From Methanobacteriota archaeon (GTDB lineage Archaea > JAADCQ01 > Methanopyri > Methanopyrales > Methanopyraceae), in assembly GCA_027064425.1 (NCBI GenBank), contig JAMOPO010000057.1, forward strand, positions 1-64,000: DNA of 64,000 nt, written 5' to 3'. Under the pieces are notes generated by a model that was not told where the DNA came from, searched no databases, and saw only the letters and a list, made by a program, of their open reading frames with translations. The translations under genes and the position numbers were made by a program. Shown here piece after piece: positions 1 through 64,000 of the stretch (the stretch's first letter is position 1; the number at the start of each line of letters is the position of its first letter).

Positions 1-702
1 GGAGGTGGCGACCGCGGTCACCGGCGCCCCGGTGCGGTACTTGCCGATGACGACCTCCCGCCCGGTCTCCTTCGAAGCCTCACCCGGGGCCTCGCCACCC
101 CGCTCGCCGGTCTCCGGGTGGTGGGCCGGCGCGGCCCGTCCCCGGGAGAGCTTGACGTAGACGTAGATGGTGTCACCGTCCACCACCCTGGCCACGCGGG
201 CCTTGAACTCCCGCGGGAACCAGGGCGGTAGCGGGTCGGGCTTGGGGTAGCGGCGCCACTCGGCGAGCCCGCGCTCGACGAGGAGCTCGGCGAGGGTCAC
301 GTCCTTGTCGTCCGGGTACACGTCCGCGATGATCCGGCGGTACTTGCCGAGCCCGTAGGCCCGGCACTTGACCCAGCCGCCGGCGCTCCGGATCTCCTCC
401 TCCACGAACCGCTTGGCCCGGAGGCCCAGCTCGCGCTCCCGCTCGCTCCGCGGGTGGAAGATCTCCGGCGCGTTGATCCGGGCGAACCGGATCTTGACCG
501 CCGGCCGCCCGTCGATGTAGATCACCGGGACGCCCAGCTCCTCGAGCTCCCGCAGCTGGTCGGGGGTTAGCGCCAGCTCGGGCACGTCGCCGGGGGCCGG
601 CTCGGGCTCCTCCGGGTTCACCCAGGGTGGGGCGCTGAGCGTGACCTCCGGGAGCGCGAGCAGCGCGACCAGGGCGGCGAGCGCCCCCGCGACCCACCGC
701 AC
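1..702 (-). CDS. Secreted double staphylococcal-nuclease (SNase) domain protein, 3' end outside window
   Basis: The reading frame starts at GTG 702 behind a GGGGGGAG ribosome-binding site and is still open after 234 codons at the window edge. Residues 1-20 form a hydrophobic signal peptide. Residues about 60-150 match a thermonuclease-like fold: RFARINAPEIFHP, then a Cys- and Tyr-rich strand and LAELLVERGLAEWRR. A second nuclease unit begins near residue 163 with FKARVARVVDGDTIYVYVK, whose VVDGDT motif is typical of the first SNase strands. SNase enzymes cleave DNA and RNA using calcium; the secretion signal suggests action outside the membrane. The first unit seems to lack the classic DGDT start, so it may be degenerate. 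Function is inferred from fold motifs only. Confidence 0.75.
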   Translation of the reverse strand, partial: MRWVAGALAALVALLALPEVTLSAPPWVNPEEPEPAPGDVPELALTPDQLRELEELGVPVIYIDGRPAVKIRFARINAPEIFHPRSERERELGLRAKRFVEEEIRSAGGWVKCRAYGLGKYRRIIADVYPDDKDVTLAELLVERGLAEWRRYPKPDPLPPWFPREFKARVARVVDGDTIYVYVKLSRGRAAPAHHPETGERGGEAPGEASKETGREVVIGKYRTGAPVTAVATS

Positions 703-836
703 GCGCCTCTCCCCCCTGAACCGGGACGGCCCACCGCTAGTCATCGCTTTCGTTCACTGTGAGGGAACTCAGCCCGCTACGAGCATGCGGGCCCAGTTGT
801 CGCACGATGCTCACACGTCCATCGTCCTCACCGTGC

Positions 837-916
837 ATGGTCAAGGTATCGAGGTTGCGTGTTGCTCACACCGTCGTGCGGGCCGGCGCCCTATGGACCC
901 CGCCCCCCTTGACCAT
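837..916. repeat. 10-bp inverted repeat ATGGTCAAGG / CCTTGACCAT
   Basis: ATGGTCAAGG at 837-846 is perfectly complementary to CCTTGACCAT at 907-916. The 60 bases between them contain further GC-rich self-complementary sequence. Either strand could fold into a long stem, so it may be part of a small RNA. Confidence 0.5.
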
Positions 917-922
917 TGTAAT

Positions 923-938
923 CGGGCGCGAGCGCCCG
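923..938. repeat. GC-rich palindromic hairpin
   Basis: CGGGCGC and GCGCCCG flank two bases, or equally six pairs close a CGAG tetraloop. It could end a short transcript from either side. No T-run follows, so its role as a terminator is uncertain. Confidence 0.45.
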
Positions 939-1066
939 CAACGGGCCGTGCAGGACCAACCCTGAGGCGCTCCCCCACCCACCGTTACGATCGCGGCGCC
1001 GGCGGTCCGTGAGACCGGAGCGTGTGAGACTCTCGGGCGGCCTTGGGCGGGTCGAGCGTCGGAAAC

Positions 1067-1075
1067 CTTTTATCC
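1067..1075 (+). promoter_or_regulatory. TATA box for the orphan gene at 1127
   Basis: CTTTTATCC follows a purine-rich GGAAAC that fits a BRE element. It is one of few A/T-rich spots in the region. A start of transcription about 25 bases downstream (near 1097) would leave a 30-base leader before GTG 1127, which supports that start over the upstream in-frame TTG at 1043. Confidence 0.55.
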
Positions 1076-1126
1076 TCCCGCCTGATTACAAAACGACGGC
1101 AGGCCCGGGAGCCGGGGTGGCGGGCC

Positions 1127-1711
1127 GTGACCTGGACCGGGGTGCCCCTACCGACCGACCCCGTGGAACGCATTCGATGCCTTCGTGTGCTGCGCGAGGC
1201 GTACCGCCGACAGGTCAAGCCGAAGCTCCAGGAGACATACCGGAAGGTGGGCGGGAGGACGTACGGCCCGTACTACGTCGCGTACTTCAGGCGCACGCGA
1301 GAGTACCGCCACCCACGGCTCATCTACCTGGGCAAGTCCAACCCGAGCGTCGGGTTCGTGGGGTGGCTGGCCGGGCAGCCCGAGGGGAAGGTCCTCGAGC
1401 TGGCGAGACTGGCCGTGCGCCACCTGCGCTCGGCGCTGGAGTACCTGGCTCGTGAGGTCTCCGCGGTCGAGGATAAGCGCCGGTTCATCGCCCGCACGCT
1501 GGCCCTAGCCCTCGACCTCCCACCCGCGGGCTCGACCAGGCTCAAGGACCTACTGAGGCGAGTCCCCCGCTTCACCCGGGTCGTTCTCGGCCCCTGGGAG
1601 GCGTGGTTCGCGGAGAACGTGCTCCGCAGGCTCCTGTATCGCAAGTCCCGGGACGGCAGACACCGGGTCCCCGACGTTCAGCTCGAGCTCGAGCGCTGGA
1701 GGACGAGGTAG
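1127..1711 (+). CDS. Orphan basic protein with a YGPYYVAY / IYLGK motif
   Basis: The protein has 194 residues from GTG 1127, preceded by a GGGGTGG site; an in-frame TTG at 1043 would place the promoter inside the gene. Residues 35-70 contain RTYGPYYVAYFRR followed by a strand ending IYLGK. This glycine-proline-tyrosine then lysine pattern resembles small DNA- or RNA-binding modules (DUF6788-like) seen in archaeal proteins linked to integrases and transposases. The rest is helical, arginine-rich and without catalytic motifs. It stands alone beside 1.2 kb of gene-free DNA. A role in nucleic-acid binding is inference; the family link is tentative. Confidence 0.6.
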   Translation: MTWTGVPLPTDPVERIRCLRVLREAYRRQVKPKLQETYRKVGGRTYGPYYVAYFRRTREYRHPRLIYLGKSNPSVGFVGWLAGQPEGKVLELARLAVRHLRSALEYLAREVSAVEDKRRFIARTLALALDLPPAGSTRLKDLLRRVPRFTRVVLGPWEAWFAENVLRRLLYRKSRDGRHRVPDVQLELERWRTR

Positions 1712-2904
1712 CCCGGCGGCTCCGACCCGAATCGGGCCAAGCCGGGACCGGCACCCGACGGTCGAGGTGATCACCGAGTACTGCGAGTCTGAGGGTGTCA
1801 GGGTTGAGACTCCGGACCAACGCCCAGCCGTCCCCCTGGACGCACTTTCACGGCCACTCCCGCCCGGTAACCGTCCGCGTACCGCCGGGCGCCTCCCCGA
1901 CGGACCACCTCGCTCAGTGACCCGAGCCTTGAGGCTCCGGAGCAGGTGAGGGGGAAATTAGCCGCAGCGATCCCGACCGGCAGTCCGGCGGGCTCGTCGG
2001 GAGCGAGCGGGCTAGGAAGCGTTCAAGGGGGTGGTCTCGCCGCGCCTCCCGGGTCGAGGTGAGGCTGGCGGTCGTGAGGATGCCCTTGCCACGTGTCGTC
2101 AGAGCGTCGACGTGAGGGGAAATCCTGCGAGAGCGCCCCGGGATCCCTGCTTTGGACCCGTGATGCGGTCCCGGTGGCGGGCCGTGGGCCCGGGGAGGGC
2201 TCGAGCGGCCGGGGCGGCGGGTGCTGGGTCGGTGGCCTGCCTGCCGCGTGCGTGATGACGGAAGGCGGCTGAAACTCGGGGAGCTTCTCTGGACGTGTGG
2301 ACGGCTGCCGGGGGTACGTGCGGTGGCGTCGGGGTACGGCCTGGCGGTGACTTGAGGCGGGACGAACGGGGGCGGTACCACGCCGGCGGGGCGCGGGCTC
2401 GGTGTGGGCGCCATCGTCGGCGTGGGAGCGTTTCCGCGGGCCGGTCTGCGTGGTCGGGTACGGGCTCGACCCGGAGGACCCGCGGGTCCGTGGGCGGCCG
2501 GGGGGCTGTTCAGGGGGCCCAGTCGCGCGTGCATCACCTCGTCGGTGCACGACGGCGCCGGCGCCGCGCTCGTGCCGGTACCGCCAACCCGCCGTGGTGG
2601 TGACCGGCCCAACTGCTCGGCGGGGCGCGGTGAGGGCTCCGTTCCCCGCCCGCCGGGTAACGCTCAGCTCCCCCGGCTAGCTTCGGGCCGACGCTCACGC
2701 TCAGTCTCTCGCGCCCGGGCCGAGTCGTTGCGGGTTCGGTCCCCGACCCCACTTCCTGCGTCGTGAGAGCGTTCCAGGAGACCTCTCCCGGCCCGTCGCT
2801 CGGGGCGGTCGCCGGTTCTTGGGTCGGCGACCGCCCGGGGTGGCGGTTGGGTGGTACCGTCGGTGGTCGTCGACGCCCCGTTCCTGGGCTCCCTCCCGTC
2901 GCGA
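1712..2904. other. Large gene-poor region (1.2 kb)
   Basis: Open frames here are low-complexity Pro/Arg/Gly strings of the kind produced by GC-rich non-coding DNA, with no start sites behind ribosome-binding sequences and no family motifs. The plus strand is clearly G-rich. Visible elements are a strong 12-bp hairpin at 2803-2836, a GGACC/GGTCC hairpin near 2154-2171, and an isolated GTGATGA ten bases before CTGA at 2252-2272 that resembles half of a C/D-box RNA. It may hold structured RNA, a decayed gene or insertion debris. I see no tRNA, rRNA, CRISPR repeat or transposase. Confidence 0.5.
2803..2836 (-). terminator. Perfect 12-bp hairpin downstream of the YdjM-like gene
   Basis: GGGCGGTCGCCG at 2803-2814 pairs perfectly with CGGCGACCGCCC at 2825-2836 across a ten-base loop. 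It lies about 70 bases past the stop of the minus-strand gene that ends at 2905. It may stabilise or end that message; the usual archaeal T-tract is absent, so termination is an inference. Confidence 0.45.
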
Positions 2905-3936
2905 TCACGGGATCGTGAGGAGTCTCAGCCGCACCCACGCGGGCCGCGGCAGGCGTGACAGTGCGGCGCCGGTGATCCACCGCCCCTCGAGCACGAGGCG
3001 GCCGGTGCGTCGGTCGGTGTGGCGGAGGGTGAGTCCGAGGAGGACGGCGCGTCTGGCGGTGCGCTCGAGCTCTTCCGGTGTCAGGCGCTCGTAGGCCAGC
3101 AGGGCGTGTAGGGTGAGCGCGTCTCGGGGTGGGGGCCAGTCGTGCGTTGTGATCACCCGGTAGCGGGCCCTTGGGTAGGAGAGCTCGAGCGCGCGCAGTC
3201 CGTGCTTGGGTGGTGGGTACCAGCGCCCGTCGTCGCCGTGCACCCAGCCGGTGGGTGTCCAGAGGCCGGTCACCTCGCGCGTTCCGTGGTCGTAGTGGAG
3301 GGCGGCTCGGACGTGGGGTAGGCGGTTGTAGTTGGAGACGCGTAGGGTCTCCTGGTTCAGGCTCTCGGTGGTGTGTAGGAAGGGTCGGAACAGGGTGGCG
3401 CGGGCGTGCCAGTACGCGCGTTCGAGCTCGGGGGTGGGGTGGAGCTCGTACAGCTCGGTGGGGTTGAGGAGGAGGGTGGCCCAGGTGACGGCGAGGGCGA
3501 GGGGTGGGAGGACGGTGTCCCAGTGGTTGGAGGGGATGCGGGCTAGGGAGAGGCGGATGGAGCGCCACTCGCCGTTCTTTCGGTGCCAGGCGATGGGGAC
3601 GCCCATGGTGGTGAGCGCGTCCTCGAGGCAGTGGAGGAGGGCGCCGAGGGGGATGAGGGCGGCGTTGGGGTGGCCGGTCGTCCAGAGGGTGTAGGCGAGG
3701 GTGGCCCAGGGCCAGGGGCAGTGGAGGGGGCCGCGGTGTCGGAGTCGTCGGGCCAGGGCGTGGCGCAGGTCTCGGCCGGTGAGGAGCTCGAGTGGGTGGA
3801 GGGTGGAGGCGGCGAGGGAGTGGGGGTGGTCGAGGTCGGGGAGGATGGTGGCGAGGGCGGTGACGGTGGCGTGGTGGACGCCGAGGAGGGGGACGGTGAG
3901 GAGGTAGGTGAGGAGGAGGTGGGTCTTGGCCCGCAC
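2905..3936 (-). CDS. YdjM/LexA-regulated-type membrane-bound metal-dependent hydrolase
   Basis: 343 residues from GTG 3936, with GGGGTG about nine bases upstream. The N-terminus (MRAKTHLLLTYLLTVPLLG) is a membrane segment with the early His typical of the YdjM/DUF457 family. The family signatures follow: LPDLDHP near residue 33 and HRG-PLHC near residue 68, plus more hydrophobic helices to about residue 160. These His/Asp clusters are thought to bind metal at the membrane. The C-terminal 170 residues (W- and R-rich, with WVHGDDGRWYPPP) are not typical of the family and may be a lineage-specific soluble domain. The gene follows the preceding one by four bases, so both are probably co-transcribed. 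Substrate unknown. Confidence 0.7.
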   Translation of the reverse strand: MRAKTHLLLTYLLTVPLLGVHHATVTALATILPDLDHPHSLAASTLHPLELLTGRDLRHALARRLRHRGPLHCPWPWATLAYTLWTTGHPNAALIPLGALLHCLEDALTTMGVPIAWHRKNGEWRSIRLSLARIPSNHWDTVLPPLALAVTWATLLLNPTELYELHPTPELERAYWHARATLFRPFLHTTESLNQETLRVSNYNRLPHVRAALHYDHGTREVTGLWTPTGWVHGDDGRWYPPPKHGLRALELSYPRARYRVITTHDWPPPRDALTLHALLAYERLTPEELERTARRAVLLGLTLRHTDRRTGRLVLEGRWITGAALSRLPRPAWVRLRLLTIP

Positions 3937-3940
3937 GCGC

Positions 3941-4585
3941 TCACCCCAGCTTGGAGGCGGCGATTCCGGCGAGTCCGAGGGCGGTGAGGGTCCAGAAGTC
4001 GGCGGTGCTGTCGGTGGTCGCTCGGAGGATCATGAGGGCGATTCCGGCGGCGGCGAGGGCGCGGAGGAGGGTCTTGGGGTCGTGGACGAGGGTCACGGTG
4101 TCCCCGTCGTCGAGGACGGCGTCCACGTGGACGCCGGGGATCCCGGCGAGCTCGCGGGTCAGGTCGCGGTGGTCGGTGGGCAGGTGTCCGCGGTTGAGGA
4201 CGAGGACGGGCACGTGCTCGGCGAGTCGTTGGAGGGCGCGGAGGGCGTGCTGGTTGACCTGGAAGGCGTCGGAGGCCTGGAGGACGAAGGGCGCGCCGAC
4301 GGTCCTCAGGTAGCGGTCCACGAGGTCGCGGTAGGTGGCGCGGCTGGAGCGCCCCAGCGCGTCGCGGAGGGCGTCGCTGAGGAGGTCGTGCTCGGGGAGT
4401 CCCTCGACGCGGGCGCTGGCGGTGTAGAGGCCGGGCTCGAGGCGGTCGAGGAGCTCGCGCAGCTCGGGCGGTAGTCGGTCGAGCACGTGGCCCGGCCGGG
4501 TCGGCCGGTCTCCGCGGGCTTTCGAGGCTCGGGTTCGGGGCGCGGGGCGCTCCCTTCGCTCAGGTTGGAAACGCCCTCGTCGCAT
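3941..4585 (-). CDS. Unknown protein with C-terminal membrane helices
   Basis: 214 residues from ATG 4585; neither this start nor GTG 4486 has a good ribosome-binding site, so the Arg-rich first 33 residues may not be translated. The middle part is a soluble alpha/beta domain with LQASDAFQVNQHALRALQRL and VPVLVLNRGHLP, followed by two hydrophobic segments (LLRALAAAGIALMIL and ALGLAGIAASKL). The protein would therefore sit on the cytoplasmic face, anchored by a C-terminal hairpin. It is just upstream of, and translationally close to, the YdjM-like hydrolase, and 43 bases after cbiD. I do not recognise a family. Confidence 0.6.
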   Translation of the reverse strand: MRRGRFQPERRERPAPRTRASKARGDRPTRPGHVLDRLPPELRELLDRLEPGLYTASARVEGLPEHDLLSDALRDALGRSSRATYRDLVDRYLRTVGAPFVLQASDAFQVNQHALRALQRLAEHVPVLVLNRGHLPTDHRDLTRELAGIPGVHVDAVLDDGDTVTLVHDPKTLLRALAAAGIALMILRATTDSTADFWTLTALGLAGIAASKLG

Positions 4586-4628
4586 CGGGAAGCGGCGGTC
4601 GCGGGCGTGGCGTCGCGCGCCCGGGGCG

Positions 4629-5825
4629 CTACGGCGCGAGGCGGCGCCATCCGGGGCCGGTCACGACCTCGGTCCCGTCGTCGGTCCTCAGGTAGGCGGC
4701 GCACCCGCACTCGAGGTCGTGATCCTCCCGCACGCGCGCTTCGACCAGCTCGCACGCGCGCCTTAGGACGTCGCGTCTGGCCTCCGGGCTCAGGGACTGC
4801 AGGAACTCGGAGACCATCGTGCCGGGCCCGCGTCGGGCGAGGCGTCGGGCGTCCTCGAGGTGGCCGGTCTCCACGAGGCGGGCGAGGAGGGACTCGTACC
4901 GGGCGTCGGCGACGCGGGCGTGCGTGTTGTACACGCCGGCGGCGAGCTTGAGGAGCTTGCCCGGCATGCCGAGGATGAGGACGCGGTCGAAGCGGCGGGT
5001 GCCGCCGTCGGTCGGGACGCCCTCTCGGAGGATCCGGAGCGCGAGGTCGTAGCGGCCCTGGCAGTTGATCACGTCGGTCTCCGGGAGGCCGAGCTCCTCG
5101 GTGGCGACGCGGAGCGTGCGGTAGCCGGTGACGAGGCAGGGAACGTTCTCAACGTAGCGGAGGTCGTGGCGGATGGTGCCCTCGATCGCCTCCTCCGAGT
5201 TCGGGTCCACGAGTCCCTTGGTCCCCAGGATCGAGATCCCACCGGTGATCCCGTGCCGGTGGGCCAGGGTCCGCTCGGCCAGCTCCTCCCCGTTGACCAC
5301 GCTGATCGTGACGCGCAGTCCCGCCCCGTACCGCTCGATCAGGTAGGCCAGGTTCTCCCGGATCTGCCCCCGCACCGCCTCGGAGATCGCCGGCCTCCCG
5401 TCCGGCAGCCGCCCGACGCCCGGGCCCGCTCGGATCTCGACGCGCGGCTCGTCGAGTGGCTCCGCGCGGGCGCGGATGCGGGCTCCCTCGGTCGCGTCCA
5501 CCCGGTCGTCGTTCCCCGGCTTCCGGGCCTCCGCGACGGGCGGGTCCTCCTCGACCAGGCGCACCCGGACGCCGATTATCGTGCCGATGGGCAGGCGGAC
5601 GCGGACGGTGCTCACCGCGCGCCCCTCGAGGAGGCGGATGGCGGCGGCCTTGGCGGCGGCGGTCGCGCAGGTCCCGGTGGTGGGACCGCGGCGCAGGACG
5701 CGGGCGCCCTCGGTGGTCACGAGCCCGGTGCGGACGAGGTAGCGGGCGGTGGGAAGGTCCACGTTCAGCTCCCGGCGGACGAGCCGGGGGTCGATGGGGA
5801 TGCGGCGGATGGGGTCGCGCTCCAC
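4629..5825 (-). CDS. cbiD: Cobalt-precorrin-5B C1-methyltransferase CbiD
   Basis: 398 residues from GTG 5825, behind AGGAGGTGAGAG. CbiD methylates C1 of cobalt-precorrin-5B with S-adenosylmethionine in the anaerobic cobalamin (corrinoid) route; methanogens need corrinoids for the Mtr methyltransferase. The signature RRGPTTGTCATAAAKAAA is at residues 46-63, and SVVNGEELAERT and HGITGGISILGTKG lie in the central part. The length fits the family, with a charged insertion (residues 90-130). It follows a secreted protein by four bases, an arrangement with no obvious functional logic. No other cobalamin genes are in the window. Confidence 0.93.
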   Translation of the reverse strand: MERDPIRRIPIDPRLVRRELNVDLPTARYLVRTGLVTTEGARVLRRGPTTGTCATAAAKAAAIRLLEGRAVSTVRVRLPIGTIIGVRVRLVEEDPPVAEARKPGNDDRVDATEGARIRARAEPLDEPRVEIRAGPGVGRLPDGRPAISEAVRGQIRENLAYLIERYGAGLRVTISVVNGEELAERTLAHRHGITGGISILGTKGLVDPNSEEAIEGTIRHDLRYVENVPCLVTGYRTLRVATEELGLPETDVINCQGRYDLALRILREGVPTDGGTRRFDRVLILGMPGKLLKLAAGVYNTHARVADARYESLLARLVETGHLEDARRLARRGPGTMVSEFLQSLSPEARRDVLRRACELVEARVREDHDLECGCAAYLRTDDGTEVVTGPGWRRLAP

Positions 5826-5829
5826 GCTC

Positions 5830-6792
5830 TCACCTCCTCCGTCGGATCGGTGCGATCGGTGGGATCACCGGGGTCGGGGCGGGCCTCACGCCCCGGGCGG
5901 TCCCCGTGGCGCGCCCCGTCGTCACCGTCGTCTCGCCCCGCTGGAGCGCGGGCTTGATGGGCAGGACGCTCATCACGACGAGCACCGGCAGGTACTGGGT
6001 CAGGCTCAGGAACCGGGCGGCCTCCTCGGTCGGGCCGGGAAGCACGCCGACGCCGTTGGAGCTCACGGTGATCCCGAAGGGTAGGCCCGCGACGTCGATG
6101 ATCGCGGTGCTGCGGGTGGTGGGCTCGAGGTAGTTCCACTGGCCGGGGATGACCCAGCGCCACCGACCGGTCTCCGGGTCGTACACGGCCGCGAACCCGA
6201 CGACCATGCCGCGGACCCGCAGCCGGTACGCCGGGTTGACGCCCGCCGGGATGGGCCAGGCCAGGTACGTTCCCTGGTGGCCCGGGCGCGGTCGGACGGT
6301 GGCGATCACTTCAAGAACACCTAGACGCTCGTCCCGACCGCCCTTGCCCTCCACCGGGACGATGAAGGTCAGCTGGCGCCACCGGATCACCCTGTCCGGG
6401 AACAGGGCCTCGAGCGCGATCATGTACGGCGTGCTCCCGGAGTGCAGACTGCGCGCCACGTGGACGATCTGGTCCACATCGCCCGGCCAGGTTACGGTGG
6501 CGACGGCCGCCGGCTTAACCTCGAGCTCGCTCCCCTGCGCCGGCTTCCACCGGGCGGTCGTGAGCTCGGCGTCCTCGGGCAGGAGGACGTTGATCACCGC
6601 CTGGGCGTCGCCCTTAACCCCGTACCCGAGCACCTCAATGGTCAGGTGGGCCTGGACGGTGTCGGGGTCGGTGAGCGTCAGCTGGGTGACCTCGGTGAGG
6701 TGGATCGTGGAGACGGGGCTCCAGGCGTCGGCGTGCGCGGGCCCGGCCAGGGTGAGGAGGATCGCCGCGAGGGCGGGCCCGAGCACGGTCAT
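5830..6792 (-). CDS. Secreted, membrane-anchored protein of unknown function
   Basis: 320 residues from ATG 6792. Residues 1-21 are a signal peptide ending AGPAHA. The body is beta-rich, with repeated Thr/Val strands and no Cys, compatible with an extracellular sandwich domain. A hydrophobic stretch (LSLTQYLPVLVVMSVLPIKP) near residue 270 is a probable membrane anchor, followed by a short Pro/Arg-rich basic tail that would face the cytoplasm. It shares the signal peptide, ectodomain and C-terminal anchor plan with several other genes in this window. No family was recognised. Confidence 0.65.
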   Translation of the reverse strand: MTVLGPALAAILLTLAGPAHADAWSPVSTIHLTEVTQLTLTDPDTVQAHLTIEVLGYGVKGDAQAVINVLLPEDAELTTARWKPAQGSELEVKPAAVATVTWPGDVDQIVHVARSLHSGSTPYMIALEALFPDRVIRWRQLTFIVPVEGKGGRDERLGVLEVIATVRPRPGHQGTYLAWPIPAGVNPAYRLRVRGMVVGFAAVYDPETGRWRWVIPGQWNYLEPTTRSTAIIDVAGLPFGITVSSNGVGVLPGPTEEAARFLSLTQYLPVLVVMSVLPIKPALQRGETTVTTGRATGTARGVRPAPTPVIPPIAPIRRRR

Positions 6793-6887
6793 CCCCTCAA
6801 CCCCCCGTTAACGGTCGCGACGCGGTTGTGAGTCTTAGCCGAGGACCGGTTCACGTAGGTGACGCGGGCGGAGGGGGGAGCTGGAGC

Positions 6888-8165
6888 GTGACCGAGGGCG
6901 AGTACGTGCGGTGCGGCGTCGGTGTCTCCGAGGCGGGCGATCCGGAGGAGGCGCTCGAGGAGGCGATGGACTGGGGCCTAGAGTCCGTCGACTCCGTGTT
7001 CTGCGTGTTTTCTCCCACCGCGAACGATCCGGACGAGGTGCGGCGCGAGCTTAGGCGGGCGGTTCGATCCCGGGTGCCCGTGGGCCATCGGTTTCAGATG
7101 TTCGGGGTCTCGTCCTCGGGGGAGATCGCCACGGACGGGTATCACGAGGGCTCGGTCGTGGTGATGGCGTTCGAGTTCACCCGGCACGTGGCGACCGGGC
7201 TGTCGATTCGGGAGGGGCTGTCCGAGGATCCGGAGCGGACCGGTCGGGCGGGGTTAACGGAGGCCGTTAGGAGCACGGAGGCGAGCCCGCTGATCGCGCT
7301 CTCCGGGCTGGTGCGGGCGCGGGATCACATGGACCTGGCCCGGGCCTCGCCCGTGCGCGTGATCCTGATGCCGGACGGGCTGTGCTGTCTGGAGAACCCG
7401 GACGCGACCGTCGAGATGCTGCGGGGCGTGATACGGGAGGTGGGGGGCCCACTCCCGGTCATTCTGGGCGGGCTCACGGGGGACGACATGCGCCTCGAGC
7501 GGTGCTACGCGTTCGACGAGAACAGGGTTTACTCGGACGCTCTGGTCACGTGGGTCTGGTTCACGTCGGTGAAGTGTGGGCACGCGATCCACCACGGGTT
7601 CGAGCCCACCGGGCACCGGTTCCGGGTCACGAAGGTGGAGGGGACGACGATCCTCGAGCTGGACGGGCAGCCCGCCCTCGAGGCCTACGCGGACGCGGTG
7701 GGGGTGGACCCGGAGGACGTGACCACGGAGGTCCTGTTCACCTACCCGTTCGGGATCCAGCTCCCGACGCCCCACGGCGAGTACGTGCTCCGGACGAGCG
7801 TGGAGGCGGACCCGGAGCGGGGCGCGATCACCGCGCTGAACAAGATTCCGGAGGGCGTGACCCTCGAGGTGATGGAGCCCGGCGACCTGGAGGCCTCGTT
7901 CCGGGAGGCCGCCAAGAGCGCGATCCGGGCGGCCGGCAACCCGGACGAGATCGCGGGCGTGATCGTGTTCAACTGCGTGGCCCGGCACGAGATCGTGAGC
8001 ACGGACAAAGCCGTCAAACTCCTCCGCCGCGAGCTCGGCGACGACGTGCCCATCATCGGGTTCAACTGCTACGGGGAGATCGGGAGCACGAGCAGCGGCG
8101 CGCTGGCCCACCTGAACCAGACCGTCTCGGTCTTCGTCATCGGCAACGAGCTGCTGGGCCAGTAG
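6888..8165 (+). CDS. FIST N/C domain sensory protein
   Basis: 425 residues from GTG 6888, seven bases after GAGGGGGGAG; the frame is open further upstream but without a site. FIST proteins carry a ligand-binding module, proposed to sense small molecules such as amino acids, usually as part of signalling systems. The N-domain covers roughly residues 5-210 (FGVSSSGEIATDGYHEGSVV, then ILGGLTGDDMRLERCYAF) and the C-domain residues 220-420, ending FNCYGEIGSTSSGALAHLNQ and a hydrophobic strand. No kinase, GGDEF or methyl-accepting domain is attached, so partners are unknown. It is transcribed away from the preceding minus-strand gene. Confidence 0.85.
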   Translation: MTEGEYVRCGVGVSEAGDPEEALEEAMDWGLESVDSVFCVFSPTANDPDEVRRELRRAVRSRVPVGHRFQMFGVSSSGEIATDGYHEGSVVVMAFEFTRHVATGLSIREGLSEDPERTGRAGLTEAVRSTEASPLIALSGLVRARDHMDLARASPVRVILMPDGLCCLENPDATVEMLRGVIREVGGPLPVILGGLTGDDMRLERCYAFDENRVYSDALVTWVWFTSVKCGHAIHHGFEPTGHRFRVTKVEGTTILELDGQPALEAYADAVGVDPEDVTTEVLFTYPFGIQLPTPHGEYVLRTSVEADPERGAITALNKIPEGVTLEVMEPGDLEASFREAAKSAIRAAGNPDEIAGVIVFNCVARHEIVSTDKAVKLLRRELGDDVPIIGFNCYGEIGSTSSGALAHLNQTVSVFVIGNELLGQ

Positions 8166-8407
8166 CCAGAGCAGCTCGTCCACCCGCCCCACACCATTCC
8201 CAGGAATTCCACGTCGTTGAGCGACCCCCTCCGGCGGGTCCACCACCTTCCGCACTCGAATCGGCACCACGTCCATGCGGTAAGCGGTGCCCTCCCACTC
8301 AACGCCGACGATGGCCACCGGCACGAACACGCCCGCCAGCTCCGTCGATGGCGGGCGTCGAGGTGTTACTCCGCGGGACGACAGCCCGGGCACGGGGCCG
8401 GGTGGGC
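8166..8407. pseudogene. Possible minus-strand coding remnant between FIST gene and next gene
   Basis: The minus strand reads, from about 8390, ELAGVFVPVAIVGVEWEGTA, then RMDVVPIRVRKVVDPPEG near 8230, a protein-like beta-strand pattern unlike usual shadow frames. The frame then runs without a stop deep into the antisense of the FIST gene, so no complete gene can be drawn. It could be the 5' part of a truncated gene. Otherwise the spacer holds nothing recognisable. Confidence 0.25.
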
Positions 8408-9502
8408 GTGATCGCCCAGCTCCTACCCACGCTCGCCCTGGCGGTGCTGACCCTCCAGCCGGCTGGAGCGGCGTCCCAGGAGCAGGTGTGGACGGACTGG
8501 GCGATGAGTCACGTCACGGTCTCTTGCTACGGCGGGAGCTGCGTGCTCGCACTGGTGACGGCGGAGCGGATGCTAGGGCTCGGGAGCGAGACCGGAGGGG
8601 AAGTGGCCCGCGGAGGCTTCTCGGTGTACCGCGAGGGCGCGTCGGTGGGCGCGGAGCTGGGGCTGGCGATGATCCCGTTCTTACCCATGACCGGGGTCTC
8701 GATAGGGCTGATCTCGAGCCACCTGGCGTCCGTGGACGAGTGGAGGGAGGTGCTGGGCGAGTGGGCGGAGGTGTCGGCCGGACTGGGTATCGTGGACGCA
8801 TCGATCAAAGGCGCGGTGCTGCTCTCGTTGGTTGACGTGCCGCGAGTGACGGCGCTGGTGCGGAAGCCCGAGGCCATGGAGGTGTACGGGCGTCTCATCC
8901 AGGCCCTGCTAGCCTCCCTGCCGGTCGTGTTCTCGTCGTGGATGTCGGCGTTTTGGGGACCGCTGATCGTGGCGTCCGTGACGGCGCTGAACGTGTGGTA
9001 CGCGGTGAGGGCGCTGATCTTCGGCCCGCGCCTCCTAGCTCCGGTGGCGCTGCTGGAGCCCGGGCTGGCGGTGCTGTGCCTCGTCTACGAGCCCGTGAGG
9101 AGGTGGGTAGCGAGCGTGCCCCGTGTGCTGGCCGACGCGCTGGTGCGCCTGAGCGGCCCCGTCAGGTGGTTCTCGAGGGTCGTCCTGGACGCGATCCTGC
9201 CCCAACCCGCCGGTGGTTCTCTTTCCGAGACGTCACAATCGGGAACGGAGAAGGAGGCGACTCAGCGCCCCCGCACCAGGTCGGCCACCTCGTCGGGCTT
9301 CACGACGCCCTTCTCGGTGATGATCGCGTCGATGAGCTCGGGCGGGGTCACGTCGAAGGCGGGGTTGCGGGCCTCGACCTCCTCCGGGGCGATGGGGCGG
9401 CCCTGGACGGTCTTGACCTCCTCCTCGGGACGCTCCTCGATGGGGATGTCCTCGCCGGTCTCGGCCTCGGGGTCGATCGTGCTGGTCGGGGCGGCGACGT
9501 AG
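8408..9502 (+). CDS. Polytopic membrane protein of unknown function
   Basis: Start GTG 8408 has a GGGTGGGC site. Residues 1-23 form a signal peptide (VIAQLLPTLALAVLTLQPAG). Further hydrophobic segments follow at about residues 80-105, 160-200 and 205-225, so the product spans the membrane several times. Residues after about 270 switch to Ser/Thr/Arg-rich sequence that is exactly antisense to mtnA (241-base overlap). This suggests that the true end is earlier, through a frameshift or sequence error near 9230-9260, or that the tail is genuine but very unusual. No family was recognised. Confidence 0.55.
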   Translation: MIAQLLPTLALAVLTLQPAGAASQEQVWTDWAMSHVTVSCYGGSCVLALVTAERMLGLGSETGGEVARGGFSVYREGASVGAELGLAMIPFLPMTGVSIGLISSHLASVDEWREVLGEWAEVSAGLGIVDASIKGAVLLSLVDVPRVTALVRKPEAMEVYGRLIQALLASLPVVFSSWMSAFWGPLIVASVTALNVWYAVRALIFGPRLLAPVALLEPGLAVLCLVYEPVRRWVASVPRVLADALVRLSGPVRWFSRVVLDAILPQPAGGSLSETSQSGTEKEATQRPRTRSATSSGFTTPFSVMIASMSSGGVTSKAGLRASTSSGAMGRPWTVLTSSSGRSSMGMSSPVSASGSIVLVGAAT

Positions 9503-10248
9503 AAGGGAACGTCGTGCCGGTCGGCGAGGACGGCGATCTGGTACGTCCCGATCTTGTTGGCGACGGAGCCGTCCAGGGCGATGCGGTCGGCGCCGACGAT
9601 CACGGCGTCGACCTCGCCGCTCGCGAGGACGTGCCCGACGGCGGTGTCGGCGATGAGGGTCACGGGGATGCCGTCGCGGGTGAGCTCCCAGCAGGTGAGC
9701 CGGGCGCCCTGTTGGACGGGCCGGGTCTCGGTGGCGATCACGCGGACGTCCTTGTCCTGGTGGAACACGGCGGAGCGGATGACGCCCAGGGCGGTGCCCC
9801 AGTCGACGCAGGCGAGGGCGCCGGCGTTGCAGTGGGTGAGGACGGTGCACTCGTCGGGCAGGAGCTCGGCCCCGTGGTCGCCGAGCCTCCGGTTCGTCTC
9901 AACGTCCTCCTTGAGGATGCGCTCGGCCTCCTCGCGGGGATCGTCGGCGCGCTCCATGCGCTTGAGGGCCCAGAAGAGGTTGTACGCGGTGGGTCGGGTG
10001 CGCCGGAGGCGCTCGATGGCGCGGTCCACGTCCTCGCCGCGCTCGTGGGCGACCCAGACGCCGAGGGCGGCGACGGCGCCGATGAGGGGGGCGCCGCGGA
10101 CGCGCATGTTCTCGATGGCCTCGGCCGCGTCCTCGTGGGTGCGGCACTCGCGCCAGACCTCCTCCTCGGGGAGCCTGGTCTGGTCGAGGATCTCGAAGTA
10201 GCCGTCGTCCCAGTGCACGCGGAGGGTGAGGGTCTCGAAGGTGCTCAC
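9262..10248 (-). CDS. mtnA: S-methyl-5-thioribose-1-phosphate isomerase
   Basis: 328 residues from GTG 10248 behind GGGGGAGG. The enzyme converts methylthioribose-1-phosphate to methylthioribulose-1-phosphate, recycling the thioadenosine released from S-adenosylmethionine. It belongs to the eIF2B-alpha/beta/delta fold. Family features are RGAPLIG (51-57), the catalytic Cys140 in LTHCNAGALA, TRPVQQGARLT (175-185), the catalytic Asp221 in GADRIALDG and the NKIGTY segment. These active-site residues argue for the isomerase rather than an eIF2B subunit or ribose-1,5-bisphosphate isomerase. An acidic insert at about 255-275 (EAETGEDIPIEERPEEE) is extra. dadD/mtaD and ahcY in this window serve the same salvage. 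Confidence 0.88.
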   Translation of the reverse strand: MSTFETLTLRVHWDDGYFEILDQTRLPEEEVWRECRTHEDAAEAIENMRVRGAPLIGAVAALGVWVAHERGEDVDRAIERLRRTRPTAYNLFWALKRMERADDPREEAERILKEDVETNRRLGDHGAELLPDECTVLTHCNAGALACVDWGTALGVIRSAVFHQDKDVRVIATETRPVQQGARLTCWELTRDGIPVTLIADTAVGHVLASGEVDAVIVGADRIALDGSVANKIGTYQIAVLADRHDVPFYVAAPTSTIDPEAETGEDIPIEERPEEEVKTVQGRPIAPEEVEARNPAFDVTPPELIDAIITEKGVVKPDEVADLVRGR

Positions 10249-10300
10249 GGGCCCTCCCCCGCGGGTGGTTTAAGCGGGTGGGGGCGGGCCTCGCTCGGCC

Positions 10301-10349
10301 CCCGATGACCGGAGCGGGTGGGCTGACTTAGATGAGGAGCGGGTTATGA
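10301..10349 (+). ncRNA. Candidate C/D-box-like small RNA between nrpR and mtnA
   Basis: Opposite to both neighbours, the spacer reads CCGATGA, 14 bases, CTGA (10323-10326), CTTA, GATGA (10331-10335), then GGAGCGGGTT. The two intervals after the GATGA boxes share GGAGCGGGT, so a duplicated guide is possible. A TATA-like GGTTTAAGC near 10268 would start transcription close to 10297. The terminal D box is poor (ATGA), so this is only a candidate. Confidence 0.25.
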
Positions 10350-10359
10350 GGTGAGGGGC

Positions 10360-11343
10360 TCAGTAGCGCCGGGCGTCCTGGAGGCTTCGGTAGTCGCGGA
10401 GGACGCGGGTCGGGTAGGTTCGGGTGGTGATCCCGCGCTCCTCGAGGAGGGCGACGGGGACGAGCCCGCCGCAGGCGGCGATGCCGAGGCTGCGTGGTGG
10501 GAGCGGGATCCCGAGGACCTCGCCCTCGACGCGGGGCGCGTCGATGATGCCGTGCATGTCGGCGCGCTCGAGCTCGGACTTGATGCGGTCGACCTCGTCC
10601 GCGGCGGCCCAGGGCACGTAGCGGACGTTGGCGGGCAGGAGCCCGGTCCCCTCGTCCAGGATGTCCTCGACGCTGGTCATGCGCTTGGCGACGAAGACGT
10701 GCAGCGGGTCGACGGTGGAGCCCTCGTACTTGATGTACTCCTGGAAGCCCACGGGCTCGTGGTCCTCGAAGTAGAGGAGGCCGCCGCAGACGGGGTTCAC
10801 GGGGATGCCGTGGTTGAGGAGGACGCCGTCGATGGTGACGGAGCAGACGGTGAGGACGGCGACCTCGTCCTCGCGGACGGGGATGTCGGGGGCGGGCGGC
10901 TCCTCCTCGACGGAGATCAGGGGGCTGGGTGAGAGCCCGGCGCGGTAGGTCTCGACGACGGCCTCGATGAAGTCGTCGAGGTGGTCGCGGTGGACGACGG
11001 AGACGTTACACACGACCTTGCCCTCGCCCTTCTCGGGGTCGAACGTGCACTTGTACGCCATCTCCTCGATGATGGAGATGTACATGCTGGAGCGCTCGTA
11101 GGAGGTGGCGAGCCGGAGCATGCGCTCGCCCTTGCGGGTGATGCGGGCGCCGACGTAGCGGCCGCCGCGGCGGACGCGCTCGACGAGGCCCCGCTCCTCG
11201 AGGCGGTTGAGCCGGTAGCGGATGGCCCGGGTGCTGTACTCGACCCCGAAGCGCTCGCGGAGGAGCTCGGAGATGCGGGTGGACCCGATGGGCTCGCCGG
11301 CCTCGGAGAGGACGCGGAGGATCATCACGTCGAGCTCGTCCAT
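10360..11343 (-). CDS. nrpR: NrpR-family nitrogen repressor (winged helix plus one NrpR domain)
   Basis: NrpR represses nitrogen-assimilation genes in methanogens and is released by 2-oxoglutarate. Residues 1-80 form a winged-helix domain (VMILRVLSEAGEPIGSTRIS, then RAIRYRLNRLEERGLVERV). Residues about 85-320 form one NrpR (DUF128) effector domain with VCNVSVVHRDHLDDFIEAVV, SPLISV, GVLLNHGIPVNPVCGGLLYF and IAACGGLVPVALLEERGI. With a single effector domain it resembles NrpRI of species that use a separate NrpRII partner, rather than the fused two-domain form. It lies 49 bases after glnA, its expected target, and is probably co-transcribed. The start ATG 11343 sits at the foot of a perfect hairpin whose loop holds the AGGG ribosome-binding site. 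Confidence 0.88.
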   Translation of the reverse strand: MDELDVMILRVLSEAGEPIGSTRISELLRERFGVEYSTRAIRYRLNRLEERGLVERVRRGGRYVGARITRKGERMLRLATSYERSSMYISIIEEMAYKCTFDPEKGEGKVVCNVSVVHRDHLDDFIEAVVETYRAGLSPSPLISVEEEPPAPDIPVREDEVAVLTVCSVTIDGVLLNHGIPVNPVCGGLLYFEDHEPVGFQEYIKYEGSTVDPLHVFVAKRMTSVEDILDEGTGLLPANVRYVPWAAADEVDRIKSELERADMHGIIDAPRVEGEVLGIPLPPRSLGIAACGGLVPVALLEERGITTRTYPTRVLRDYRSLQDARRY

Positions 11344-11363
11344 CGTTACACCCTTGTAACGAT
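11342..11363 (-). promoter_or_regulatory. 9-bp hairpin enclosing the nrpR ribosome-binding site and start
   Basis: Perfect arms ATCGTTACA and TGTAACGAT flank a four-base loop, read AGGG on the minus strand. The loop is the only plausible Shine-Dalgarno sequence, seven bases before ATG 11343, and the last arm includes the first two bases of that ATG. In the mRNA this could hide or present the start site; as DNA it could bind a repressor dimer. It also follows the glnA stop by 29 bases. Confidence 0.6.
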
Positions 11364-11392
11364 TCCCGCGCGGCGAGAAGGAGGTTGCGGGA

Positions 11393-12775
11393 CTAGTACA
11401 CGATGAACCTCCGAACCTCCCACTTGGTGACGCGCTCCCGGTACTGCTTCCACTCCTCCCACTTCAGCTCCAGCCACTGCTCGACGATGTGGTCCGTGAA
11501 CGCGCTCTGCACGACCTCGTCCTCCTCGAAGGCCTCCAGCGCCTCCTTCAGGTTCTCCGGCAGCGTGTCGATGCCCAGCTCCCTCCGCTCCTTCTCGCTC
11601 ATCTCGTACAGGTTCTCGTTCACCGGCTCGCCCGGGTCGATCTCCCGCTTGATCCCGTCCACGCCGGCCACGGCCATCGCCGCGAAGGCCAGGTACGGGT
11701 TGCACGCCGGGTCCGGCGAGCGGTACTCGATCCGCGTCGCCTTGCCCCGCGCGGCCGGCACTCGGATGAACGCGCTCCGGTTCTTCGGGCTCCAGGCGAT
11801 GTACACCGGCGCCTCGTAGCCCGGCACCAGCCGCTTGTACGAGTTCACCAGCGGGTTGCAGATCGCGCACAGCGCGTGCGCGTGCTCCATCAGGCCACCG
11901 ATGTAGTACAGCGCCTCGTCGGACAAGTAGTACTGGTCCTCCGCGTCCGGATCGTAGAACAGGTTCTCCTCCGTCCTCGGGTCCCACAGCGACTGGTGCA
12001 CGTGCATCCCGTTGCCGTTCTCGCCGTAGATCGGCTTCGGCATGAACGTGGCGATCACGCCGTGCTTCCGGGCGATCGCCTTCACGATCTGCTTGAACGA
12101 GATCACGTTGTCCGCCGTGGCGACCGCGTCCGCGAACTTGAAGTCGATCTCGTGCTGGCCCGGGCCGACCTCGTGGTGGCTCATCTCGACCTCCAGGCCG
12201 AACTCCTCCATCGCGAAGATGATCTCGCGCCGGATGTCCTCGGCCCGGTCCAGCGGGTAGAAGTCGAAGTAGCCGCCCTCGTCGTGCGGCTCCACCTCAC
12301 CGGTCTCCGGGTCCTGCTTGAGCAGGTAGAACTCGCACTCCGGACCGCAGTACATCATGTAACCGTCCTCGGCCAGCTCGTTCATCACGCGCTTCAGGTT
12401 CAGGCGCGGGCAGCCCTCGAACGGCCTCCCCTCCGGCCAGTAGACGTCGCAGATCACCCGCGCGACCTTGCCCTCGCGCGGCCGCCAGGGTAGGATGGCG
12501 AACGTGTCCGGGTCCGGCATGGCGATCATGTCCGACTCCTCGATGCTCACGAACCCGTCGATGGACGAGCCGTCGAAGAGCACGCCCTCCGTGAACGCCT
12601 CCTCGACGCGCTCGGCCGGGATCGCGAAGTTCTTCACGAACCCGTGGATGTCGACGAACTGCAGCCGGATGAACTTCACGTCGCGCTTCTCGATCTCGCT
12701 CTTGATCTCCTCCAGCTTCTCCTCGTTCTCCTTTTGTCGCTTCTTAAAGTCAAGCGTGTAAACCTCCTTAACCAT
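11393..12775 (-). CDS. glnA: Glutamine synthetase type I
   Basis: 460 residues from ATG 12775 (MVKEVYTLDF). It joins ammonia to glutamate using ATP. Family marks include DGSSIDGF near residue 67, the metal-binding CGPECEFYLL, the HHEVGPGQHEIDF strand (about 195-208), GNGMHVHQSLW, the NRSAFIRVPA and RIEYRSPDPACNPYLAFAAM segments, and a normal C-terminus. The usual adenylylation-loop tyrosine context is not obvious. The upstream in-frame GTG codon at 12814 lies across the candidate operator, so ATG 12775, nine bases from GGGGAG, is preferred. nrpR is 49 bases downstream. A TATA box at 12843-12850 and a near-perfect NrpR operator between it and the start point to nitrogen control. Confidence 0.96.
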   Translation of the reverse strand: MVKEVYTLDFKKRQKENEEKLEEIKSEIEKRDVKFIRLQFVDIHGFVKNFAIPAERVEEAFTEGVLFDGSSIDGFVSIEESDMIAMPDPDTFAILPWRPREGKVARVICDVYWPEGRPFEGCPRLNLKRVMNELAEDGYMMYCGPECEFYLLKQDPETGEVEPHDEGGYFDFYPLDRAEDIRREIIFAMEEFGLEVEMSHHEVGPGQHEIDFKFADAVATADNVISFKQIVKAIARKHGVIATFMPKPIYGENGNGMHVHQSLWDPRTEENLFYDPDAEDQYYLSDEALYYIGGLMEHAHALCAICNPLVNSYKRLVPGYEAPVYIAWSPKNRSAFIRVPAARGKATRIEYRSPDPACNPYLAFAAMAVAGVDGIKREIDPGEPVNENLYEMSEKERRELGIDTLPENLKEALEAFEEDEVVQSAFTDHIVEQWLELKWEEWKQYRERVTKWEVRRFIVY

Positions 12776-12791
12776 GCCGGAGCGCTCCCCC

Positions 12792-12805
12792 GGAGAATAC
12801 CTTCC
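12792..12805 (-). promoter_or_regulatory. Candidate NrpR operator upstream of glnA
   Basis: On the minus strand the site reads GGAA, six bases (GGTATT), then CTCC: one mismatch from the GGAA-N6-TTCC operator described for Methanococcus NrpR. It lies 17 bases before the glnA start and about 15-30 bases past the expected transcription start, where bound repressor would block the polymerase. Confidence 0.5.
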
Positions 12806-12842
12806 GGCAACCAACTTCCAGCGGCACGGGCCGCCCCTCTGG

Positions 12843-12852
12843 AATTATAAGG
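12843..12852. promoter_or_regulatory. Shared bidirectional TATA element between glnA and the secreted protein gene
   Basis: AATTATAAGG is the most A/T-rich element between the divergent starts. Read on the minus strand, TTATAATT serves glnA, with a start near 12820. Read on the plus strand, TTATAAGG lies about 28 bases before GTG 12876. The two promoters therefore overlap in the same bases, so they may compete or be co-regulated. Confidence 0.5.
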
Positions 12853-12884
12853 GTTGCGGAACGCCCGGCCGGGGGGTGATCAAG

Positions 12885-13994
12885 GTGCGAACGCTCGCCC
12901 TGATCCTCCCGCTCCTGACGGTCCTGCTCGCCCCCGCCGCGGCGATGGAGGTCGGCGTCTTCGCCTGGGGCAGCACGATCCGCAAGGTGGGCGTGGAGAA
13001 CTTCGTGAACGACACCATCAGCAGCGGCTACACCAAGGTCGCCGTCCTCATCCGCGGCGTGAGCACGCCGACCCGCATCGACACGCTCCAGCAGGTCTAC
13101 AGGCTGACCAAGGCCAGGAACCCGAACGTCAAGGTCTACGCCTGGCTGGTCGGGTTCGAGCGGAGGCACGGCTGGGACAAGCCGTGGGACCCCGAGGTGC
13201 AGCGCGAGATCCTGGACGCCGTGAGGGCCGCGCTACCCTACTGCGACGGCGTGATCCTCGACGACTCGTTCCGGTACCCGACCAGGGACCCGGAGAAGCG
13301 CCGCCTCGCCATGGAGGCCATCACGGACCTCGTCCGACGCATCTCCGAGCTCGTGCACGCGCAGGGCAAGGAGGTGTACTTCTGCCTCCTACCGGAGAAC
13401 CCGAGGCCGTACTCGATCGACCGGGACGCCATCGCCCAGTACGTGGACAAGTTCATCGTGGAGGCGTACACGCGCGAGTACGGCCGGAGCGACTCGTGGC
13501 CCGTCCACATCTACCACCTGTACGAGTCCCTCTACCCGGGCAAGATCGCCATCGCCCTCCACGAGCCGAACATCAAGCGGCTGCGCCACCAGCTCGAGCT
13601 GCTAAGGGAGGCCGGGTGCCCGGAGGTCTGGATCTTCCGGTACGGTGAGGTCCGCGGCAAGCTGAGGCTGCGGGCGGGCTCGCAGGCGGTGTACGGGACC
13701 ACCGAGGAGGCCCGGGCATCGACCACCGCCGAGGGCTTAACGGGGCTCCTGGAGCTGCTGCTGGCCCTGGGCACCGCCGGGGCGGTCGCCCTCGTCGTCG
13801 CCACGAACCCGGCCGTGCTGCACGAGCTGGCGGCCACCGCCGGGGAGCTGCTGGAGACGATCGTCACCGAGGGCGGCCGGCTGCTGTCCCAGGTGCTGTC
13901 CGGCGGGTCGGACGCCGCGGCGCTGGTGCGGGCCGCGGGCGTCTTCGGGTGGGGGCTGATCCTGGCCCTGCTGCTCGGGCTCCTGCTGGGCTAG
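12885..13994 (+). CDS. Secreted glycosidase-like TIM-barrel protein with C-terminal membrane anchor
   Basis: Start GTG 12885 follows GGGGGGTGAT; an in-frame GTG at 12876 is possible. Residues 1-20 are a signal peptide ending APAAA. Residues 22-270 look like a glycoside-hydrolase-like TIM barrel: GVFAWGSTI, strands VKVYAWLVGF and CDGVILDDSFRYP, then EVYFCLLPENPRP, KFIVEAYTREYG and KIAIALHEP. The paired acids in ILDDSF and the EAY motif sit where such barrels keep catalytic carboxylates. The C-terminal 110 residues contain two hydrophobic segments and end in a Leu/Gly-rich helix. Likely an anchored surface enzyme acting on a polysaccharide; the substrate is unknown. It ends four bases inside the convergent radical-SAM gene. 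Confidence 0.65.
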   Translation: MRTLALILPLLTVLLAPAAAMEVGVFAWGSTIRKVGVENFVNDTISSGYTKVAVLIRGVSTPTRIDTLQQVYRLTKARNPNVKVYAWLVGFERRHGWDKPWDPEVQREILDAVRAALPYCDGVILDDSFRYPTRDPEKRRLAMEAITDLVRRISELVHAQGKEVYFCLLPENPRPYSIDRDAIAQYVDKFIVEAYTREYGRSDSWPVHIYHLYESLYPGKIAIALHEPNIKRLRHQLELLREAGCPEVWIFRYGEVRGKLRLRAGSQAVYGTTEEARASTTAEGLTGLLELLLALGTAGAVALVVATNPAVLHELAATAGELLETIVTEGGRLLSQVLSGGSDAAALVRAAGVFGWGLILALLLGLLLG

Positions 13995-15004
13995 ACCGCC
14001 AGCAGGCTCCGCCAGACCCGCCGACACCGGCAGCTCAGGCCCTCCAGCTCACCAACGTCCTGGGTGGCGGTGAACCGGCGCAGGGCCCGGGCCACGCGGC
14101 GGGAGCACCGGCGACAGTTGGAGGGGCCCCGGGGCGTCCCGGCGCCGGACGTGTCCACCAGCACGTCCACCCGGTCGCCCAGCAGCTCCTTGATCCTCCG
14201 CGCCACCTCCACGCAGCTCCAGAGCCACGGGGGCCGGTAGAGGCCCGCGCGCCAGGCCCGCTCGAGCGGGGTGTCCCGGTGGATCGTGGTCGGGCAGACG
14301 GACACGCGCTCGCACCCGGCGAGCCAGGCGTCGACGGCGGATCGGACGGTGTCCTCGATGGCCTCCGCCTCGGACAGGGGCGGTAACTTGAGCATCAGGT
14401 AGGCCTTCGGCGTCCCACCGAACTCCTTCACCCGCCGCACGGCCCGGGCGAACTCGCGGAAGGTGAAGCCCTTATTCAGGCTCCGCCGCAGCCGGTCGTC
14501 GCTGGTCTCGAGCCCGATCCCCACCTCGAAGGGCTTCCCGTCGAGCAGCTCGGTGACCAGCTCCAGCCGCTCCTCCGTCACGAACTCGGGGCGGGACTCG
14601 AAGGAGACCTCGGTGACGTTCGGCTCCTCGGCGAGGCGGCCCAGGATCCGCTCGAGGGCCTCGTCGGGGACCTCCTCCGGGTCCAGGAGGCTCCCCGACG
14701 TGAAGATCTTGACCGCGTGCGGCCCGTCGGGTCGGTGCCGGGAGTACGCGCGCTCGAACTGTCGGACGAGGAGGTCGGCGGGCACCTTCTCGCCCGCTCC
14801 CTCGAGCGGGTAGGAGCAGAAGTGGCAGCCGCCGGTCTCGCGGAACCAGCGGCAGCCGCGGGTCGAGAGGATGATCACGACGCTGCGGTCGGCCCCGGTG
14901 ACCCGGTCGGGCTGTACCCAGGCGGCGACGTACCGGTCGGGCCTGCCCCTGTATTCGGGCAACGCGGGTCCGCCCGAAACCTCAGTGCCGGGCTCAGTCT
15001 TCAT
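13991..15004 (-). CDS. raSEA: Archaeosine synthase radical-SAM subunit RaSEA
   Basis: 337 residues from ATG 15004. The protein belongs to the archaeal radical-SAM family TIGR01210/COG1244, which works with ArcS to turn lysine-modified preQ0 at tRNA position 15 into archaeosine. The cluster-binding segment STRGCRWFRETGGCHFCSYP (residues 47-66) carries three cysteines with longer spacing than the classic CxxxCxxC, as usual for this Elp3-like group. VKIFTSGSLLDPEEV and VGIGLETSDDRLRRSLNKGF are further family motifs. The C-terminal region has four more Cys (CRRC and CRCRR). No clear ribosome-binding site precedes the start, and a candidate small RNA overlaps its 5' end. Confidence 0.82.
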   Translation of the reverse strand: MKTEPGTEVSGGPALPEYRGRPDRYVAAWVQPDRVTGADRSVVIILSTRGCRWFRETGGCHFCSYPLEGAGEKVPADLLVRQFERAYSRHRPDGPHAVKIFTSGSLLDPEEVPDEALERILGRLAEEPNVTEVSFESRPEFVTEERLELVTELLDGKPFEVGIGLETSDDRLRRSLNKGFTFREFARAVRRVKEFGGTPKAYLMLKLPPLSEAEAIEDTVRSAVDAWLAGCERVSVCPTTIHRDTPLERAWRAGLYRPPWLWSCVEVARRIKELLGDRVDVLVDTSGAGTPRGPSNCRRCSRRVARALRRFTATQDVGELEGLSCRCRRVWRSLLAV

Positions 15005-15039
15005 CCGTGGGGAGGTCAGCGACGCAGGCCTGTCATCAC
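14982..15039 (-). ncRNA. Candidate C/D-box sRNA overlapping the RaSEA 5' end
   Basis: The minus strand shows a perfect C box GTGATGA (15039-15033), 13 bases, a perfect D' box CTGA (15019-15016), an eight-base spacer, a C'-like GGATGA (15006-15001), 15 bases, and a perfect D box CTGA (14985-14982). Size and order fit archaeal rRNA/tRNA 2'-O-methylation guides, which are very numerous in Methanopyrus kandleri. C' is degenerate and coincides with the RaSEA start codon, so chance is possible. Confidence 0.35.
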
Positions 15040-15051
15040 GGGGGTGGTCCG

Positions 15052-15561
15052 TTGCCGGTCGCGTGGGTGTTCGAGGGCGGTAGCACGCTGTTCGACGGGT
15101 ACGAGCGGCTGAAAGAAAACCATTTCGGCACGGAGCGCGGCGACTCGCTCGTGCTGAACCCGTTCGAGACGGTGTACCTGGCGGAGGAGGGCGAGATCGA
15201 GCCCCGGTCGACCTCGGGCGAGGAGCTGTCGGTGGAGGAGCTGGTCGAGTTCTTCGAGGAGCGCGTCCCGCGGTTCCGCGCCGGGTACGCCGTTTACCGG
15301 GACCTGGTCGAGCGAGGGTACGTGGTGAAGGCGGGGTTCAAGTACGGGGGCCTGTTCCGGGTTTACGAGGGGGACCCGGACCGGGAACACTCTAAATACG
15401 TGGTCCGGGTGGTCGAGCCGTCCGAGAGCCTGGCTCCGAGGGACATCCTCCGCGCCACGCGGCTGGCGCACTCCGTGCGCAAGGAGTTCATCCTGGCCGT
15501 CGTCGAGGACCCGTCGAAACCCAAGATCCGGTACGTCCGGTGGAGGTGGAGGAGGCTGTAG
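15052..15561 (+). CDS. endA: tRNA-splicing endonuclease, catalytic (alpha) subunit
   Basis: 169 residues from TTG 15052 behind GGGGTGG. It cuts pre-tRNA introns at bulge-helix-bulge sites. The C-terminal catalytic domain keeps the full triad: Tyr98 in KYGGLFRVYEG, His113 in REHSKYVVRV and Lys144 in SVRKEFILAV. The N-terminal 70 residues match the small alpha-beta domain of single-repeat subunits. A second, catalytically dead homologue lies at 56082-56588, so the enzyme is predicted to be an (alpha-beta)2 heterotetramer, as reported for Methanopyrus and Crenarchaeota. First gene of a plus-strand operon with an HTH protein and trpS. Confidence 0.9.
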   Translation: MPVAWVFEGGSTLFDGYERLKENHFGTERGDSLVLNPFETVYLAEEGEIEPRSTSGEELSVEELVEFFEERVPRFRAGYAVYRDLVERGYVVKAGFKYGGLFRVYEGDPDREHSKYVVRVVEPSESLAPRDILRATRLAHSVRKEFILAVVEDPSKPKIRYVRWRWRRL

Positions 15562-15574
15562 GGGGGTAGCGGCG

Positions 15575-15829
15575 ATGGCGGAGGAGGAGAAGCCGGAGCC
15601 TTACTACGGCGCCTGGCCGTGCCATCCGCGGGACCTCGTCGAGGAGGGCGTGACCACGAGCGCCCGGCGGGCCCGTATCGTCCTCCGCAAGTACGTGCTG
15701 GGGCAGGACGAGGAGGAGATCGCGGAGGAGGAGGGCATCTCGCTGAAGTCGGTGAAGTACCACCTCGAGAAGGCGGAGGAGGAGGGCCTCATCGACTACG
15801 TGAAGGAGAAGTTCGTGGAGGAGGAGTAG
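15575..15829 (+). CDS. Small acidic helix-turn-helix protein
   Basis: 84 residues from ATG 15575, with GGGGGG nearby. Residues 30-75 resemble a sigma-region-4/LuxR-like helix-turn-helix: RIVLRKYVLGQDEEEIAEEE, GISLKSVKYHLEKAEEEGL, then IDYVKEKF. The N-terminus is short and polar. It is probably a DNA-binding protein, perhaps a regulator of its own operon, which also encodes the tRNA endonuclease and TrpRS. It is very acidic for a DNA binder, so it could instead contact protein. Target unknown. Confidence 0.7.
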   Translation: MAEEEKPEPYYGAWPCHPRDLVEEGVTTSARRARIVLRKYVLGQDEEEIAEEEGISLKSVKYHLEKAEEEGLIDYVKEKFVEEE

Positions 15830-15838
15830 CGCGGGTGA

Positions 15839-16981
15839 GTGGCCATCCCCGAGGAGGTCCTGATCGACCCCTGGGACGTCGAGGAGGTCGACTACGAGCG
15901 GCTGACCCGTGAGTTCGGGATCGAGCCGATCGACGACGAGGTGCGGGACCTCCTCCCCAAGGACTTCCCGCTGGTCGAGCGGGGGATAGTGTTCGGTCAT
16001 CGGGACTTCGACGCGTTCCTCCGGGACTACGAGGAGGGCGAGCGGGTCTCGGTCCTCAGCGGGATGATGCCCAGCGGGCGCATGCACCTGGGTCACAAGA
16101 CCGTCGTGGACCAGCTCGTCTGGTACCAGCGGGAGCTGGGCGTCAAGGTGTACATCCCCATCGCCGACCTCGAGGCCTACCACGCGCGCGGCATGGACCT
16201 CGAGGAGGCGCAGGACCTGGCCGTCCGCGAGTACATCCTCAACTACGCGGCCCTGGGCCTCGACCTCGACCCGGAGCGCTGCGAGATCTACCTGCAGTCC
16301 GAGCGCAAGACCGTCCAGCGAATGGCCCTGCTCCTGGCCGGCCGCCTGACCTGGAACACGATCAAGAACACGTACGGCTTCTCCGGAGACACCAACATGG
16401 GGCACGCGTTCGCCCCCATCGTCCAGGCGGCCGACATCCTGCACCCGCAGGAGCTCGAGGGCCCGCACCGCGTCCTGGTCCCGGTCGGCGTGGACCAGGA
16501 CCCGCACCTCCGCCTGACCCGAGACGTCGCCGAGAAGGAGGGCCTAGTCAAGCCCGCGAGCACTTACCACCGGTTCATGACGGGGCTGACCGGTGGGAAG
16601 ATGTCCAGCAGCAAGCCGAAGACGGCGATCTTCCTCACGGACTCGCCGAAGGAGGTCGAGGAGAAGGTCTGGGGCGCGAAGACGGGCGGCGGGGCCACGC
16701 TCGAGGAGCACCGGGAGGAGGGCGGGAACCCGGACGAGTGCGTCGTCTACGAGCTGATGGTGTACCACCTCGCGGACCGGCTGGGCGACGGCAAGCTCCG
16801 GGAGATCCGGGAGAAGTGCCGGGAGGGCGAGATCGTCTGCGGTGAGTGCAAGAAGCTGGCCGCTCGGGAGCTGAAGGAGCTGCTGAGCGAGATCCAAAAG
16901 GCCCGCGAGGAGGCGAAGGAGGAGCTCCCCGACCTACTGTCGCAGCACGAGGACGCCCCACCCGCCCCGGAGGACTGGTAG
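15839..16981 (+). CDS. trpS: Tryptophanyl-tRNA synthetase
   Basis: 380 residues from GTG 15839. This class I synthetase charges tRNA-Trp. The HIGH-type motif is PSGRMHLGHK (residues 78-87) and the KMSKS-type loop is GGKMSSSK near residue 252. ADLEAYHARG and FSGDTNMGHAFAPIVQAADI line the active site; PVGVDQDPHLRLTRDVAEK is the archaeal/eukaryal-type TrpRS segment that separates it from TyrRS. Length is normal for archaea. It lies nine bases after the HTH gene and directly before a THUMP methyltransferase, so the operon is devoted to tRNA maturation and charging. Confidence 0.95.
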   Translation: MAIPEEVLIDPWDVEEVDYERLTREFGIEPIDDEVRDLLPKDFPLVERGIVFGHRDFDAFLRDYEEGERVSVLSGMMPSGRMHLGHKTVVDQLVWYQRELGVKVYIPIADLEAYHARGMDLEEAQDLAVREYILNYAALGLDLDPERCEIYLQSERKTVQRMALLLAGRLTWNTIKNTYGFSGDTNMGHAFAPIVQAADILHPQELEGPHRVLVPVGVDQDPHLRLTRDVAEKEGLVKPASTYHRFMTGLTGGKMSSSKPKTAIFLTDSPKEVEEKVWGAKTGGGATLEEHREEGGNPDECVVYELMVYHLADRLGDGKLREIREKCREGEIVCGECKKLAARELKELLSEIQKAREEAKEELPDLLSQHEDAPPAPEDW

Positions 16982-16982
16982 C

Positions 16983-18059
16983 ATGATCCCGCCGTTCCAG
17001 GCCCTCGTAACCTGCCCGGCCGGGTTCGAGTTCAAGTGCATCTCAGAGCTGGAAGGGCTGCTGAGGGAGGAGGACCCGTACGTCGAGGTCGAGCCGACCT
17101 ACTTCAAGGGAGTCGTGGTCGTCCGCTCCGAGCTCGAGCCGGAGGACATCGTCGAGAAGATCCGGGAGGAGGACACGGACTGGGTGGCCCGGGCGGTCCC
17201 CATCCACCGGACCGTGCGCGCCGAGCTGGGCGCGATCGAGCGGGCCGCGGTCGCCCTGGCCCGGCGCAAGCTCGACGAGGACACCTCCTTCGCCGTGCGG
17301 TGCCGCAAGCGCGGCCAGCCGCCCTTCAGCCGCCGGGACGTGGAGGTGGAGGTCGGGGCGGCCGTCAAGGAGGCGACCGGCGCCCCCGTCGACCTGGAGG
17401 AGCCGGACTACGTCGTCCGGGTGGAGGTGCTCCAGGACACGGCCGGCGTTGCCGTGATCCCGCCCGACATGATCGTTCGGAAGGAGGTCAAGCGCGTCCG
17501 CAAGTGGAGCCCCGGAATGCGACCCATCTCCCGCTCCCAGCTGAAGATGCGCGAGCTCCTGAAGAAGCACCCGTACCTGGTCCGAGAGGGCTGGAGCGCG
17601 ATCGACCTCGGCGCGGCCCCGGGCGGCTGGACGTACGAGATCGCCCAGCGCGTCAAGCCGGGGAAGGTGTACGCGGTCGACCCGGGCGACCTCCATCCGA
17701 AGGTCCGCGAGCTGGACAACGTGGTGCACCTCCAGAAGCGCGGCGAGGAGCTCACGGAGGAGGACGTGCCGGAGAAGGTCCGGCTGGTGACGAGCGACCT
17801 GAACCGCGTGCACACGGAGGCGGCCGAGGTCACGCTCGACGTCGCGGACAGGTTCCTCGAGCCCGGCGGGTTCGTGGTGCAGACCGTGAAGCTGGCCGTG
17901 GACCCGGAGACGGGCGAGTACGCGGCCCCGGACGTGGAGACGGCGGTCTCCGAGGTCGAGCTGGAGTACGAGAACCGCGGGTACGAGGTCATGGCCATCG
18001 AGTTCCTGAAGCATAACACGCCGAAGGAGCGCACCATCGTCGCCCGGAAGGAGGGCTGA
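16983..18059 (+). CDS. THUMP-FtsJ-type (RrmJ-like) RNA 2'-O-methyltransferase
   Basis: 358 residues from ATG 16983, one base after the trpS stop. Residues about 60-165 form a THUMP RNA-binding domain (TSFAVRCRKRGQPPFSRRDV, then TGAPVDLEEPDYVVRVEV). From about 185 a Rossmann methyltransferase of the FtsJ type begins: SRSQLKMRELLKKH, the SAM-binding DLGAAPGGWTYEI, VDPGDLHP, TSDLNR and VQTVKLAV. This THUMP-FtsJ architecture has been linked in archaea to 2'-O-methylation at tRNA position 6; I am confident of a 2'-O-methyltransferase acting on structured RNA but less of the position. The K-D-K-E-type catalytic residues are plausible at Lys192, Asp270, Lys305 and Glu (approximate positions). Confidence 0.83.
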   Translation: MIPPFQALVTCPAGFEFKCISELEGLLREEDPYVEVEPTYFKGVVVVRSELEPEDIVEKIREEDTDWVARAVPIHRTVRAELGAIERAAVALARRKLDEDTSFAVRCRKRGQPPFSRRDVEVEVGAAVKEATGAPVDLEEPDYVVRVEVLQDTAGVAVIPPDMIVRKEVKRVRKWSPGMRPISRSQLKMRELLKKHPYLVREGWSAIDLGAAPGGWTYEIAQRVKPGKVYAVDPGDLHPKVRELDNVVHLQKRGEELTEEDVPEKVRLVTSDLNRVHTEAAEVTLDVADRFLEPGGFVVQTVKLAVDPETGEYAAPDVETAVSEVELEYENRGYEVMAIEFLKHNTPKERTIVARKEG

Positions 18060-18061
18060 GC

Positions 18062-18580
18062 GTGCTCCGCACGGGCTCCACCATCGAGTGGGGCCCGTGG
18101 AGGGCCAAGGTGGCCGCCGTGCTCGAGGAGGGTGGCTCCCGGTTCCTGATCACGGGGCTCACGGGCGAGGTTCCGAAGCGGGTGCGCGGTCAGGGAGTGA
18201 CCTGCGAGCTGGCGCTCCGGGACCCCGTGGGCAAGTTCGCCGCGTACTGGGCCGACCCTGAGCGGTCCGAGGTCACGGAGACCGGCTCCCCGAAGCCCGG
18301 CGTGTGCGCGGTGCACCTGGGCGACTCGTGGGTGCTCACCGAGGTGATCGACGTGGGTCGCCGGGAGTTCACGATCAGGCTGCCGAACGCCCGCATCCCG
18401 AGGCCGGAGGATGCCGGGGCGCCGGTGGCTCAGGACGAGCGCGTCGTCGGGATGCTGTACATGTACTTCCTTGAGGATGACTGCGTCGGTCGGGCCGTGA
18501 GGATAGACTTTATTGAATCGAGGCTGAGGGACGCCGCCAGGAAACTCCGGGGGAGCGACCGTGAGCGCGGTGATCTTTGA
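18062..18580 (+). CDS. Conserved-looking protein of unknown function
   Basis: 172 residues from GTG 18062, two bases after the methyltransferase stop, hence surely translated with it. The sequence alternates strands and short helices (STIEWGPWRAKVAAVLEEGG, SRFLITGLTGEVPKRV, SWVLTEVIDVGRREFTIRL) and is compatible with a beta-barrel or OB-like fold. A Trp-rich start and two Cys in the last third are the only notable residues. There is no membrane segment. Its place in a tRNA-processing operon suggests a nucleic-acid role, but this is inference. Confidence 0.65.
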   Translation: MLRTGSTIEWGPWRAKVAAVLEEGGSRFLITGLTGEVPKRVRGQGVTCELALRDPVGKFAAYWADPERSEVTETGSPKPGVCAVHLGDSWVLTEVIDVGRREFTIRLPNARIPRPEDAGAPVAQDERVVGMLYMYFLEDDCVGRAVRIDFIESRLRDAARKLRGSDRERGDL

Positions 18581-19556
18581 CCTGGAGGGACCGCTGTCGC
18601 CGATGGATCACGCTTACGAGGTCATGAAGGAGCACGTGCCGGACGGCGACCGGCTCTTCGAGGTGATCAGCCGGTACGACGACGTCGTGTACTTCGAGGA
18701 GCGGCGGGAGGGGTACGAGCCGGGCACCACCCTGGCGCTGATCGTACCGTTCCTGCTCGCGCACGGTGTCACGGAGGAGGATCTGAGGAAAGTGTCCGAG
18801 CGGGCGGACCTCACGCCCGGCGCGCTGGAGACCGTAAGGGAGCTGACCTGCCCGAAGTTCATCGCGTCGACCAGCTACGAGCAGCACGCGCTGACCGTGG
18901 CCAGCCGGCTGGGGATCCCGGAGGAGAACGTGTACTGCACCCGGCTACCCCTCGACTCCGCCCCGGAGCTCACGGACGAGGAGCGGGAGCTCGTGCGAGA
19001 GATCGAGCGCGAGCTCCTGGACCTGCACCCGCCGGACGAGGTCGACGACCGCGAGCTCGTGGAGACCGTGGACGAGCTGCTGGGGCGGCTGGAGGGGACG
19101 AAGGTGGGCGAGTTCTGCTCCCAGATCAAGGTCGTCGGCGGGACCAGAAAGGCGGAGGCCGTCGAGGACGTCTGCGAGTCGCTCGGGCTCGAGACCTCGG
19201 AGGTCGCGTGCATCGGTGACAGCATCACGGACGTGGAGATGCTGCGCGCGGTCCGCGAAGGGGGCGGGCTCGCCGTCGCCTTCAACGGGAACGAGTACTG
19301 CGTGCCGGAGGCGGACGTGGCCGTGGCGGCCCCCTCCCTGATCGCGGTCCTGCCGATCCTGGAGACCTTCTTCGAGCACGGGAAGGAGGAGGCCCTCGAG
19401 GTCGCCTTCGAGCTGGAGGGTCGGGAGGTCAACCCGGGCGTCGAGGCCGAGGTCCTGGTGGTGAAGGAGGCGACCAAGGACGAGCTGGAGGAGTTCGTGG
19501 AGCGCTCCAAGGAGATGCGCGAGCGGGTCCGCGGTGAGGCCGGGAAGCTAGGCTGA
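18561..19556 (+). CDS. HAD-superfamily hydrolase (COG4030/EhaR-like)
   Basis: 331 residues from GTG 18561, overlapping the previous gene by 20 bases. Motif I is degenerate: VIFDLEGPLSPMDHAYEV carries DLEGPL, where many HAD phosphatases have DxDGT. Motif II is FIASTSYEQHAL; the later Lys lies in GTRKAEAVEDV and motif III/IV is VACIGDSITDVEML. This methanogen-typical group (COG4030) is often annotated as subunit R of energy-converting hydrogenase A, although no hydrogenase genes are nearby. Asp7 keeps the nucleophile but Glu9 replaces the usual acid Asp, so activity is uncertain. Substrate unknown. Confidence 0.72.
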   Translation: MSAVIFDLEGPLSPMDHAYEVMKEHVPDGDRLFEVISRYDDVVYFEERREGYEPGTTLALIVPFLLAHGVTEEDLRKVSERADLTPGALETVRELTCPKFIASTSYEQHALTVASRLGIPEENVYCTRLPLDSAPELTDEERELVREIERELLDLHPPDEVDDRELVETVDELLGRLEGTKVGEFCSQIKVVGGTRKAEAVEDVCESLGLETSEVACIGDSITDVEMLRAVREGGGLAVAFNGNEYCVPEADVAVAAPSLIAVLPILETFFEHGKEEALEVAFELEGREVNPGVEAEVLVVKEATKDELEEFVERSKEMRERVRGEAGKLG

Positions 19557-20954
19557 TTCGCCGGGCGATTCCTCCGCCTCGGAGTACCGCCGGGCCAGCT
19601 CGGCGTGGTGCTTCGCCAGCCGGGCCCGGAACTCCTTGAGGTTCAGCGGCTTGGCCCGGTGGTTCTCCATCACGATGGCCCGATCCGCCGCGGCCGTGAA
19701 GTCGTCCAGGACGCCCGTCGCCGCGATGATCGTGACGCCGCGCGAGGTGATCTCCTCCTTCACCTCCACCAGCGTTCTAATCCCCTCCAGCTTGCGCGTC
19801 AGCACTCCGGGGACGAGCAGGTTCACGGCCGCCTTGTCCTCATCGATGAACAGGATCTTCGCCCCCTCCTCCACCGCCCGCTGGATCTCCGCCGCCATCT
19901 TCATCGAGCCGCTGGCCACGCCGTGCACGTTCTCGGGGCTCCCCTCGTACCCCGGGGGCAGCTCCCGGAAGAACAGGCTGACGTCCTCCCCGCGCATCCG
20001 CCTCACCCCGGCCTCCGCCCGCGCCGTCCGCCGGACCGTGACCACGTACTCCCGACCATCCCCGGGCGCGTGGTCGTCCTTCCCCGCCTCGATCGCGTTG
20101 ATGAGCGTCGTCTTCCCCTGCGCGTTCGCCCCCGCGACCGCGAACATCTCCCCCTCGTAGATGGGCAGGAACCGACGCTTCTCCCCCGTCCACGGGAGCT
20201 TCAGCTCCAGCGGCTCCAGCCCCGCCTCCTCATCCTCCGGGATCTCGAACGGGACGTGCGGGTCCGGCTTCGGACCCGCGATCCGGTAGTGCCTCCTCAC
20301 GTCGGTGAACCGGCGGGCGGGGCGCGTCCCCTCCCCGATCAGCGAGACCACCCGGCGCCCATCGTGCGTCAGCTCCCCCGACTCCAGCCGCTCCCGAAGC
20401 TCCCGCTGGTCCAGCACGACGTGGCACGTCCGCAGTATCTCCTTACGAGGCACGCTCCGCACGACGTCCCGCAGCGCGTCCAGGGCCTCGAAGACGCCGT
20501 CCAGCACCCGCTCGTCGCTCCAGTCCGGTGGGAAGAGCATCTTGACCGACAGCAAGACCTCCCGCGAGCCCCGGAGGACCCTGTTGGATCTCCCCGGCAT
20601 CCACAGCGGCGGCGTCTTGAACCCGTGCAGCCGGACGACGGTGCACGGCTCGGTGAGCTTCTTCGCCTTCTTGTGATCAACCAGCCGGCCTGAGACCGGG
20701 TAGAGGGAGCGCTCCTCCAGGGACTCGCGCTTGATCCGCTCAATGATCGGGTGCGCGGCCGCGTCCTCCGCGCCCCTCGGCACCTTCTTCAGATCGCGCC
20801 GGTACACGCGCACCGGGACGCTGATGCGCACGGCGTCCGAGCCGCGGACCGCGTACCATCGTTTACCCCGGGAGCGCTCCGTCATCCGCTCGGGACACCA
20901 GCGTACGTCGGTCGGTAGGTCCAGCGCCCGGAGCCTCTCCTCGAGCCGCCTCAC
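19548..20954 (-). CDS. Predicted ATPase of the ABC class (COG3044)
   Basis: 468 residues from GTG 20954. The core matches the COG3044/PF09818 family: Walker A GANAQGKTTLINAI near residue 280, APGDGREYVVTVRRTARAEA, RGEDVSLFFRELPPG, the signature VASGSMKMAAEIQRAVEEG and Walker B KILFIDEDKAAVNLLVPG. In this family the ATPase is soluble and not linked to a transporter; its cellular role is unknown. DEDKAA replaces the common DEDTSA. The protein overlaps the convergent HAD gene by nine bases. The length is slightly shorter than bacterial relatives. Confidence 0.82.
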   Translation of the reverse strand: MRRLEERLRALDLPTDVRWCPERMTERSRGKRWYAVRGSDAVRISVPVRVYRRDLKKVPRGAEDAAAHPIIERIKRESLEERSLYPVSGRLVDHKKAKKLTEPCTVVRLHGFKTPPLWMPGRSNRVLRGSREVLLSVKMLFPPDWSDERVLDGVFEALDALRDVVRSVPRKEILRTCHVVLDQRELRERLESGELTHDGRRVVSLIGEGTRPARRFTDVRRHYRIAGPKPDPHVPFEIPEDEEAGLEPLELKLPWTGEKRRFLPIYEGEMFAVAGANAQGKTTLINAIEAGKDDHAPGDGREYVVTVRRTARAEAGVRRMRGEDVSLFFRELPPGYEGSPENVHGVASGSMKMAAEIQRAVEEGAKILFIDEDKAAVNLLVPGVLTRKLEGIRTLVEVKEEITSRGVTIIAATGVLDDFTAAADRAIVMENHRAKPLNLKEFRARLAKHHAELARRYSEAEESPGESA

Positions 20955-20960
20955 GGCCCA

Positions 20961-21530
20961 TCATCCCATGAAGAACAGGGTCTTGCTCTCCAGGATCGAC
21001 CGGCCGGAGTTGAGCTCCCGCTCGGCCCCCTTCATCACCCGGTAGGAGGCGTTCACGTGCCTCATCGCCGCGCCGAAGTCGCCCGACTGCGCCGCCTCAA
21101 TGCCGCGCTTAAACTCGCGCAGCGCGCGCCGGTACTTGGCCAGGCCGCGCTTCATCAGCCCGAGAGCCCGCCGGACCTCCGGATCCTGGGTGGCGCCCAC
21201 CAGCCGCAACCCGCGCTCGAGGTGAGCCAGGCTGGCCTCCGCGAGCTCGAGCGCACGGGAGTAGTGCCGGTGCGCCTGGACCATGTCCCGAGTGACCCGG
21301 GGCAGGACCGTGAGGGCGGTGGTGGGGCCGGCGGTGGCCACCGCGCGGGAGGCATCCCGCATGAGCTCGTCGCCCCGCGCCTTCTCGTGGAGCGCCTGCC
21401 GGGAGAGCTCGCCGGCCATCATCAGGTCGTGGACCGCGCTCGGCAGGTTCAGGAGGACGTCCCACTGGATCGAGGCGGCGGAGGCCAGCAGGCAGACTAT
21501 TGAAATCAGGGCGTACTCCCTCGGGCCCAC
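20961..21530 (-). CDS. Membrane-tethered helical protein
   Basis: 189 residues from GTG 21530. Residues 4-24 (REYALISIVCLLASAASIQW) are a signal anchor. The remainder is almost entirely alpha-helical with repeated Ala, Arg and Leu, e.g. HYSRALELAEASLAHLERGL and RGLAKYRRALREFKRGIEA, resembling TPR-like or four-helix-bundle ectodomains. Six bases separate its stop from the ABC-class ATPase, so both share a transcript. No enzymatic motif is visible and no family was recognised. Confidence 0.6.
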   Translation of the reverse strand: MGPREYALISIVCLLASAASIQWDVLLNLPSAVHDLMMAGELSRQALHEKARGDELMRDASRAVATAGPTTALTVLPRVTRDMVQAHRHYSRALELAEASLAHLERGLRLVGATQDPEVRRALGLMKRGLAKYRRALREFKRGIEAAQSGDFGAAMRHVNASYRVMKGAERELNSGRSILESKTLFFMG

Positions 21531-21558
21531 GCTAACCGCCCCGCGCGGGTGGTGAGCG

Positions 21559-21822
21559 TTGGCCGGCGGGTCCGAGCTGCGAGAGATTATAAACAAAATG
21601 CTCCACGACCCGCGCGAGGACCCGTCCCGCTACACCTTCTACGTCGTGGACCGTGGGGAACCATCCCAGCTCCGGGAGGTGCGAGGGGACGAGATCGAGG
21701 GCGTCGAGCGGGGATTTCTCCGCGTCTACGGGGCGGAGATCCCGCTGCACCGCGTCGTCCGCGTGGTCAGGGACGGGGAAGTGATCTGGGAACGCGGGCG
21801 GCGAGCTCCGGGCGGTCGATGA
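21559..21822 (+). CDS. DUF504 / UPF0248 family protein
   Basis: 87 residues from TTG 21559. The family pattern is clear: LREIINKMLHDP at the N-terminus, YTFYVVDRG, then the conserved IPLHRVVRVVRDGEVIWER. These small archaeal proteins (about 80 residues) have been proposed to bind RNA but lack a proven function. The 3' end overlaps the convergent methanogenesis-marker-11 gene by 56 bases. An internal ATTATAAAC near 21585 is A/T-rich but lies inside the conserved N-terminal codons, so it is not taken as the promoter. Confidence 0.82.
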   Translation: MAGGSELREIINKMLHDPREDPSRYTFYVVDRGEPSQLREVRGDEIEGVERGFLRVYGAEIPLHRVVRVVRDGEVIWERGRRAPGGR

Positions 21823-22741
21823 AGGCCAGGGCCGCCACCGCCCCGATCTTGCCCCGCTCGCGCTCCCCGAGCCCGACCACCTCGATCCCCTCCCGCTCGA
21901 TGACCTCCTCGACCTCCTCCAGCTCCACGACCCGCAGCTTGGCAGCGTGCCCCAGGTCGACCACGCTGCGCGGGACCTCGAGCTCCTCCCAGAAGGCGAC
22001 CCAGGTGCAGTCGGAGAAGCAGTACTCGGAGAGCAGGCTCAGGAACTCCTCCTTCGCCTCCTCGACCCGGCCCGGCTCGACGCCGAGCTCGACCGCGACC
22101 GCCGCGCAGTTCTGCGTGCGACCGGGCGTCCCCGGGTACAGCTGCACGATCACGTGCCGAGAGTAGAACAGCTCCCCGTCCCACTCCTCCTCCAGCCTCC
22201 TGCACACCACGTCCACGGCGGACCACGTGGCGCCGCGCTCCCGGGTGTCCGTGTCGTCCACGCCGATCAGCAGCCGGCGGAGCTTGGGCGTGATCACCGT
22301 GCCGCGCCCGAGCCGGGATCCCCCGCCCTCCTCGTGGATCTTGACGCGCAGGACGCCCTCCGCGCACCCTCGGGCCAGGGCCGCCCCCACCCCGGCCCCG
22401 GCCAGCCCCGCGTGGGTGATCCTGACCTCGTCGTCGACGACCTCAACCCGCTCCACCCCGGCGGCGCGGACGCTCGGCTCCAGAGACAGGTCCGCGCGGC
22501 CGACCCGAAGCAGGAAGAAGTGCCGGCGTCCCTCGCGCCACGCGCGCTCGACGAGCGGGCTCGTCGCCGCGTACTGCCGGATCATCCACTCGGCGCCCGT
22601 CGGCGTCGGGTGATCCTCGACGAGCAGCACGCGGTCCTCACGCTTACCCACCATCGTCGCCACGCGCTCGTACTGGGTGACCCATCCCTTCTCTCGGCAC
22701 CGCTCGCGAGCCTCCTCGGGCGTCAGTTCCAACCCGGTCAC
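21767..22741 (-). CDS. Methanogenesis marker protein 11
   Basis: 324 residues from ATG 22741. The family is restricted to methanogens; its role is unproven. It contains the ATP-/phosphate-binding strand LLIGVDDTDTRERGATWSAV (residues 160-179), which it shares with the TiaS agmatidine-synthase group (DUF1743). VIVQLYPGTPGRTQNCAAVA and EYCFSDCTWVAFW are further family motifs; two Cys in the latter could bind metal. The Met-start is followed by helices and WVTQYERVATMVGKREDR. Divergent from the gene at 22750 with only eight bases between starts, so promoters must overlap the coding ends. Confidence 0.82.
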   Translation of the reverse strand: MTGLELTPEEARERCREKGWVTQYERVATMVGKREDRVLLVEDHPTPTGAEWMIRQYAATSPLVERAWREGRRHFFLLRVGRADLSLEPSVRAAGVERVEVVDDEVRITHAGLAGAGVGAALARGCAEGVLRVKIHEEGGGSRLGRGTVITPKLRRLLIGVDDTDTRERGATWSAVDVVCRRLEEEWDGELFYSRHVIVQLYPGTPGRTQNCAAVAVELGVEPGRVEEAKEEFLSLLSEYCFSDCTWVAFWEELEVPRSVVDLGHAAKLRVVELEEVEEVIEREGIEVVGLGERERGKIGAVAALAFIDRPELAARVPRSLPRP

Positions 22742-22749
22742 CCCGGGGA

Positions 22750-23250
22750 GTGGCGGCCTTGTCGGAGACGGTGATGTACGACTTCGACCCGGACAGCTGG
22801 GTGCTGGTGCCCACGCTGCACGCCGTGGAGCGCATCCGAGGTAGGGAGCTGTCCCCCTCCGCGGACGTGCCCGAGGTGGTTGAGCGCCTGCGGGAGCTGG
22901 CGAGAGAGGCGGAGGTGCTCATCAGGAACGACGTGTGGATCGCGGTGGGCTCGGAGCGGGCGCTGGTCATGTCGGAGATGAGGGTGAAGCGCTTCGAGGC
23001 CTACGAGGAAGAGCTCCGGCGCCACCTCGACCGGCTGGACCCCTCCTACTCCGTGTACGTGGTCACGTCGGAGGGGTGCGAGCCGACCACGGTCGGCCAG
23101 CTGGACCTGGACGAGCTGAGCGAGGAGTACGACCGCGTCAGGTTCTCCGGCGAGTCCCGCACGCTCGTGCTGGTGCGGGAGGGGGAGCGGGCGCTGGCGG
23201 TGATCACGGTCCGCCCGCCTAAGAAGAGGGAGAGGAGGCTTCTCGAATGA
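22750..23250 (+). CDS. Unknown acidic protein
   Basis: 166 residues from GTG 22750, with GGGGAG upstream. The sequence is helix-strand with YDFDPDSWVLVPTLHAVERI at the start and a C-terminal strand pair RTLVLVREGERALAVITV followed by a basic tail. One Cys, no membrane segment, no motif. The 3' end overlaps a convergent gene by 32 bases. It lies back to back with methanogenesis marker 11. I do not recognise a family. Confidence 0.6.
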   Translation: MAALSETVMYDFDPDSWVLVPTLHAVERIRGRELSPSADVPEVVERLRELAREAEVLIRNDVWIAVGSERALVMSEMRVKRFEAYEEELRRHLDRLDPSYSVYVVTSEGCEPTTVGQLDLDELSEEYDRVRFSGESRTLVLVREGERALAVITVRPPKKRERRLLE

Positions 23251-23950
23251 CGCGCTCCACCAGCCGGGCGACCAGGTTGCCCTCCCGAGCGTTCCGGGCC
23301 GTCGTGACCAGGAAGATCTCCTGGGTGGCGGCGCCCTCGGAGAGCAGCAGCTTCAGGTTCCCGTGCTCGTCCGACCGGGTGACCTTGAGCCGAACTCCAC
23401 CACCGCCCCGCGTTCCCTTGGCCCCGATCCGGCCCGGGATCACGCGCTTGATGTAGGGGATGGAGGCCACGCGGAGGATCAGCTCCTTCCCGCGCCGGCC
23501 GCCGATGATCGTCGAGTGACTGCCGCCGAGCTTCCTCTCCGGCGGCTCGTCCACGGTCGGAAGCCGATCGCTGGCCTCCAGCTCCGCCTTAACGTGGTCG
23601 ACCACCTCCTCCAGCTCGGCCCGGTGCAGCTCGCACTCCACGCCCGAGATGCGCTCGACCCGGTCGACGATCCAGGGCGGGGTGTCCGCGCCGATCGCCC
23701 GCTTGGGCCGGGCCGCGTGGATGGTCTCGGCGAGCTCCTCCACGAGGTTGCGGAGGAGGATGCCGTTCGGGTCGCCGGACAGGGCGCGCTCGACCCGGTG
23801 CTCGTCCTCCCGGGAGAGGAACACCGCCTCGTACCGGGGCCGCTCCGGGTCCGGGTCCACCGTGAACACGACGTGGGGGAAGGTGGGGGCGTCGCAGTAG
23901 GGGCAGCGGTAGGGCGGGCGCACCTCGGCGCCGCACTTCCGGCAGCGCAC
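23219..23950 (-). CDS. Zinc-ribbon protein of the DUF2103 type
   Basis: 243 residues from GTG 23950; sequence further upstream in this frame is antisense to hmgA and not credible. The first 17 residues form a zinc ribbon, CRKCGAEVRPPYRCPYC, with two CxxC pairs. The next 90 residues are an acidic alpha/beta domain. The last 100 residues hold the conserved KLGGSHSTIIGGRRGKELIL and VIPGRIGAKGTRGGGGVRLK. These small glycine- and basic-rich motifs suggest RNA binding. Function is unknown in the family (COG4031). It follows hmgA by 17 bases and is likely co-transcribed. Confidence 0.7.
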   Translation of the reverse strand: MRCRKCGAEVRPPYRCPYCDAPTFPHVVFTVDPDPERPRYEAVFLSREDEHRVERALSGDPNGILLRNLVEELAETIHAARPKRAIGADTPPWIVDRVERISGVECELHRAELEEVVDHVKAELEASDRLPTVDEPPERKLGGSHSTIIGGRRGKELILRVASIPYIKRVIPGRIGAKGTRGGGGVRLKVTRSDEHGNLKLLLSEGAATQEIFLVTTARNAREGNLVARLVERVIREASSPSS

Positions 23951-23967
23951 CGGGTGGTGGAGCCCCC

Positions 23968-25200
23968 TCACCGGCCGAGGAGCCGGTGGGCGCGTCCCAG
24001 GTGACCCGCCGCCAGCGCGGCGACCAGGGAGAGCTCCCCGGCCAGGACCGCGGCCGCCACCACCTCGGCGAACTCCTTCGCGTTCACGCCCGGCGGGTCG
24101 CCGCCACCCGCCACGCCGAGGATCTCGAGGCACTCGCGCTGGGTCTCGACCCCGGTGCCGCCGCCCACGGTGCCCACGTTGAGGCTCGGGATCGTCACGC
24201 TCGCGTACAGGTCGCCGTCCTCGGTCACCTCCATGATCGTGTACCCGGTCGATCCGTCCACGACGTGCGCCTCGTCCTGCCCCGTCGCCAGGAAGATGGC
24301 CGCCACGACGTTCGCGTGGTGCGCGTTGAAGCCGAGGTTACCCGCCGTAGCCGAGCCGACCAGGTTCTTGCGGTAGTTGACCTCGGCCATCGCCTCGGGG
24401 GTCGTCTTCAGCTTCTCCTCGACCACGTCGGCCGGCACCTCTACCTCCGCCACGACCGTCCGACCGCGGCCCAGGACGTTGTTCAGCCAGGAGGGCTTCT
24501 TGTCCACGCACACGTTCCCGCTCACGGACACGCACTTCGCGTCCGGGTAGTTCTCCTCGATCCACTTGACCGCCTCCTCGACGGCGATCGTGACCATGTT
24601 CATGCCCATCGCGTCCTTCGTGTCGAACTCGAACCGCAGGAACACGTGCCGGCCCGTGATGAACTCCTGGATGTCCAGCAGCTCGCCGTGCCGCGTCGTG
24701 CTCTCCGCCACCTCCTTGATCTCGTCGAAGTGCTCCCGCACCCACTCCACGAAGTCGAGCGCCTTCCGAACGTTCGGGAGCTTGAACACGGGGGCCCGCG
24801 TCATCGCGTCCCTCACGATCCGAGCGTGGGCGCCGCCGGACTCGGTGATGACGGAGCAGCCCCGGTTCACCGAGGCGACGAGCGCGCCCTCCGTGGTCGC
24901 CAGCGGGATGTAGTACTCCCCGTCCGCGTACTCCCCGCGCACGCGCAGCGGCCCGGCGATGCCGACCGGGATCTGGACGGCGCCGATCATGTTCTCGATG
25001 TTCTTGTCCATCGCCCGGTTCGCGTCGATCGTGTACTTACCGAGGTGCTCGAGCCTGGCACCCGTGAGCTTCTCCACGGCCCGGCGCCGCACCTCCGTCG
25101 CCAGCTCGCTGTCCCCGTCCGTGTACTCCTCCACCTCGTAGAACTTGATCTCACCCTTCGCGACCTTCTCCGCGAGCTCCTCGATCTTCTCCTCGTCCAC
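23968..25200 (-). CDS. hmgA: 3-hydroxy-3-methylglutaryl-CoA reductase (class I)
   Basis: 410 residues from GTG/ATG-type start at 25200. The enzyme reduces HMG-CoA to mevalonate for archaeal isoprenoid lipids. Class I features: ENMIGAVQIPVGIAGPL (residues 69-85), the catalytic Glu in LATTEGALVASVNRG, MGMNMVTIAVEEAV, VCVDKKPSW with the catalytic Lys, AGNLGFNAHHANVVAA, the Asp in ATGQDEAHV, NVGTVGGGTG and the C-terminal AALAAGHLGRAH with the proton-donating His. There is no membrane domain, as usual in archaea. Acidic residues are very frequent. Confidence 0.96.
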   Translation of the reverse strand: MDEEKIEELAEKVAKGEIKFYEVEEYTDGDSELATEVRRRAVEKLTGARLEHLGKYTIDANRAMDKNIENMIGAVQIPVGIAGPLRVRGEYADGEYYIPLATTEGALVASVNRGCSVITESGGAHARIVRDAMTRAPVFKLPNVRKALDFVEWVREHFDEIKEVAESTTRHGELLDIQEFITGRHVFLRFEFDTKDAMGMNMVTIAVEEAVKWIEENYPDAKCVSVSGNVCVDKKPSWLNNVLGRGRTVVAEVEVPADVVEEKLKTTPEAMAEVNYRKNLVGSATAGNLGFNAHHANVVAAIFLATGQDEAHVVDGSTGYTIMEVTEDGDLYASVTIPSLNVGTVGGGTGVETQRECLEILGVAGGGDPPGVNAKEFAEVVAAAVLAGELSLVAALAAGHLGRAHRLLGR

Positions 25201-25233
25201 CGAACGACCCCCACCGAACGGTCGCCCGCGGGG

Positions 25234-25791
25234 CTAAAAGCGGCTCGAAGCGCGCCTGGGTCGCGCGCCGATCCGGGCCAGCTCGCCCACGATCCTTCTC
25301 GCGTCCTCCGCGGCCCGGCCGGTCAGGGTCAGGAGGGGCTCCCCGTCGGGACCATCCAGGGCCAGGACCTGCCGGGAGGCGAGCGGGAAGCCGAGCGCCA
25401 GGGCGAAGGGTGCCCGGACGCGCCCCAGCAGCGAGACCACGAGCAGGTCACCGCGCAGCTCGGTGCGCGCCAGAATCCGGGGGCTCTTCGCGACGTGCCC
25501 GGACGCCCTCGCACCGCGCAACAGGTCGACCGCGCGCCGAAGGTGGCGCGCGGCCAGCCTGCGGTACAGGCGGTGGGGACCCTCGCGACCCACCCGGCGA
25601 CTCACCTCGCGCCGCAGCTCCTCGCGCAGGCCGGGGCTGAACCGGCTGGGGACCACCACCCGGGCTTCCCCGGTGCTCGTCACGTGTACGTACGCGAGCA
25701 CCCGGTCCCGGATCACCCGGATGGTGCCGTGGAAGACGGCCCAGCACGCGCCCCGGACGAGGCTTCGGGCGAGCTCGCGGTAGTACCGCAA
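25234..25791 (-). CDS. Unknown basic protein upstream of hmgA
   Basis: 185 residues from TTG 25791, preceded by a 230-base spacer. The sequence is Arg- and Leu-rich (HRLYRRLAARHLRRAVDLLR, then ELRGDLLVVSLLGRVRAPFA) with alternating strands GTIRVIRDRVLAYVHV and EARVVVPSRF. No Cys beyond one near the start and no clear membrane span. The positive charge could mean nucleic-acid binding. It ends 33 bases before hmgA. I do not recognise a family. Confidence 0.55.
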   Translation of the reverse strand: MRYYRELARSLVRGACWAVFHGTIRVIRDRVLAYVHVTSTGEARVVVPSRFSPGLREELRREVSRRVGREGPHRLYRRLAARHLRRAVDLLRGARASGHVAKSPRILARTELRGDLLVVSLLGRVRAPFALALGFPLASRQVLALDGPDGEPLLTLTGRAAEDARRIVGELARIGARPRRASSRF

Positions 25792-25982
25792 CCCGGCACC
25801 ACTCCGCCGATCGTGCCCGGGGACCGTGGGAGGGGGTGTCCCCGGGCGTGGGCCCCCCTCTCATCCCGACGCGGTGCGGCGTCGAGGGGGTCCCGCCGGG
25901 GCCTGTGCCGGGGCGCCGTACCGGGCGATCATCGACGGCTGACGCCGACTCACGCCCGTCCCCGGGGATGAGCGTGACGGCC

Positions 25983-26035
25983 TCAGTCGGCGCCGCACTC
26001 TTCACCGATCAGGGCCGGGCAAGAGTCGTCATCGG
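25983..26035 (-). ncRNA. Candidate C/D-box sRNA in the leader 5' of the gene at 25791
   Basis: Minus strand: C-like CCGATGA (26035-26029), 16 bases, D' CTGA (26012-26009), three bases, C'-like GTGAAGA (26005-25999), 12 bases, D CTGA (25986-25983). The 3-base D'-C' spacer and 12-base D guide have the right geometry; both C boxes deviate. The C box overlaps the stop of the upstream gene. The rest of the spacer, 25792-25982, is GC-rich, with CACGC/GCGTG hairpins and no gene. Confidence 0.3.
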
Positions 26036-27192
26036 CCGGGCTTTAAAATGTCTATTCGCCCCTCCTCAGCGGCCGCGGCGGCCTCTCTCATTAGCTTGCG
26101 GGCCAGGTGGGCGGAGGACTCCCGGGCCACCACCCGGTACCGCCTCCCGTTCACCTCGAGCTCGCCCCTCCGGACCCGGACCGCGGGGCAGAACTCCGCG
26201 CAGTACCCGCAGTGGAAGCAGTCCCCGGACCGCACGTCCGAGTACGGGTAGGGGCAGCGCTCCTCCAGGGCGCAGGTGTCGCAGTTCTCGCACCGCGAGG
26301 GATCCCACTCGACCCGCTCCTGCACCCAGACGTCCGAGTACCGGGCCGAGCCGACGCGGCTGCGATCGGAGAGCCGTGCCACCGGCAGCTCCGCGTCCTC
26401 GTGCCGGCGGTCCAGCCACTCGAGCGTCTCCTCCGTGACCGCGATCGCGGAGGCCACGCCCGCGATGTTCTCCGGCCCGGCCGCCGTCCGGTACTCGCCC
26501 ATGTACTTGGGGTCGCACTCGCGGAGGTCCGCGTGGAGGGTCAGGTTCGGGTGGTCGGGGCTGCTCCGGGTCCCGGTTCCGGTGATCACGGCGGGCGCGC
26601 CGCAGAAGAGCACGCGCCGGCCCGGTTGGTGCAGCTCGAGGTTGGGATCGTGCTCCAACGGGTTGTAGCCGCCGCACCCGCTGAAGGAGGCCTCTCCGGG
26701 CCGGAGGGGGCGCGGGGCGAAGATCGTCCGCTCGGGCTCGGAGCCATCGTTGACGAACGCCGTGTAGTTGCGGAAGCAGGTGCGGGTGGAGGCCAGGAGC
26801 GCGCGGTCGAAGTCCTCGGGCCCGACGGTGGCCTCGTGCTCGGTCCCGTCGTCCGCCACGGCCACCACGTGGATCTCCTCGCCCGCCGCGATCCGGCGGA
26901 GCAGCTCGGCCCCGGAGATCCTACCCTTCAGGGTCGCGGGGACCAGGCACTCGACCAGGCCCAGGCGCTCGTTCGGGCAGGGCCCGACCGGGACCCGGAT
27001 CCCCTCAAGCTCGACCTCCCTGAACCGGTGCACCTCGCCCGGGTCGGCCACGCGGAAGGAGAGGATCCCGTAAACGCCGCTCATCAGGCCGACCGTGGCG
27101 CAGGTGACGGCGTCGACGCCGCGGCGCTCGCCCTCGGTCATGTCCCAGAACTCGTCGATGGGGACGACGGTGGGCACGACCGGCCCCCTCAC
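26029..27192 (-). CDS. Methanogenesis marker 16 metalloprotein (DUF39 plus ferredoxin domain)
   Basis: 387 residues from GTG 27192; an internal ATG (MTEGERRGVDAV) is possible. DUF39 proteins act in a sulfide-dependent route to homocysteine from aspartate semialdehyde. The DUF39 domain covers about 1-290, with DAVTCATVGLMSGVYGI holding the Cys proposed to carry sulfur, RTIFAPRPLRPGEASFSGCG and PAVITGTGTRSSPDHPNLTL. Residues about 310-350 hold two 4Fe-4S motifs: CENCDTCALEERCPYPY and CFHCGYCAEFCPAV. The start overlaps the gatC stop by four bases. Assignment to marker 16 rests on architecture. Confidence 0.8.
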   Translation of the reverse strand: MRGPVVPTVVPIDEFWDMTEGERRGVDAVTCATVGLMSGVYGILSFRVADPGEVHRFREVELEGIRVPVGPCPNERLGLVECLVPATLKGRISGAELLRRIAAGEEIHVVAVADDGTEHEATVGPEDFDRALLASTRTCFRNYTAFVNDGSEPERTIFAPRPLRPGEASFSGCGGYNPLEHDPNLELHQPGRRVLFCGAPAVITGTGTRSSPDHPNLTLHADLRECDPKYMGEYRTAAGPENIAGVASAIAVTEETLEWLDRRHEDAELPVARLSDRSRVGSARYSDVWVQERVEWDPSRCENCDTCALEERCPYPYSDVRSGDCFHCGYCAEFCPAVRVRRGELEVNGRRYRVVARESSAHLARKLMREAAAAAEEGRIDILKPGR

Positions 27193-27508
27193 TTGAGCCA
27201 GTGCGCGCGCTCGGCCACGACGTACCCGTCCTCGGACTTGGGCGCGTTCTTGAGCATCTTCTCCTTGTGCTCGGGGTCGCGCTCCGGCTCGTCCTCCTCG
27301 CGGAGCTCGCGCGGCTCGTCGACGATCGACCAGGTCTCCAGGTCCACGTCCACCTCCTTCAGCTTCTCCGCGAACTCGTCCAGGAGGAGCAGGGTCTCCT
27401 CCAGGACCTCCAGCACGTCGAGGTCGTCCCGCTCGGAGGCCATCGACAGGTACGTATCGAGCTCAATCAGCTCGCGCAGCTCCTTGCGGTCCAAGCCTGG
27501 GACCCCCA

Positions 27509-27512
<4 letters not shown>
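27189..27512 (-). CDS. gatC: GatC-like amidotransferase subunit
   Basis: 107 residues from ATG 27512 (or the adjacent ATG 27509). GatC wraps around GatA and GatB and stabilises the enzyme that amidates mischarged Asp-tRNA-Asn (and in bacteria Glu-tRNA-Gln). The N-terminal helix LDRKELRELIELDTYLSM and the following coiled region ending FAEKLKEVDVD match. The typical C-terminal linker is LREEDEPERDPEHKEKMLKN then APKSEDGYVV. It is slightly longer than bacterial GatC. It overlaps both neighbours by four bases inside a five-gene operon; no gatA or gatB is in the window. Confidence 0.82.
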
Positions 27513-29900
<2,388 letters not shown>

Positions 29901-29922
29901 GAGCACCCCGGGGTGGTGAGCG

Positions 29923-30867
29923 GTGTTCGATCCGAAGGAGTTTGTGGAGGAGGCCGTGGAGAAGCTGCGGGAGGAGATCGGGGACCGGAAGGCCATCATC
30001 GCGGTCTCCGGGGGCGTGGACAGCACCACGGCCGCGGTGCTGGCCCACAAGGCGGTCGGCGAGAACCTGGTGTGCGTGTTCGTGGACCACGGGTTCATGA
30101 GGAAGGGGGAGCCGGAGCGGGTTCGGAAGGTGCTCGAGGAGGAGCTGGGGCTGAACCTCCGGTTCGTGGAGGCGGCGGACGAGTTCTTCGAGGCGCTGCG
30201 CGGGGTCACGGACCCGGAGGAGAAGCGGAAGATCATCGGCGAGAAGTTCATCGAGGTGTTCGAGCGGGTGGCGCGGGAGGAGGGAGCGGAGGTCCTGGTG
30301 CAGGGGACCATCGCTCCGGACGTGATCGAGTCGGAGCGGGGGATCAAGTCCCACCACAACGTGGGTGGGCTGCCCGAGCGGCTGGAGCTGGACGTGGTGG
30401 AGCCGCTGCGGGATCTGTACAAGGACGAGGTGCGGGAGGTCGCCCGGTACCTGGGCATTCCGAAGGAGATCGTGGAGCGGATGCCCTTCCCGGGCCCGGG
30501 CCTGGCGGTGCGGGTGCTGGGCGAGGTCACGCCGGAGAAGGTGGAGATCGTGCGGGAGGCGAACGCGATCGTGGAGGAGGAGGTGGAGAAGGCCGTCGAG
30601 CGGGGCGAGATGGAACGGCCCTGGCAGGCGTTCGCCGCGCTCCTGGACTGCAAGGCGACGGGCGTGAAGGGCGACGAGCGGGACTACGGCTGGGTGATCG
30701 CCGTCCGGATCGTCGAGTCGGTCGACGCGATGATCGCGGACGTGCCGAAGGTTCCTTGGAAGGTGCTTCGAAGGATCCAAGACCGGATCACGAGCGAGGT
30801 GCCCGAGGTGACGCGGGTGCTGTTCGACGTCACGCCCAAGCCGCCCGCGACGATCGAGTTCGAGTAG
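29923..30867 (+). CDS. guaAB: GMP synthase, ATP-pyrophosphatase (B) subunit
   Basis: 314 residues from GTG 29923. In archaea GMP synthase is split; this subunit adenylates XMP and receives ammonia from a separate glutaminase subunit. The PP-loop [20 protein letters not shown] is near residues 24-43, [13 protein letters not shown] follows, and [29 protein letters not shown] and [13 protein letters not shown] are the XMP-binding and dimerisation motifs. Length fits the family (about 310). No glutaminase gene is present nearby. hisA follows with 14 bases between. Confidence 0.95.
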
Positions 30868-30881
30868 GGGGGAGGCGCCGC

Positions 30882-31607
30882 TTGTCCTTCGTCGTGATCC
30901 CCTCCGTCGACGTGGTGGAGGGTAAGTGCGTCCAGCTGGAGGGTGGCGACCCGAGCAAGGTCAAGTTCGAGTCGGACGACCCCGTGGAGACCGCGCGCCA
31001 GTGGGCCGAGTTCTTCCCCTGGATCCACGTGGTCGACGTCGACGCGGCCCGCGGCGAGGGGGACAACTCGGAGGTCATCGGGAAGATCTGCGAGGAGGTC
31101 GACGCCAAGGTGCAGGTGGGGGGCGGGATCCGGTCCGCCGAGCGCGCCGAGGAGCTCATCGAGCTGGGGGCCGACCGGCTGATCCTGGGCACCGTGGCGT
31201 TCGCCGACGAGGAGGAGTTCTCGAAGATCGTGGACGTGTGCCGCGATCACGGTGCCGAGGTGTTCGTGGCGTTGGACGTCAACGAGGACCACGAGGTGCT
31301 CGTCAAGGGGTGGAAGGAGGACACCGGGATCGCCCTGGAGGACGCGATGGAGCGGTTCAGCGACTCGGTGGACGGCTTCCTGACCACGGCCGTGCACAGG
31401 GAGGGGAAGGAGCGCGGGATCGACGAGGAGCTGGTTCGAAAGGCGGCCGGGGCCACGGACCTGCCGGTACTCTACGCGGGCGGGGTCTCCACGATCAGCG
31501 ACGTGGAGACGGCCAAGGAGGCGGGAGCGCACGGCGTGGTGATCGGCCTGGCCCTCTACCGCGGCGACATCGACCCGCTGGCGCTGCTGGACATCATGGA
31601 GGAGTGA
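30882..31607 (+). CDS. hisA: ProFAR isomerase HisA
   Basis: 241 residues from TTG 30882, behind GGGGGGAGG. HisA, a TIM barrel, isomerises the ProFAR aminoaldose to PRFAR in histidine synthesis. VIPSVDVVEGKCVQLEGGD holds the catalytic Asp at the end of strand 1, VQVGGGIRSAERAEELIELG and the phosphate-binding YAGGVSTISDVETAKEAGAH follow, and VIGLALYRGDIDP closes the barrel. The stop codon directly abuts the stop of convergent hisG with no base between (TGA/TCA). Confidence 0.94.
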   Translation: MSFVVIPSVDVVEGKCVQLEGGDPSKVKFESDDPVETARQWAEFFPWIHVVDVDAARGEGDNSEVIGKICEEVDAKVQVGGGIRSAERAEELIELGADRLILGTVAFADEEEFSKIVDVCRDHGAEVFVALDVNEDHEVLVKGWKEDTGIALEDAMERFSDSVDGFLTTAVHREGKERGIDEELVRKAAGATDLPVLYAGGVSTISDVETAKEAGAHGVVIGLALYRGDIDPLALLDIMEE

Positions 31608-32462
31608 TCACGGGATCATCCGCTCGATGGGCAGGACGATGATCCCCTCCGCTCCGAGCTCCTTCGCCCTCAGGATGACGTTCGACACCTCCTCCTCGTC
31701 CACCACCGCGTACAGCTCCACCATGTCCTCCCGGCTCAGGATCTTGGAGACCGTGGGCCCGGTCACACCCGGCAGCAGCTCCCGGAACTCGTCCAGCCGG
31801 TCCCTCGGCACGTTCATCATGATCAGTTTCTTGCCCTCCGCGTTGAGCACGCCCTCCAGCGAGAGCTTGATCCGCTGCACCGTCTCGCTCTCCACCGCGT
31901 CCGGGTGAGCGATGAGCCGGGCGGACGTCTCCAGGATCTCGTCCACCACGCGCAGCCGGTTCACGCGCAGCGTCGTACCCGTGCTGCTGAGGTCGACGAC
32001 CGCGTCCGCGACGCCGATCCGAGGCATGACCTCCGTGGCGCCCGTCACCTCGACCACCTCGACCTCCACGCCCACCTCCTCCTCGAAGTAGCGGCGCGTG
32101 ATGTTGGGGAACTCGGTGGCGACGGTGCCCCCCTCCAGGTCCTCCGGCTCCTCCACGTCGGACTCCTCCGGGACCGCCAGCACCATCCTGGCGCGGCCGA
32201 ACCGCAGGTCCAGCAGCTCCTCGACCTCGGCCCCGGACTCCACGACCAGGTCGTGCCCGGTGATCCCCAGCTCCGCCGCACCCTCCTCCACCAACCGCGG
32301 GATGTCGGCCGCCCGGACGAACATGACCTCGACCTCGGGGTCGCTCGTGCCGGCCTTCAGCCGCCGGCCGATCGGCTCCTCGACCTTTATCCCCGCCCGC
32401 TCCAGGAGGTTCAGCGCCGGCTCGTGCAGGCGACCCTTATTCGGCACCGCCACGGTTATCAT
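31608..32462 (-). CDS. hisG: ATP phosphoribosyltransferase, long form
   Basis: 284 residues from ATG 32462. It performs the first step of histidine synthesis, coupling PRPP and ATP. MITVAVPNKGRLHEPALNLL opens the catalytic domain, VMFVRAADIPRLVEEGAAEL and GITGHDLVVESGAEV follow, and the PRPP loop is IGVADAVVDLSSTGTTLRVN. The last 80 residues (ESETVQRIKLSLEGVLNAEG, then GPTVSKIL and NVILRAKELGAEGIIVLPIE) form the regulatory domain through which histidine inhibits long-form enzymes, so no HisZ is needed. It converges exactly on hisA. Confidence 0.95.
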   Translation of the reverse strand: MITVAVPNKGRLHEPALNLLERAGIKVEEPIGRRLKAGTSDPEVEVMFVRAADIPRLVEEGAAELGITGHDLVVESGAEVEELLDLRFGRARMVLAVPEESDVEEPEDLEGGTVATEFPNITRRYFEEEVGVEVEVVEVTGATEVMPRIGVADAVVDLSSTGTTLRVNRLRVVDEILETSARLIAHPDAVESETVQRIKLSLEGVLNAEGKKLIMMNVPRDRLDEFRELLPGVTGPTVSKILSREDMVELYAVVDEEEVSNVILRAKELGAEGIIVLPIERMIP

Positions 32463-32493
32463 CCGACCGGCCCTGGCGGAGCCGCGGCGGTCG

Positions 32494-32505
32494 CTACTAT
32501 TAACG
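32494..32505 (+). promoter_or_regulatory. TATA-like element upstream of dadD/mtaD
   Basis: CTACTATTAACG is the only A/T-rich sequence between divergent hisG and dadD/mtaD. Its centre lies about 25 bases before ATG 32524, so the plus-strand transcript may begin at or next to the start codon. A GGGGCGGG sequence precedes the ATG. Confidence 0.4.
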
Positions 32506-32523
32506 TAGCCGGGGCGGGCGCGC

Positions 32524-33825
32524 ATGCGGACGGCCGTTCTCGGCGGGGTCCTCGTCACCCCGGACGAGGTCATCGAGGACGCGGGGCTGCTGATCGAGGA
32601 CGGGAAGATCGCGTTCGTGGGCACGCGGGAGGAGCTAGAGGAGTCCGAGGACTGGGAGGACGAGCTCACCCTCGACGAGCACGACGTGATCCTGCCGGGC
32701 CTGATCAACACGCACACGCACGGTCCGATGACCATCTTCCGCGGCGTCGCCGACGACCTGCCGCTCATGCAGTGGCTGGAGGAGGAGATCTGGCCGCTGG
32801 AGGAGCGGCTGGACGCCGAGAAGTGCCGATGGGGCGCCGCCCTGGCCGCCGTGGAGGCGCTGAAGTCGGGCACCACCTGCCTCGTGGACATGTACTTCTA
32901 CATGGACGCGGTCGCGGAGGCGTACGCCGAGGCCGGCATCCGGGCCGTCATTTCCCACGGCATGATCGACCTGGGCGACGAGGACAAGCGCGAGGAGGAG
33001 CTCAAGGAGACGCGCCGAATCTACCGCAAGTGCCACGGGCTGGAGGACCTGATCGAGGTCTCGCTGGGCCCGCACGCACCCTACACCTGCTCCGAGGAGC
33101 TCCTGCGCGAGGTCCGACGGCTCGCGGACGAGTGGGGCGTGAAGATCCAGATCCACGTCGCGGAGACGCGGGACGAGGTCAAGCAGGTGAAGGAGGAGAC
33201 GGGGCGCCGGCCCGTCGAGTACCTCGACGAGATCGGGCTCCTGGGTGACGACGTCATCGCCGCCCACTGCGTCTGGCTCACGGACGAGGAGATCGACACC
33301 CTCGCCCGCCGCGAGGTTATCGTCTCCCACAACCCGGCCAGCAACATGAAGCTGGCCTCGGGCGTCAGCCCCGTCCCGGACATGCTCGACAGGGGCGTCA
33401 CCGTCACGATCGGCACCGACGGGTGCGCCAGCAACAACAACCTGGACATGCTGGAGGAGATGAAGCTGGCCGCCCTGCTGCACAAGGTCGACCGCGAGGA
33501 CCCGACCGCGACCAAGGCCCTGAAGATCCTGAAGATGGCCACGAGCTGGGCGGAGGGCGTGTACTCACTGGCGAAAATCGGCAGGATCGAGGAGGGCTAC
33601 GCCGCCGACCTCGTCATCCTGGACGGGAGCTCGCCGAGAATGAGCCCGTGCCACAGCCCGGTGTCGAACATCGTGTACTCGGCGACCGGGGCCGACGTGA
33701 AGCACGTGTTCGTGGGCGGGGAACAGGTGGTCGAGAACGGGCGCGTGACGACCGTGGACGAGGAGGAGGTGCTGGAGCGCGCCAGGGAGTGCGCCGAGCA
33801 GCTCACCGCCAGTAATCGTACCTGA
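32524..33825 (+). CDS. dadD: 5'-deoxyadenosine / methylthioadenosine / S-adenosylhomocysteine deaminase
   Basis: 433 residues from ATG 32524. This amidohydrolase deaminates 5'-deoxyadenosine, methylthioadenosine or adenosylhomocysteine to the inosine forms, an archaeal entry to methionine salvage. Metal ligands: LPGLINTHTHGPMTIFRGVA (the HTH pair), SHGMIDLG, VSLGPHAPYTCSEELLREV, IQIHVAETRDEV, IAAHCVWLTDEEI and TIGTDGCASNNNLDMLEEM with the last Asp. The length is normal for MtaD/DadD. It complements mtnA and ahcY found in this window. The final 23 bases overlap the convergent Gly-rich gene. Confidence 0.9.
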   Translation: MRTAVLGGVLVTPDEVIEDAGLLIEDGKIAFVGTREELEESEDWEDELTLDEHDVILPGLINTHTHGPMTIFRGVADDLPLMQWLEEEIWPLEERLDAEKCRWGAALAAVEALKSGTTCLVDMYFYMDAVAEAYAEAGIRAVISHGMIDLGDEDKREEELKETRRIYRKCHGLEDLIEVSLGPHAPYTCSEELLREVRRLADEWGVKIQIHVAETRDEVKQVKEETGRRPVEYLDEIGLLGDDVIAAHCVWLTDEEIDTLARREVIVSHNPASNMKLASGVSPVPDMLDRGVTVTIGTDGCASNNNLDMLEEMKLAALLHKVDREDPTATKALKILKMATSWAEGVYSLAKIGRIEEGYAADLVILDGSSPRMSPCHSPVSNIVYSATGADVKHVFVGGEQVVENGRVTTVDEEEVLERARECAEQLTASNRT

Positions 33826-34549
33826 ACCCCAGGTACACCCCTGCACCCACGGCGGCCACGGACACGAGGCCCAGCAGGATCCACCCGGTCACGTCCGAGC
33901 GAGCCCCAGCGGCCCGCTTCAGCCCCCGCGCCAGCCGCTCCATGACCTCCTTCACCTTCTTCCCCGCCTTCTCGAAGACCGACTTCACGCCCGACGCGAT
34001 CTTACTCACGGCGTGACCGATCGCCTTACCGACGGCCCTGACGGCCTCACTCACGCCCTTACCGACGCCACCTGATCCACCGCCCTTGCCTCCGCCACCG
34101 CCACCGAACAGGCGGCTCAGGACTCCACCTCCTCCTCCGGAGGATGCGCCTCCCTTACCGCCTCCTCCTCCGCCGCCACCTCCACCGCCGGCGGACGGGT
34201 GCCCGCCGGCTCCGCCACCGCCGCCCTTGCCACCACCGCCTTTCTTCCCGCCACCACCTCCCTTACCGCCTCCTCCCGAGGGCTTGCTGGGCTTGCCGTG
34301 CGCGGCGCCCCCTCCCCCGTGACCTCCCCCGCCCCGGCCCGCGGACTTGGGCGACTTCCCCTTAGGGGCCGGGGCGGGGTGTGAGGCGGGAGGGGGCGCC
34401 GCGTGGCTTCCTCCACCACCCTTTCCTCCGCCTCCGGACGACCCCGACACCGAGGGTGCCGGGGGCGGTGGCGGCAGGACCTGAGCCTCGGCCGGGATCA
34501 GCGCCGCGAGGAGGATCGCGACGATCGCCGCAGCAGCGGCACCGCGCAA
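33803..34549 (-). CDS. Secreted Gly/Lys-rich low-complexity surface protein
   Basis: 248 residues from TTG 34549, with GGGGCTGAT upstream, overlapping the preceding gene by 52 bases. A signal peptide (AAAAAIVAILLAALIPAEA) is followed by a Pro-rich stretch, then about 110 residues dominated by runs of Gly broken by single Lys, Ser or Ala. Next comes a long amphipathic, strongly basic helix (GKGVSEAVRAVGKAIGHAVS, ASGVKSVFEKAGKKVKEVME) and a final membrane helix (WILLGLVSVAAVGAGVYLGF). The basic charge contrasts with the acidic proteome. It may be a flexible spacer or cell-wall-associated polymer binder; function unknown. Confidence 0.65.
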   Translation of the reverse strand: MRGAAAAAIVAILLAALIPAEAQVLPPPPPAPSVSGSSGGGGKGGGGSHAAPPPASHPAPAPKGKSPKSAGRGGGGHGGGGAAHGKPSKPSGGGGKGGGGGKKGGGGKGGGGGAGGHPSAGGGGGGGGGGGKGGASSGGGGGVLSRLFGGGGGGKGGGSGGVGKGVSEAVRAVGKAIGHAVSKIASGVKSVFEKAGKKVKEVMERLARGLKRAAGARSDVTGWILLGLVSVAAVGAGVYLGFRYDYWR

Positions 34550-35856
34550 GCTATCAGCCCCGCCAGTGGTGATAGCGCAGTCTTTACGGCTTTTCCGACC
34601 AGGAGGAGGCCGAGCCCGACCCCGAGCGCCATCGACACCAGGTTCCACGGCTCGGGCAGCTCAGGGAGCCACCCACCGAGCCACCCGCCCGACTGCCGCT
34701 GCGCCTCGCCCGCGGTGACGTCGGAGATGCGGACCGGGATCTTCCGGTACCCTTCCAGGTACTCGGTGTACAGCCGCTTGACCTCCTCGTACTCCGGGAG
34801 CAGCTCCTCGCGGACCAGCCTGGCCGCCCTCCTCGTCTGACCGCCCTCCAGCAGTGCCGCGACCCGCTCGCACTCGCCGGACATCTCCCGGAGCAGCGAG
34901 GAGATCCGGCTCGCCAGCCCGGCCAGGTGGCGCAGCAGGTCCGCGTAGTCGGGGTGCCTCCCGGCCGACTCCTCCAGGTACCGCGCCGTCCGGCTCCAGA
35001 CCTCGGCCGCCATCGCGTACCAGTGGGCGAGCTTCCGGTAGCCCTCCGGCGTGGGCGGCACGCGGCCTCCCTCGAGCGCGTACATGTACAGCGCCTCGAG
35101 CAGGGCCTTGTCGAGCTCCGTGCGGTAATTGTCGTAGTTCGGCGGCATCTCCTGGCCGACGAAGTAGTACCCGTTCTCGAAGGTGACCGCCGGGATGCCG
35201 GCTCTGGCCACGGGCGCGGTGACCCACGGTGGTGACGTGCCCGTCTGCCGCGGGTCCACGCGGGCGCCGATCACGCCCGCCAGGGCCTCACAGATCTCCA
35301 GAGCCTTGCGGTACGAGGTGGGGTTGTCGTTCCCGTGGACGGGGCCGGCCGGGATCAGGATGAACTCTGAGACGCCCCACCAGGGCCGGTGCGCGTGCAC
35401 GTCGATGAACAGCTCCGGCCGCCCGGTGATCCCGACGCCCACCTTGCGGCCGAGCTCCTCGGGGTTCAGCACGTAGTGGAGCACGTGGTGGTAGAACGTC
35501 AGCTGGCCCAGGTCGCGGGAGACCTGGTAATCTCGCCGCCGGTCGCCGGTCGTGTAGTACTCCTTCGGTATCCTGATCCATGAGACGACGAGCGTGCCCT
35601 TGAACTCGCCGGAGTACCTCACGAACCACTGCACGGCGTTGAACATGCACTGGTGGGCCTGGTGCTCGAGCGGGTGGACGCCCAGGGAGATCCAGACGAA
35701 GTGCCCGCTCCCGTTCTTCCACACGTAGTACTCGACGGGGACGCGGTAGGTCACGCCGTTCAGCGTGACCTGGTAGACCTCCTTAAGGTGCCCGTACTCC
35801 AGCGCGGTTGCTCCCGCTGGAATCAGGGTGATCGCGAGGAGGAGCGTGGGTAGCAT
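34498..35856 (-). CDS. Secreted M14-like zinc peptidase with C-terminal anchor
   Basis: 452 residues from ATG 35856 (MLPTLLLAITLIPAGATA signal peptide); sequence upstream of it is not coding-like. Residues about 60-330 carry a His-x-x-Glu pair in SLGVHPLEHQAHQCMFNAVQ, a later His in ELFIDVHAHRPWWG and a Glu in AVTFENGYYFVGQ, the order of ligands and general base in M14 carboxypeptidase-like zinc enzymes. A helical region (residues 300-400) precedes a membrane anchor (LVSMALGVGLGLLLVGKAV). M14-like enzymes trim peptides or wall cross-links, so pseudomurein remodelling is a reasonable inference. The last 52 bases overlap the Gly-rich protein gene. Confidence 0.6.
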   Translation of the reverse strand: MLPTLLLAITLIPAGATALEYGHLKEVYQVTLNGVTYRVPVEYYVWKNGSGHFVWISLGVHPLEHQAHQCMFNAVQWFVRYSGEFKGTLVVSWIRIPKEYYTTGDRRRDYQVSRDLGQLTFYHHVLHYVLNPEELGRKVGVGITGRPELFIDVHAHRPWWGVSEFILIPAGPVHGNDNPTSYRKALEICEALAGVIGARVDPRQTGTSPPWVTAPVARAGIPAVTFENGYYFVGQEMPPNYDNYRTELDKALLEALYMYALEGGRVPPTPEGYRKLAHWYAMAAEVWSRTARYLEESAGRHPDYADLLRHLAGLASRISSLLREMSGECERVAALLEGGQTRRAARLVREELLPEYEEVKRLYTEYLEGYRKIPVRISDVTAGEAQRQSGGWLGGWLPELPEPWNLVSMALGVGLGLLLVGKAVKTALSPLAGLIACAVPLLRRSSRSSSRR

Positions 35857-36047
35857 CCGCGGTCCCCCGGGCGCGGTGAGGGAGGAAAGTAATGTACCCG
35901 GCGGCCAGGTCGCCCGGTCACGGAACGGCGTCACGGCCTACTCCCGGGCGTGACGGGTGGCTGTACCGGGAGCGTGACAGCGGGGTTCATCGCGCGGTGA
36001 ACACCGCCTCACCCCGCCGGGGGCCCCGACCGGCCGGAGCCTCGCCT

Positions 36048-36056
36048 TCTATAACT
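36048..36056 (+). promoter_or_regulatory. TATA box of ahcY
   Basis: TTCTATAAC stands out in a GC-rich 218-base spacer (35857-36074) with no other gene or feature. The expected transcription start, about 26 bases downstream, falls at the GTG codons near 36075-36084, so the mRNA may have almost no leader. Confidence 0.55.
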
Positions 36057-36074
36057 TCTCGGGGGTGCACGTGC

Positions 36075-37349
36075 GTGGTCGTGGTGAAGGAGGGTGAGTA
36101 CGCGATCCGGGACCCCTCCCTGGCGCCCAAGGGTCGGGACATGATCGAGTGGGCCCGCGACCACATGCCCGTGCTGCAGCTCATCCGGGAGCGGTTTGAG
36201 GAGGAGCGGCCGCTGGAGGGCGTCACGATCGGGATGACCCTGCACCTGGAGGCGAAGACGGCGGTCCTCGTGGAGACGCTGATGGCGGGCGGCGCGGAGG
36301 TGGCGATCACGGGCTGCAACCCGCTGTCGACGAAGGACGAGGTGGCGGCGGCGCTGGTGGAGGAAGGCGTGCACGTGTACGCGTGGCGCGGTGAGACTCG
36401 GGAGGAGTACTACGAGAACATCGACCGGGTGCTGAGCCACGAGCCGGACATCGTCGTGGACGATGGGGCGGACTGCATCACGCGGTTGCACCTGAAGTTC
36501 CCGGAGCTGGCCGAGGAGGTCATCGGCGGGACGGAGGAGACGACGACCGGCGTGCAGCGGCTCCGGGCCATGCACCGGGACGGGGAGCTGAAGTTCCCGG
36601 TGATCGCGGTGAACGACGCGAAGACGAAGTACCTCATGGACAACCGGTACGGGACGGGCCAGAGCGCGCTGGACGGGCTGATGCGGGCGACGAACGTGCT
36701 GATCGCCGGGAAGACCGTGGTCGTGGCGGGCTACGGCTGGTGCGGTCGGGGCATCGCGCGGCGGGCGCGGGGCCTGGGCGCGGACGTGATCGTGGTGGAG
36801 GTGGACCCGATCAAGGCGATGGAGGCCGTGTTCGACGGGTTCCGGGTCATGCCGATGGACAAGGCGGCGGAGGAGGGTGACATCTTCATCACGGCGACCG
36901 GCAACCGGGACGTGATCCGCGGCGAGCACATCGAGAAGATGAAGGACGGGGCCATCCTCGCCAACGCCGGCCACTTCGACGTGGAGATTGACAAGGAGTA
37001 CCTGGAGGAGAACTGCGAGGAGAAGATCGAGCGGCGCGGGGGCCTGGTCACGGAGTACCGCATGCCGGACGGGCGTCGGATCTACCTCGTCGCGGAGGGC
37101 CGGCTCGTGAACCTCGCGGCGGGCGAGGGGCACCCCATCGAGATCATGGACATCAGCTTCGCCCTGCAGGCGCTCTCGATCGAGCGGCTCGTGCAGGAGG
37201 GCGAGTCGATGGAGCCCGGCGTGTACGACGTCCCGTCCGAGATCGACCGGAAGGTCGCCGAGCTGAAGCTCGAGTCGATGGGCGTCGAGCTCGAGGAGCT
37301 CACGCCGGAGCAAAAGGAGTACCTGAGGAGCTGGAAGGAGGGCACGTGA
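36075..37349 (+). CDS. ahcY: S-adenosylhomocysteine hydrolase (or S-inosylhomocysteine hydrolase)
   Basis: 424 residues from GTG 36075, eight bases after GGGGGTG; GTG codons at 36081 and 36084 are alternatives. It removes the methylation product adenosylhomocysteine. Key segments: [81 protein letters not shown] and the NAD-binding [20 protein letters not shown]. In some methanogens the homologue acts on S-inosylhomocysteine made by a DadD-type deaminase; since dadD/mtaD is only 3 kb away, that specificity is plausible here. The C-terminal residues lack the Tyr of the canonical KxxxY end. Confidence 0.92.
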
Positions 37350-37356
37350 TCCGACC

Positions 37357-38334
37357 ATGCGCGTGTTCCTGCCCGAGCCGGACGAGCGGGCCCGCCGCCT
37401 CGCCGAGGAGTACGGCCTGCGCCCCTACATGGTCGCCCGGTACCTCGAGTTCCTGGGCCGCCGAGAGACGCGCGAGATGCTCGAAAGCATCGACGACATC
37501 CGCCCCGCCATTCGCACCAACACCCTCCTCGTTGAGCCCGAGGACCTGCGGCGCCTGCTCGAGGAGGAGCGCGGCTTCAAGCTCAAGCGCTGCCCCGAGC
37601 CCATCGACGAGGGCTTCTGGGTGGTCGAGGACCCGCCCATCTCCCTGGGCGCCACCCTCGAGTACATGCTCGGGTACTACATGCCCCAAGACGCGGCCTC
37701 GATGGTGCCACCCGTCGTCCTCAACCCGCAGCCCGGGGAGCGCGTGCTCGACGCGTGCGCGGCCCCCGGTGGCAAGACCACGCACCTCGCCCAGCTCATG
37801 CGTAACGAGGGCACGCTGATCGCCATCGACGTGGACCCCGACCGGGTCCGCAAGCTCAAGAGCAACCTGCACCGGTGCCACGTGGCGAACTGCCTCGCCC
37901 TCCGCATGAACGCCCTGGACCTCCCGCAGACCAACTGGGAGTTCGACCGCATCCTCCTCGACGTCCCCTGCACCAGCGAGGGGGCCATGCACAAGGACCC
38001 CAGCCGGAAGCGCAGCCGCGATCCCGAGGACATCGAGCACTGCGCCCGCCTTCAGCGCCGGCTCCTCCGCGCCGCCGTCGAGGTGCTCAAGCCGGGCGGC
38101 GTCCTCGTCTACTCCACCTGCACGTTCTCCCCGGAGGAGAACGAGCTCAACGTGCAGTACGCGGTCGAGGAGCTGGGCCTGGAGCCCGAGCCCGTGGACA
38201 TCGACTGGGTCGAGCCCGGGCTCAAGGTGCCAGGCGTGGACCGGGAGGTGCGGCGCGCCTGCGCCCGGCTCTACCCGCACCGGCACGGGATGGAGCTGTT
38301 CTTCGTCGCCAAACTCCGCAAACCCCTCGGCTAA
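37357..38334 (+). CDS. NSUN/NOL1-type RNA cytosine-5 methyltransferase
   Basis: 325 residues from ATG 37357, seven bases after ahcY. The family makes m5C in tRNA or rRNA. DACAAPGGKTTHLAQLM is the SAM loop (near 132-148), RILLDVPCTSEGAMHKDP holds one active-site Cys and VLVYSTCTFSPEENELNV the catalytic nucleophile Cys, both needed for m5C formation. The N-terminal RAIRTNTLL-type segment (DIRPAIRTNTLLVEPEDL) is the usual RNA-recognition start. No PUA domain is attached. Placement after ahcY, which clears its by-product, is sensible. Confidence 0.9.
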   Translation: MRVFLPEPDERARRLAEEYGLRPYMVARYLEFLGRRETREMLESIDDIRPAIRTNTLLVEPEDLRRLLEEERGFKLKRCPEPIDEGFWVVEDPPISLGATLEYMLGYYMPQDAASMVPPVVLNPQPGERVLDACAAPGGKTTHLAQLMRNEGTLIAIDVDPDRVRKLKSNLHRCHVANCLALRMNALDLPQTNWEFDRILLDVPCTSEGAMHKDPSRKRSRDPEDIEHCARLQRRLLRAAVEVLKPGGVLVYSTCTFSPEENELNVQYAVEELGLEPEPVDIDWVEPGLKVPGVDREVRRACARLYPHRHGMELFFVAKLRKPLG

Positions 38335-38343
38335 GGCCCCATC

Positions 38344-38358
38344 GATCATTACATGATC
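38344..38358. repeat. Inverted repeat GATCAT-TAC-ATGATC
   Basis: Six-base arms around TAC lie ten bases after the m5C methyltransferase stop and 30 bases before the next gene. It is short and A/T-rich for this genome. It may be an operator or a weak 3' hairpin. Confidence 0.4.
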
Positions 38359-38389
38359 ACCAAGGGATTCCCTCGTCATCGGGGCCCCG

Positions 38390-38830
38390 TTGGACCCGAC
38401 GCTCGACTTCGAGATCACCCTCACCGAGCTGGACGTGCCCGGTCCGGTGCGGCAGGACGCGGTGGGACTCCTCAGGTGCGTGCTCGACGCCCTCGAGGGC
38501 GCCGACGCCCACATCACCGCCAAGCATCGCCGCGAGGCCCGGGCCGTGGTCGAGGCCGAGGACGTGCGAGCCAGCGTGATCGTCGAGCTGGGATCCAGGC
38601 GCCCGAGGCTCTCCGCCACGGTGGACGACCCGAGGTTCCCGGAGGACGTGCTCGTCCGCGCGTCCGAGACCGGGGTCCGCTCCTTCTCGTTCGACGTCCA
38701 GGGGGAGTCGCTGCGCCTTCAAGGACGGTTCGACGTCGGGTACGTGCAGGTCGAGGTCGTGGGCGGTGAGCTGGGTCGGGAGCTGCTGGACCGGCTGCGG
38801 GAGCGGGGGCTGCACGTCGTCGAGGTCTAG
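38390..38830 (+). CDS. Unknown acidic protein
   Basis: 146 residues from TTG 38390. Alternating strands and helices (LDFEITLTELDVPGPVRQDA, ADAHITAKHRREARAVVEAE, DVRASVIVELGSR) suggest a small alpha/beta fold, with HITAKHRREARAVVEAE resembling a phosphate-binding basic helix. An ATG at 38353 opens a different frame without protein-like sequence, so TTG is preferred. One Cys, no membrane segment. It follows the m5C methyltransferase and may be part of that operon. I do not recognise a family. Confidence 0.6.
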   Translation: MDPTLDFEITLTELDVPGPVRQDAVGLLRCVLDALEGADAHITAKHRREARAVVEAEDVRASVIVELGSRRPRLSATVDDPRFPEDVLVRASETGVRSFSFDVQGESLRLQGRFDVGYVQVEVVGGELGRELLDRLRERGLHVVEV

Positions 38831-38889
38831 GCGTCGGCAAAGGGGGAGCTCCTCATCCCGGCGTCGGCCATGCGGAGACCTCCTCATCC
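38830..38889. repeat. Two imperfect tandem copies of a 30-bp unit
   Basis: Each unit begins GGCGTCGG and ends with CTCCTCATCC (38830-38859 and 38860-38889), with about eight differences in the middle. A third partial match, GGCCGCGAGCTCCTCA, follows. The repeat fills the gap between two convergent genes and includes the stop of the MurG-like gene. Similar CTCCTCATCCCG occurs near 61843. Confidence 0.5.
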
Positions 38890-39951
38890 GGCCGCGAGCT
38901 CCTCACAGAGGGTAACGAACCTTTCGCGGGCGTTCCCACCGAACAGCTCCCGTCCCCGCTCGCCCATCTCCCGCAGCCGGTCCTCACCGGCCTCCATGGC
39001 CTCGCTGACCGCCCGCACGACGCTCTCCTCGTCCGCCGCGTCCTCCGCCGCGAAGGCCACCCCCAACCGCTCGAGCTTCTTCGCCGTCACGTACTGGTGG
39101 TCCCGCAGGACGTCCCGGCGCGGCAGGACGACCACCGGCTTCCCGAGGGCGGCCGCCTCGACCGGCGTGGCCCCGCCCAGGCACACGATCAGCCGGGCCG
39201 CCTTGAGCAGGGCGGGGAAGTCGTGGAAGAACCGGCGCGCGACCACCCGCCGGCAGCCGCCCTCGAGCCTCCGTTCCAGTCGCTCCGGGTCCATGGCCCG
39301 GCCCGTGTTCACCACCACGTCCCAGCCCTCGAGGAGCCCCCGCTCGGCGCAGGCGACCAGCGCGCGCAGCGCGGGCTCGTACCCGCCGGAGCCGGTCGTC
39401 CACACCAGGACGCGCTCCCCGAGGTCGTACTTGGAGCGGGCCTCCTCCGGGTCCGCCTCGTCGAAGGCCCGCGGGAGCACGATCCCCACGCTCACGGCCC
39501 GATCACCGTAGTACTCCTTCATGTCCCGGTCCCACACGCCGACGAGGTCCGCGCAGTACTTGGCGACGCGGCCGGAGACCGAGACGACGTCCGTGGGCTC
39601 GTAGTGGGCGACGGGCAGGCCGCGGAGCTTGCCGACGATCATGGGTCCGATGGCCACGCCGGCCCCGGTGGAGAGGACGAGGTCGGGGTCCACCTCGGCC
39701 AGCGCTCGCCGGGCGCGCAGGAGATTGCGCAGACCCCCAAGAGCCGCGCGCCAGACCGGGTCCCCCACGCGGCGCGGTCTCGGCAGGCCGATGCGCTCCT
39801 TGAAGCCGGCGCGGTCCAGCCGCTCCCGGGCCTGCTCGGAGTCCTCGTTCACGGCGAAGACCACCTCGTGACCCCGGTCCTCGAGCTCCTCGGCGAGGGC
39901 CACGGCCCGAGTCAGGTGACCCCCGTCCCCTGAAGCTATTAGCACGCGCAT
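38884..39951 (-). CDS. MurG-like glycosyltransferase
   Basis: 355 residues from ATG 39951, with GGGGGAGG about five bases upstream. The GT28/MurG-like fold is indicated by the N-terminal RVLIASGDGGHLTRAVALAE glycine loop and the C-terminal nucleotide-sugar motif LIVCLGGATPVEAAALGKPV followed by VVLPRRDVLRDHQYVTAKKL. LVLSTGAGVAIGPMIVGKL and VLVWTTGSGGYEPALRAL are also family-like. MurG adds GlcNAc to lipid-linked wall precursors; in pseudomurein-bearing Methanopyrus the analogue could add an amino sugar to the lipid-bound unit. Substrate unproven. Confidence 0.75.
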   Translation of the reverse strand: MRVLIASGDGGHLTRAVALAEELEDRGHEVVFAVNEDSEQARERLDRAGFKERIGLPRPRRVGDPVWRAALGGLRNLLRARRALAEVDPDLVLSTGAGVAIGPMIVGKLRGLPVAHYEPTDVVSVSGRVAKYCADLVGVWDRDMKEYYGDRAVSVGIVLPRAFDEADPEEARSKYDLGERVLVWTTGSGGYEPALRALVACAERGLLEGWDVVVNTGRAMDPERLERRLEGGCRRVVARRFFHDFPALLKAARLIVCLGGATPVEAAALGKPVVVLPRRDVLRDHQYVTAKKLERLGVAFAAEDAADEESVVRAVSEAMEAGEDRLREMGERGRELFGGNARERFVTLCEELAAG

Positions 39952-39976
39952 CGCCGGCCTCCCCCGGGGAGCCGGG

Positions 39977-41185
39977 TTGAGCGTCGAGGTGGGGATCGTC
40001 GGGAAGCCGAACGTGGGGAAGAGCACGTTCTTCGCGGCCGCGACCCTCTCCACGGTGGAGACGGGCGACTACCCGTTCACCACGGTCGACCCCAATAAGG
40101 GCGTGGCGCACGTCGTCTCGGAGTGCCCGTGCCGGGAGTTCGGGGTGGAGTGTGACCCCCGGAACTCCGAGTGCGTGGAGGGGAAGCGGTTCGTCCCGGT
40201 GGAGCTGATCGACGTGGCGGGTCTGGTTCCGGGGGCCCACGAGGGCCGCGGGCTCGGCAATCAGTTCCTGGACGACCTCCGGCAGGCGACGGTGCTGATC
40301 CACGTGGTGGACGCGGCGGGGGCGACGGACGAGGAGGGGCAGCCGTGCGAGCCGTGCTCGCGGGACCCGGTCGAGGACGTGCGGTTCCTGGAGCGCGAGC
40401 TGGACGAGTGGATCGCGGGCATCCTGTCGAGGGACTGGGATCGGACGGTGAAGCGGGCGAGCCTGGAGAAGAAGCCGGCGGCTGAGGTGCTGCGGGAGCG
40501 GCTGGCTGGCATCGGGGTGTCGATGGAGGACGTGGAGAGGGCGCTGGACGAGGCGGAGGTGCCGGACGATCTCGAGGAGTGGTCGGAGGAGGACCTGCGC
40601 CGGTTCGCCCGGGAGATCCGGAGGGTGAACAAGCCGGCGGTGATCGCGGCGAACAAGGCGGACATCGACTGCGCGGAGAAGTACATCAAGCGGCTGAGAA
40701 GGGAGGTCGAGTACCCGGTCGTGCCGACGTGCGCGGAGGCCGAGCTGGCCCTGCGCCGGGCGGCGGAGCAGGGGCTCATCCGCTACCTGCCGGGGGAGGG
40801 CGACTTCGAGGTCCTGAAGGAGGACGAGCTCAGCGACGAGCAGCACGAGGCGCTGGAGTTCATCCGGGAGAAGGTGCTGAAGCGGTGGGGGTCGACGGGC
40901 GTCCAGGAGGCGATCAACAGGGCCGTTTTCGACGTGGCCGGGATGATCCTGGTTTACCCGGTCGAGAACGAGAACAAGCTGACGGACTCGGAGGGGAACG
41001 TGCTCCCGGACGCGTTCCTAGTGAGGGAGGGGACGACGGTCCGGGAGCTGGCCTACAAGATCCACACGGAGATCGGAGAGAGTTTTAATAGAGCGGTGAT
41101 CGTGAGGCCAGACGGGTCCCAGGAGGTCGTGGGTGAGGATTACGAGCTCGAGCACGGTGACGTGGTCAAGATCCAGACCTCTTAG
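39977..41185 (+). CDS. ychF: YchF/OLA1-type P-loop NTPase with TGS domain
   Basis: 402 residues from TTG 39977. [20 protein letters not shown] is the P-loop; [15 protein letters not shown] switch [21 protein letters not shown] with DVAG switch [10 protein letters not shown] replaces NKxD, the altered base-specificity motif that makes YchF prefer ATP. The TGS domain at the C-terminus is seen in [20 protein letters not shown] and [12 protein letters not shown]. The archaeal branch has a Cys-rich insert, here [17 protein letters not shown] (about 50-66), probably zinc-binding. YchF proteins associate with ribosomes and are redox-regulated in bacteria. Confidence 0.93.
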
Positions 41186-41203
41186 GTTCGGGGGTGACCC
41201 CCG

Positions 41204-41677
41204 CTGGTCCCCGCCCTGCTCCTGGCCCTGTGCCTGATCGTGGGCGTCGTCGGCCCCGCCGCGTGCGCGGAGGTGAAGCCCGAGCTGCAGCGGGATCAGG
41301 AGCGCGCACTAGCGCAGTCGTCGGAGGAGCAGGTAAACACCCCGCCCAACGAGGCCGTGAAGCCGATGGTTCCAGAGTCGGGCTCGAAGGTGGAGGAGTC
41401 GGTGGCACCGAGCAGCAGGGAGGAGGCCCCGGAGGAGAAGGTCGTGCGGGCCTCGGAGAGGTCGGGTCCGGTCAGGGAGAAGAAGTCTGAGAGCGCGGGC
41501 GGCGGGCGAGTCGCCGAGAACCTGAAGACGAGGCTCCGTCAGCCGGACGTGGCGGAGAGGAACAACGTGAGCGCGCAGCTGCTGGTGGGTGCCCTGATCG
41601 CGGCCCTGGTGGGCGCTTACAGCATCGCGAGCCGGAAAAAGGGTGAGGGAGGCGTGGCGAAGGTCCCAGCGGCCTAG
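41204..41677 (+). CDS. Secreted membrane-anchored protein with apparent CTG start
   Basis: An in-frame stop at 41195 bounds the frame. CTG 41204, six bases after GGGGGTGA, is the only start that gives a full signal peptide (LVPALLLALCLIVGVVGPAA); the first standard start, GTG 41240, lacks a ribosome-binding site and cuts the hydrophobic core. After cleavage near ACA-E, about 90 residues of charged, disordered sequence rich in Glu, Ser and Lys follow, then a C-terminal membrane helix (AQLLVGALIAALVGAYSIAS) and a basic tail. A frameshift from GTG 41194 is the alternative. Function unknown; it lies 18 bases after ychF. Confidence 0.6.
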   Translation: MVPALLLALCLIVGVVGPAACAEVKPELQRDQERALAQSSEEQVNTPPNEAVKPMVPESGSKVEESVAPSSREEAPEEKVVRASERSGPVREKKSESAGGGRVAENLKTRLRQPDVAERNNVSAQLLVGALIAALVGAYSIASRKKGEGGVAKVPAA

Positions 41678-41687
41678 TCGGACCCGC

Positions 41688-41951
41688 CTAGTCGGACTCG
41701 GACTGCATGATCTCGTCCGCCGCCTTAATCGCCGCCTCCGCGGCCTTCTCCACCGCCTCCTCGATCTCCTCGTCGGACAGCTCGCTCAGAGGGTGGACGG
41801 TGACCTCGACGCGAACGTCCACGTCGTCCCCGTCAACGACCACTCGAACGTCCACGTCCTCCAGGTCACGCTTGGGAATCCGGCGGTAAAGCTCCCTCAA
41901 CGCCACCTCCTGGATTTTTTCCACCTCCTCCACACTCAGCTCCCGGGGCAT
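41688..41951 (-). CDS. DUF3194 family protein
   Basis: 87 residues from ATG 41951. The family occurs in archaea directly after the prefoldin beta gene, as here (seven-base gap), and has no known function. Visible pattern: an N-terminal helix with LSVEEVEKIQEVALRELYRR, strands DVDVRVVVDGDDVDVRVEVT, then a long C-terminal helix EEIEEAVEKAAEAAIKAADE. Strongly acidic. It is the last gene of the superoperon; no hairpin was seen after it. Confidence 0.8.
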   Translation of the reverse strand: MPRELSVEEVEKIQEVALRELYRRIPKRDLEDVDVRVVVDGDDVDVRVEVTVHPLSELSDEEIEEAVEKAAEAAIKAADEIMQSESD

Positions 41952-41958
41952 CGGTACG

Positions 41959-42336
41959 CTAGGCGGCCCCTCCACCTCCTCCAGCCTGCTGCTGTTGCTG
42001 CTGCAGGACCTTCTGGAGGCGCTTCTGGAGGCTCTCGATCTGCTCCTGCACCCGCTTCTCCTGCTTCTCCAGCGTCTTGACTCGGAGCTCCAGCGTCTCC
42101 TTACGGTCCTCCAGCTCCTCCTTGACCTCGTCCTTATCCGCCTCGATGAGCAGACCGCCCACGGTCTTGTAGATCCGCGTCTCCTCCTCGATCTCCTCCA
42201 GCTCCTCGAGCGCGCGCTCGATCTCACGCAGCTGCATCTCGAGCTGCTGCTTCTGAGCGACGATCGAGCTCAACTGCTGCTGGAGCTGCTGAAGCTGAGC
42301 CACCTGCTGCTCAACGTTCTGCTGCTGTTGAGCCAT
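41959..42336 (-). CDS. pfdB: Prefoldin beta subunit
   Basis: 125 residues from ATG 42336. Prefoldin is a hexamer of two alpha and four beta subunits that holds unfolded proteins in long coiled coils for the thermosome. The sequence is a coiled coil on both sides of a central hairpin, KTVGGLLIEADKDEVKEELE, typical of beta subunits. It is Gln-rich at both ends (VEQQVAQLQQLQQQLSSIVA; a Gln run near the C-terminus followed by AGGGGGAA). The 5' end overlaps pcc1 by 26 bases. Confidence 0.92.
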   Translation of the reverse strand: MAQQQQNVEQQVAQLQQLQQQLSSIVAQKQQLEMQLREIERALEELEEIEEETRIYKTVGGLLIEADKDEVKEELEDRKETLELRVKTLEKQEKRVQEQIESLQKRLQKVLQQQQQQAGGGGGAA

Positions 42337-42625
42337 CCTCTCGCCCCCCTTCCAGGAGCTTGAGCACGTTTTCGGACACGGTAAGGAGCCGGAGCGTCCC
42401 GGTAACGGAGGCCCTCAAGGCCGGGATGTCCTCGGCCAGGATGGTTATTTGTATGTTATTACCCCGGCGCTCGGCCCGAACCTCGCTCCTCTTGGTCGGC
42501 ATCGCCTCGAGGTCCGGGAGGACGGCCTCGTAGACGACCCGAGCCGCCCGCTCCGACTCGAACTCCGCCTCGCACTCGAACTCGTGCAGGGGGCGACCCA
42601 CCGAGCCCATCCCCGACTCGAACAC
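42311..42625 (-). CDS. pcc1: KEOPS complex subunit Pcc1
   Basis: 104 residues from GTG 42625; ATG 42610 is an equally good start. Pcc1 is the dimerisation subunit of KEOPS, which makes t6A37 on ANN-decoding tRNAs. The pattern is FECEAEFESERAARVVYEAV, LPDLEAMPTKRSEVRAERR, then IQITILAEDIPALRASVTGT and LRLLTVSENVL, matching the family's beta-alpha-beta-beta-alpha fold. In archaeal genomes pcc1 often sits here between Brix and prefoldin beta. Both tRNAs in the window are substrates of t6A in principle. Confidence 0.85.
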   Translation of the reverse strand: MFESGMGSVGRPLHEFECEAEFESERAARVVYEAVLPDLEAMPTKRSEVRAERRGNNIQITILAEDIPALRASVTGTLRLLTVSENVLKLLEGGREDGSTAAER

Positions 42626-42675
42626 CGGGTTAAGCCTCGAATTAGATTGAGCCTCGAACTGGATCTCGACTCGGA

Positions 42676-43263
42676 TTAGATCTCGAACTTGCGGTCCCGG
42701 ATCTCGAACCGGCGGTAGAAGATGGAGGGGCCGACCTTCTCGGAGCCTCGGTAGAAGGTGATCGTGCCCAGGTGCGTAGGGTGGCTCTCGATCACCAGGA
42801 GCGCGTCAGCGAAGGCCTCGTCGAGCACGTCCTCAAGGGAGCCCGTGCGGGGAACGAACTCGACTCCGAGGAGGTCGGAGAGGGCCTCCGCCACCTTCAC
42901 GTGGCCGGAGACGGGGCGCTTGGACGTGGTGATCGCGAGCGTGCCCTCCACGTTGATGCGCTTCGCGTCGTGGTGCGAGAACTCGCGCTGGAGCTTAACG
43001 CCTCCCAGGGAGAAGTAGAGGCGCTCGCGCGGCGGGATCTCGGAGATGTCGATGACGGTGATCCGGGCGGGGTTACCCTTCGCCTCTGAGATGTACAGCA
43101 GGGTTTCCGCGTCGTTCTCCAGGGCCTCGAGCACGGTGTCTCGGAGGTTCTTGGTGCCCCGCTGGACGTAGACGGCCTCGGGGATGGCGCACTCGAGGTC
43201 GCGGCAGAGGGATCGCGTGCGGCGGGTGGGGCGCTGGGAGGTGGTGATGGCGACGACTTTCAA
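42676..43263 (-). CDS. Brix/Imp4-like ribosome-biogenesis protein
   Basis: 195 residues from TTG 43263, whose TTGA overlaps the rpoP stop; AGGAGG lies 11 bases before. The archaeal Brix domain is related to Imp4/Rpf1 and is thought to bind rRNA or snoRNA-like guides. Two Brix half-motifs are visible: VVAITTSQRPTRRTRSLCRD at the N-terminus and GTLAITTSKRPVSGHVKVAE in the middle. LLYISEAKGNPARITVIDI and VIESHPTHLGTITFYRGS are further core strands. Its place among ribosome and RNA-processing genes is standard for archaea. Confidence 0.85.
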   Translation of the reverse strand: MKVVAITTSQRPTRRTRSLCRDLECAIPEAVYVQRGTKNLRDTVLEALENDAETLLYISEAKGNPARITVIDISEIPPRERLYFSLGGVKLQREFSHHDAKRINVEGTLAITTSKRPVSGHVKVAEALSDLLGVEFVPRTGSLEDVLDEAFADALLVIESHPTHLGTITFYRGSEKVGPSIFYRRFEIRDRKFEI

Positions 43264-43427
43264 CGGGCCTTGTACCTCCTGGGCACCGGCTGCCGCGGCT
43301 TCATGACGATTCTGAACCCGCAGTGGGTGCACCGGATGGGGTCCTCGTTGATGTTCAGCCGCACCTTCTTGCCGCAGCGCATGCAGACGTACTCGTACTT
43401 CTCCTCCTCTTCCTCGTAGGCGACCAT
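43260..43427 (-). CDS. rpoP: DNA-directed RNA polymerase subunit P
   Basis: 55 residues from ATG 43427, two bases after the eL43 stop. RpoP (eukaryotic Rpb12) is a small zinc-binding subunit. A Glu-rich start (MVAYEEEEEKYEYV) leads to the zinc ribbon: CMRCGKK near residue 15 and CTHCGFR near 34, followed by IVMKPRQPVPRRYKAR. The RYKAR ending is highly conserved. The N-terminal acidic run is longer than in most archaea. The stop overlaps the following TTG start. Confidence 0.92.
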   Translation of the reverse strand: MVAYEEEEEKYEYVCMRCGKKVRLNINEDPIRCTHCGFRIVMKPRQPVPRRYKAR

Positions 43428-43428
43428 G

Positions 43429-43707
43429 TTACCGCTCCTCCTCTTCCTCTAGGGCCTTTCGAATGGCTCGCTCCACCATTCTCTGGGCCTCGGTCTCCGG
43501 GTAGTACGCGCCGCCCGCGAACTCCGTGCCGCACTTGGTGCACCGCCAGATGCCGGTGCCCACGCGCTTCACGGCCTTCCGGTGGCACACCGGGCACTCG
43601 TGCTTCTGGCGCTGGACGGACTCGATCTCGGCCACCCGACGCCGGATGCGCATTCCGTACCTCGGGCCGAACCGGCCGGCGGGTCCTACCTTCTTGGTCC
43701 GACCCAT
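43429..43707 (-). CDS. rpl37ae: Ribosomal protein eL43 (L37Ae)
   Basis: 92 residues. A zinc-finger protein of the large subunit. [20 protein letters not shown] and IRRRVAEIE are the family N-terminus; the zinc ligands are [14 protein letters not shown] and [19 protein letters not shown]. The C-terminal helix ends in a run of Glu, an acidic extension. Gene order eL43-rpoP-Brix-pcc1-pfdB matches other archaea. Confidence 0.96.
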
Positions 43708-43725
43708 CGCGCCTCACCCCCGGGC

Positions 43726-44529
43726 TCAGAGCTGCGCCTTGACGACCCCCCTAATTTCTTCCGCCTTTTTCACGGCCAGGTCGATGGCGTCGTCGAGCAG
43801 GTGCTCGGGGAGCGAGCCGCGCTCGCCCTTCTGCACCGCGCAGATTCGGCCCTCCTCGGTCACGGTGACGGTGATGCGGGCGTCCATGACCACCTCCTCG
43901 TCGAGGCAGGGGTCGACCAGGAGGTGCTCGTCCACGAGGGCGATGGTCACGGAGACGGGGAAGTCGCGGACCTCGAGCGGGGTCAGCTCGGTCTCGTCGA
44001 CCTCGACCTCGTCGTCCACCACCTCGGCCTTGGGCACCCTGGTCCGGTGCAGGGCGGTGACGGAGCCCAGCAGTGAGGCGTCGAACAGGTTACCGTCGTG
44101 GTCCAGCACGTGGATGTCCACGAAGGTGACCCAGCAGTGCTCGCCCTCCTCGATGCACAGGGACTTCATGTCGATCATCTCGGACTCCCGGATGCCTCGG
44201 TCCACGACGCGGGAGAGCTCGATGGCGTTCTCGTCGGGCGGGCCGGGCTCGAAGGTCGGGTCGGCGAGGGGTACGAGCTCGGCGTTCACGGCCAGGGCGC
44301 CCTCGTCGGGGGAGTCGGGGTACGGGGTGCCCACCTCCAGCTTGACGCCGACGACGAGCTGGGTGTTGCCCAGGCGGACGAGGGCGGAGCCGTTGGCCTT
44401 CGCGATCACGTCCGGCTGGACCTCGATGGGCCGGAACTCCTCGAAGTCGCGACCGTCCACGCGCTCGCCGGCCTTGATCGCCTCCAGGACCTCGTGCCGC
44501 TTGATCCGGGCGAGCAGGTCCTGGTCCAA
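43726..44529 (-). CDS. rrp42: Exosome subunit Rrp42
   Basis: 267 residues. Rrp42 pairs with Rrp41 in the hexameric RNase PH-like ring but lacks its own catalytic residues. GERVDGRDFEEFRPIEVQPD near residue 20, GSALVRLGNTQLVVGVKLEV, and the later WVTFVDIHVLDHDGNLFDAS and SVTIALVDEHLLVDPCLDEE are family motifs. The length fits (about 260). It follows rrp41 with a 12-base gap. Confidence 0.95.
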   Translation of the reverse strand: MDQDLLARIKRHEVLEAIKAGERVDGRDFEEFRPIEVQPDVIAKANGSALVRLGNTQLVVGVKLEVGTPYPDSPDEGALAVNAELVPLADPTFEPGPPDENAIELSRVVDRGIRESEMIDMKSLCIEEGEHCWVTFVDIHVLDHDGNLFDASLLGSVTALHRTRVPKAEVVDDEVEVDETELTPLEVRDFPVSVTIALVDEHLLVDPCLDEEVVMDARITVTVTEEGRICAVQKGERGSLPEHLLDDAIDLAVKKAEEIRGVVKAQL

Positions 44530-44541
44530 GGCGCGCGACCC

Positions 44542-45270
44542 CTACTCCTCTCCGTACTTACGCTTGAGCGCCCTCCGCTGCTCCTTGTAGACGATCTTGC
44601 AGCCCTTCTTGGCCAGCTTGACGGCCTTCTTGAACTCCTCAGGGGTCATGTCGCCGTCCATCTGAAGCAGGGTGATCTCGCCCTCCTTGGGCATCATCGC
44701 GAGCGGGACGTCCGCCTCGCCGTAGCCGTCCTCGTAGTACATCGGGTCGAGCACGATGTGCCCGTCCACCTTGCCCGCGGCGCAGGCGGCGACGAGGTCC
44801 CGCATCTCGATCCCCGCGTCGGCGAGGGCGACCGAGGCCGCAGTGATCCCCGCGCACCGCGTGCCCGCGTCCGCCTGCAGGACCTCGACGAAGATGTCGA
44901 TGGCCGTGCGCGGGTAGTACTCCGTGAAGATCGCCGGCTCCAGCGCCTCCTTGGACAGCTTGGAGATCTCGATCGAGCGCCGGTCGGGCCCCGGCCGCTT
45001 CCGCTCGTCCACGGAGAACGGGGCCATGTTGTACCGGAACCGCACCACGGCCCGGTCCGGCTTCTGCTTGTGCCGCGGGTGCAGCTCCCGGGGCCCGTAC
45101 ACGGCCGCCACGATCCGGTTAGCGCCCAGCTCCACGTACGCGGACCCGTCCGCGCGCTTGAGCACTCCGGCCTTGATCTTGAGCGGGCGCATCTCGTCGG
45201 GCTTCCGACCGTCGAGCCGGAGCCCGTCCTCCGAGATCAGACGCTCCGGCTCCTCCTCCGGCATGCCCAC
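44542..45270 (-). CDS. rrp41: Exosome subunit Rrp41 (catalytic)
   Basis: 242 residues. Rrp41 carries the phosphorolytic site for 3'-5' RNA decay and tail addition. [20 protein letters not shown] is the N-terminal motif; [20 protein letters not shown], the phosphate-binding Arg pairs in [40 protein letters not shown] and [20 protein letters not shown] carry the catalytic Asp region. Start 45270 overlaps or abuts the Rrp4 stop at 45271. The C-terminus is slightly basic, KRKYGEE. Confidence 0.96.
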
Positions 45271-45990
45271 TCACCACCGCGAGAGCCTCCTGATGTTGGA
45301 CTTCAACCAGTCGGTCAGGCCCTCGAGGTGCGACCGACGCTCGATCTCCCGCAGGGCGCGGGCCGCCAGGGCCTCCCGCTCGCGCTTGGGCTCCTCCCGA
45401 GCCTTGACGTAGATCCGCCCGTTGGCGCCCACGATGATGTCGCACTTGAGCTCCCGCTTGAGCATCTTGATCATGGAGCCCTCGCGGCCGATCACTCGGG
45501 GGACCTTAACCGGGTCGATGTCGACCACGCGCCCCCCTTCCAGCCTGCCCAAGCGCACCGGGGCGTCCTCCTCCAGGATCGAGATCTCGATCCGCTGCAC
45601 CGGGTTGACGTCCTTGACGACCGCCGCGAGCACGTCACCCTCCTTGAAGTACTTCGACAGGTCCGTTTCGATCAGATCCACCTCCTCCTCCAGCGCGTTG
45701 GAGACGTGCAGGATGGCCGGGAGCGGCGCTCGGATATCGACGAGCCAGGTGGAGAACCGGACCTCCTGGACGACGCCGACGACCAGGTCGCCCGGGGTGG
45801 GCCGGTAGGGGCCGGCGAGCGGGATGACGCGGATCGTGCGCCCCTGGACGTCGGCCAGCCCGGTCACCTTGGAGTAGACCTTGTCCTTCTCCATGTAAGT
45901 GCCCTCGCTGGCCACGACCTGCCCCTCCGCCAGCCGCTCGCCCGGGGTGACGACCTCCCGGTCCTTGACGTGCATCTCGTACTCCGACAA
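45271..45990 (-). CDS. rrp4: Exosome RNA-binding cap subunit Rrp4
   Basis: 239 residues from TTG 45990. Rrp4 is a trimeric cap that feeds RNA into the ring. The N-terminal domain has REVVTPGERLAEGQVVASEG; the S1 domain (about 65-135) includes PTPGDLVVGVVQEVRFSTWL and ILHVSNALEEEVDLIETDLS; the KH domain follows with VPRVIGREGSMIKMLKRELK and CDIIVGANGRIYVK. A normal length for archaeal Rrp4. The M42 peptidase gene, unusually, separates it from SBDS upstream. Confidence 0.95.
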   Translation of the reverse strand: MSEYEMHVKDREVVTPGERLAEGQVVASEGTYMEKDKVYSKVTGLADVQGRTIRVIPLAGPYRPTPGDLVVGVVQEVRFSTWLVDIRAPLPAILHVSNALEEEVDLIETDLSKYFKEGDVLAAVVKDVNPVQRIEISILEEDAPVRLGRLEGGRVVDIDPVKVPRVIGREGSMIKMLKRELKCDIIVGANGRIYVKAREEPKREREALAARALREIERRSHLEGLTDWLKSNIRRLSRW

Positions 45991-45997
45991 CGTTCGA

Positions 45998-47059
45998 TCA
46001 CCTCGACACCCGGTCGGGTAGCTTGGGAACGACGTTCGCGGCGAGCTCGAGCGCGTGCTCCGCGTCCTTCAGGTCCAGGACCTCCGCGGGCGAGTGGAGG
46101 TACCTCGTCGGCACGCCGATCACGCCGGCGGGTACGCCGCCGCGGGTGAGGTGGATCGCGGTCGCGTCGGTCGTCCCGCCCTCTCCCACCTCGAGCTGGT
46201 AGGGAATGTCCAGCTCCTTGGCGGTCTCGATGAGGAGCTCCCGGACCTTCGGGTGCGAGATGAGCCCGCGCCCGCTCGCGTCCACGACGGTGATGGCGGG
46301 CCCCTCGCCCAGCTTCAGCTCCGCCTCCTTGACCCCGGGCACGTCCCCGGCGACCGCGGTCTCGAGCACGAGGGCCGCGTGCGGGTAGATCTCGAAGGCC
46401 GACGTCCGGGCCCCTTTCAGCCCGACCTCCTCCTGAACGGTGCCGACGAAGTAGACGGTCGGGTAGTCATCGTCCGCCTCCTCGGCCAGCCGCTCGGCGA
46501 GCGTCAGGAGGAGTGCCACGCCGATCTTGTCGTCCAGGCCGCGCCCGTTCACGCGGTTGGAGGCCAGCTTGGTGAACTCGCCCTGGAGAACGCCCACGTC
46601 CCCAACGCTGACGAGCTCCTCGGCCTCCTCCCTGTCCGACGCGCCGATGTCGATGAACATCTCCCGGTGCTCGGGTACCTTGCGCCGCTCCTTCTTCTTC
46701 TGCACGTGCGGGGGCTTGGTGCCGACGACTCCGGGGACCTTCTCGCCCTCCGAGTTCAGGATCACGACGCGGCTGCCGGGCAGGATCTTGTCGTCCACGC
46801 CGCCCAGCTTGGCGAACTTGAGGAAGCCCTGCTTGGTGATGGACTTGACGATGAACCCGACCTCGTCCATGTGGGCGGCGAGCATTACCTTGTACTTAGA
46901 TCCCTCGAGCGTGCCGATGACGTTGCCCATCACGTCCACGTGGACGTCGTCGCAGCACTCCTCGAGGACCTCGCGGACGTACTCGCGGACCTCGTCCTCG
47001 CGCCCCGGTGGGGCGGGTCGCTCGACCAGCTCGCGCAGGTGCTCCTCGATGCGTTCCAA
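45998..47059 (-). CDS. M42-family (TET-like) glutamyl/general aminopeptidase
   Basis: 353 residues. M42 enzymes form large dodecamers that cut peptides produced by the proteasome. Metal ligands are visible: VMLAAHMDEVGFIVKSIT (first His and Asp), NRVNGRGLDDKIGVALLLTL (bridging Asp), VGTVQEEVGLKGARTSAF with the catalytic Glu pair, and the late His in TRYLHSPAEVLDL. The lineage-specific insert at about 115-135 is basic (QKKKERRKVPEHREM). It lies between rrp4 and SBDS in the superoperon, with gaps of seven and three bases, so it is co-translated with proteasome and exosome genes. Confidence 0.9.
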   Translation of the reverse strand: MERIEEHLRELVERPAPPGREDEVREYVREVLEECCDDVHVDVMGNVIGTLEGSKYKVMLAAHMDEVGFIVKSITKQGFLKFAKLGGVDDKILPGSRVVILNSEGEKVPGVVGTKPPHVQKKKERRKVPEHREMFIDIGASDREEAEELVSVGDVGVLQGEFTKLASNRVNGRGLDDKIGVALLLTLAERLAEEADDDYPTVYFVGTVQEEVGLKGARTSAFEIYPHAALVLETAVAGDVPGVKEAELKLGEGPAITVVDASGRGLISHPKVRELLIETAKELDIPYQLEVGEGGTTDATAIHLTRGGVPAGVIGVPTRYLHSPAEVLDLKDAEHALELAANVVPKLPDRVSR

Positions 47060-47062
47060 GGC

Positions 47063-47785
47063 CTACGGACCCTCCAGCTTCTTGCGCTCGAGGATCTTGC
47101 TCTCGTAGTCGCCCTTCGTGACCTCGTTGAGCTTCTCGAAGAAGTCCTCCTGAACCCCGGCCGGGAGCTTGACCACCGCGATCCAGGAGCCGTCCTCCTG
47201 CCACTCCTCCTGCTCGATGTCACCGTACTCCCGGACGATGCCCATCGCCTGGCCGGTGTACTTCGCGGGGATGCGGATGGCGACCTTCACCTCCTCGAAC
47301 TTCATCGGCAGGTGCGGTCGGAGCTGCTTGATGACCTCCTTGACCTGCTCCTCCGCGCTCTTCATCGGGTCGATGTGGACGCCGGCCTCCTCCATCGCCC
47401 GCTCGATCCGCTCGGGTGGGTGGGGCGCGCCCGTGCGCGGGTCCACGGCCCGCTTGGCGATCATGTGGATGATCTGCTTCTTGACCTCCTCCTGCATCTT
47501 CCGGCGCTGCTCCGCCGTGAGCTGAATCTGGCCCTCCTTGATGATGATCTCCGCGACCTTGGTCGGCTCGGTCGTGCCGAAGACCTCCTCCATCGCCTGC
47601 TCGGAGGCCCGCTCGCCCTTCCTCGCGTCCCGAAACACCTGCTCGACGGCCAGGATCTCCTCCACGTCGACGTCCTCGCCCTCCCGCAGCTTCCGCGCAC
47701 CCTCCGGGTCCACGAGGACCTCGAACCGCTCCCCGCCCTTCTCCAGCCGGGCCACGACGGCCTCCTCAAGGCTGACGCGCGCCAT
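47063..47785 (-). CDS. sbds: Ribosome maturation protein SBDS
   Basis: 240 residues. SBDS helps release factor aIF6 from the 60S-type subunit. The N-terminal FYSH domain includes [40 protein letters not shown] and [20 protein letters not shown]. The middle helical domain has [20 protein letters not shown] and [20 protein letters not shown], and the C-terminal ferredoxin-like domain starts [13 protein letters not shown]. Length fits the family. The gap to psmA is two bases. Confidence 0.96.
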
Positions 47786-47787
47786 CG

Positions 47788-48534
47788 CTACCCGGCCCCT
47801 TCGATCTCCTCCGGCTCCTCGCCACCGGTGACCTCGCGGAAGATCTCCTCGATCTTCTCCCGCTCGAGCTTCCGGAACCCGTCCTCATCCACGACGGCGA
47901 TCTCCAGGTTCTCGACCGTGGTCTCCTCCCGGGAGGCCTCGTAGAGGGCCTTCACGGCGAGCTCGACCGCCTCGTCCAGGGACATGTCCTCCCGGTACTC
48001 CTCCTCGAACACGTCCAGCGCCTCCTGACGACCCTCGCCGATGGCCGTCGCCTTGTGCTCGGTCAGCGCACCGCTCGGGTCCGTCTCGAAGAGGCGGCAC
48101 CCCTTCGTGTCCACGCCCGCGATCAGCAGCGCGGTACCGAAGGGTCGGACGCCACCGTGCTGCGTGTACACCTGCTTGAGATCGCAGATGGACTTGACCA
48201 GCACGTCCACGTCGATGGGCTCACCGTACGTGTACCGGTAGGTCTGCGCCTCGACCCGGGCCCGCTCCACCAGCACCCTCGCGTCCGCCACGAGGCCAGC
48301 GGTCGCGGCCCCGATGTGCGTGTCGATCTGGTACACCTTCTCGATGGACTCGGGCTCGATGAGCTTGGAGGTGACCCGCTTGTCGACCCCCAGCACCACG
48401 CCCTCCTCGACCTTGATCCCGAGCGCGGTGGTGCCCCGCTTGACCGCTTCACGCGCGTACTCGACCTGGAACAGCCGGCCGTCCGGGCTGAATACGGTGA
48501 TCGCGCGATCGTACGCGGTCTGGGCCGGCTGCAT
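47788..48534 (-). CDS. psmA: Proteasome alpha subunit
   Basis: 248 residues from ATG 48534, with GGGGTG before it; an upstream GTG at 48543 is possible. Seven alpha subunits gate the 20S core. The N-terminal gating helix [20 protein letters not shown] and [14 protein letters not shown] are diagnostic; [20 protein letters not shown] and [20 protein letters not shown] follow. The alpha-type keeps the N-terminal extension and lacks the Thr nucleophile. No beta subunit gene is in the window. Confidence 0.97.
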
Positions 48535-48546
48535 GGTCAGCACCCC

Positions 48547-49020
48547 TCAATCGGGCAAGGGATCTTCGTAACTCGCGTGAGCGACGATCCTCCCGTCCTC
48601 CACCACGTCCACCTCGCCGTTCTCGTAAATTAAGAACGTCCGACCATCCACCTCCTCGACGTCCCACCGCGGCACCCGGGAGAGGAGCCGCTCCGCCCCT
48701 TTAACCGTTCCGGAGGTGCCCAGCACCTCCAGAAACACCCGACCGAGCTCGGGATCCTCGCGGTACAGGGACAGCGCCGCCCGCGCCGGGGACTCCTGAC
48801 CACGCTCGACCCGAAGGATGCCCGCGCGAAGCTCCTCGTCCCAGCGCATCAGCCACGGGCGGAGCCGGCCCATGCCGACGGGACCGAGCACGTCGGACAG
48901 GGCCCGGATAACGAGCTCCCGGGCCCCGTCGAAGTCCAGCTCCTCGAGCCGCTCGGACCAGACCTTGAACGCGATGTAGCGCCACCGGGGCCGCAGGGTG
49001 GAGGTGATCCTAACCCCCAT
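48547..49020 (-). CDS. rnp2: RNase P protein component 2 (Pop5)
   Basis: 157 residues from ATG 49020, overlapping the rpp30 stop by 11 bases. Pop5 pairs with Rpp30 and activates the RNase P RNA that trims tRNA 5' ends. RPRWRYIAFKVWSERLEELD at the N-terminus, RALSDVLGPVGMGRLRPWLM, and GILRVERGQESPARAALSLY match the family core, which ends near TSGTVKGAERLL. Residues 122-157 (RWDVEEVDGRTFLIYENGEV, then a DVVEDGRIV strand) form an extra beta-rich tail not typical for Pop5 and possibly a lineage-specific addition. Confidence 0.85.
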   Translation of the reverse strand: MGVRITSTLRPRWRYIAFKVWSERLEELDFDGARELVIRALSDVLGPVGMGRLRPWLMRWDEELRAGILRVERGQESPARAALSLYREDPELGRVFLEVLGTSGTVKGAERLLSRVPRWDVEEVDGRTFLIYENGEVDVVEDGRIVAHASYEDPLPD

Positions 49021-49714
49021 CCTCCACCACCGCCACCCCGGGGACGACGAACAGGTGCTTGCAGGCCACGTTCCAGCGCAGGAACTCGCGGGGTGACTCC
49101 ACCAGCACCTCCTCGATCTCCTCCTCGGTCAGCCCGATCAGGGACAGCACGTCCTCCAGCTGCTTGGGCGGGATCAGCTCCAGCGGGTCGCGGGAGCCGA
49201 GGGCGACGGTCACGGGGAACCGCTTCCTCCGGCGCATGCGGAGGAGGTCCCGGATCCTCGACACCTGCCAGGCCAGGCGCTCCCCGCTCCGGCGCAGCAG
49301 GCGCGAGAGGTCGATCTCGACGTACGTGTGCTTCTCTCGGGCGAGCTCGATGTCGTGCTTGCCCAGGCCGGCGTGCGGGTTCCCGCGCTCGGGGTGCGAG
49401 AGCGTGTCCACGCGCGTGTCGGAGAGGGCGGTCCGGTTGATGTCCGGCTCGCCGCCGCCCACGGCGAGGTAGTACACCTCGGGCCGGACGCGGGCGATGG
49501 CCCGGCGGAGCTCGCTCGGGGACTCGGCCTCGAGCTTGCACCCGGGGAGAAGCAGCGCGTCGACGCGGTCCTGGATGTCGGCCAGCTCCTCGTTCAGCCA
49601 CTCCAGCTCGCTCAGGTCGAGGTCCTCGGCCCGGAGCTCGAGGGACAGGACGACGACGTCGTAGCCCAGCCGGTCGGTGGCGAGGGCCATGCGGAGGGGG
49701 TCGACCTCGTCCAC
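49010..49714 (-). CDS. rnp3: RNase P protein component 3 (Rpp30)
   Basis: 234 residues from GTG 49714. The TIM-barrel partner of Pop5. Recognisable pieces: ALATDRLGYDVVVLSLELRA, LLLPGCKLEAESPSELRRAI, VRPEVYYLAVGGGEPDINRT, DTLSHPERGNPHAGLGKHDI (the conserved His region), YVEIDLSRLLRRSG and FPVTVALGSRDPLELIPPKQ. Frame-consistent sequence (LRVHV) continues upstream without a start codon, and no ribosome-binding site precedes GTG 49714, so the N-terminus may be shorter or the start unusual. Confidence 0.85.
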   Translation of the reverse strand: MDEVDPLRMALATDRLGYDVVVLSLELRAEDLDLSELEWLNEELADIQDRVDALLLPGCKLEAESPSELRRAIARVRPEVYYLAVGGGEPDINRTALSDTRVDTLSHPERGNPHAGLGKHDIELAREKHTYVEIDLSRLLRRSGERLAWQVSRIRDLLRMRRRKRFPVTVALGSRDPLELIPPKQLEDVLSLIGLTEEEIEEVLVESPREFLRWNVACKHLFVVPGVAVVEDGG

Positions 49715-49746
49715 GTGAACGCGGAGGGCGAAGTGCTCGGCGCGCT

Positions 49747-50208
49747 TTAGTCGGTCGAGAAGATACCTAGCCGTTTCAGGGCCTTGATCCCGCCCTCCCG
49801 GCTCGCCGGGTACGCCTCCAGGTTCAGCTTCACCCGAACCACGTCGTCCGTGTCCGATACTCTAAGCTCCCCCAGGTACGCGCTCTGCTTGTCGAACCGG
49901 ATGTAGAAGTTCCCGTGATCGTCCACGCGCCGCTCGACCTCCTCCCAGACCCGTCGCTTCTCCTCCTCCGGCAGGTGCTTGCGCCAGTGCTCGAGCACGC
50001 GCTCGATGTGGGCCTTCCGAGTCAGCCGCACCTGGAAGATGGTGATGGGGTTCCCGTGGTGGCCCTCCGCGTAGAAGGTCTCGACCTCGACGTCGTCCTC
50101 CTCCGTTACGCCCCCGAGAACGTTCGACAGCGCCTCGAGCACCTTGTCCTCGTCCTCCGTCGCGTGCGCGATCACCCGGGCGGAGATGCTGTTGACGGGA
50201 AGGGACAA
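49747..50208 (-). CDS. COG1325-type RNA-binding protein (exosome-associated family)
   Basis: 153 residues from TTG 50208. The family has a fold related to ribosomal protein L5 and occurs next to exosome genes in archaea. NSISARVIAHATEDEDKVLE, NVLGGVTEEDDVEVETFYAE, GHHGNPITIFQVRLTRKAHI and NFYIRFDKQSAYLGELRVSD are the family motifs. It probably binds structured RNA. A distant relative, UPF0201, lies at 56784. It is between eL15 and rpp30, the usual archaeal order. Confidence 0.85.
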   Translation of the reverse strand: MSLPVNSISARVIAHATEDEDKVLEALSNVLGGVTEEDDVEVETFYAEGHHGNPITIFQVRLTRKAHIERVLEHWRKHLPEEEKRRVWEEVERRVDDHGNFYIRFDKQSAYLGELRVSDTDDVVRVKLNLEAYPASREGGIKALKRLGIFSTD

Positions 50209-50226
50209 AGCAAGGGGAGGCCCCCG

Positions 50227-50817
50227 TTACTTCCCGCGCCTCCGGTGCGCGCGGATGCTCGGCCGCACCTTCTCCGCTCCCTTACCGCGCTTCCGCAGGC
50301 CGCGCGACTTCTTGCCCGCGCTCGTCTTACCCCGGAACACGCGGCCCTTCTGGGACTTCTGACAGATCCAGTTGATCCGGTGGTCGCTCTTGATCTGCGG
50401 GTGGTACGGGTCGACCATGATCACCTCGTAGTACTTGTACTGACCGTCCTCGCCGACCCAGTACGAGTTCAGCACCTCCAGGTTCGGGTACTTCCGCTGG
50501 GCCCGCTCCTCGGCGATCCACTGCCGGCTCTTACCGGGCGAGAACTTGTTCTTACCCATGCGCTTGGGTCGGCGGCCCTTCCTCGGCCGGGACTTGCGCC
50601 GGCCTCCCTTCGGCACTCGGACCCGGACGATCACGTAGCCCGGCTTGGCCCGGTACCCGAGCCGGCGGGCCCGCTCGATCCGGGTCGGGCGCTTGACGCG
50701 CTGGACCGCGGGACCCTTCCTCCACTTCGGCAGCCGCTTCTTCAGCAGCTCGCCCACGTACGAGTCCTTGGGGCGCTTCCACGCCTCGCGCTGGTACTTG
50801 TACATGGACATGGCCAC
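50227..50817 (-). CDS. rpl15e: Ribosomal protein eL15
   Basis: 196 residues from GTG 50817 or ATG 50811, after [70 protein letters not shown] and [20 protein letters not shown] are eL15 motifs. It is strongly basic, as expected. First gene of the 9-kb superoperon; a TATA-like CACTTAAGC lies near 50850 on the minus strand. Confidence 0.97.
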
Positions 50818-50868
50818 TCTCCCCTCCCGCGCCCGCGCCGGTCCGGGCTTAAGTGTTTACCCGAGGGG

Positions 50869-51606
50869 TCACTCCCCGCCCTCTCGCACCTCTTCCAGCG
50901 CCTCGGCGATGAGCTTCCGCACCGCGTCCCGGCCCTCGCGCACCCGGGTCAGGAACACCTCGGTGGGCGTGACGCGCTCGAGGATCGCGTCGACGAGCTC
51001 GTCCGTGGGCTCCTCGCCCAGCTCCTGCAGCCGGGCGCGCACGATCCCGCGCGCCGCCTTGATGACCTCCTCCGCGAACTGGGCGTCGGCGTTGTCGGCG
51101 AGGTGCACGATGAGCGCTTCCGGCGTGTTCGGCGGGACGGGGCTGCCCCGGCCGTGGTGGGCGGCGACCGCGTGGATCAGCTCCATCGGCGCTCCCCGGG
51201 CGTAGAGCTCGGCGGTCAGGGCGGTGAGGTGGTCGAGCCGGCGGGCGAACTCGGAGTACTTGTACCCGCCCTCGCTCTCCTCGTAGGAGACCGCCTTGCC
51301 GAGGTCGTGCAGGATGGCGGCGGCGAGCACGACGTCGCGGTCGACCTGCACGCCGTAAACCTCCTCGAAGACCTCCGCCATGGCGAGGGCCAGCTTGGCG
51401 GTGGCCACGGTGTGCTCCAGGAGCCCGCCCGGGTAGGAGTGGTGTCCCTTGCGGCTGGCGGGCGCCTCCTCGAGCCCGTCGAGCTCGGGCGCCTCCTCGT
51501 GCGAGAGGCCCTCCTCCAAAAGCTTCTTAACGAGGTCTCGGAGCTCGGCGTCCTCGATGTCGTCGACGAGCCGCTCCAGCTCCTTTAGCAGCTCCTCCCG
51601 GGCCAA
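50869..51606 (-). CDS. HD-domain phosphohydrolase
   Basis: 245 residues from TTG 51606. The HD metal site is intact: HHSYPGGLLEHTVATAKLAL carries the first His, AAILHDLGKAVSYEESEGGY the HD pair, IHAVAAHHGRG a further His and IVHLADNADAQF the last Asp. The fold resembles archaeal CMP/KsgA-like HD nucleases and CRISPR-unrelated 3'-5' exonuclease-type HD proteins (YhaM-like). Substrate may be RNA ends or nucleotides. It lies upstream of eL15 and divergent from leuA. Confidence 0.82.
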   Translation of the reverse strand: MAREELLKELERLVDDIEDAELRDLVKKLLEEGLSHEEAPELDGLEEAPASRKGHHSYPGGLLEHTVATAKLALAMAEVFEEVYGVQVDRDVVLAAAILHDLGKAVSYEESEGGYKYSEFARRLDHLTALTAELYARGAPMELIHAVAAHHGRGSPVPPNTPEALIVHLADNADAQFAEEVIKAARGIVRARLQELGEEPTDELVDAILERVTPTEVFLTRVREGRDAVRKLIAEALEEVREGGE

Positions 51607-51670
51607 CGCTGGCTCCCCTCGGGGGTTCTAGTGATGGCTGAGGGGAGGTCCTTTCTGCTGGGAGAGTAGG

Positions 51671-53173
51671 GTGCCGGACCGCGTCCGCATCTTCGACACG
51701 ACGCTGCGGGACGGGGAGCAGACGCCCGGGGTCAGCCTGACGAAGGAGGAGAAGCTCGAGGTCGCGCGGAAGCTGGACGAGTTCGGCGTGGACACGATCG
51801 AGGCCGGGTTCCCGGTGGCGAGCGAGGGCGAGTTCGAGGCGGTCAAGGCGATCGCCGGCGAGGGCCTCGACGCGGAGGTGTGCGGGCTGGCGCGCTGCGT
51901 TAGGGGGGACATTGACGCGGCGATCGAGGCGGACGTGGACTGCGTGCACGTGTTCATCGCCACGTCGGACATTCACCTGAAGCACAAGCTGGAGATGTCT
52001 CGGGAGGAGGCGCTGGAGCGGGCCGTGGAGGGCGTCGAGTACGCGAAGGAGCACGGGGTGACCGTGGAGTTCTCGGCGGAGGACGCGACGAGAACCGACC
52101 CGGACTTCCTGCTGAAGGTTTATAAAGCTACCGTGGAGGCGGGCGCGGACCGGATCAACGTGCCCGACACGGTGGGCGTGATGACGCCGCCGCGGATGTA
52201 CCGGCTGGTTCGACGGATCGTGGACGAGCTCGACGTGCCCGTGAGCGTGCACTGCCACGACGACTTCGGGATGGCCGTGGCGAACTCCCTGGCCGCGGTG
52301 GAGGCGGGCGCGGAGCAGGCTCACGTGACCGTGAACGGGATCGGTGAGCGCGCGGGCAACGCCGCGCTCGAGCAGTTCGTCATGGCACTGAAGGCCCTTT
52401 ACGACGTCGAGCTGGACGTGAAGACGGAGATGCTGGTCGAGCTGTCGCGGCTGGTGGAGCGGCTGACGGGCGTGGTCGTCCCGCCCAACGCGCCGATCGT
52501 TGGCGAGAACGCGTTCGCGCACGAGTCGGGCATCCACTCCCACGGCGTGATCAAGTGCGCGGAGACGTACGAGCCGATCCGGCCGGAGGACGTCGGTCAC
52601 CGGCGCCGGATCGTCCTCGGCAAGCACGCGGGCCGGCACGCGATCAAGAAGAAGCTGGAGGAGCTCGGGATCGAGGTCAACGAGGAGCAGCTGCGGGAGA
52701 TCGTGCGGCGGGTGAAGGAGCTGGGCGACAAGGGCAAGCGGGTGACCGAGGAGGATCTCGAGGCGATCGCCCGGGACGTCGTGGGCGAGGTGCCCGAGTC
52801 CGAGGCGGCGGTCCGGCTGGAGGAGCTGGCCGTCATGACGGGGAACCGGATGACGCCCACCGCCTCCGTGCGCGTGCGGCTGAAGGGTGAGGAGCGGAGC
52901 GCGGCCTCGACCGGCGTGGGCCCCGTGGACGCGGCCCTCAAGGCCCTGCAGGACGCCATCGAGGAGCTGGGCCTGGAGGTCGAGCTCAAGGAGTTCCGGC
53001 TGGAGGCGATCACCGGCGGCTCCGACGCGCTGGCGGAGGTGATCGTGAAGCTGGAGGACGAGCGAGGGCACACGGTGACGGCCCGTGGGGCCTCCGAGGA
53101 CATCGTGATGGCCAGCGTTCGGGCCTTCGTCAGCGGCGTCAACCGGCTGGTCAAGCGGCGCGAGGAGGACTAG
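51671..53173 (+). CDS. leuA: 2-isopropylmalate synthase (LeuA-type)
   Basis: 500 residues from GTG 51671. It condenses acetyl-CoA with 2-oxoisovalerate in leucine synthesis. RIFDTTLRDGEQTPGVSLTK is the catalytic start (metal Asp); VHVFIATSDIHLKHKLEMSR, SVHCHDDFGMAVANSLAAVE and HVTVNGIGERAGNAALEQFV complete the HMGL barrel, and GENAFAHESGIHSHGVIKCA precedes the linker. Residues about 380-500 form the regulatory domain, so it is not the shorter homocitrate synthase AksA. Wording of the substrate motifs is nearer LeuA than citramalate synthase, but CimA cannot be excluded. It overlaps comC by four bases at the stops. Confidence 0.87.
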   Translation: MPDRVRIFDTTLRDGEQTPGVSLTKEEKLEVARKLDEFGVDTIEAGFPVASEGEFEAVKAIAGEGLDAEVCGLARCVRGDIDAAIEADVDCVHVFIATSDIHLKHKLEMSREEALERAVEGVEYAKEHGVTVEFSAEDATRTDPDFLLKVYKATVEAGADRINVPDTVGVMTPPRMYRLVRRIVDELDVPVSVHCHDDFGMAVANSLAAVEAGAEQAHVTVNGIGERAGNAALEQFVMALKALYDVELDVKTEMLVELSRLVERLTGVVVPPNAPIVGENAFAHESGIHSHGVIKCAETYEPIRPEDVGHRRRIVLGKHAGRHAIKKKLEELGIEVNEEQLREIVRRVKELGDKGKRVTEEDLEAIARDVVGEVPESEAAVRLEELAVMTGNRMTPTASVRVRLKGEERSAASTGVGPVDAALKALQDAIEELGLEVELKEFRLEAITGGSDALAEVIVKLEDERGHTVTARGASEDIVMASVRAFVSGVNRLVKRREED

Positions 53174-54192
53174 ACCGGTGGCTCGAGCCCCAACCGGTCC
53201 GCCACCTCACGCAGCGCTCTCACCGACCCCTCCGGCAGCTCCAGTCCCTCCCGAAGCGCCCTCTCGCGGCGCCTGAACTCCGGCTCCCCGGGCAGCAGGA
53301 CGTCCTCCCCCGACTCCTTCACCTCCGCGATCAGCCGCTCCAACCGCTCGAAGTACTCGTGCTCGTTCACCAGCGCCGAGACGTCCAGCGCCGCGAACAG
53401 GTCGCCCTTGTTGCACGGGACCGTGGGGTCCGTCGTCCCGCGCACCTCCCGACCCGCCGCCGCGCCCACGACCGGGCCCGCGAGCACCTCCAGGGCCAGG
53501 CAGAGGGCGTACCCCTTGTGCTCGCCGAACGGCAGCAAGGCGCCCTCGAGCGCCTCCTCCGGGTCCGTAGTGGGCTCGCCGTCCGGCCCCACGGCCCAGC
53601 CCTCCGGGATCTCCCGATCCTCCTTCAGCGCCTGCAGGACCTTCCCCCGGGACACCAGGCTCGTGGCCATGTCCACGACGATCGGCGGCCCGTCCCGGCG
53701 CGGGAACGCGATGGAGAGCGGGTTCGTCCCCAGCACGGCCCGGGAGCCGCCGTACGGGGCGACCGCCGGCTCGGTCCCGCAGGTCGCGAACCCGACCATG
53801 CCCCGCTCGGCGATCAGGGTCGTGTAGTAACCCGCGATCCCGTAGTGAGACGAGTTCCGGACGGCCACCACCCCAACCCCGTGCTCCTCAGCCAGCTCCA
53901 CGGCCTTCAGGGCGGCCCGATGGCCCACAACGTGGCCCAGCGAGTGGTTCGCGTCGTACACGATCGTGGCGCCGCGCTTCGAGACCCGCTTCAGGGTGAT
54001 CTCGGCGCGGATGGCCCCGCGCTCTATCCCTTCCACGTACCCGGGAAGCCGCAGGACGCCGTGCGAGTGGAAGCCGCGAAGGTCCCCCTCCACGATCACC
54101 TGCGCCGCGATCTCGGCGTCCCGGCGGGGCACCCCCACGGCCGTGAAAGCCTCGGTCACGAAGTCCAGCAGCTCGCGCGGGTCGACCCTCAA
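53170..54192 (-). CDS. comC: L-sulfolactate dehydrogenase ComC
   Basis: 340 residues. ComC oxidises sulfolactate to sulfopyruvate in coenzyme M synthesis and can also act on malate-like hydroxyacids. It belongs to the type-2 malate/lactate dehydrogenase family: GDLRGFHSHGVLRLPGYVEG, the catalytic His in VAVRNSSHYGIAGYYTTLIA, GGSRAVLGTNPLSIAFPRRD, VDMATSLVSRGKVLQALKED and GEHKGYALCLALEVLAGPVV. The stop of comE overlaps the start by four bases. Neighbouring comE, comA and comD decide the assignment over malate dehydrogenase. Confidence 0.88.
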   Translation of the reverse strand: MRVDPRELLDFVTEAFTAVGVPRRDAEIAAQVIVEGDLRGFHSHGVLRLPGYVEGIERGAIRAEITLKRVSKRGATIVYDANHSLGHVVGHRAALKAVELAEEHGVGVVAVRNSSHYGIAGYYTTLIAERGMVGFATCGTEPAVAPYGGSRAVLGTNPLSIAFPRRDGPPIVVDMATSLVSRGKVLQALKEDREIPEGWAVGPDGEPTTDPEEALEGALLPFGEHKGYALCLALEVLAGPVVGAAAGREVRGTTDPTVPCNKGDLFAALDVSALVNEHEYFERLERLIAEVKESGEDVLLPGEPEFRRRERALREGLELPEGSVRALREVADRLGLEPPV

Positions 54193-54755
54193 CCCTCCTC
54201 CTCCCGGAGCGCTCTGACGAAGCGGACCTTGATCTCCTCCGGGGTGAGGTCGATCAGCGGCACGTCCGCGTTACCGGGCTCCACCTCCAACCGGACCATC
54301 CGGGGCCCGCGGGCGCTGAGGGCCCGCTCCAGAGCGTCCCGGGCCCCCTCCGGATCGTCCGCCTCGTAGTACCTCATCCCGTGCGCCCGGGCGACCCGCT
54401 CCCAGTCGATGAGGCGCGAGGGCGTGGGCTGGTCGCCGGTGGTCGCGTACGTGGAGTTGTCGACCAGGACCAGCGTGTAGTTCTCCGGGGACTCCTGCGC
54501 GATCGTGGGCAGGATCCCCATGTTCATCATGAGGCCGCCGTCGCCCTCGACGGCGAGCACCTCGCGCTCCGTGGTCAGCGCGAGGCCGAGCCCGACGGAG
54601 CAGGACTGGCCCATCGCGCCGAGCATGTAGAAGTTGAGCGGTCGGTCGTGCGCGTGGTACAGCTCCCGGGCGGGGAACCCGAGGTGCACCACGACGATCG
54701 CGCCGTGATCGTCCGCCACCTGGCCCACCACCTTCAGCGCATCGATGCGGCGCAC
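54189..54755 (-). CDS. comE: Sulfopyruvate decarboxylase beta subunit ComE
   Basis: 188 residues. With ComD it removes CO2 from sulfopyruvate to give sulfoacetaldehyde, using thiamine diphosphate. It has the TPP-binding half: LGFPARELYHAHDRPLNFYM, LGAMGQSCSVGLGLALTTER, then VEGDGGLMMNMGILPTIAQE with the GDG-N motif and VDNSTYATTGDQPTPS. It is read away from comA and comD, across a 64-base promoter gap with TTACTAAAG near 54780. Confidence 0.94.
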   Translation of the reverse strand: MRRIDALKVVGQVADDHGAIVVVHLGFPARELYHAHDRPLNFYMLGAMGQSCSVGLGLALTTEREVLAVEGDGGLMMNMGILPTIAQESPENYTLVLVDNSTYATTGDQPTPSRLIDWERVARAHGMRYYEADDPEGARDALERALSARGPRMVRLEVEPGNADVPLIDLTPEEIKVRFVRALREEEG

Positions 54756-54819
54756 CCCGATCGCCCCCGGTCACGGAACTTACTAAAGCTTGGGCCCGGG
54801 CGACCGCGGAGGGGCGAGG

Positions 54820-55590
54820 ATGAAGGCGTTCGAGCGGTCGATCCGCGTGCCGGAGGTCGACGGTGCCACGGTGATGCTGGACAAGGGGCTGACCCCGGAG
54901 TTCGTGCGCTCGTTCTTGAGAATGGCGGGCGACTACATCACCGGCGTGAAGATGGGCTGGGGTACGGCCCGGCTGATCGACCGGGAGATCGTGGAGGAGA
55001 AGGTGGAGCTGTACACGGACGCGGGGTTGGACGTGTTCCCGGGCGGCACGCTGGCGGAGATCGCCGTGTCTCAGGGGACGTTCGAGGACTTCCTGAGCGA
55101 GCTGGACGAGCTCGGGTTCAACGCGGTGGAGATCTCCGACGGCATGATCCCGATGTCCATCGAGAAGAAGTGCGAGCTGATCGAGCTCGCGCGGGAGCAC
55201 GGGTTCACGGTTTACGCTGAGGAGGGCAAGAAGCGGGACGAGGAGTACTCGGTCCTGTCGCCCTCGGACATGGTGGGCCGGATGGTGAAGTGCGTGGAGG
55301 CGGGCGCGGAGTACGTGATCGTGGAGGCGCGGGAGAGCGGTGAGCACGGGCCGATGGGGGCGGAGAAGCGGGAGCGGGTGAGGATTCTGTCGGAGATCGT
55401 GAAGGGGGTCGGGATCAAGCGCGTGATGTTCGAGGCGCCGGAGAAGGAGCAGCAGTTCGAGCTGATCGTGAAGTTCGGCCCGGAGGTGAACATCGCCAAC
55501 GTGCCGCCGGAGGAGGTCATCCCGCTGGCGACGCTGCGGGCGGGGCTGCGGGCCGAGACCATGGGCCGCGTGGCGCTGGACGGTGAGTAG
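54820..55590 (+). CDS. comA: Phosphosulfolactate synthase ComA
   Basis: 256 residues from ATG 54820, after GGAGGGGCGAGG. ComA adds sulfite to phosphoenolpyruvate, the first step of coenzyme M synthesis. TIM-barrel motifs: VMLDKGLTPEFVRSFLRMAG, YITGVKMGWGTARLIDREIV, DVFPGGTLAEIAVSQGTFED, FNAVEISDGMIPMSIEKKCE and YVIVEARESGEHGPMGAEKR. The length fits (about 255). comD follows by two bases. Confidence 0.95.
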   Translation: MKAFERSIRVPEVDGATVMLDKGLTPEFVRSFLRMAGDYITGVKMGWGTARLIDREIVEEKVELYTDAGLDVFPGGTLAEIAVSQGTFEDFLSELDELGFNAVEISDGMIPMSIEKKCELIELAREHGFTVYAEEGKKRDEEYSVLSPSDMVGRMVKCVEAGAEYVIVEARESGEHGPMGAEKRERVRILSEIVKGVGIKRVMFEAPEKEQQFELIVKFGPEVNIANVPPEEVIPLATLRAGLRAETMGRVALDGE

Positions 55591-55592
55591 CC

Positions 55593-56090
55593 TTGAGCGT
55601 GGACGAGAAGATCGTGGAAGCGCTGGAGCGGGCCGGCATCACCTTCGTCTGCTGGCTCCCCTGCTCCCTCCTCGGCGGTGTGATCGAGCTGCTCGAGGAG
55701 CACCCGGACATCAAGACCGTGCGGGTCTCTCGCGAGGAGGAGGGGGTCGGGATCTGCGCCGGGGCGGCGCTGGCCGGGGAGAAGCCGGCGCTGGTCATGC
55801 AGAACTCGGGGCTAGGGAACTCCGTCAACGCCCTCTGCTCCCTGACCCTCACCTACCGGCTCCCGCTGCTCATGCTCATGAGCCATCGCGGGTACCTGCA
55901 CGAGGACATTCCGGCGCAGGTGGGGATGGGCAAGGCCGCGCCCAAGATCCTGGAGGCGCTCAACCTGCACACCTACGTGGTGGAGAGCCCCGACGACCTC
56001 GACGTGATCGAGGGAGCGTGGCGAACGGCGGAGTCCGCCGGAGAGCCCGTGGGCGTGTTCCTGACACCGAGGCTGTGGGAGTCAAAGTGA
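55593..56090 (+). CDS. comD: Sulfopyruvate decarboxylase alpha subunit ComD
   Basis: 165 residues from TTG 55593. ComD contributes the catalytic Glu side of the ThDP enzyme. FVCWLPCSLLGGVIELLEEH, TVRVSREEEGVGICAGAALA, LVMQNSGLGNSVNALCSLTL and LMLMSHRGYLHEDIPAQVGM match. It overlaps the convergent structural endonuclease gene by nine bases. comB (phosphosulfolactate phosphatase) is not in the window. Confidence 0.94.
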   Translation: MSVDEKIVEALERAGITFVCWLPCSLLGGVIELLEEHPDIKTVRVSREEEGVGICAGAALAGEKPALVMQNSGLGNSVNALCSLTLTYRLPLLMLMSHRGYLHEDIPAQVGMGKAAPKILEALNLHTYVVESPDDLDVIEGAWRTAESAGEPVGVFLTPRLWESK

Positions 56091-56588
56091 GCCGGTGACG
56101 TCGTCGAACACGTAGTAATTGACGTCGAAGTCGTTGTCCACGACGGCGACGACGAGGTCGAACTCGGTGCCCTGGACGGACCGCACCCACTCCACCACGT
56201 CCTCGGGCGTGAAGTCGTCGGTCTCCTCGTGCAGGACCTTGACCGCGATCCGCTCGTCCTCGCCCCGAAAGGCGCGGAAGTCGGTCCCGAACCGGCGGCC
56301 CGGCTTGGGCTTCCAGCCGCGCTGCCGCAGGTCAGAGTAGACGGCGTACCGGACCAGGAACCGTGGATCCTCTCGCAGGAACTCCTCGATGAGCCGCTCC
56401 AGCGTGAGCTTCTCGCCCCTCTTTTTAACCTCCAGCCGGCCGACCTCGCACAGGAACGTGGCCTCCTCGGGCCAGAGCCAGAGCCCTTCCCGGGACGGCT
56501 TGCCGTACATCGACGAGTAGAACCGGTTGGCCTGGCGCTTGTCGCGGATCAGGACCTTCCCCTCCCGAAGCTCACCGACCACGGTCAT
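56082..56588 (-). CDS. tRNA-splicing endonuclease, structural (beta) subunit
   Basis: 168 residues from ATG 56588. The fold matches EndA (FLVRYAVYSDLRQRGWKPKP, then RRFGTDFRAFRGEDERIAVK and FDLVVAVVDNDFDVNYYVFD), but the catalytic triad is lost: Tyr is Phe100 in RRFGTDFRAF, His is replaced around Arg113/Ile114 and Lys by Thr141/Glu142. It must therefore pair with the catalytic subunit at 15052. Heteromeric enzymes accept relaxed intron structures. In an operon of S4, UPF0201 and kinase-like genes. Confidence 0.85.
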   Translation of the reverse strand: MTVVGELREGKVLIRDKRQANRFYSSMYGKPSREGLWLWPEEATFLCEVGRLEVKKRGEKLTLERLIEEFLREDPRFLVRYAVYSDLRQRGWKPKPGRRFGTDFRAFRGEDERIAVKVLHEETDDFTPEDVVEWVRSVQGTEFDLVVAVVDNDFDVNYYVFDDVTGSL

Positions 56589-56787
56589 CGATCTCCACCC
56601 GTAAGACGGTGTCTCCGACCTTGACCTCGTCGCCCTCGAACACGAGCCACCAGGGCTTAGTCACCCGCTCCCCGTTGACCTCGACCTTGCCCCGCTCGAT
56701 CAGCCTGCGGGCGCGCCGACGGCTCTCCGCGACGCCCATCGTGACCAGGAACTGGTCGAGCCGCAGGCCGCCGACGGGCGCCCTCAA
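56572..56787 (-). CDS. Small S4 RNA-binding domain protein
   Basis: 71 residues from TTG 56787. LRLDQFLVTMGVAESRRRAR followed by RLIERGKVEVNGERVTKPWW and LVFEGDEVKVGDTVLRVEI is a complete S4 domain, like bacterial RqcH-associated RqcP or YbcJ. Such stand-alone S4 proteins bind rRNA or peptidyl-tRNA on stalled ribosomes. The 3' end overlaps the endonuclease subunit gene by 17 bases and the start overlaps UPF0201. Confidence 0.82.
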   Translation of the reverse strand: MRAPVGGLRLDQFLVTMGVAESRRRARRLIERGKVEVNGERVTKPWWLVFEGDEVKVGDTVLRVEIDDRGR

Positions 56788-57293
56788 CCCACCTCCTCGC
56801 CCTCTTCGCCCTCCTTCTCCTCATGCTTGGGCACGCGCGGCTTCCTCACCTCGTAAATGGGCTTGCCGTCGATCGTCTCCGGGGCCAGCCAGTCGATCAC
56901 CTTGTCCACGTCGTCCGGGTTCTCCGGGAAGATCTCGACGACGATCGGGCCCAGCGGCGACTCGCCGCCCTCCGAGAAGCTCACCGCCTTGGCGAACGCG
57001 GCCTGCTTGTTGAGGTGGAACAGGATCGAGCCCTCCGCCGTCACGCCCTCCTTCAGCACCCGCCGCGCAGCGTCCAGGATCTCCTGCTCTCGCAGCAGCT
57101 CGTAGATCTTGCCCAGGGAGAGGCGCGCCTGCGGTCCCTTGCACTCGAACTCGATCCGCTTGACGTCGCCCAGCTTCTCCTCGCCCACCTTCTCGAACAG
57201 GTCCATCTCGAAGAGGTTCTCCAGCGCCCTCATGACCTTCTCCTCGTCCTCAGTAGGGTACACGTACGTTGTCAGGACCACCCGGGAGATCAT
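56784..57293 (-). CDS. UPF0201 (COG1931) family protein
   Basis: 169 residues from ATG 57293; GTG 57305 is possible, and either overlaps the upstream gene by about 45-55 bases. VLTTYVYPTEDEEKVMRALE and EFECKGPQARLSLGKIYELL are the family motifs, with the C-terminal part ending in acidic EEKEGEEGEEVG. It shares ancestry with the COG1325 protein at 49747 and probably binds RNA. Function unknown. Confidence 0.82.
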   Translation of the reverse strand: MISRVVLTTYVYPTEDEEKVMRALENLFEMDLFEKVGEEKLGDVKRIEFECKGPQARLSLGKIYELLREQEILDAARRVLKEGVTAEGSILFHLNKQAAFAKAVSFSEGGESPLGPIVVEIFPENPDDVDKVIDWLAPETIDGKPIYEVRKPRVPKHEEKEGEEGEEVG

Positions 57294-57852
57294 GCGGGTC
57301 CTCACCCCGCAGCAGGGACCTCAGGACGGACCTGCACTTCTCCCGGAACTCCGGCAGGCTGATCCGCTCGTTCACGATCATCACGTCCGCGCGGGAGATC
57401 ACCTCGCCGATGCCGAACCCCAGCTCCCGCTCGTCCCGCTCCTCGAACTCCCTCCGCGTCTCCGGATCGTCCTCCCGACCGCGCTCTCGCAGCCGCTCGA
57501 ACCGCGTGTCCGGGGACGCGTGGATGGCCACGATGACGACGGAGTCCTCCCCGAACCGGTCCTTGAAGTACTCAACCTCCTCCGGGTTCCTCACCCCGTC
57601 CACGACGACCACGCCCGCCCGACGCAGCTCCCGCTCCACGTCGTCGGCCACCAGCCGGGCCACCGCGTCCATCCCGTGCTCCTCGCGCAGCCGCTCCGCG
57701 GTCTCCCCGACGTCCATGCCCCTCCGCTCCGCCTCGCGCCTCACCGCGTCACCCATCACGACCACCGGGATGCCCTCCTCCCGCGCCACCTTCACGAACT
57801 CTCCCTTGCCCGCGCCCGGCATCCCCACCACGCAGATCAGCAACGCGACCAC
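57250..57852 (-). CDS. UPF0200 P-loop kinase-like protein (dephospho-CoA kinase-like)
   Basis: 200 residues. ICVVGMPGAGKGEFVKVARE is a P-loop, VVVMGDAVRREAERRGMDVG and VVVDGVRNPEEVEYFKDRFG are nucleotide-kinase-like, and ERDERELGFGIGEVISRADV carries the lid region. The family (COG0237-like, archaeal) resembles adenylate and dephospho-CoA kinases; archaeal dephospho-CoA kinase is a different protein, so a nucleotide or RNA kinase is also plausible. It overlaps UPF0201. Confidence 0.8.
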   Translation of the reverse strand: MVALLICVVGMPGAGKGEFVKVAREEGIPVVVMGDAVRREAERRGMDVGETAERLREEHGMDAVARLVADDVERELRRAGVVVVDGVRNPEEVEYFKDRFGEDSVVIVAIHASPDTRFERLRERGREDDPETRREFEERDERELGFGIGEVISRADVMIVNERISLPEFREKCRSVLRSLLRGEDPHDLPGGPDNVRVPY

Positions 57853-57882
57853 CCCCGCTTTCCGTCGCGAAACTCCCGTATT

Positions 57883-58944
57883 TTAAGACTGGGCCGCGCG
57901 GAGGAACCTGCGCAGCAGGCGCGAGTCCAGCCGCTCCAGGAGCTCGGAGGCGAGCGACATGAGCTCTCGATCCACGGGGAACGGATCCCCGGACTTGCAT
58001 CCGAACGCGAGCGTGTACTCCGCCGGATCCCGGTAGTCGGGCCCCTCCCCGTGCACCACCTCCGCGATCAGGGCCAGTGCCCGCGTGAGCGAGGGCCCGA
58101 CCCCGCGCGTCCGGAGCAGGTCCGTGAAGCTCTCGGGATCCCGCTCGTACAACCGCTCCAGCACCTCCCGGTCCAGTCGGCGCGGCAGGCGGCGCAGAAC
58201 CTCCTCCGGCACCTCCACCCCCCGGTCCGCGTCGATGAACCGATCCAGCGGCCCGCGGATTGAGGCCCGGACCCGCCTCCACTCGCGCAGGACCCGGTCG
58301 GGCCCCTCGGAGACCAGGTCAAGGATCGCCCGGCGGCACCCGCTCGGCTCGTCCCCCTGCAGGGAGAGCACGTCCGCGGGCGCGCTGGCGGCGACGGGGT
58401 GCCGCTCGGTGAAGCTCTCGGTATCCTCCCAGCTCCAGTGGTAGCGGCGGGCCGTGCGCTCCTCGGTGTTCATCCCCTGCTGAATCACGACCCAGCGACC
58501 CGACTCGTCGAAGGCGATCGTGTGATGGTAGAGCTCGTGCCCGTCCTGCAGGCAGACCGTGTCGGACTTGGCCGCGAGGCGGCTGGCCTCGATCAGGGGC
58601 TCGGGATCGACGCCGAGCTCCTCGGCCCGCTCTCGAACGAGCTCCGGGGTCTTGAGCCCGAGGCGCCCCTTGCCACCGACGAGGGCGAGCCCGTGCTCCT
58701 CGGGGTTCAGGGCCTCGCGGAGGGCGGCCGTGACGACGGTCGTGCTGCCGGAGGTGTCCCGCTCGTAGCCCAGGAGGCAGGCGAGGGACTGGAACCACTT
58801 GGGATCGGAGAGGCGGCGGAGGGCGCCCTCGGTCCTGTACTCGTCGACGATGAGCCGGAAGAGCTCCCGGGAGAGTCGGACCATCTCGGGGAAGTGCTTG
58901 GGTGGTGGGCAGCTAACCAGCCGAAGGTCGGCGGCGCGGGGCAA
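57883..58944 (-). CDS. DUF763 family protein
   Basis: 353 residues from TTG 58944. The family is typical of thermophiles and has been linked to DNA repair by context only. Motifs include PKHFPEMVRLSRELFRLIVD, DPKWFQSLACLLGYERDTSG, DGHELYHHTIAFDESGRWVV, WSWEDTESFTERHPVAASAP and the C-terminal helix-hairpin-helix-like LLRTRGVGPSLTRALALIAE, which suggests DNA binding. The usual N-terminal glycine-rich HGGKAPRW-like start may be truncated or altered here. Confidence 0.8.
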   Translation of the reverse strand: MPRAADLRLVSCPPPKHFPEMVRLSRELFRLIVDEYRTEGALRRLSDPKWFQSLACLLGYERDTSGSTTVVTAALREALNPEEHGLALVGGKGRLGLKTPELVRERAEELGVDPEPLIEASRLAAKSDTVCLQDGHELYHHTIAFDESGRWVVIQQGMNTEERTARRYHWSWEDTESFTERHPVAASAPADVLSLQGDEPSGCRRAILDLVSEGPDRVLREWRRVRASIRGPLDRFIDADRGVEVPEEVLRRLPRRLDREVLERLYERDPESFTDLLRTRGVGPSLTRALALIAEVVHGEGPDYRDPAEYTLAFGCKSGDPFPVDRELMSLASELLERLDSRLLRRFLRAAQS

Positions 58945-58961
58945 CGGGGCGGTCCCCGTAT

Positions 58962-58980
58962 CGTTACGAGTTTCGTAACG
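58962..58980 (-). terminator. CGTTACGA / TCGTAACG hairpin after tRNA-Met
   Basis: Perfect 8-bp arms with loop GTT lie 11 bases beyond the tRNA-Met 3' end. The arm sequence is nearly the same as in hairpins beside nrpR (11342-11363) and after tRNA-Ile2 (61983-62001). A 3'-end or processing signal is inferred. Confidence 0.45.
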
Positions 58981-58991
58981 GTTTCCGGTTT

Positions 58992-59107
58992 TGGTGCCGG
59001 GGCCGGGATTTGAACCCGGGACCTCGGGGTATCCCAGGCCCGTGTCACCCTCACGGGGTCATCGGGCCCTATGAGCCCCGCGCTCTACCAGGCTAAGCTG
59101 CCCCGGC
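58992..59107 (-). tRNA. trnM: Elongator tRNA-Met (CAT) with intron and C8
   Basis: Acceptor GCCGGGG pairs with CCCCGGC, then A73 and an encoded CCA (58992-58994). The anticodon loop reads CTCATA with anticodon CAT; a 39-base intron (59069-59031) interrupts after position 37, exon 2 beginning ACCCCG. The T-arm CCGGGTTCAAATCCCGG is perfect. Position 8 is C rather than T, as in most Methanopyrus kandleri tRNAs, needing C-to-U editing to make the U8-A14 pair. The GCCGGGG acceptor fits elongator tRNA-Met. A CTTTTTTAGC about 35 bases upstream is a TATA candidate. Confidence 0.9.
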
Positions 59108-59170
59108 CTCACCAGGGCCGTGCGGACGCCTTTTGGGGGTGCTAAAAAAGGTTACGTGGGGTGCGCCGGG

Positions 59171-60133
59171 TTGGAGGTGCTGGTAACGCTGAACCCGGAC
59201 GTGAGCCCGGAGGACACGGAGCGCGTGGCGGAGGCCATCAGCAGGGAGCTGGGCGTGCGGGCCAGGCCGGACCCGCTGAAGCCGGTGCGTCGACTCCGGG
59301 TGGAGCTGGAGGGACTGGAGGACCTGGACGAGCTGAGGCGGAGGTTCCCCGAGGTCTCCCGGATCATCATCATCCGGGACGAGGGCGAATCCACGGGCCT
59401 GGAGGAGCTGGTGGCGCGAGCCCGGGAGGCGGTGCGGGGGGAGGTGCGCGAGGACGAGACCTTCGCCGTGGACGCGCGGCGCCTGGACAAGACGCTGCCC
59501 TACAGCTCCCAGGACATCGCGCGGGAGGTGGGGGACGCCGTCCGGAAGGTGACCGGGGCCTCGGTGGACCTCGATAACCCGGACAAGTACGTCGACGTGC
59601 ACGTGTCGGAGGACGGGTACCTGATCGGCGTGACCCCGGCGACGCTGCGGGAGCCGAGCCGGCGGTGGCTGCCCGCGGACGCGTTCCGGCACGTCTACGT
59701 CTGCTGCGAGCGGCCGGAGCTGGAGTACGAGATCGCGGACCTGATCCGGGTGACGGCGGCGCTGGGGTTGGGCGGGCTGATCCTCGTGGAGCCGCGGGAG
59801 GAGAGCCTGGAGCGGGCGCGCGAGAAGGTGGGGGCGGCGTCCCTGGTGAACCTGAGGGTGGTGGACGACCTGGAGGAGGCGGTGGAGGGGTTCGACGTGG
59901 TGGTGGGGCTGCACCCGACGGGACCGGAGGGTGAGTCGCGGCTGGTCCAGCTGGCGCGGTCGGGCGACCGGGTGTGCCTGCTCGTGGGCTCGGAGCGGGA
60001 GGGGCTCAGCCGGCGCGCGAAGCGGCTGGCGGACGCGCTGGTGCACCTGGGCCCGACGACGGCCGAGCCGATGCGGACGGCGAACGCCGTGGCCTACGCG
60101 CTGGGGGTGCTGGCGGGCGCCGCGAGCGATTAA
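59171..60133 (+). CDS. THUMP-SPOUT RNA methyltransferase-like protein
   Basis: 320 residues from TTG 59171, seven bases after GGGGTG. Residues about 85-150 form a THUMP domain (ETFAVDARRLDKTLPYSSQD, ASVDLDNPDKYVDVHVSEDG) and about 170-315 a SPOUT/TrmH-like knot: LGLGGLILVEPREESLERAR, VCLLVGSEREGLSRRAKRLA and TAEPMRTANAVAYALGVLA, where the glycine loop and Pro-Met turn bind SAM. This pairing is uncommon; the target is probably tRNA. It is divergent from tRNA-Met across an A/T-rich TGCTAAAAAAGG. Confidence 0.75.
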   Translation: MEVLVTLNPDVSPEDTERVAEAISRELGVRARPDPLKPVRRLRVELEGLEDLDELRRRFPEVSRIIIIRDEGESTGLEELVARAREAVRGEVREDETFAVDARRLDKTLPYSSQDIAREVGDAVRKVTGASVDLDNPDKYVDVHVSEDGYLIGVTPATLREPSRRWLPADAFRHVYVCCERPELEYEIADLIRVTAALGLGGLILVEPREESLERAREKVGAASLVNLRVVDDLEEAVEGFDVVVGLHPTGPEGESRLVQLARSGDRVCLLVGSEREGLSRRAKRLADALVHLGPTTAEPMRTANAVAYALGVLAGAASD

Positions 60134-60210
60134 TCCCGTCAGCCACCGCTCCCACTCTTCATCGGCGGCGCCTCGTAGACCCGGTTGACACATCATCCGG
60201 GGGAACCAGC

Positions 60211-61023
60211 TTGCTCGAGCGGGTCTTCCAGCGGGTGCACCGTGAGGGTCGCGGGGCGCTGATCGGGTACTTAACTTGCGGGTACCCGGGCCTCGAGGAA
60301 ACGGTGGAGCTGGCCCGGGCGATGCGCGACGGAGGGGTCGACATCCTGGAGCTGGGAGTGCCCTTCTCCGAGCCCATCGCGGACGGTCCGACGATCCAGA
60401 AGGCCGTCGATGAAGCGCTGAAGGCGGGGACCACGCCCTGGGACTGCCTGGAGGTCGCGGAGGAGGTCTCGGACTTCGTGCCCGTGGTGCTCCTGTGTTA
60501 CTACAACACGCTGCACGCGAACGGGATCCGGCGGTACCTGGAGGCGGCGGCGGACGCGGGCGTGTCCGGGATCATCGTCGCCGATATGCCCGTGGAGGAG
60601 TCCGACGAGGTGTGGGAGGCGGCCAGGGACGTGGGCATCGACGTGATCTACCTGGTGGCCCCCTCCACGACCGAGGAGCGTCTCGAAATGATCGGTGAGC
60701 GGGCCTCGGGCTTCGTCTACGTGATCTCTCGGTACGGCGTCACGGGGGCCCGGGAGGACCTCTCCGAGGGGACCATCGAGCTGGTGCGGTGGGTCCGGGG
60801 CTACGTGGACGTCCCCATCGCCGTCGGGTTCGGGATCTCGAAGCGGTGGCACGTCCGGGAGGTCGTGGCGGCGGGCGCGGACGGCGCGATCGTGGGCTCC
60901 GCCTTCATCGACCTCATCCACGAGTCCGAGGACCTGGAGGAGGCCAGGGAGCGCGTTCGAGAGCTCGCCGAGCGGCTGGTGGAAGGGGCGAGGGAGGGGT
61001 ACGAGCGGCGCTCATCGGGATAG
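60211..61023 (+). CDS. trpA: Tryptophan synthase alpha subunit
   Basis: 270 residues from TTG 60211, with GGGGGAACC upstream. It cleaves indole-3-glycerol phosphate. GALIGYLTCGYPGLEETVEL, DILELGVPFSEPIADGPTIQ with the catalytic Glu, VVLLCYYNTLHANGIRRYLE, GIIVADMPVEESDEVWEAAR, FVYVISRYGVTGAREDLSEG and VAVGFGISKRWHVREVVAAG match the family. The trpB partner is not in the window, so the genes are separated here. It overlaps a minus-strand gene by 12 bases. Confidence 0.95.
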   Translation: MLERVFQRVHREGRGALIGYLTCGYPGLEETVELARAMRDGGVDILELGVPFSEPIADGPTIQKAVDEALKAGTTPWDCLEVAEEVSDFVPVVLLCYYNTLHANGIRRYLEAAADAGVSGIIVADMPVEESDEVWEAARDVGIDVIYLVAPSTTEERLEMIGERASGFVYVISRYGVTGAREDLSEGTIELVRWVRGYVDVPIAVGFGISKRWHVREVVAAGADGAIVGSAFIDLIHESEDLEEARERVRELAERLVEGAREGYERRSSG

Positions 61024-61398
61024 GGCGCGCCGGGCCGCGGCCTCCAGCATCGAGGCGGCCCGGCCGGCGGCCCTGTCGATCACCCGCTCCAGCTCCTCCT
61101 CCAGCACCTCGTCGGCGACCTCCAGCACCAGGTCCAGCGTCTCCTCGAGCTCGTCCGGATCCGGTAGGTTGGGGTTGGATCGACTCAGCTCCTCCTCCAG
61201 CGCCTCCTCCAGGTGGGCCTGAGCCCGATCGGCCAGCGCGGGCACGAACCGCTCCTGAAGCTCCGTGCTCAGGGTCTCCCGGATCGAGTCCTCGTCCACC
61301 TCGAGCTTCTCCGCCAGGTAGACCTCGCACCACAGGTTCAGCAGGCGGTCCATGAGCCGCTCCCGGACCTCATCCGTTGACACCATCCTCCGAGCCAA
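61012..61398 (-). CDS. Acidic helical protein of unknown function
   Basis: 128 residues from TTG 61398, seven bases after GGGGGGC; ATG 61386 is an alternative. It is almost wholly helical with Glu, Leu and Asp repeats (RLMDRLLNLWCEVYLAEKLE; ADEVLEEELERVIDRAAGRA), as if coiled coil. Cys and Trp occur once each. It follows a similar acidic protein by 11 bases. I do not recognise a family. Confidence 0.55.
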   Translation of the reverse strand: MARRMVSTDEVRERLMDRLLNLWCEVYLAEKLEVDEDSIRETLSTELQERFVPALADRAQAHLEEALEEELSRSNPNLPDPDELEETLDLVLEVADEVLEEELERVIDRAAGRAASMLEAAARRALSR

Positions 61399-61409
61399 CG
61401 GGAAGCCCC

Positions 61410-61727
61410 CTACCCCTCGACGCTCAGGTGCTCGTCCAGGTCCTCGAGGATCCTCTTCGCGCTCCGCTCGGCCACCATCCCCAGGATCCACTCCGTGTCC
61501 TTCATCGCCCGCTCGACGGCCCGGCACACCGCGTCGACGAGGAACCGGCACTCGTCCACGTCCACACCGGCCTCGGAGAGCCGCTCCAGGTAACGATCCC
61601 GGAAGTCCTCGCCGAACCGCTCCAGCTCCTCCCGGATCCCGCTCGACAGCTCCCCGAGGCTCAGCTCCTCACGGACGCGGCTCGCCAGGTTGGGCAGCAC
61701 CTCCTCCAGGGGATCCTCCTCCGCCAT
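61410..61727 (-). CDS. Acidic helical protein of unknown function
   Basis: 105 residues from ATG 61727. Entirely helical and strongly acidic (DPLEEVLPNLASRVREELSL; ERFGEDFRDRYLERLSEAGV; FLVDAVCRAVERAMKDTEWI), with a Cys pair. Together with the next gene it may form a two-subunit helical complex, judging from similar composition and the 11-base gap. The region to its start, 61728-61896, has no gene but holds the tRNA promoter. Confidence 0.55.
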   Translation of the reverse strand: MAEEDPLEEVLPNLASRVREELSLGELSSGIREELERFGEDFRDRYLERLSEAGVDVDECRFLVDAVCRAVERAMKDTEWILGMVAERSAKRILEDLDEHLSVEG

Positions 61728-61860
61728 CGGGTGACCCCGCCGGTGTTCACGTTCCGACGTAGGATAAGTCCTTCGAAAAGGGGGAAGGGGTCGGGAAGTC
61801 CGCCTTCGCTCATCCCCGGTTCCGGGTCGCCCAAGGCTGAACTCCTCATCCCGCGCAAGA

Positions 61861-61867
61861 CTTTTTA
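61861..61867 (+). promoter_or_regulatory. TATA box of tRNA-Ile2
   Basis: CTTTTTA after AAGA is A/T-rich in a GC-rich setting and lies 30 bases before the tRNA 5' end. The leader repeats GGGCCCG (61884-61890), the first bases of the tRNA, so two alternative acceptor pairings are possible before trimming. Confidence 0.55.
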
Positions 61868-61896
61868 CGCGAGTGGACGCGGTGGGCCCGGGAGGA

Positions 61897-61974
61897 GGGC
61901 CCGCAGCTCAGTCCGGTCAGAGCGCGGGGCTCATAACCCCGTGGTCCCGGGTTCAAATCCCGGCGGGCCCACCA
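61897..61974 (+). tRNA. trnI: tRNA-Ile2 (CAT) with C8
   Basis: Acceptor GGGCCCG pairs with CGGGCCC, followed by A73 and an encoded CCA (61972-61974). D arm GCTC/GAGC, anticodon stem CGGGG/CCCCG with loop CTCATAA, T arm CCGGGTTCAAATCCCGG are all perfect. The acceptor GGGCCCG is that of archaeal Ile2, whose C34 is changed to agmatidine so that it reads ATA; a tRNA-Met is less likely. Position 8 is C, needing C-to-U editing. No intron. Confidence 0.9.
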
Positions 61975-61982
61975 CCCCGAAT

Positions 61983-62001
61983 CGTTATGATGACTATAAC
62001 G
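61983..62001 (+). terminator. CGTTAT / ATAACG hairpin after tRNA-Ile2
   Basis: Six-base arms around GATGACT lie eight bases past the tRNA CCA and overlap the last codons of the convergent antiporter gene. It matches the arm type at 58962 and 11342. Terminator or processing role inferred. Confidence 0.4.
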
Positions 62002-62968
62002 TTGTCCCGGCCGAGGCCAGCGCGGGTAGCGGGTAGAGCGGGGCCATCGCCGTCATCGTCACCCAGTCCAGCCTCCCCCTCCGACCCCGGAGGTAGAGCG
62101 CGAGCATCGAGGCCATCGGGACCAGGAGGTACGTCAGGTCCCGGGGCGAGAGGTCCCACCGGGTGAAAACCAGTCCTATCGAGACCGGGAACGTGGCCTG
62201 GAACACCATCGCCCCGGTCACGTTGCCCAGGGCGAGGCGGTCGCGCCCGCGGATGTACCAGATCACGCTGTTCACCTTCTCCGGCAGCTCCGTGGCCACC
62301 GGGGTCAGCAGGGAGGAGACGACCAGCGAGCTCAGCCCCACGCTGAGGGAGATCTCCTCGACCCCGCGGGCAAAGCTCCGGGCGCCGAGGACCATCAGGA
62401 GGACGGAGACGGCGAGCAGCAGGGTGGACAGCGCGGCCGCCAAGGCCGGGTGGGCCAGCTCCACGGGGAGGGAGGGGCGCTCGATCGGCTCGCCGATCCC
62501 GGACAGCCGCTTCAGGTAGTACGCGTACAGTGCGATCAGGAGGGCCGCGACCGCGCACCGCAGGGGCCACGACTTGACGAGGGTGGCGAGGAGCGTGAGC
62601 GCGTAGGCGGCCAGGAAGTGGCGGGCGTCGAATCGGAGCTGGTCGCAGCGCACCTCGGGGGAGCCCCTGTACCCGAGCGCGCTGGCGAGCGCGACCGCGA
62701 TCCCGCCGACGCCCATGGCCAGGGTGGAGAGCATGAGCGGGGCGCCGAGGATGGCCCCCACCGCCACGCCTTCCTGCCGGCCCGTGGCGATGGCGACGAT
62801 GGGCACGAGGGTCTCCGGCAGGGCGGTGGCCACGGCCGCCACGAAGCTGCCCACGAAGCCGGCGGGGAGCTTGAACCGGTAGCTGATCCACTCCACGACG
62901 TTGGTAAATACCCAGGCCCCGAGCAGGACCTCCGCCATGCCCGAGACCAGGTCCACGACCGCGCTCAA
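61994..62968 (-). CDS. CaCA-family Na+/Ca2+ exchanger-like antiporter
   Basis: 324 residues from TTG 62968, after AGGGGA. Two homologous alpha repeats are visible: GFVGSFVAAVATALPETLVP (repeat 1) and GLSSLVVSSLLTPVATELPE (repeat 2), the second with the SSLLTP.ATELPE ion-site motif; an acidic residue (Glu) lies at the same place in each. About ten hydrophobic segments span the membrane. The family moves Ca2+ or other cations against Na+ or H+. The product may handle the high internal salt of this kind of organism; specificity unknown. Confidence 0.85.
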   Translation of the reverse strand: MSAVVDLVSGMAEVLLGAWVFTNVVEWISYRFKLPAGFVGSFVAAVATALPETLVPIVAIATGRQEGVAVGAILGAPLMLSTLAMGVGGIAVALASALGYRGSPEVRCDQLRFDARHFLAAYALTLLATLVKSWPLRCAVAALLIALYAYYLKRLSGIGEPIERPSLPVELAHPALAAALSTLLLAVSVLLMVLGARSFARGVEEISLSVGLSSLVVSSLLTPVATELPEKVNSVIWYIRGRDRLALGNVTGAMVFQATFPVSIGLVFTRWDLSPRDLTYLLVPMASMLALYLRGRRGRLDWVTMTAMAPLYPLPALASAGTTL

Positions 62969-62984
62969 GCGGGGGTCCCCTGGG

Positions 62985-63278
62985 TTGGTTAAGGGTACGA
63001 TCAAGCTGAGCCGGTGCGGGCTCAGGGCGCCCGAGTGCGAGCCGGTCCGGCGGTCCTACTTCGAGCGGCTGCGCCGCTTCCGGGACTATCAGGTACGGAA
63101 GCTGTACGAGGAGGGCGTGCGTATAAACGTATTGGCGAGGCTGTTCGACCTGTCCGAGGGCGAGGTTCGGGAGATTCTGCTTAAGCCGCCGAGGTGCGCC
63201 CGGTGCGGCAGGAAGCTCCGCCGGAACGTGCCGCTGTGTTCCGAGTGCGAGCGGGTGCTGAGGGAGTCCGAGGAATGA
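62985..63278 (+). CDS. HTH plus zinc-ribbon protein
   Basis: 97 residues from TTG 62985. Residues 25-65 (SYFERLRRFRDYQVRKLYEE and INVLARLFDLSEGEVREILL) look like a helix-turn-helix. A zinc ribbon follows, CARCGRKLRRNVPLCSEC. A small DNA-binding regulator or archaeal transcription-factor-like protein is likely. The ATG start of mobA overlaps its stop (ATGA), so it may regulate or accompany molybdopterin cofactor synthesis, which methanogens need for formylmethanofuran dehydrogenase. Confidence 0.72.
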   Translation: MVKGTIKLSRCGLRAPECEPVRRSYFERLRRFRDYQVRKLYEEGVRINVLARLFDLSEGEVREILLKPPRCARCGRKLRRNVPLCSECERVLRESEE

Positions 63279-63805
63279 TCGGGGCGGTGCTGATCGGTGG
63301 GCGCGGGCGGCGGATCGGTGGGGACAAGCCCTGGGTGGTCGTGGAGGGGAGGCCGCTGGTCGAGTGGGCGACGAGGCTTCTGAGGCGGGTCGGGTGCGAG
63401 CGGGTTTACGCGGTCGCCCCCGTCCGCGACGCGCGCTGGGACGGTCCAACGATCCGGGACAGCGGGGGAGGGCCCGCGGACGGTATTCGGGCCGTGCTGG
63501 AGGCGTTTCCGGGCGAGCTCGTCTGCGTGACCGCCTGCGACGTGGTGTTCGACCCGGAGGCCTTCTCCCGGTGCGACCCGGTGCCACGGCACGTCAAGGG
63601 AACGCTGTTCCCGATGCTCCTAAGGGCCGAGGAGGTCCCGCGGGCCGAGTCCGTGCGGGAGCTGCTGGACCGGCTGGGCTCGGTCGGCGTGGAGGTGCCG
63701 GCGGTGGACGCGGACCGGCCGGAGGACCTCCCTCGGTACCGGGCGCTGCTGCGTCGGGTCACCGGACGAAGTGCTCGCGGCGCTTCCGCTGGTACTCCTC
63801 GATGA
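63275..63805 (+). CDS. mobA: Molybdenum cofactor guanylyltransferase MobA-like
   Basis: 176 residues from ATG 63275. MobA attaches GMP to molybdopterin. GAVLIGGRGRRIGGDKPWVV carries the GTP-binding LxGGxxxRxGxxK signature and VEGRPLVEWATRLLRRVGCE follows; the metal Asp is in LVCVTACDVVFDPEAFSRCD. The protein is slightly shorter than bacterial MobA (about 190). The C-terminus is poorly conserved and overlaps the convergent gene by 47 bases. A general nucleotidyltransferase of this group is the alternative. Confidence 0.8.
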   Translation: MIGAVLIGGRGRRIGGDKPWVVVEGRPLVEWATRLLRRVGCERVYAVAPVRDARWDGPTIRDSGGGPADGIRAVLEAFPGELVCVTACDVVFDPEAFSRCDPVPRHVKGTLFPMLLRAEEVPRAESVRELLDRLGSVGVEVPAVDADRPEDLPRYRALLRRVTGRSARGASAGTPR

Positions 63806-63998
63806 TGCGCACGATCTCCTCTCGCTGCTCCTCCCGCTCCTCCTCCTTCCACCGCTCTCGGACGCGCTCGATCGCGCGGCGCAGCTCGTCCGACTCGACG
63901 AGTGCCAGGGTGCCGGCGCGCTTGACGGTCACGTCCCGGCCCTCCTCCAGCAGCGGCAGCTTCAGCTCCCGGAACTTGGCCCGGGCCTGCTCGGGCAC
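63759..63998 (-). CDS. Acidic helical protein, 5' end possibly beyond the window
   Basis: 79 residues from GTG 63998, with only two bases of window left upstream, so the start is uncertain. The C-terminal half is a charged helix (VRERWKEEEREEQREEIVRI, then EEYQRKRREHFVR) and the N-terminal half has KRAGTLALVESDELRRAIER. It may be a DNA- or RNA-binding helical protein. It converges on mobA. I do not recognise a family. Confidence 0.5.
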   Translation of the reverse strand: MPEQARAKFRELKLPLLEEGRDVTVKRAGTLALVESDELRRAIERVRERWKEEEREEQREEIVRIIEEYQRKRREHFVR

Positions 63999-64000
63999 GG

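Follow-up and report, generated by a model that had tools for sequence, protein, structure and literature searches.

Two tRNA genes of an archaeal genome, both located near the end of the window (the whole stretch of 64,000 nucleotides that was analysed), carry a C at position 8. This raises the question of whether these genes belong to the tRNA-editing system described for Methanopyrus kandleri, in which the deaminase CDAT8 converts C8 to U8, and how far this feature extends beyond the two genes. The relevant features of the locus are:

58992-59107, minus strand: elongator tRNA-Met(CAU) gene with encoded CCA and a 39-nt intron (Infernal RF00005, 52.3 bits; ARAGORN with introns allowed; exon junction)
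59100, minus strand: position 8 of tRNA-Met, a C with predicted editing to U (direct reading, 8th base from 59107)
59174-60133, plus strand: gene for a THUMP and SpoU-type RNA methylase (Pfam THUMP 64.8 bits, SpoU_methylase 43.6 bits)
61897-61974, plus strand: tRNA-Ile2(CAU) gene with encoded CCA (Infernal; ARAGORN; identity to tRNA-Ile(GAT))
61904, plus strand: position 8 of tRNA-Ile2, a C with predicted editing to U (direct reading)

Infernal searches with Rfam models revealed exactly two tRNAs in the window, one at 61897-61971 on the plus strand (68.3 bits) and one at 58995-59107 on the minus strand (52.3 bits). With default settings, ARAGORN detected the gene at 61897-61974 alone, and both tRNAs were found once introns were allowed. 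The intron of tRNA-Met is located at the canonical site, after the first nucleotide 3' of the anticodon, and its excision allows the 5-bp anticodon stem to close. The tRNA-Ile2 gene is identical to the tRNA-Ile(GAT) gene of the same genome at 74 of 78 positions and carries a CAU anticodon on an isoleucine tRNA body; the tRNA-Met label assigned to this gene by ARAGORN was overruled on the basis of this identity. The coordinates and the Met and Ile2 labels proposed by the sequence-only reading are thus correct, as the reconstruction of intron and exons and the match to tRNA-Ile(GAT) show. The 5' ends of the two genes read GGGCCCG-C-A-GCTC-A14 and GCCGGGG-C-A-GCTT-A14, so that both encode C8, A9 and A14; direct reading of these ends together with the Infernal matches confirms the claim that C8 stands opposite A14 in both.

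In each of the five Methanopyrus genomes examined, the THUMP-SpoU gene and tRNA-Met are transcribed divergently. The THUMP-SpoU gene is a neighbour of the tRNA gene without a part in C8 editing. Among 41 archaeal genomes, full-length relatives of the protein were found in Methanopyrus only, and the matches in other genomes cover one half of it; the protein is possibly a methyltransferase for tRNA or rRNA that is specific to the genus. Two further features of the window concern RNA metabolism: a gene for a THUMP and FtsJ-like methyltransferase (16983-18059, plus strand), which lies directly downstream of a putative tryptophanyl-tRNA synthetase gene, and a C/D box guide RNA (25981-26036, minus strand; Rfam sR47, 41.4 bits with a threshold of 40 bits).

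The source genome is a draft of 1.54 Mb in 57 contigs and is 99% complete. Its tRNA inventory comprises 31 Rfam matches. A search with a T-loop pattern recovered three more genes, tRNA-Trp and two tRNA-Glu genes that contain D-loop introns; tRNA-Asp gave a partial Rfam match only. The tRNA-Glu genes carry a GC-rich D-loop insert in addition to an anticodon-loop intron in all five genomes and are missed by Rfam and default ARAGORN. C8 is encoded by 31 of the 34 tRNA genes, the three T8 genes being Gln-UUG, Pro-UGG and Pro-GGG, and A14 is present in all 34. ARAGORN parsed the initiator tRNA-Met as a T8 gene, which is wrong; its correct 5' end, AGCGGGG-C-GGGGTAG, places a C at position 8. A control set of 58 distinct tRNAs was drawn from 12 archaea outside Methanopyrus, and all of them have T8 and none C8, counting 11 in which ARAGORN set the start one base early and T8 appears after a shift by one base. 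Since C8 is found in 31 of 34 genes of this genome and in 0 of 58 elsewhere, its presence in the window is not due to chance. C8 is nearly genome-wide, and there is nothing special about the two genes in the window.

The source genome shares genus and family with four sister genomes, and C8 was recovered in these as well: of the 155 tRNA genes recovered in the genus, 140 encode C8. One of the sisters, a single contig of 1,694,969 bp that resembles M. kandleri AV19, contains 34 tRNA genes, 30 with C8 and four with T8. For M. kandleri, C8 has been published for 30 of 34 tRNA genes, with the T8 exceptions Gln-UUG, Pro-GGG, Pro-UGG and Thr-GGU (PMC11802342), which is exactly the T8 set of the AV19-like genome. 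The lineage call of the sequence-only reading is therefore borne out, because the source genome shares its genus with a genome whose C8 and T8 counts and T8 identities match those of M. kandleri AV19. The tRNAs for Gln and both Pro tRNAs have T8 in every Methanopyrus genome in which they were recovered. In contrast, among the four genomes in which tRNA-Thr(GGU) was recovered, the AV19-like genome is the only one with T8, and the other three have C8; the compared stretches of the Thr(GGU) genes of the AV19-like genome and one sister differ at position 8 alone. Judged from these sequences, Thr-GGU switched to T8 in AV19 alone.

A draft assembly in 57 contigs could in principle give rise to C8 by an error of sequencing or binning, or C8 could stem from wrong parsing of the genes. 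However, four other genomes, of which two are single contigs, independently show the same C8 positions, and the counts of the AV19-like genome, including its four exceptions, equal the published ones. This concordance across genomes and with the literature refutes an artefact, for which practically no probability remains.

The sequence-only reading had further predicted a CDAT8-like deaminase elsewhere in the genome, and such a gene is indeed present, in a single copy. THUMP and cytidine-deaminase matches coincide in one open reading frame on another contig (C3, 38729-39616, minus strand). Its product is 73% identical to that of the M. kandleri AV19 gene, whose structure has been solved (PDB 3G8Q, identified as M. 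kandleri CDAT8 in reviews: PMC9957541, PMC11802342); in a phmmer search, residues 19-296 align with residues 2-278 of the 278 residues of the 3G8Q chain (E=3.7e-134). The deaminase half scores below the Pfam gathering threshold, as expected of a divergent family, and the deaminase assignment therefore rests on the identity to the solved enzyme. The CDAT8 motif has been published as His-Ala-Glu-Xn-Pro-Cys-X-X-Cys (PMC11802342), and the corresponding zinc site, H60-A61-E62 and P82-C83-x-x-C86, is intact and invariant in five Methanopyrus species. The AV19 enzyme has been reported to deaminate C8 in tRNA or an acceptor minihelix (PMC9957541). The genome also encodes a homologue of the 4-thiouridine synthetase ThiI with a clear Pfam ThiI domain (PF02568, 152.5 bits), which at 239.9 bits stays below the curated NCBIfam cut-off of 264.5 bits.

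Full-length CDAT8 is encoded by all five genomes of the phylum that were examined, which represent one genus, and in each of them it co-occurs with the C8 pattern. The four sister proteins are 65-83% identical to the CDAT8 of the source genome. When 297 archaeal genomes were searched with a profile, none of the 292 from outside Methanopyrus was found to contain a full-length CDAT8. Four of these 292 gave partial matches of about 30 bits and were rejected as CDAT8 relatives; in three of them the match lies at the THUMP end, and in the fourth it spans the 155 C-terminal positions of the model. A scan of contigs with peptide patterns, which requires near-exact peptides, matched one metagenome-assembled genome only.

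Taken together, this genome almost certainly belongs to a Methanopyrus that uses the known CDAT8 system for C8-to-U8 editing of tRNAs. That editing takes place in this organism, at which step and to what end, is inferred from M. kandleri, in which RNA-Seq revealed that trimming of the 5' and 3' ends is followed by C8-to-U8 editing and then by intron removal, and in which mature tRNAs carry the edited position 8 (PMC3695527). By analogy, most tRNAs, both of those in the window included, would be transcribed with C8 and first be trimmed at their ends. CDAT8, in which an N-terminal zinc-dependent cytidine deaminase is followed by ferredoxin-like and THUMP parts for gripping the acceptor end, would then deaminate C8 of the pre-tRNA to U8, and the edited base would restore the standard U8-A14 tertiary pair in the mature tRNA. 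The intron-bearing tRNA-Met of the window would keep the order of trimming, editing and intron removal known from M. kandleri, and the ThiI homologue could subsequently turn the new U8 into 4-thiouridine. CDAT8 and ThiI resemble each other in their target position 8 and in an RNA-holding module of the ferredoxin-like/THUMP type; however, ThiI thiolates an existing U8 by means of a PP-loop domain, whereas CDAT8 creates U8 by means of a deaminase domain. Alternatively, the mature tRNAs could keep C8, which would be tolerated through a C8-A14 or another contact, and CDAT8 would act elsewhere or be dispensable. This is highly improbable, as CDAT8 is intact with a catalytic motif conserved in all five species, mature tRNAs of M. 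kandleri are edited (PMC3695527), and A14, the partner of U8, is conserved in 155 of 155 genes.

Why C8 exists at all is a different matter, for which GC-based DNA stability, the timing of folding or thiolation, and protection from viral integration have been proposed in the literature. According to reviews, C8 could merely be a by-product of GC-enriched tRNA genes, which would keep the DNA stable at high temperature, and editing would make it harmless; this explanation concerns the origin of C8 and not whether it is edited. The genus is GC-rich, and the stems of its tRNAs consist almost entirely of G-C pairs. However, Gln and both Pro tRNAs keep T8 where C8 would be equally possible, and the same set of C8 genes is found from about 58% to 72% GC, a range obtained from small sampled stretches of the sister genomes, the single C8/T8 difference being the Thr gene of AV19. 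As the C8 set is otherwise constant over this range, a simple GC explanation is not favoured and is rather unlikely to account for C8. Selection acting specifically on C8 was considered and rejected. In a per-position count of changes over 34 groups of orthologous tRNAs, position 8 showed a single change, compared to zero to two at most other positions and four at position 16; the tRNAs of the genus are thus nearly frozen at most positions, and the constancy of C8 alone is no proof of selection. Two rules for the retention of T8 also failed: G9 together with a GGGT D-stem, a neighbour-base rule, is likewise found in the C8 initiator tRNA-Met, and acceptor stems ending in GGCCG are shared by the C8 tRNAs for Gly and Tyr. 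A further reading, suggested by the present sequences, is that C8 holds the precursor in an alternative fold until it is edited, in which case CDAT8 would be a licensing step for final folding and thiolation of U8. C49-G65 is present in 155 of 155 genes, and C8 could displace C49, pair with G65 and extend the acceptor stem. In 25 intron-free C8 tRNAs, the mean predicted 8-65 pairing is 0.86 with C8 compared to 0.55 with U8, calculated with folding energies at 37 °C for isolated tRNAs, which are hardly representative of life near 100 °C. However, the T8 tRNAs also have C49-G65, and C8-G65 pairing would be possible in them too if they were mutated to C8. Furthermore, the switch of the AV19 tRNA-Thr to T8 implies that C8 is dispensable, which counts against a holding fold; this reading is unlikely.

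Compared with M. kandleri AV19 (3G8Q; PMC3695527, PMC11802342), the source genome is alike in the architecture and motif of the enzyme, the near-universal C8, the number of 34 tRNA genes and the three core T8 tRNAs. It differs in having 31 instead of 30 C8 genes, owing to the C8 of tRNA-Thr(GGU), and in its higher GC content of about 70%. tRNA introns vary between Methanopyrus species: Val(GAC) has an intron here and none in AV19, whereas the introns of Cys and Asn in AV19 are missing here.

The only known genome-wide C8-to-U8 editing of tRNAs, so far tied to a single well-studied strain, is hereby predicted for each of the five examined genomes of the genus. The source genome is an ordinary member of this remarkable system, and in most respects established biology is confirmed. 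Minor additions are the constancy of the three T8 tRNAs, the change of Thr-GGU private to AV19, and a C8 pattern that does not track GC content at the sampled loci. The edited set is thus old and stable, and the differences between T8 and C8 genes offer natural comparisons for the question of why C8 persists in Methanopyrus.
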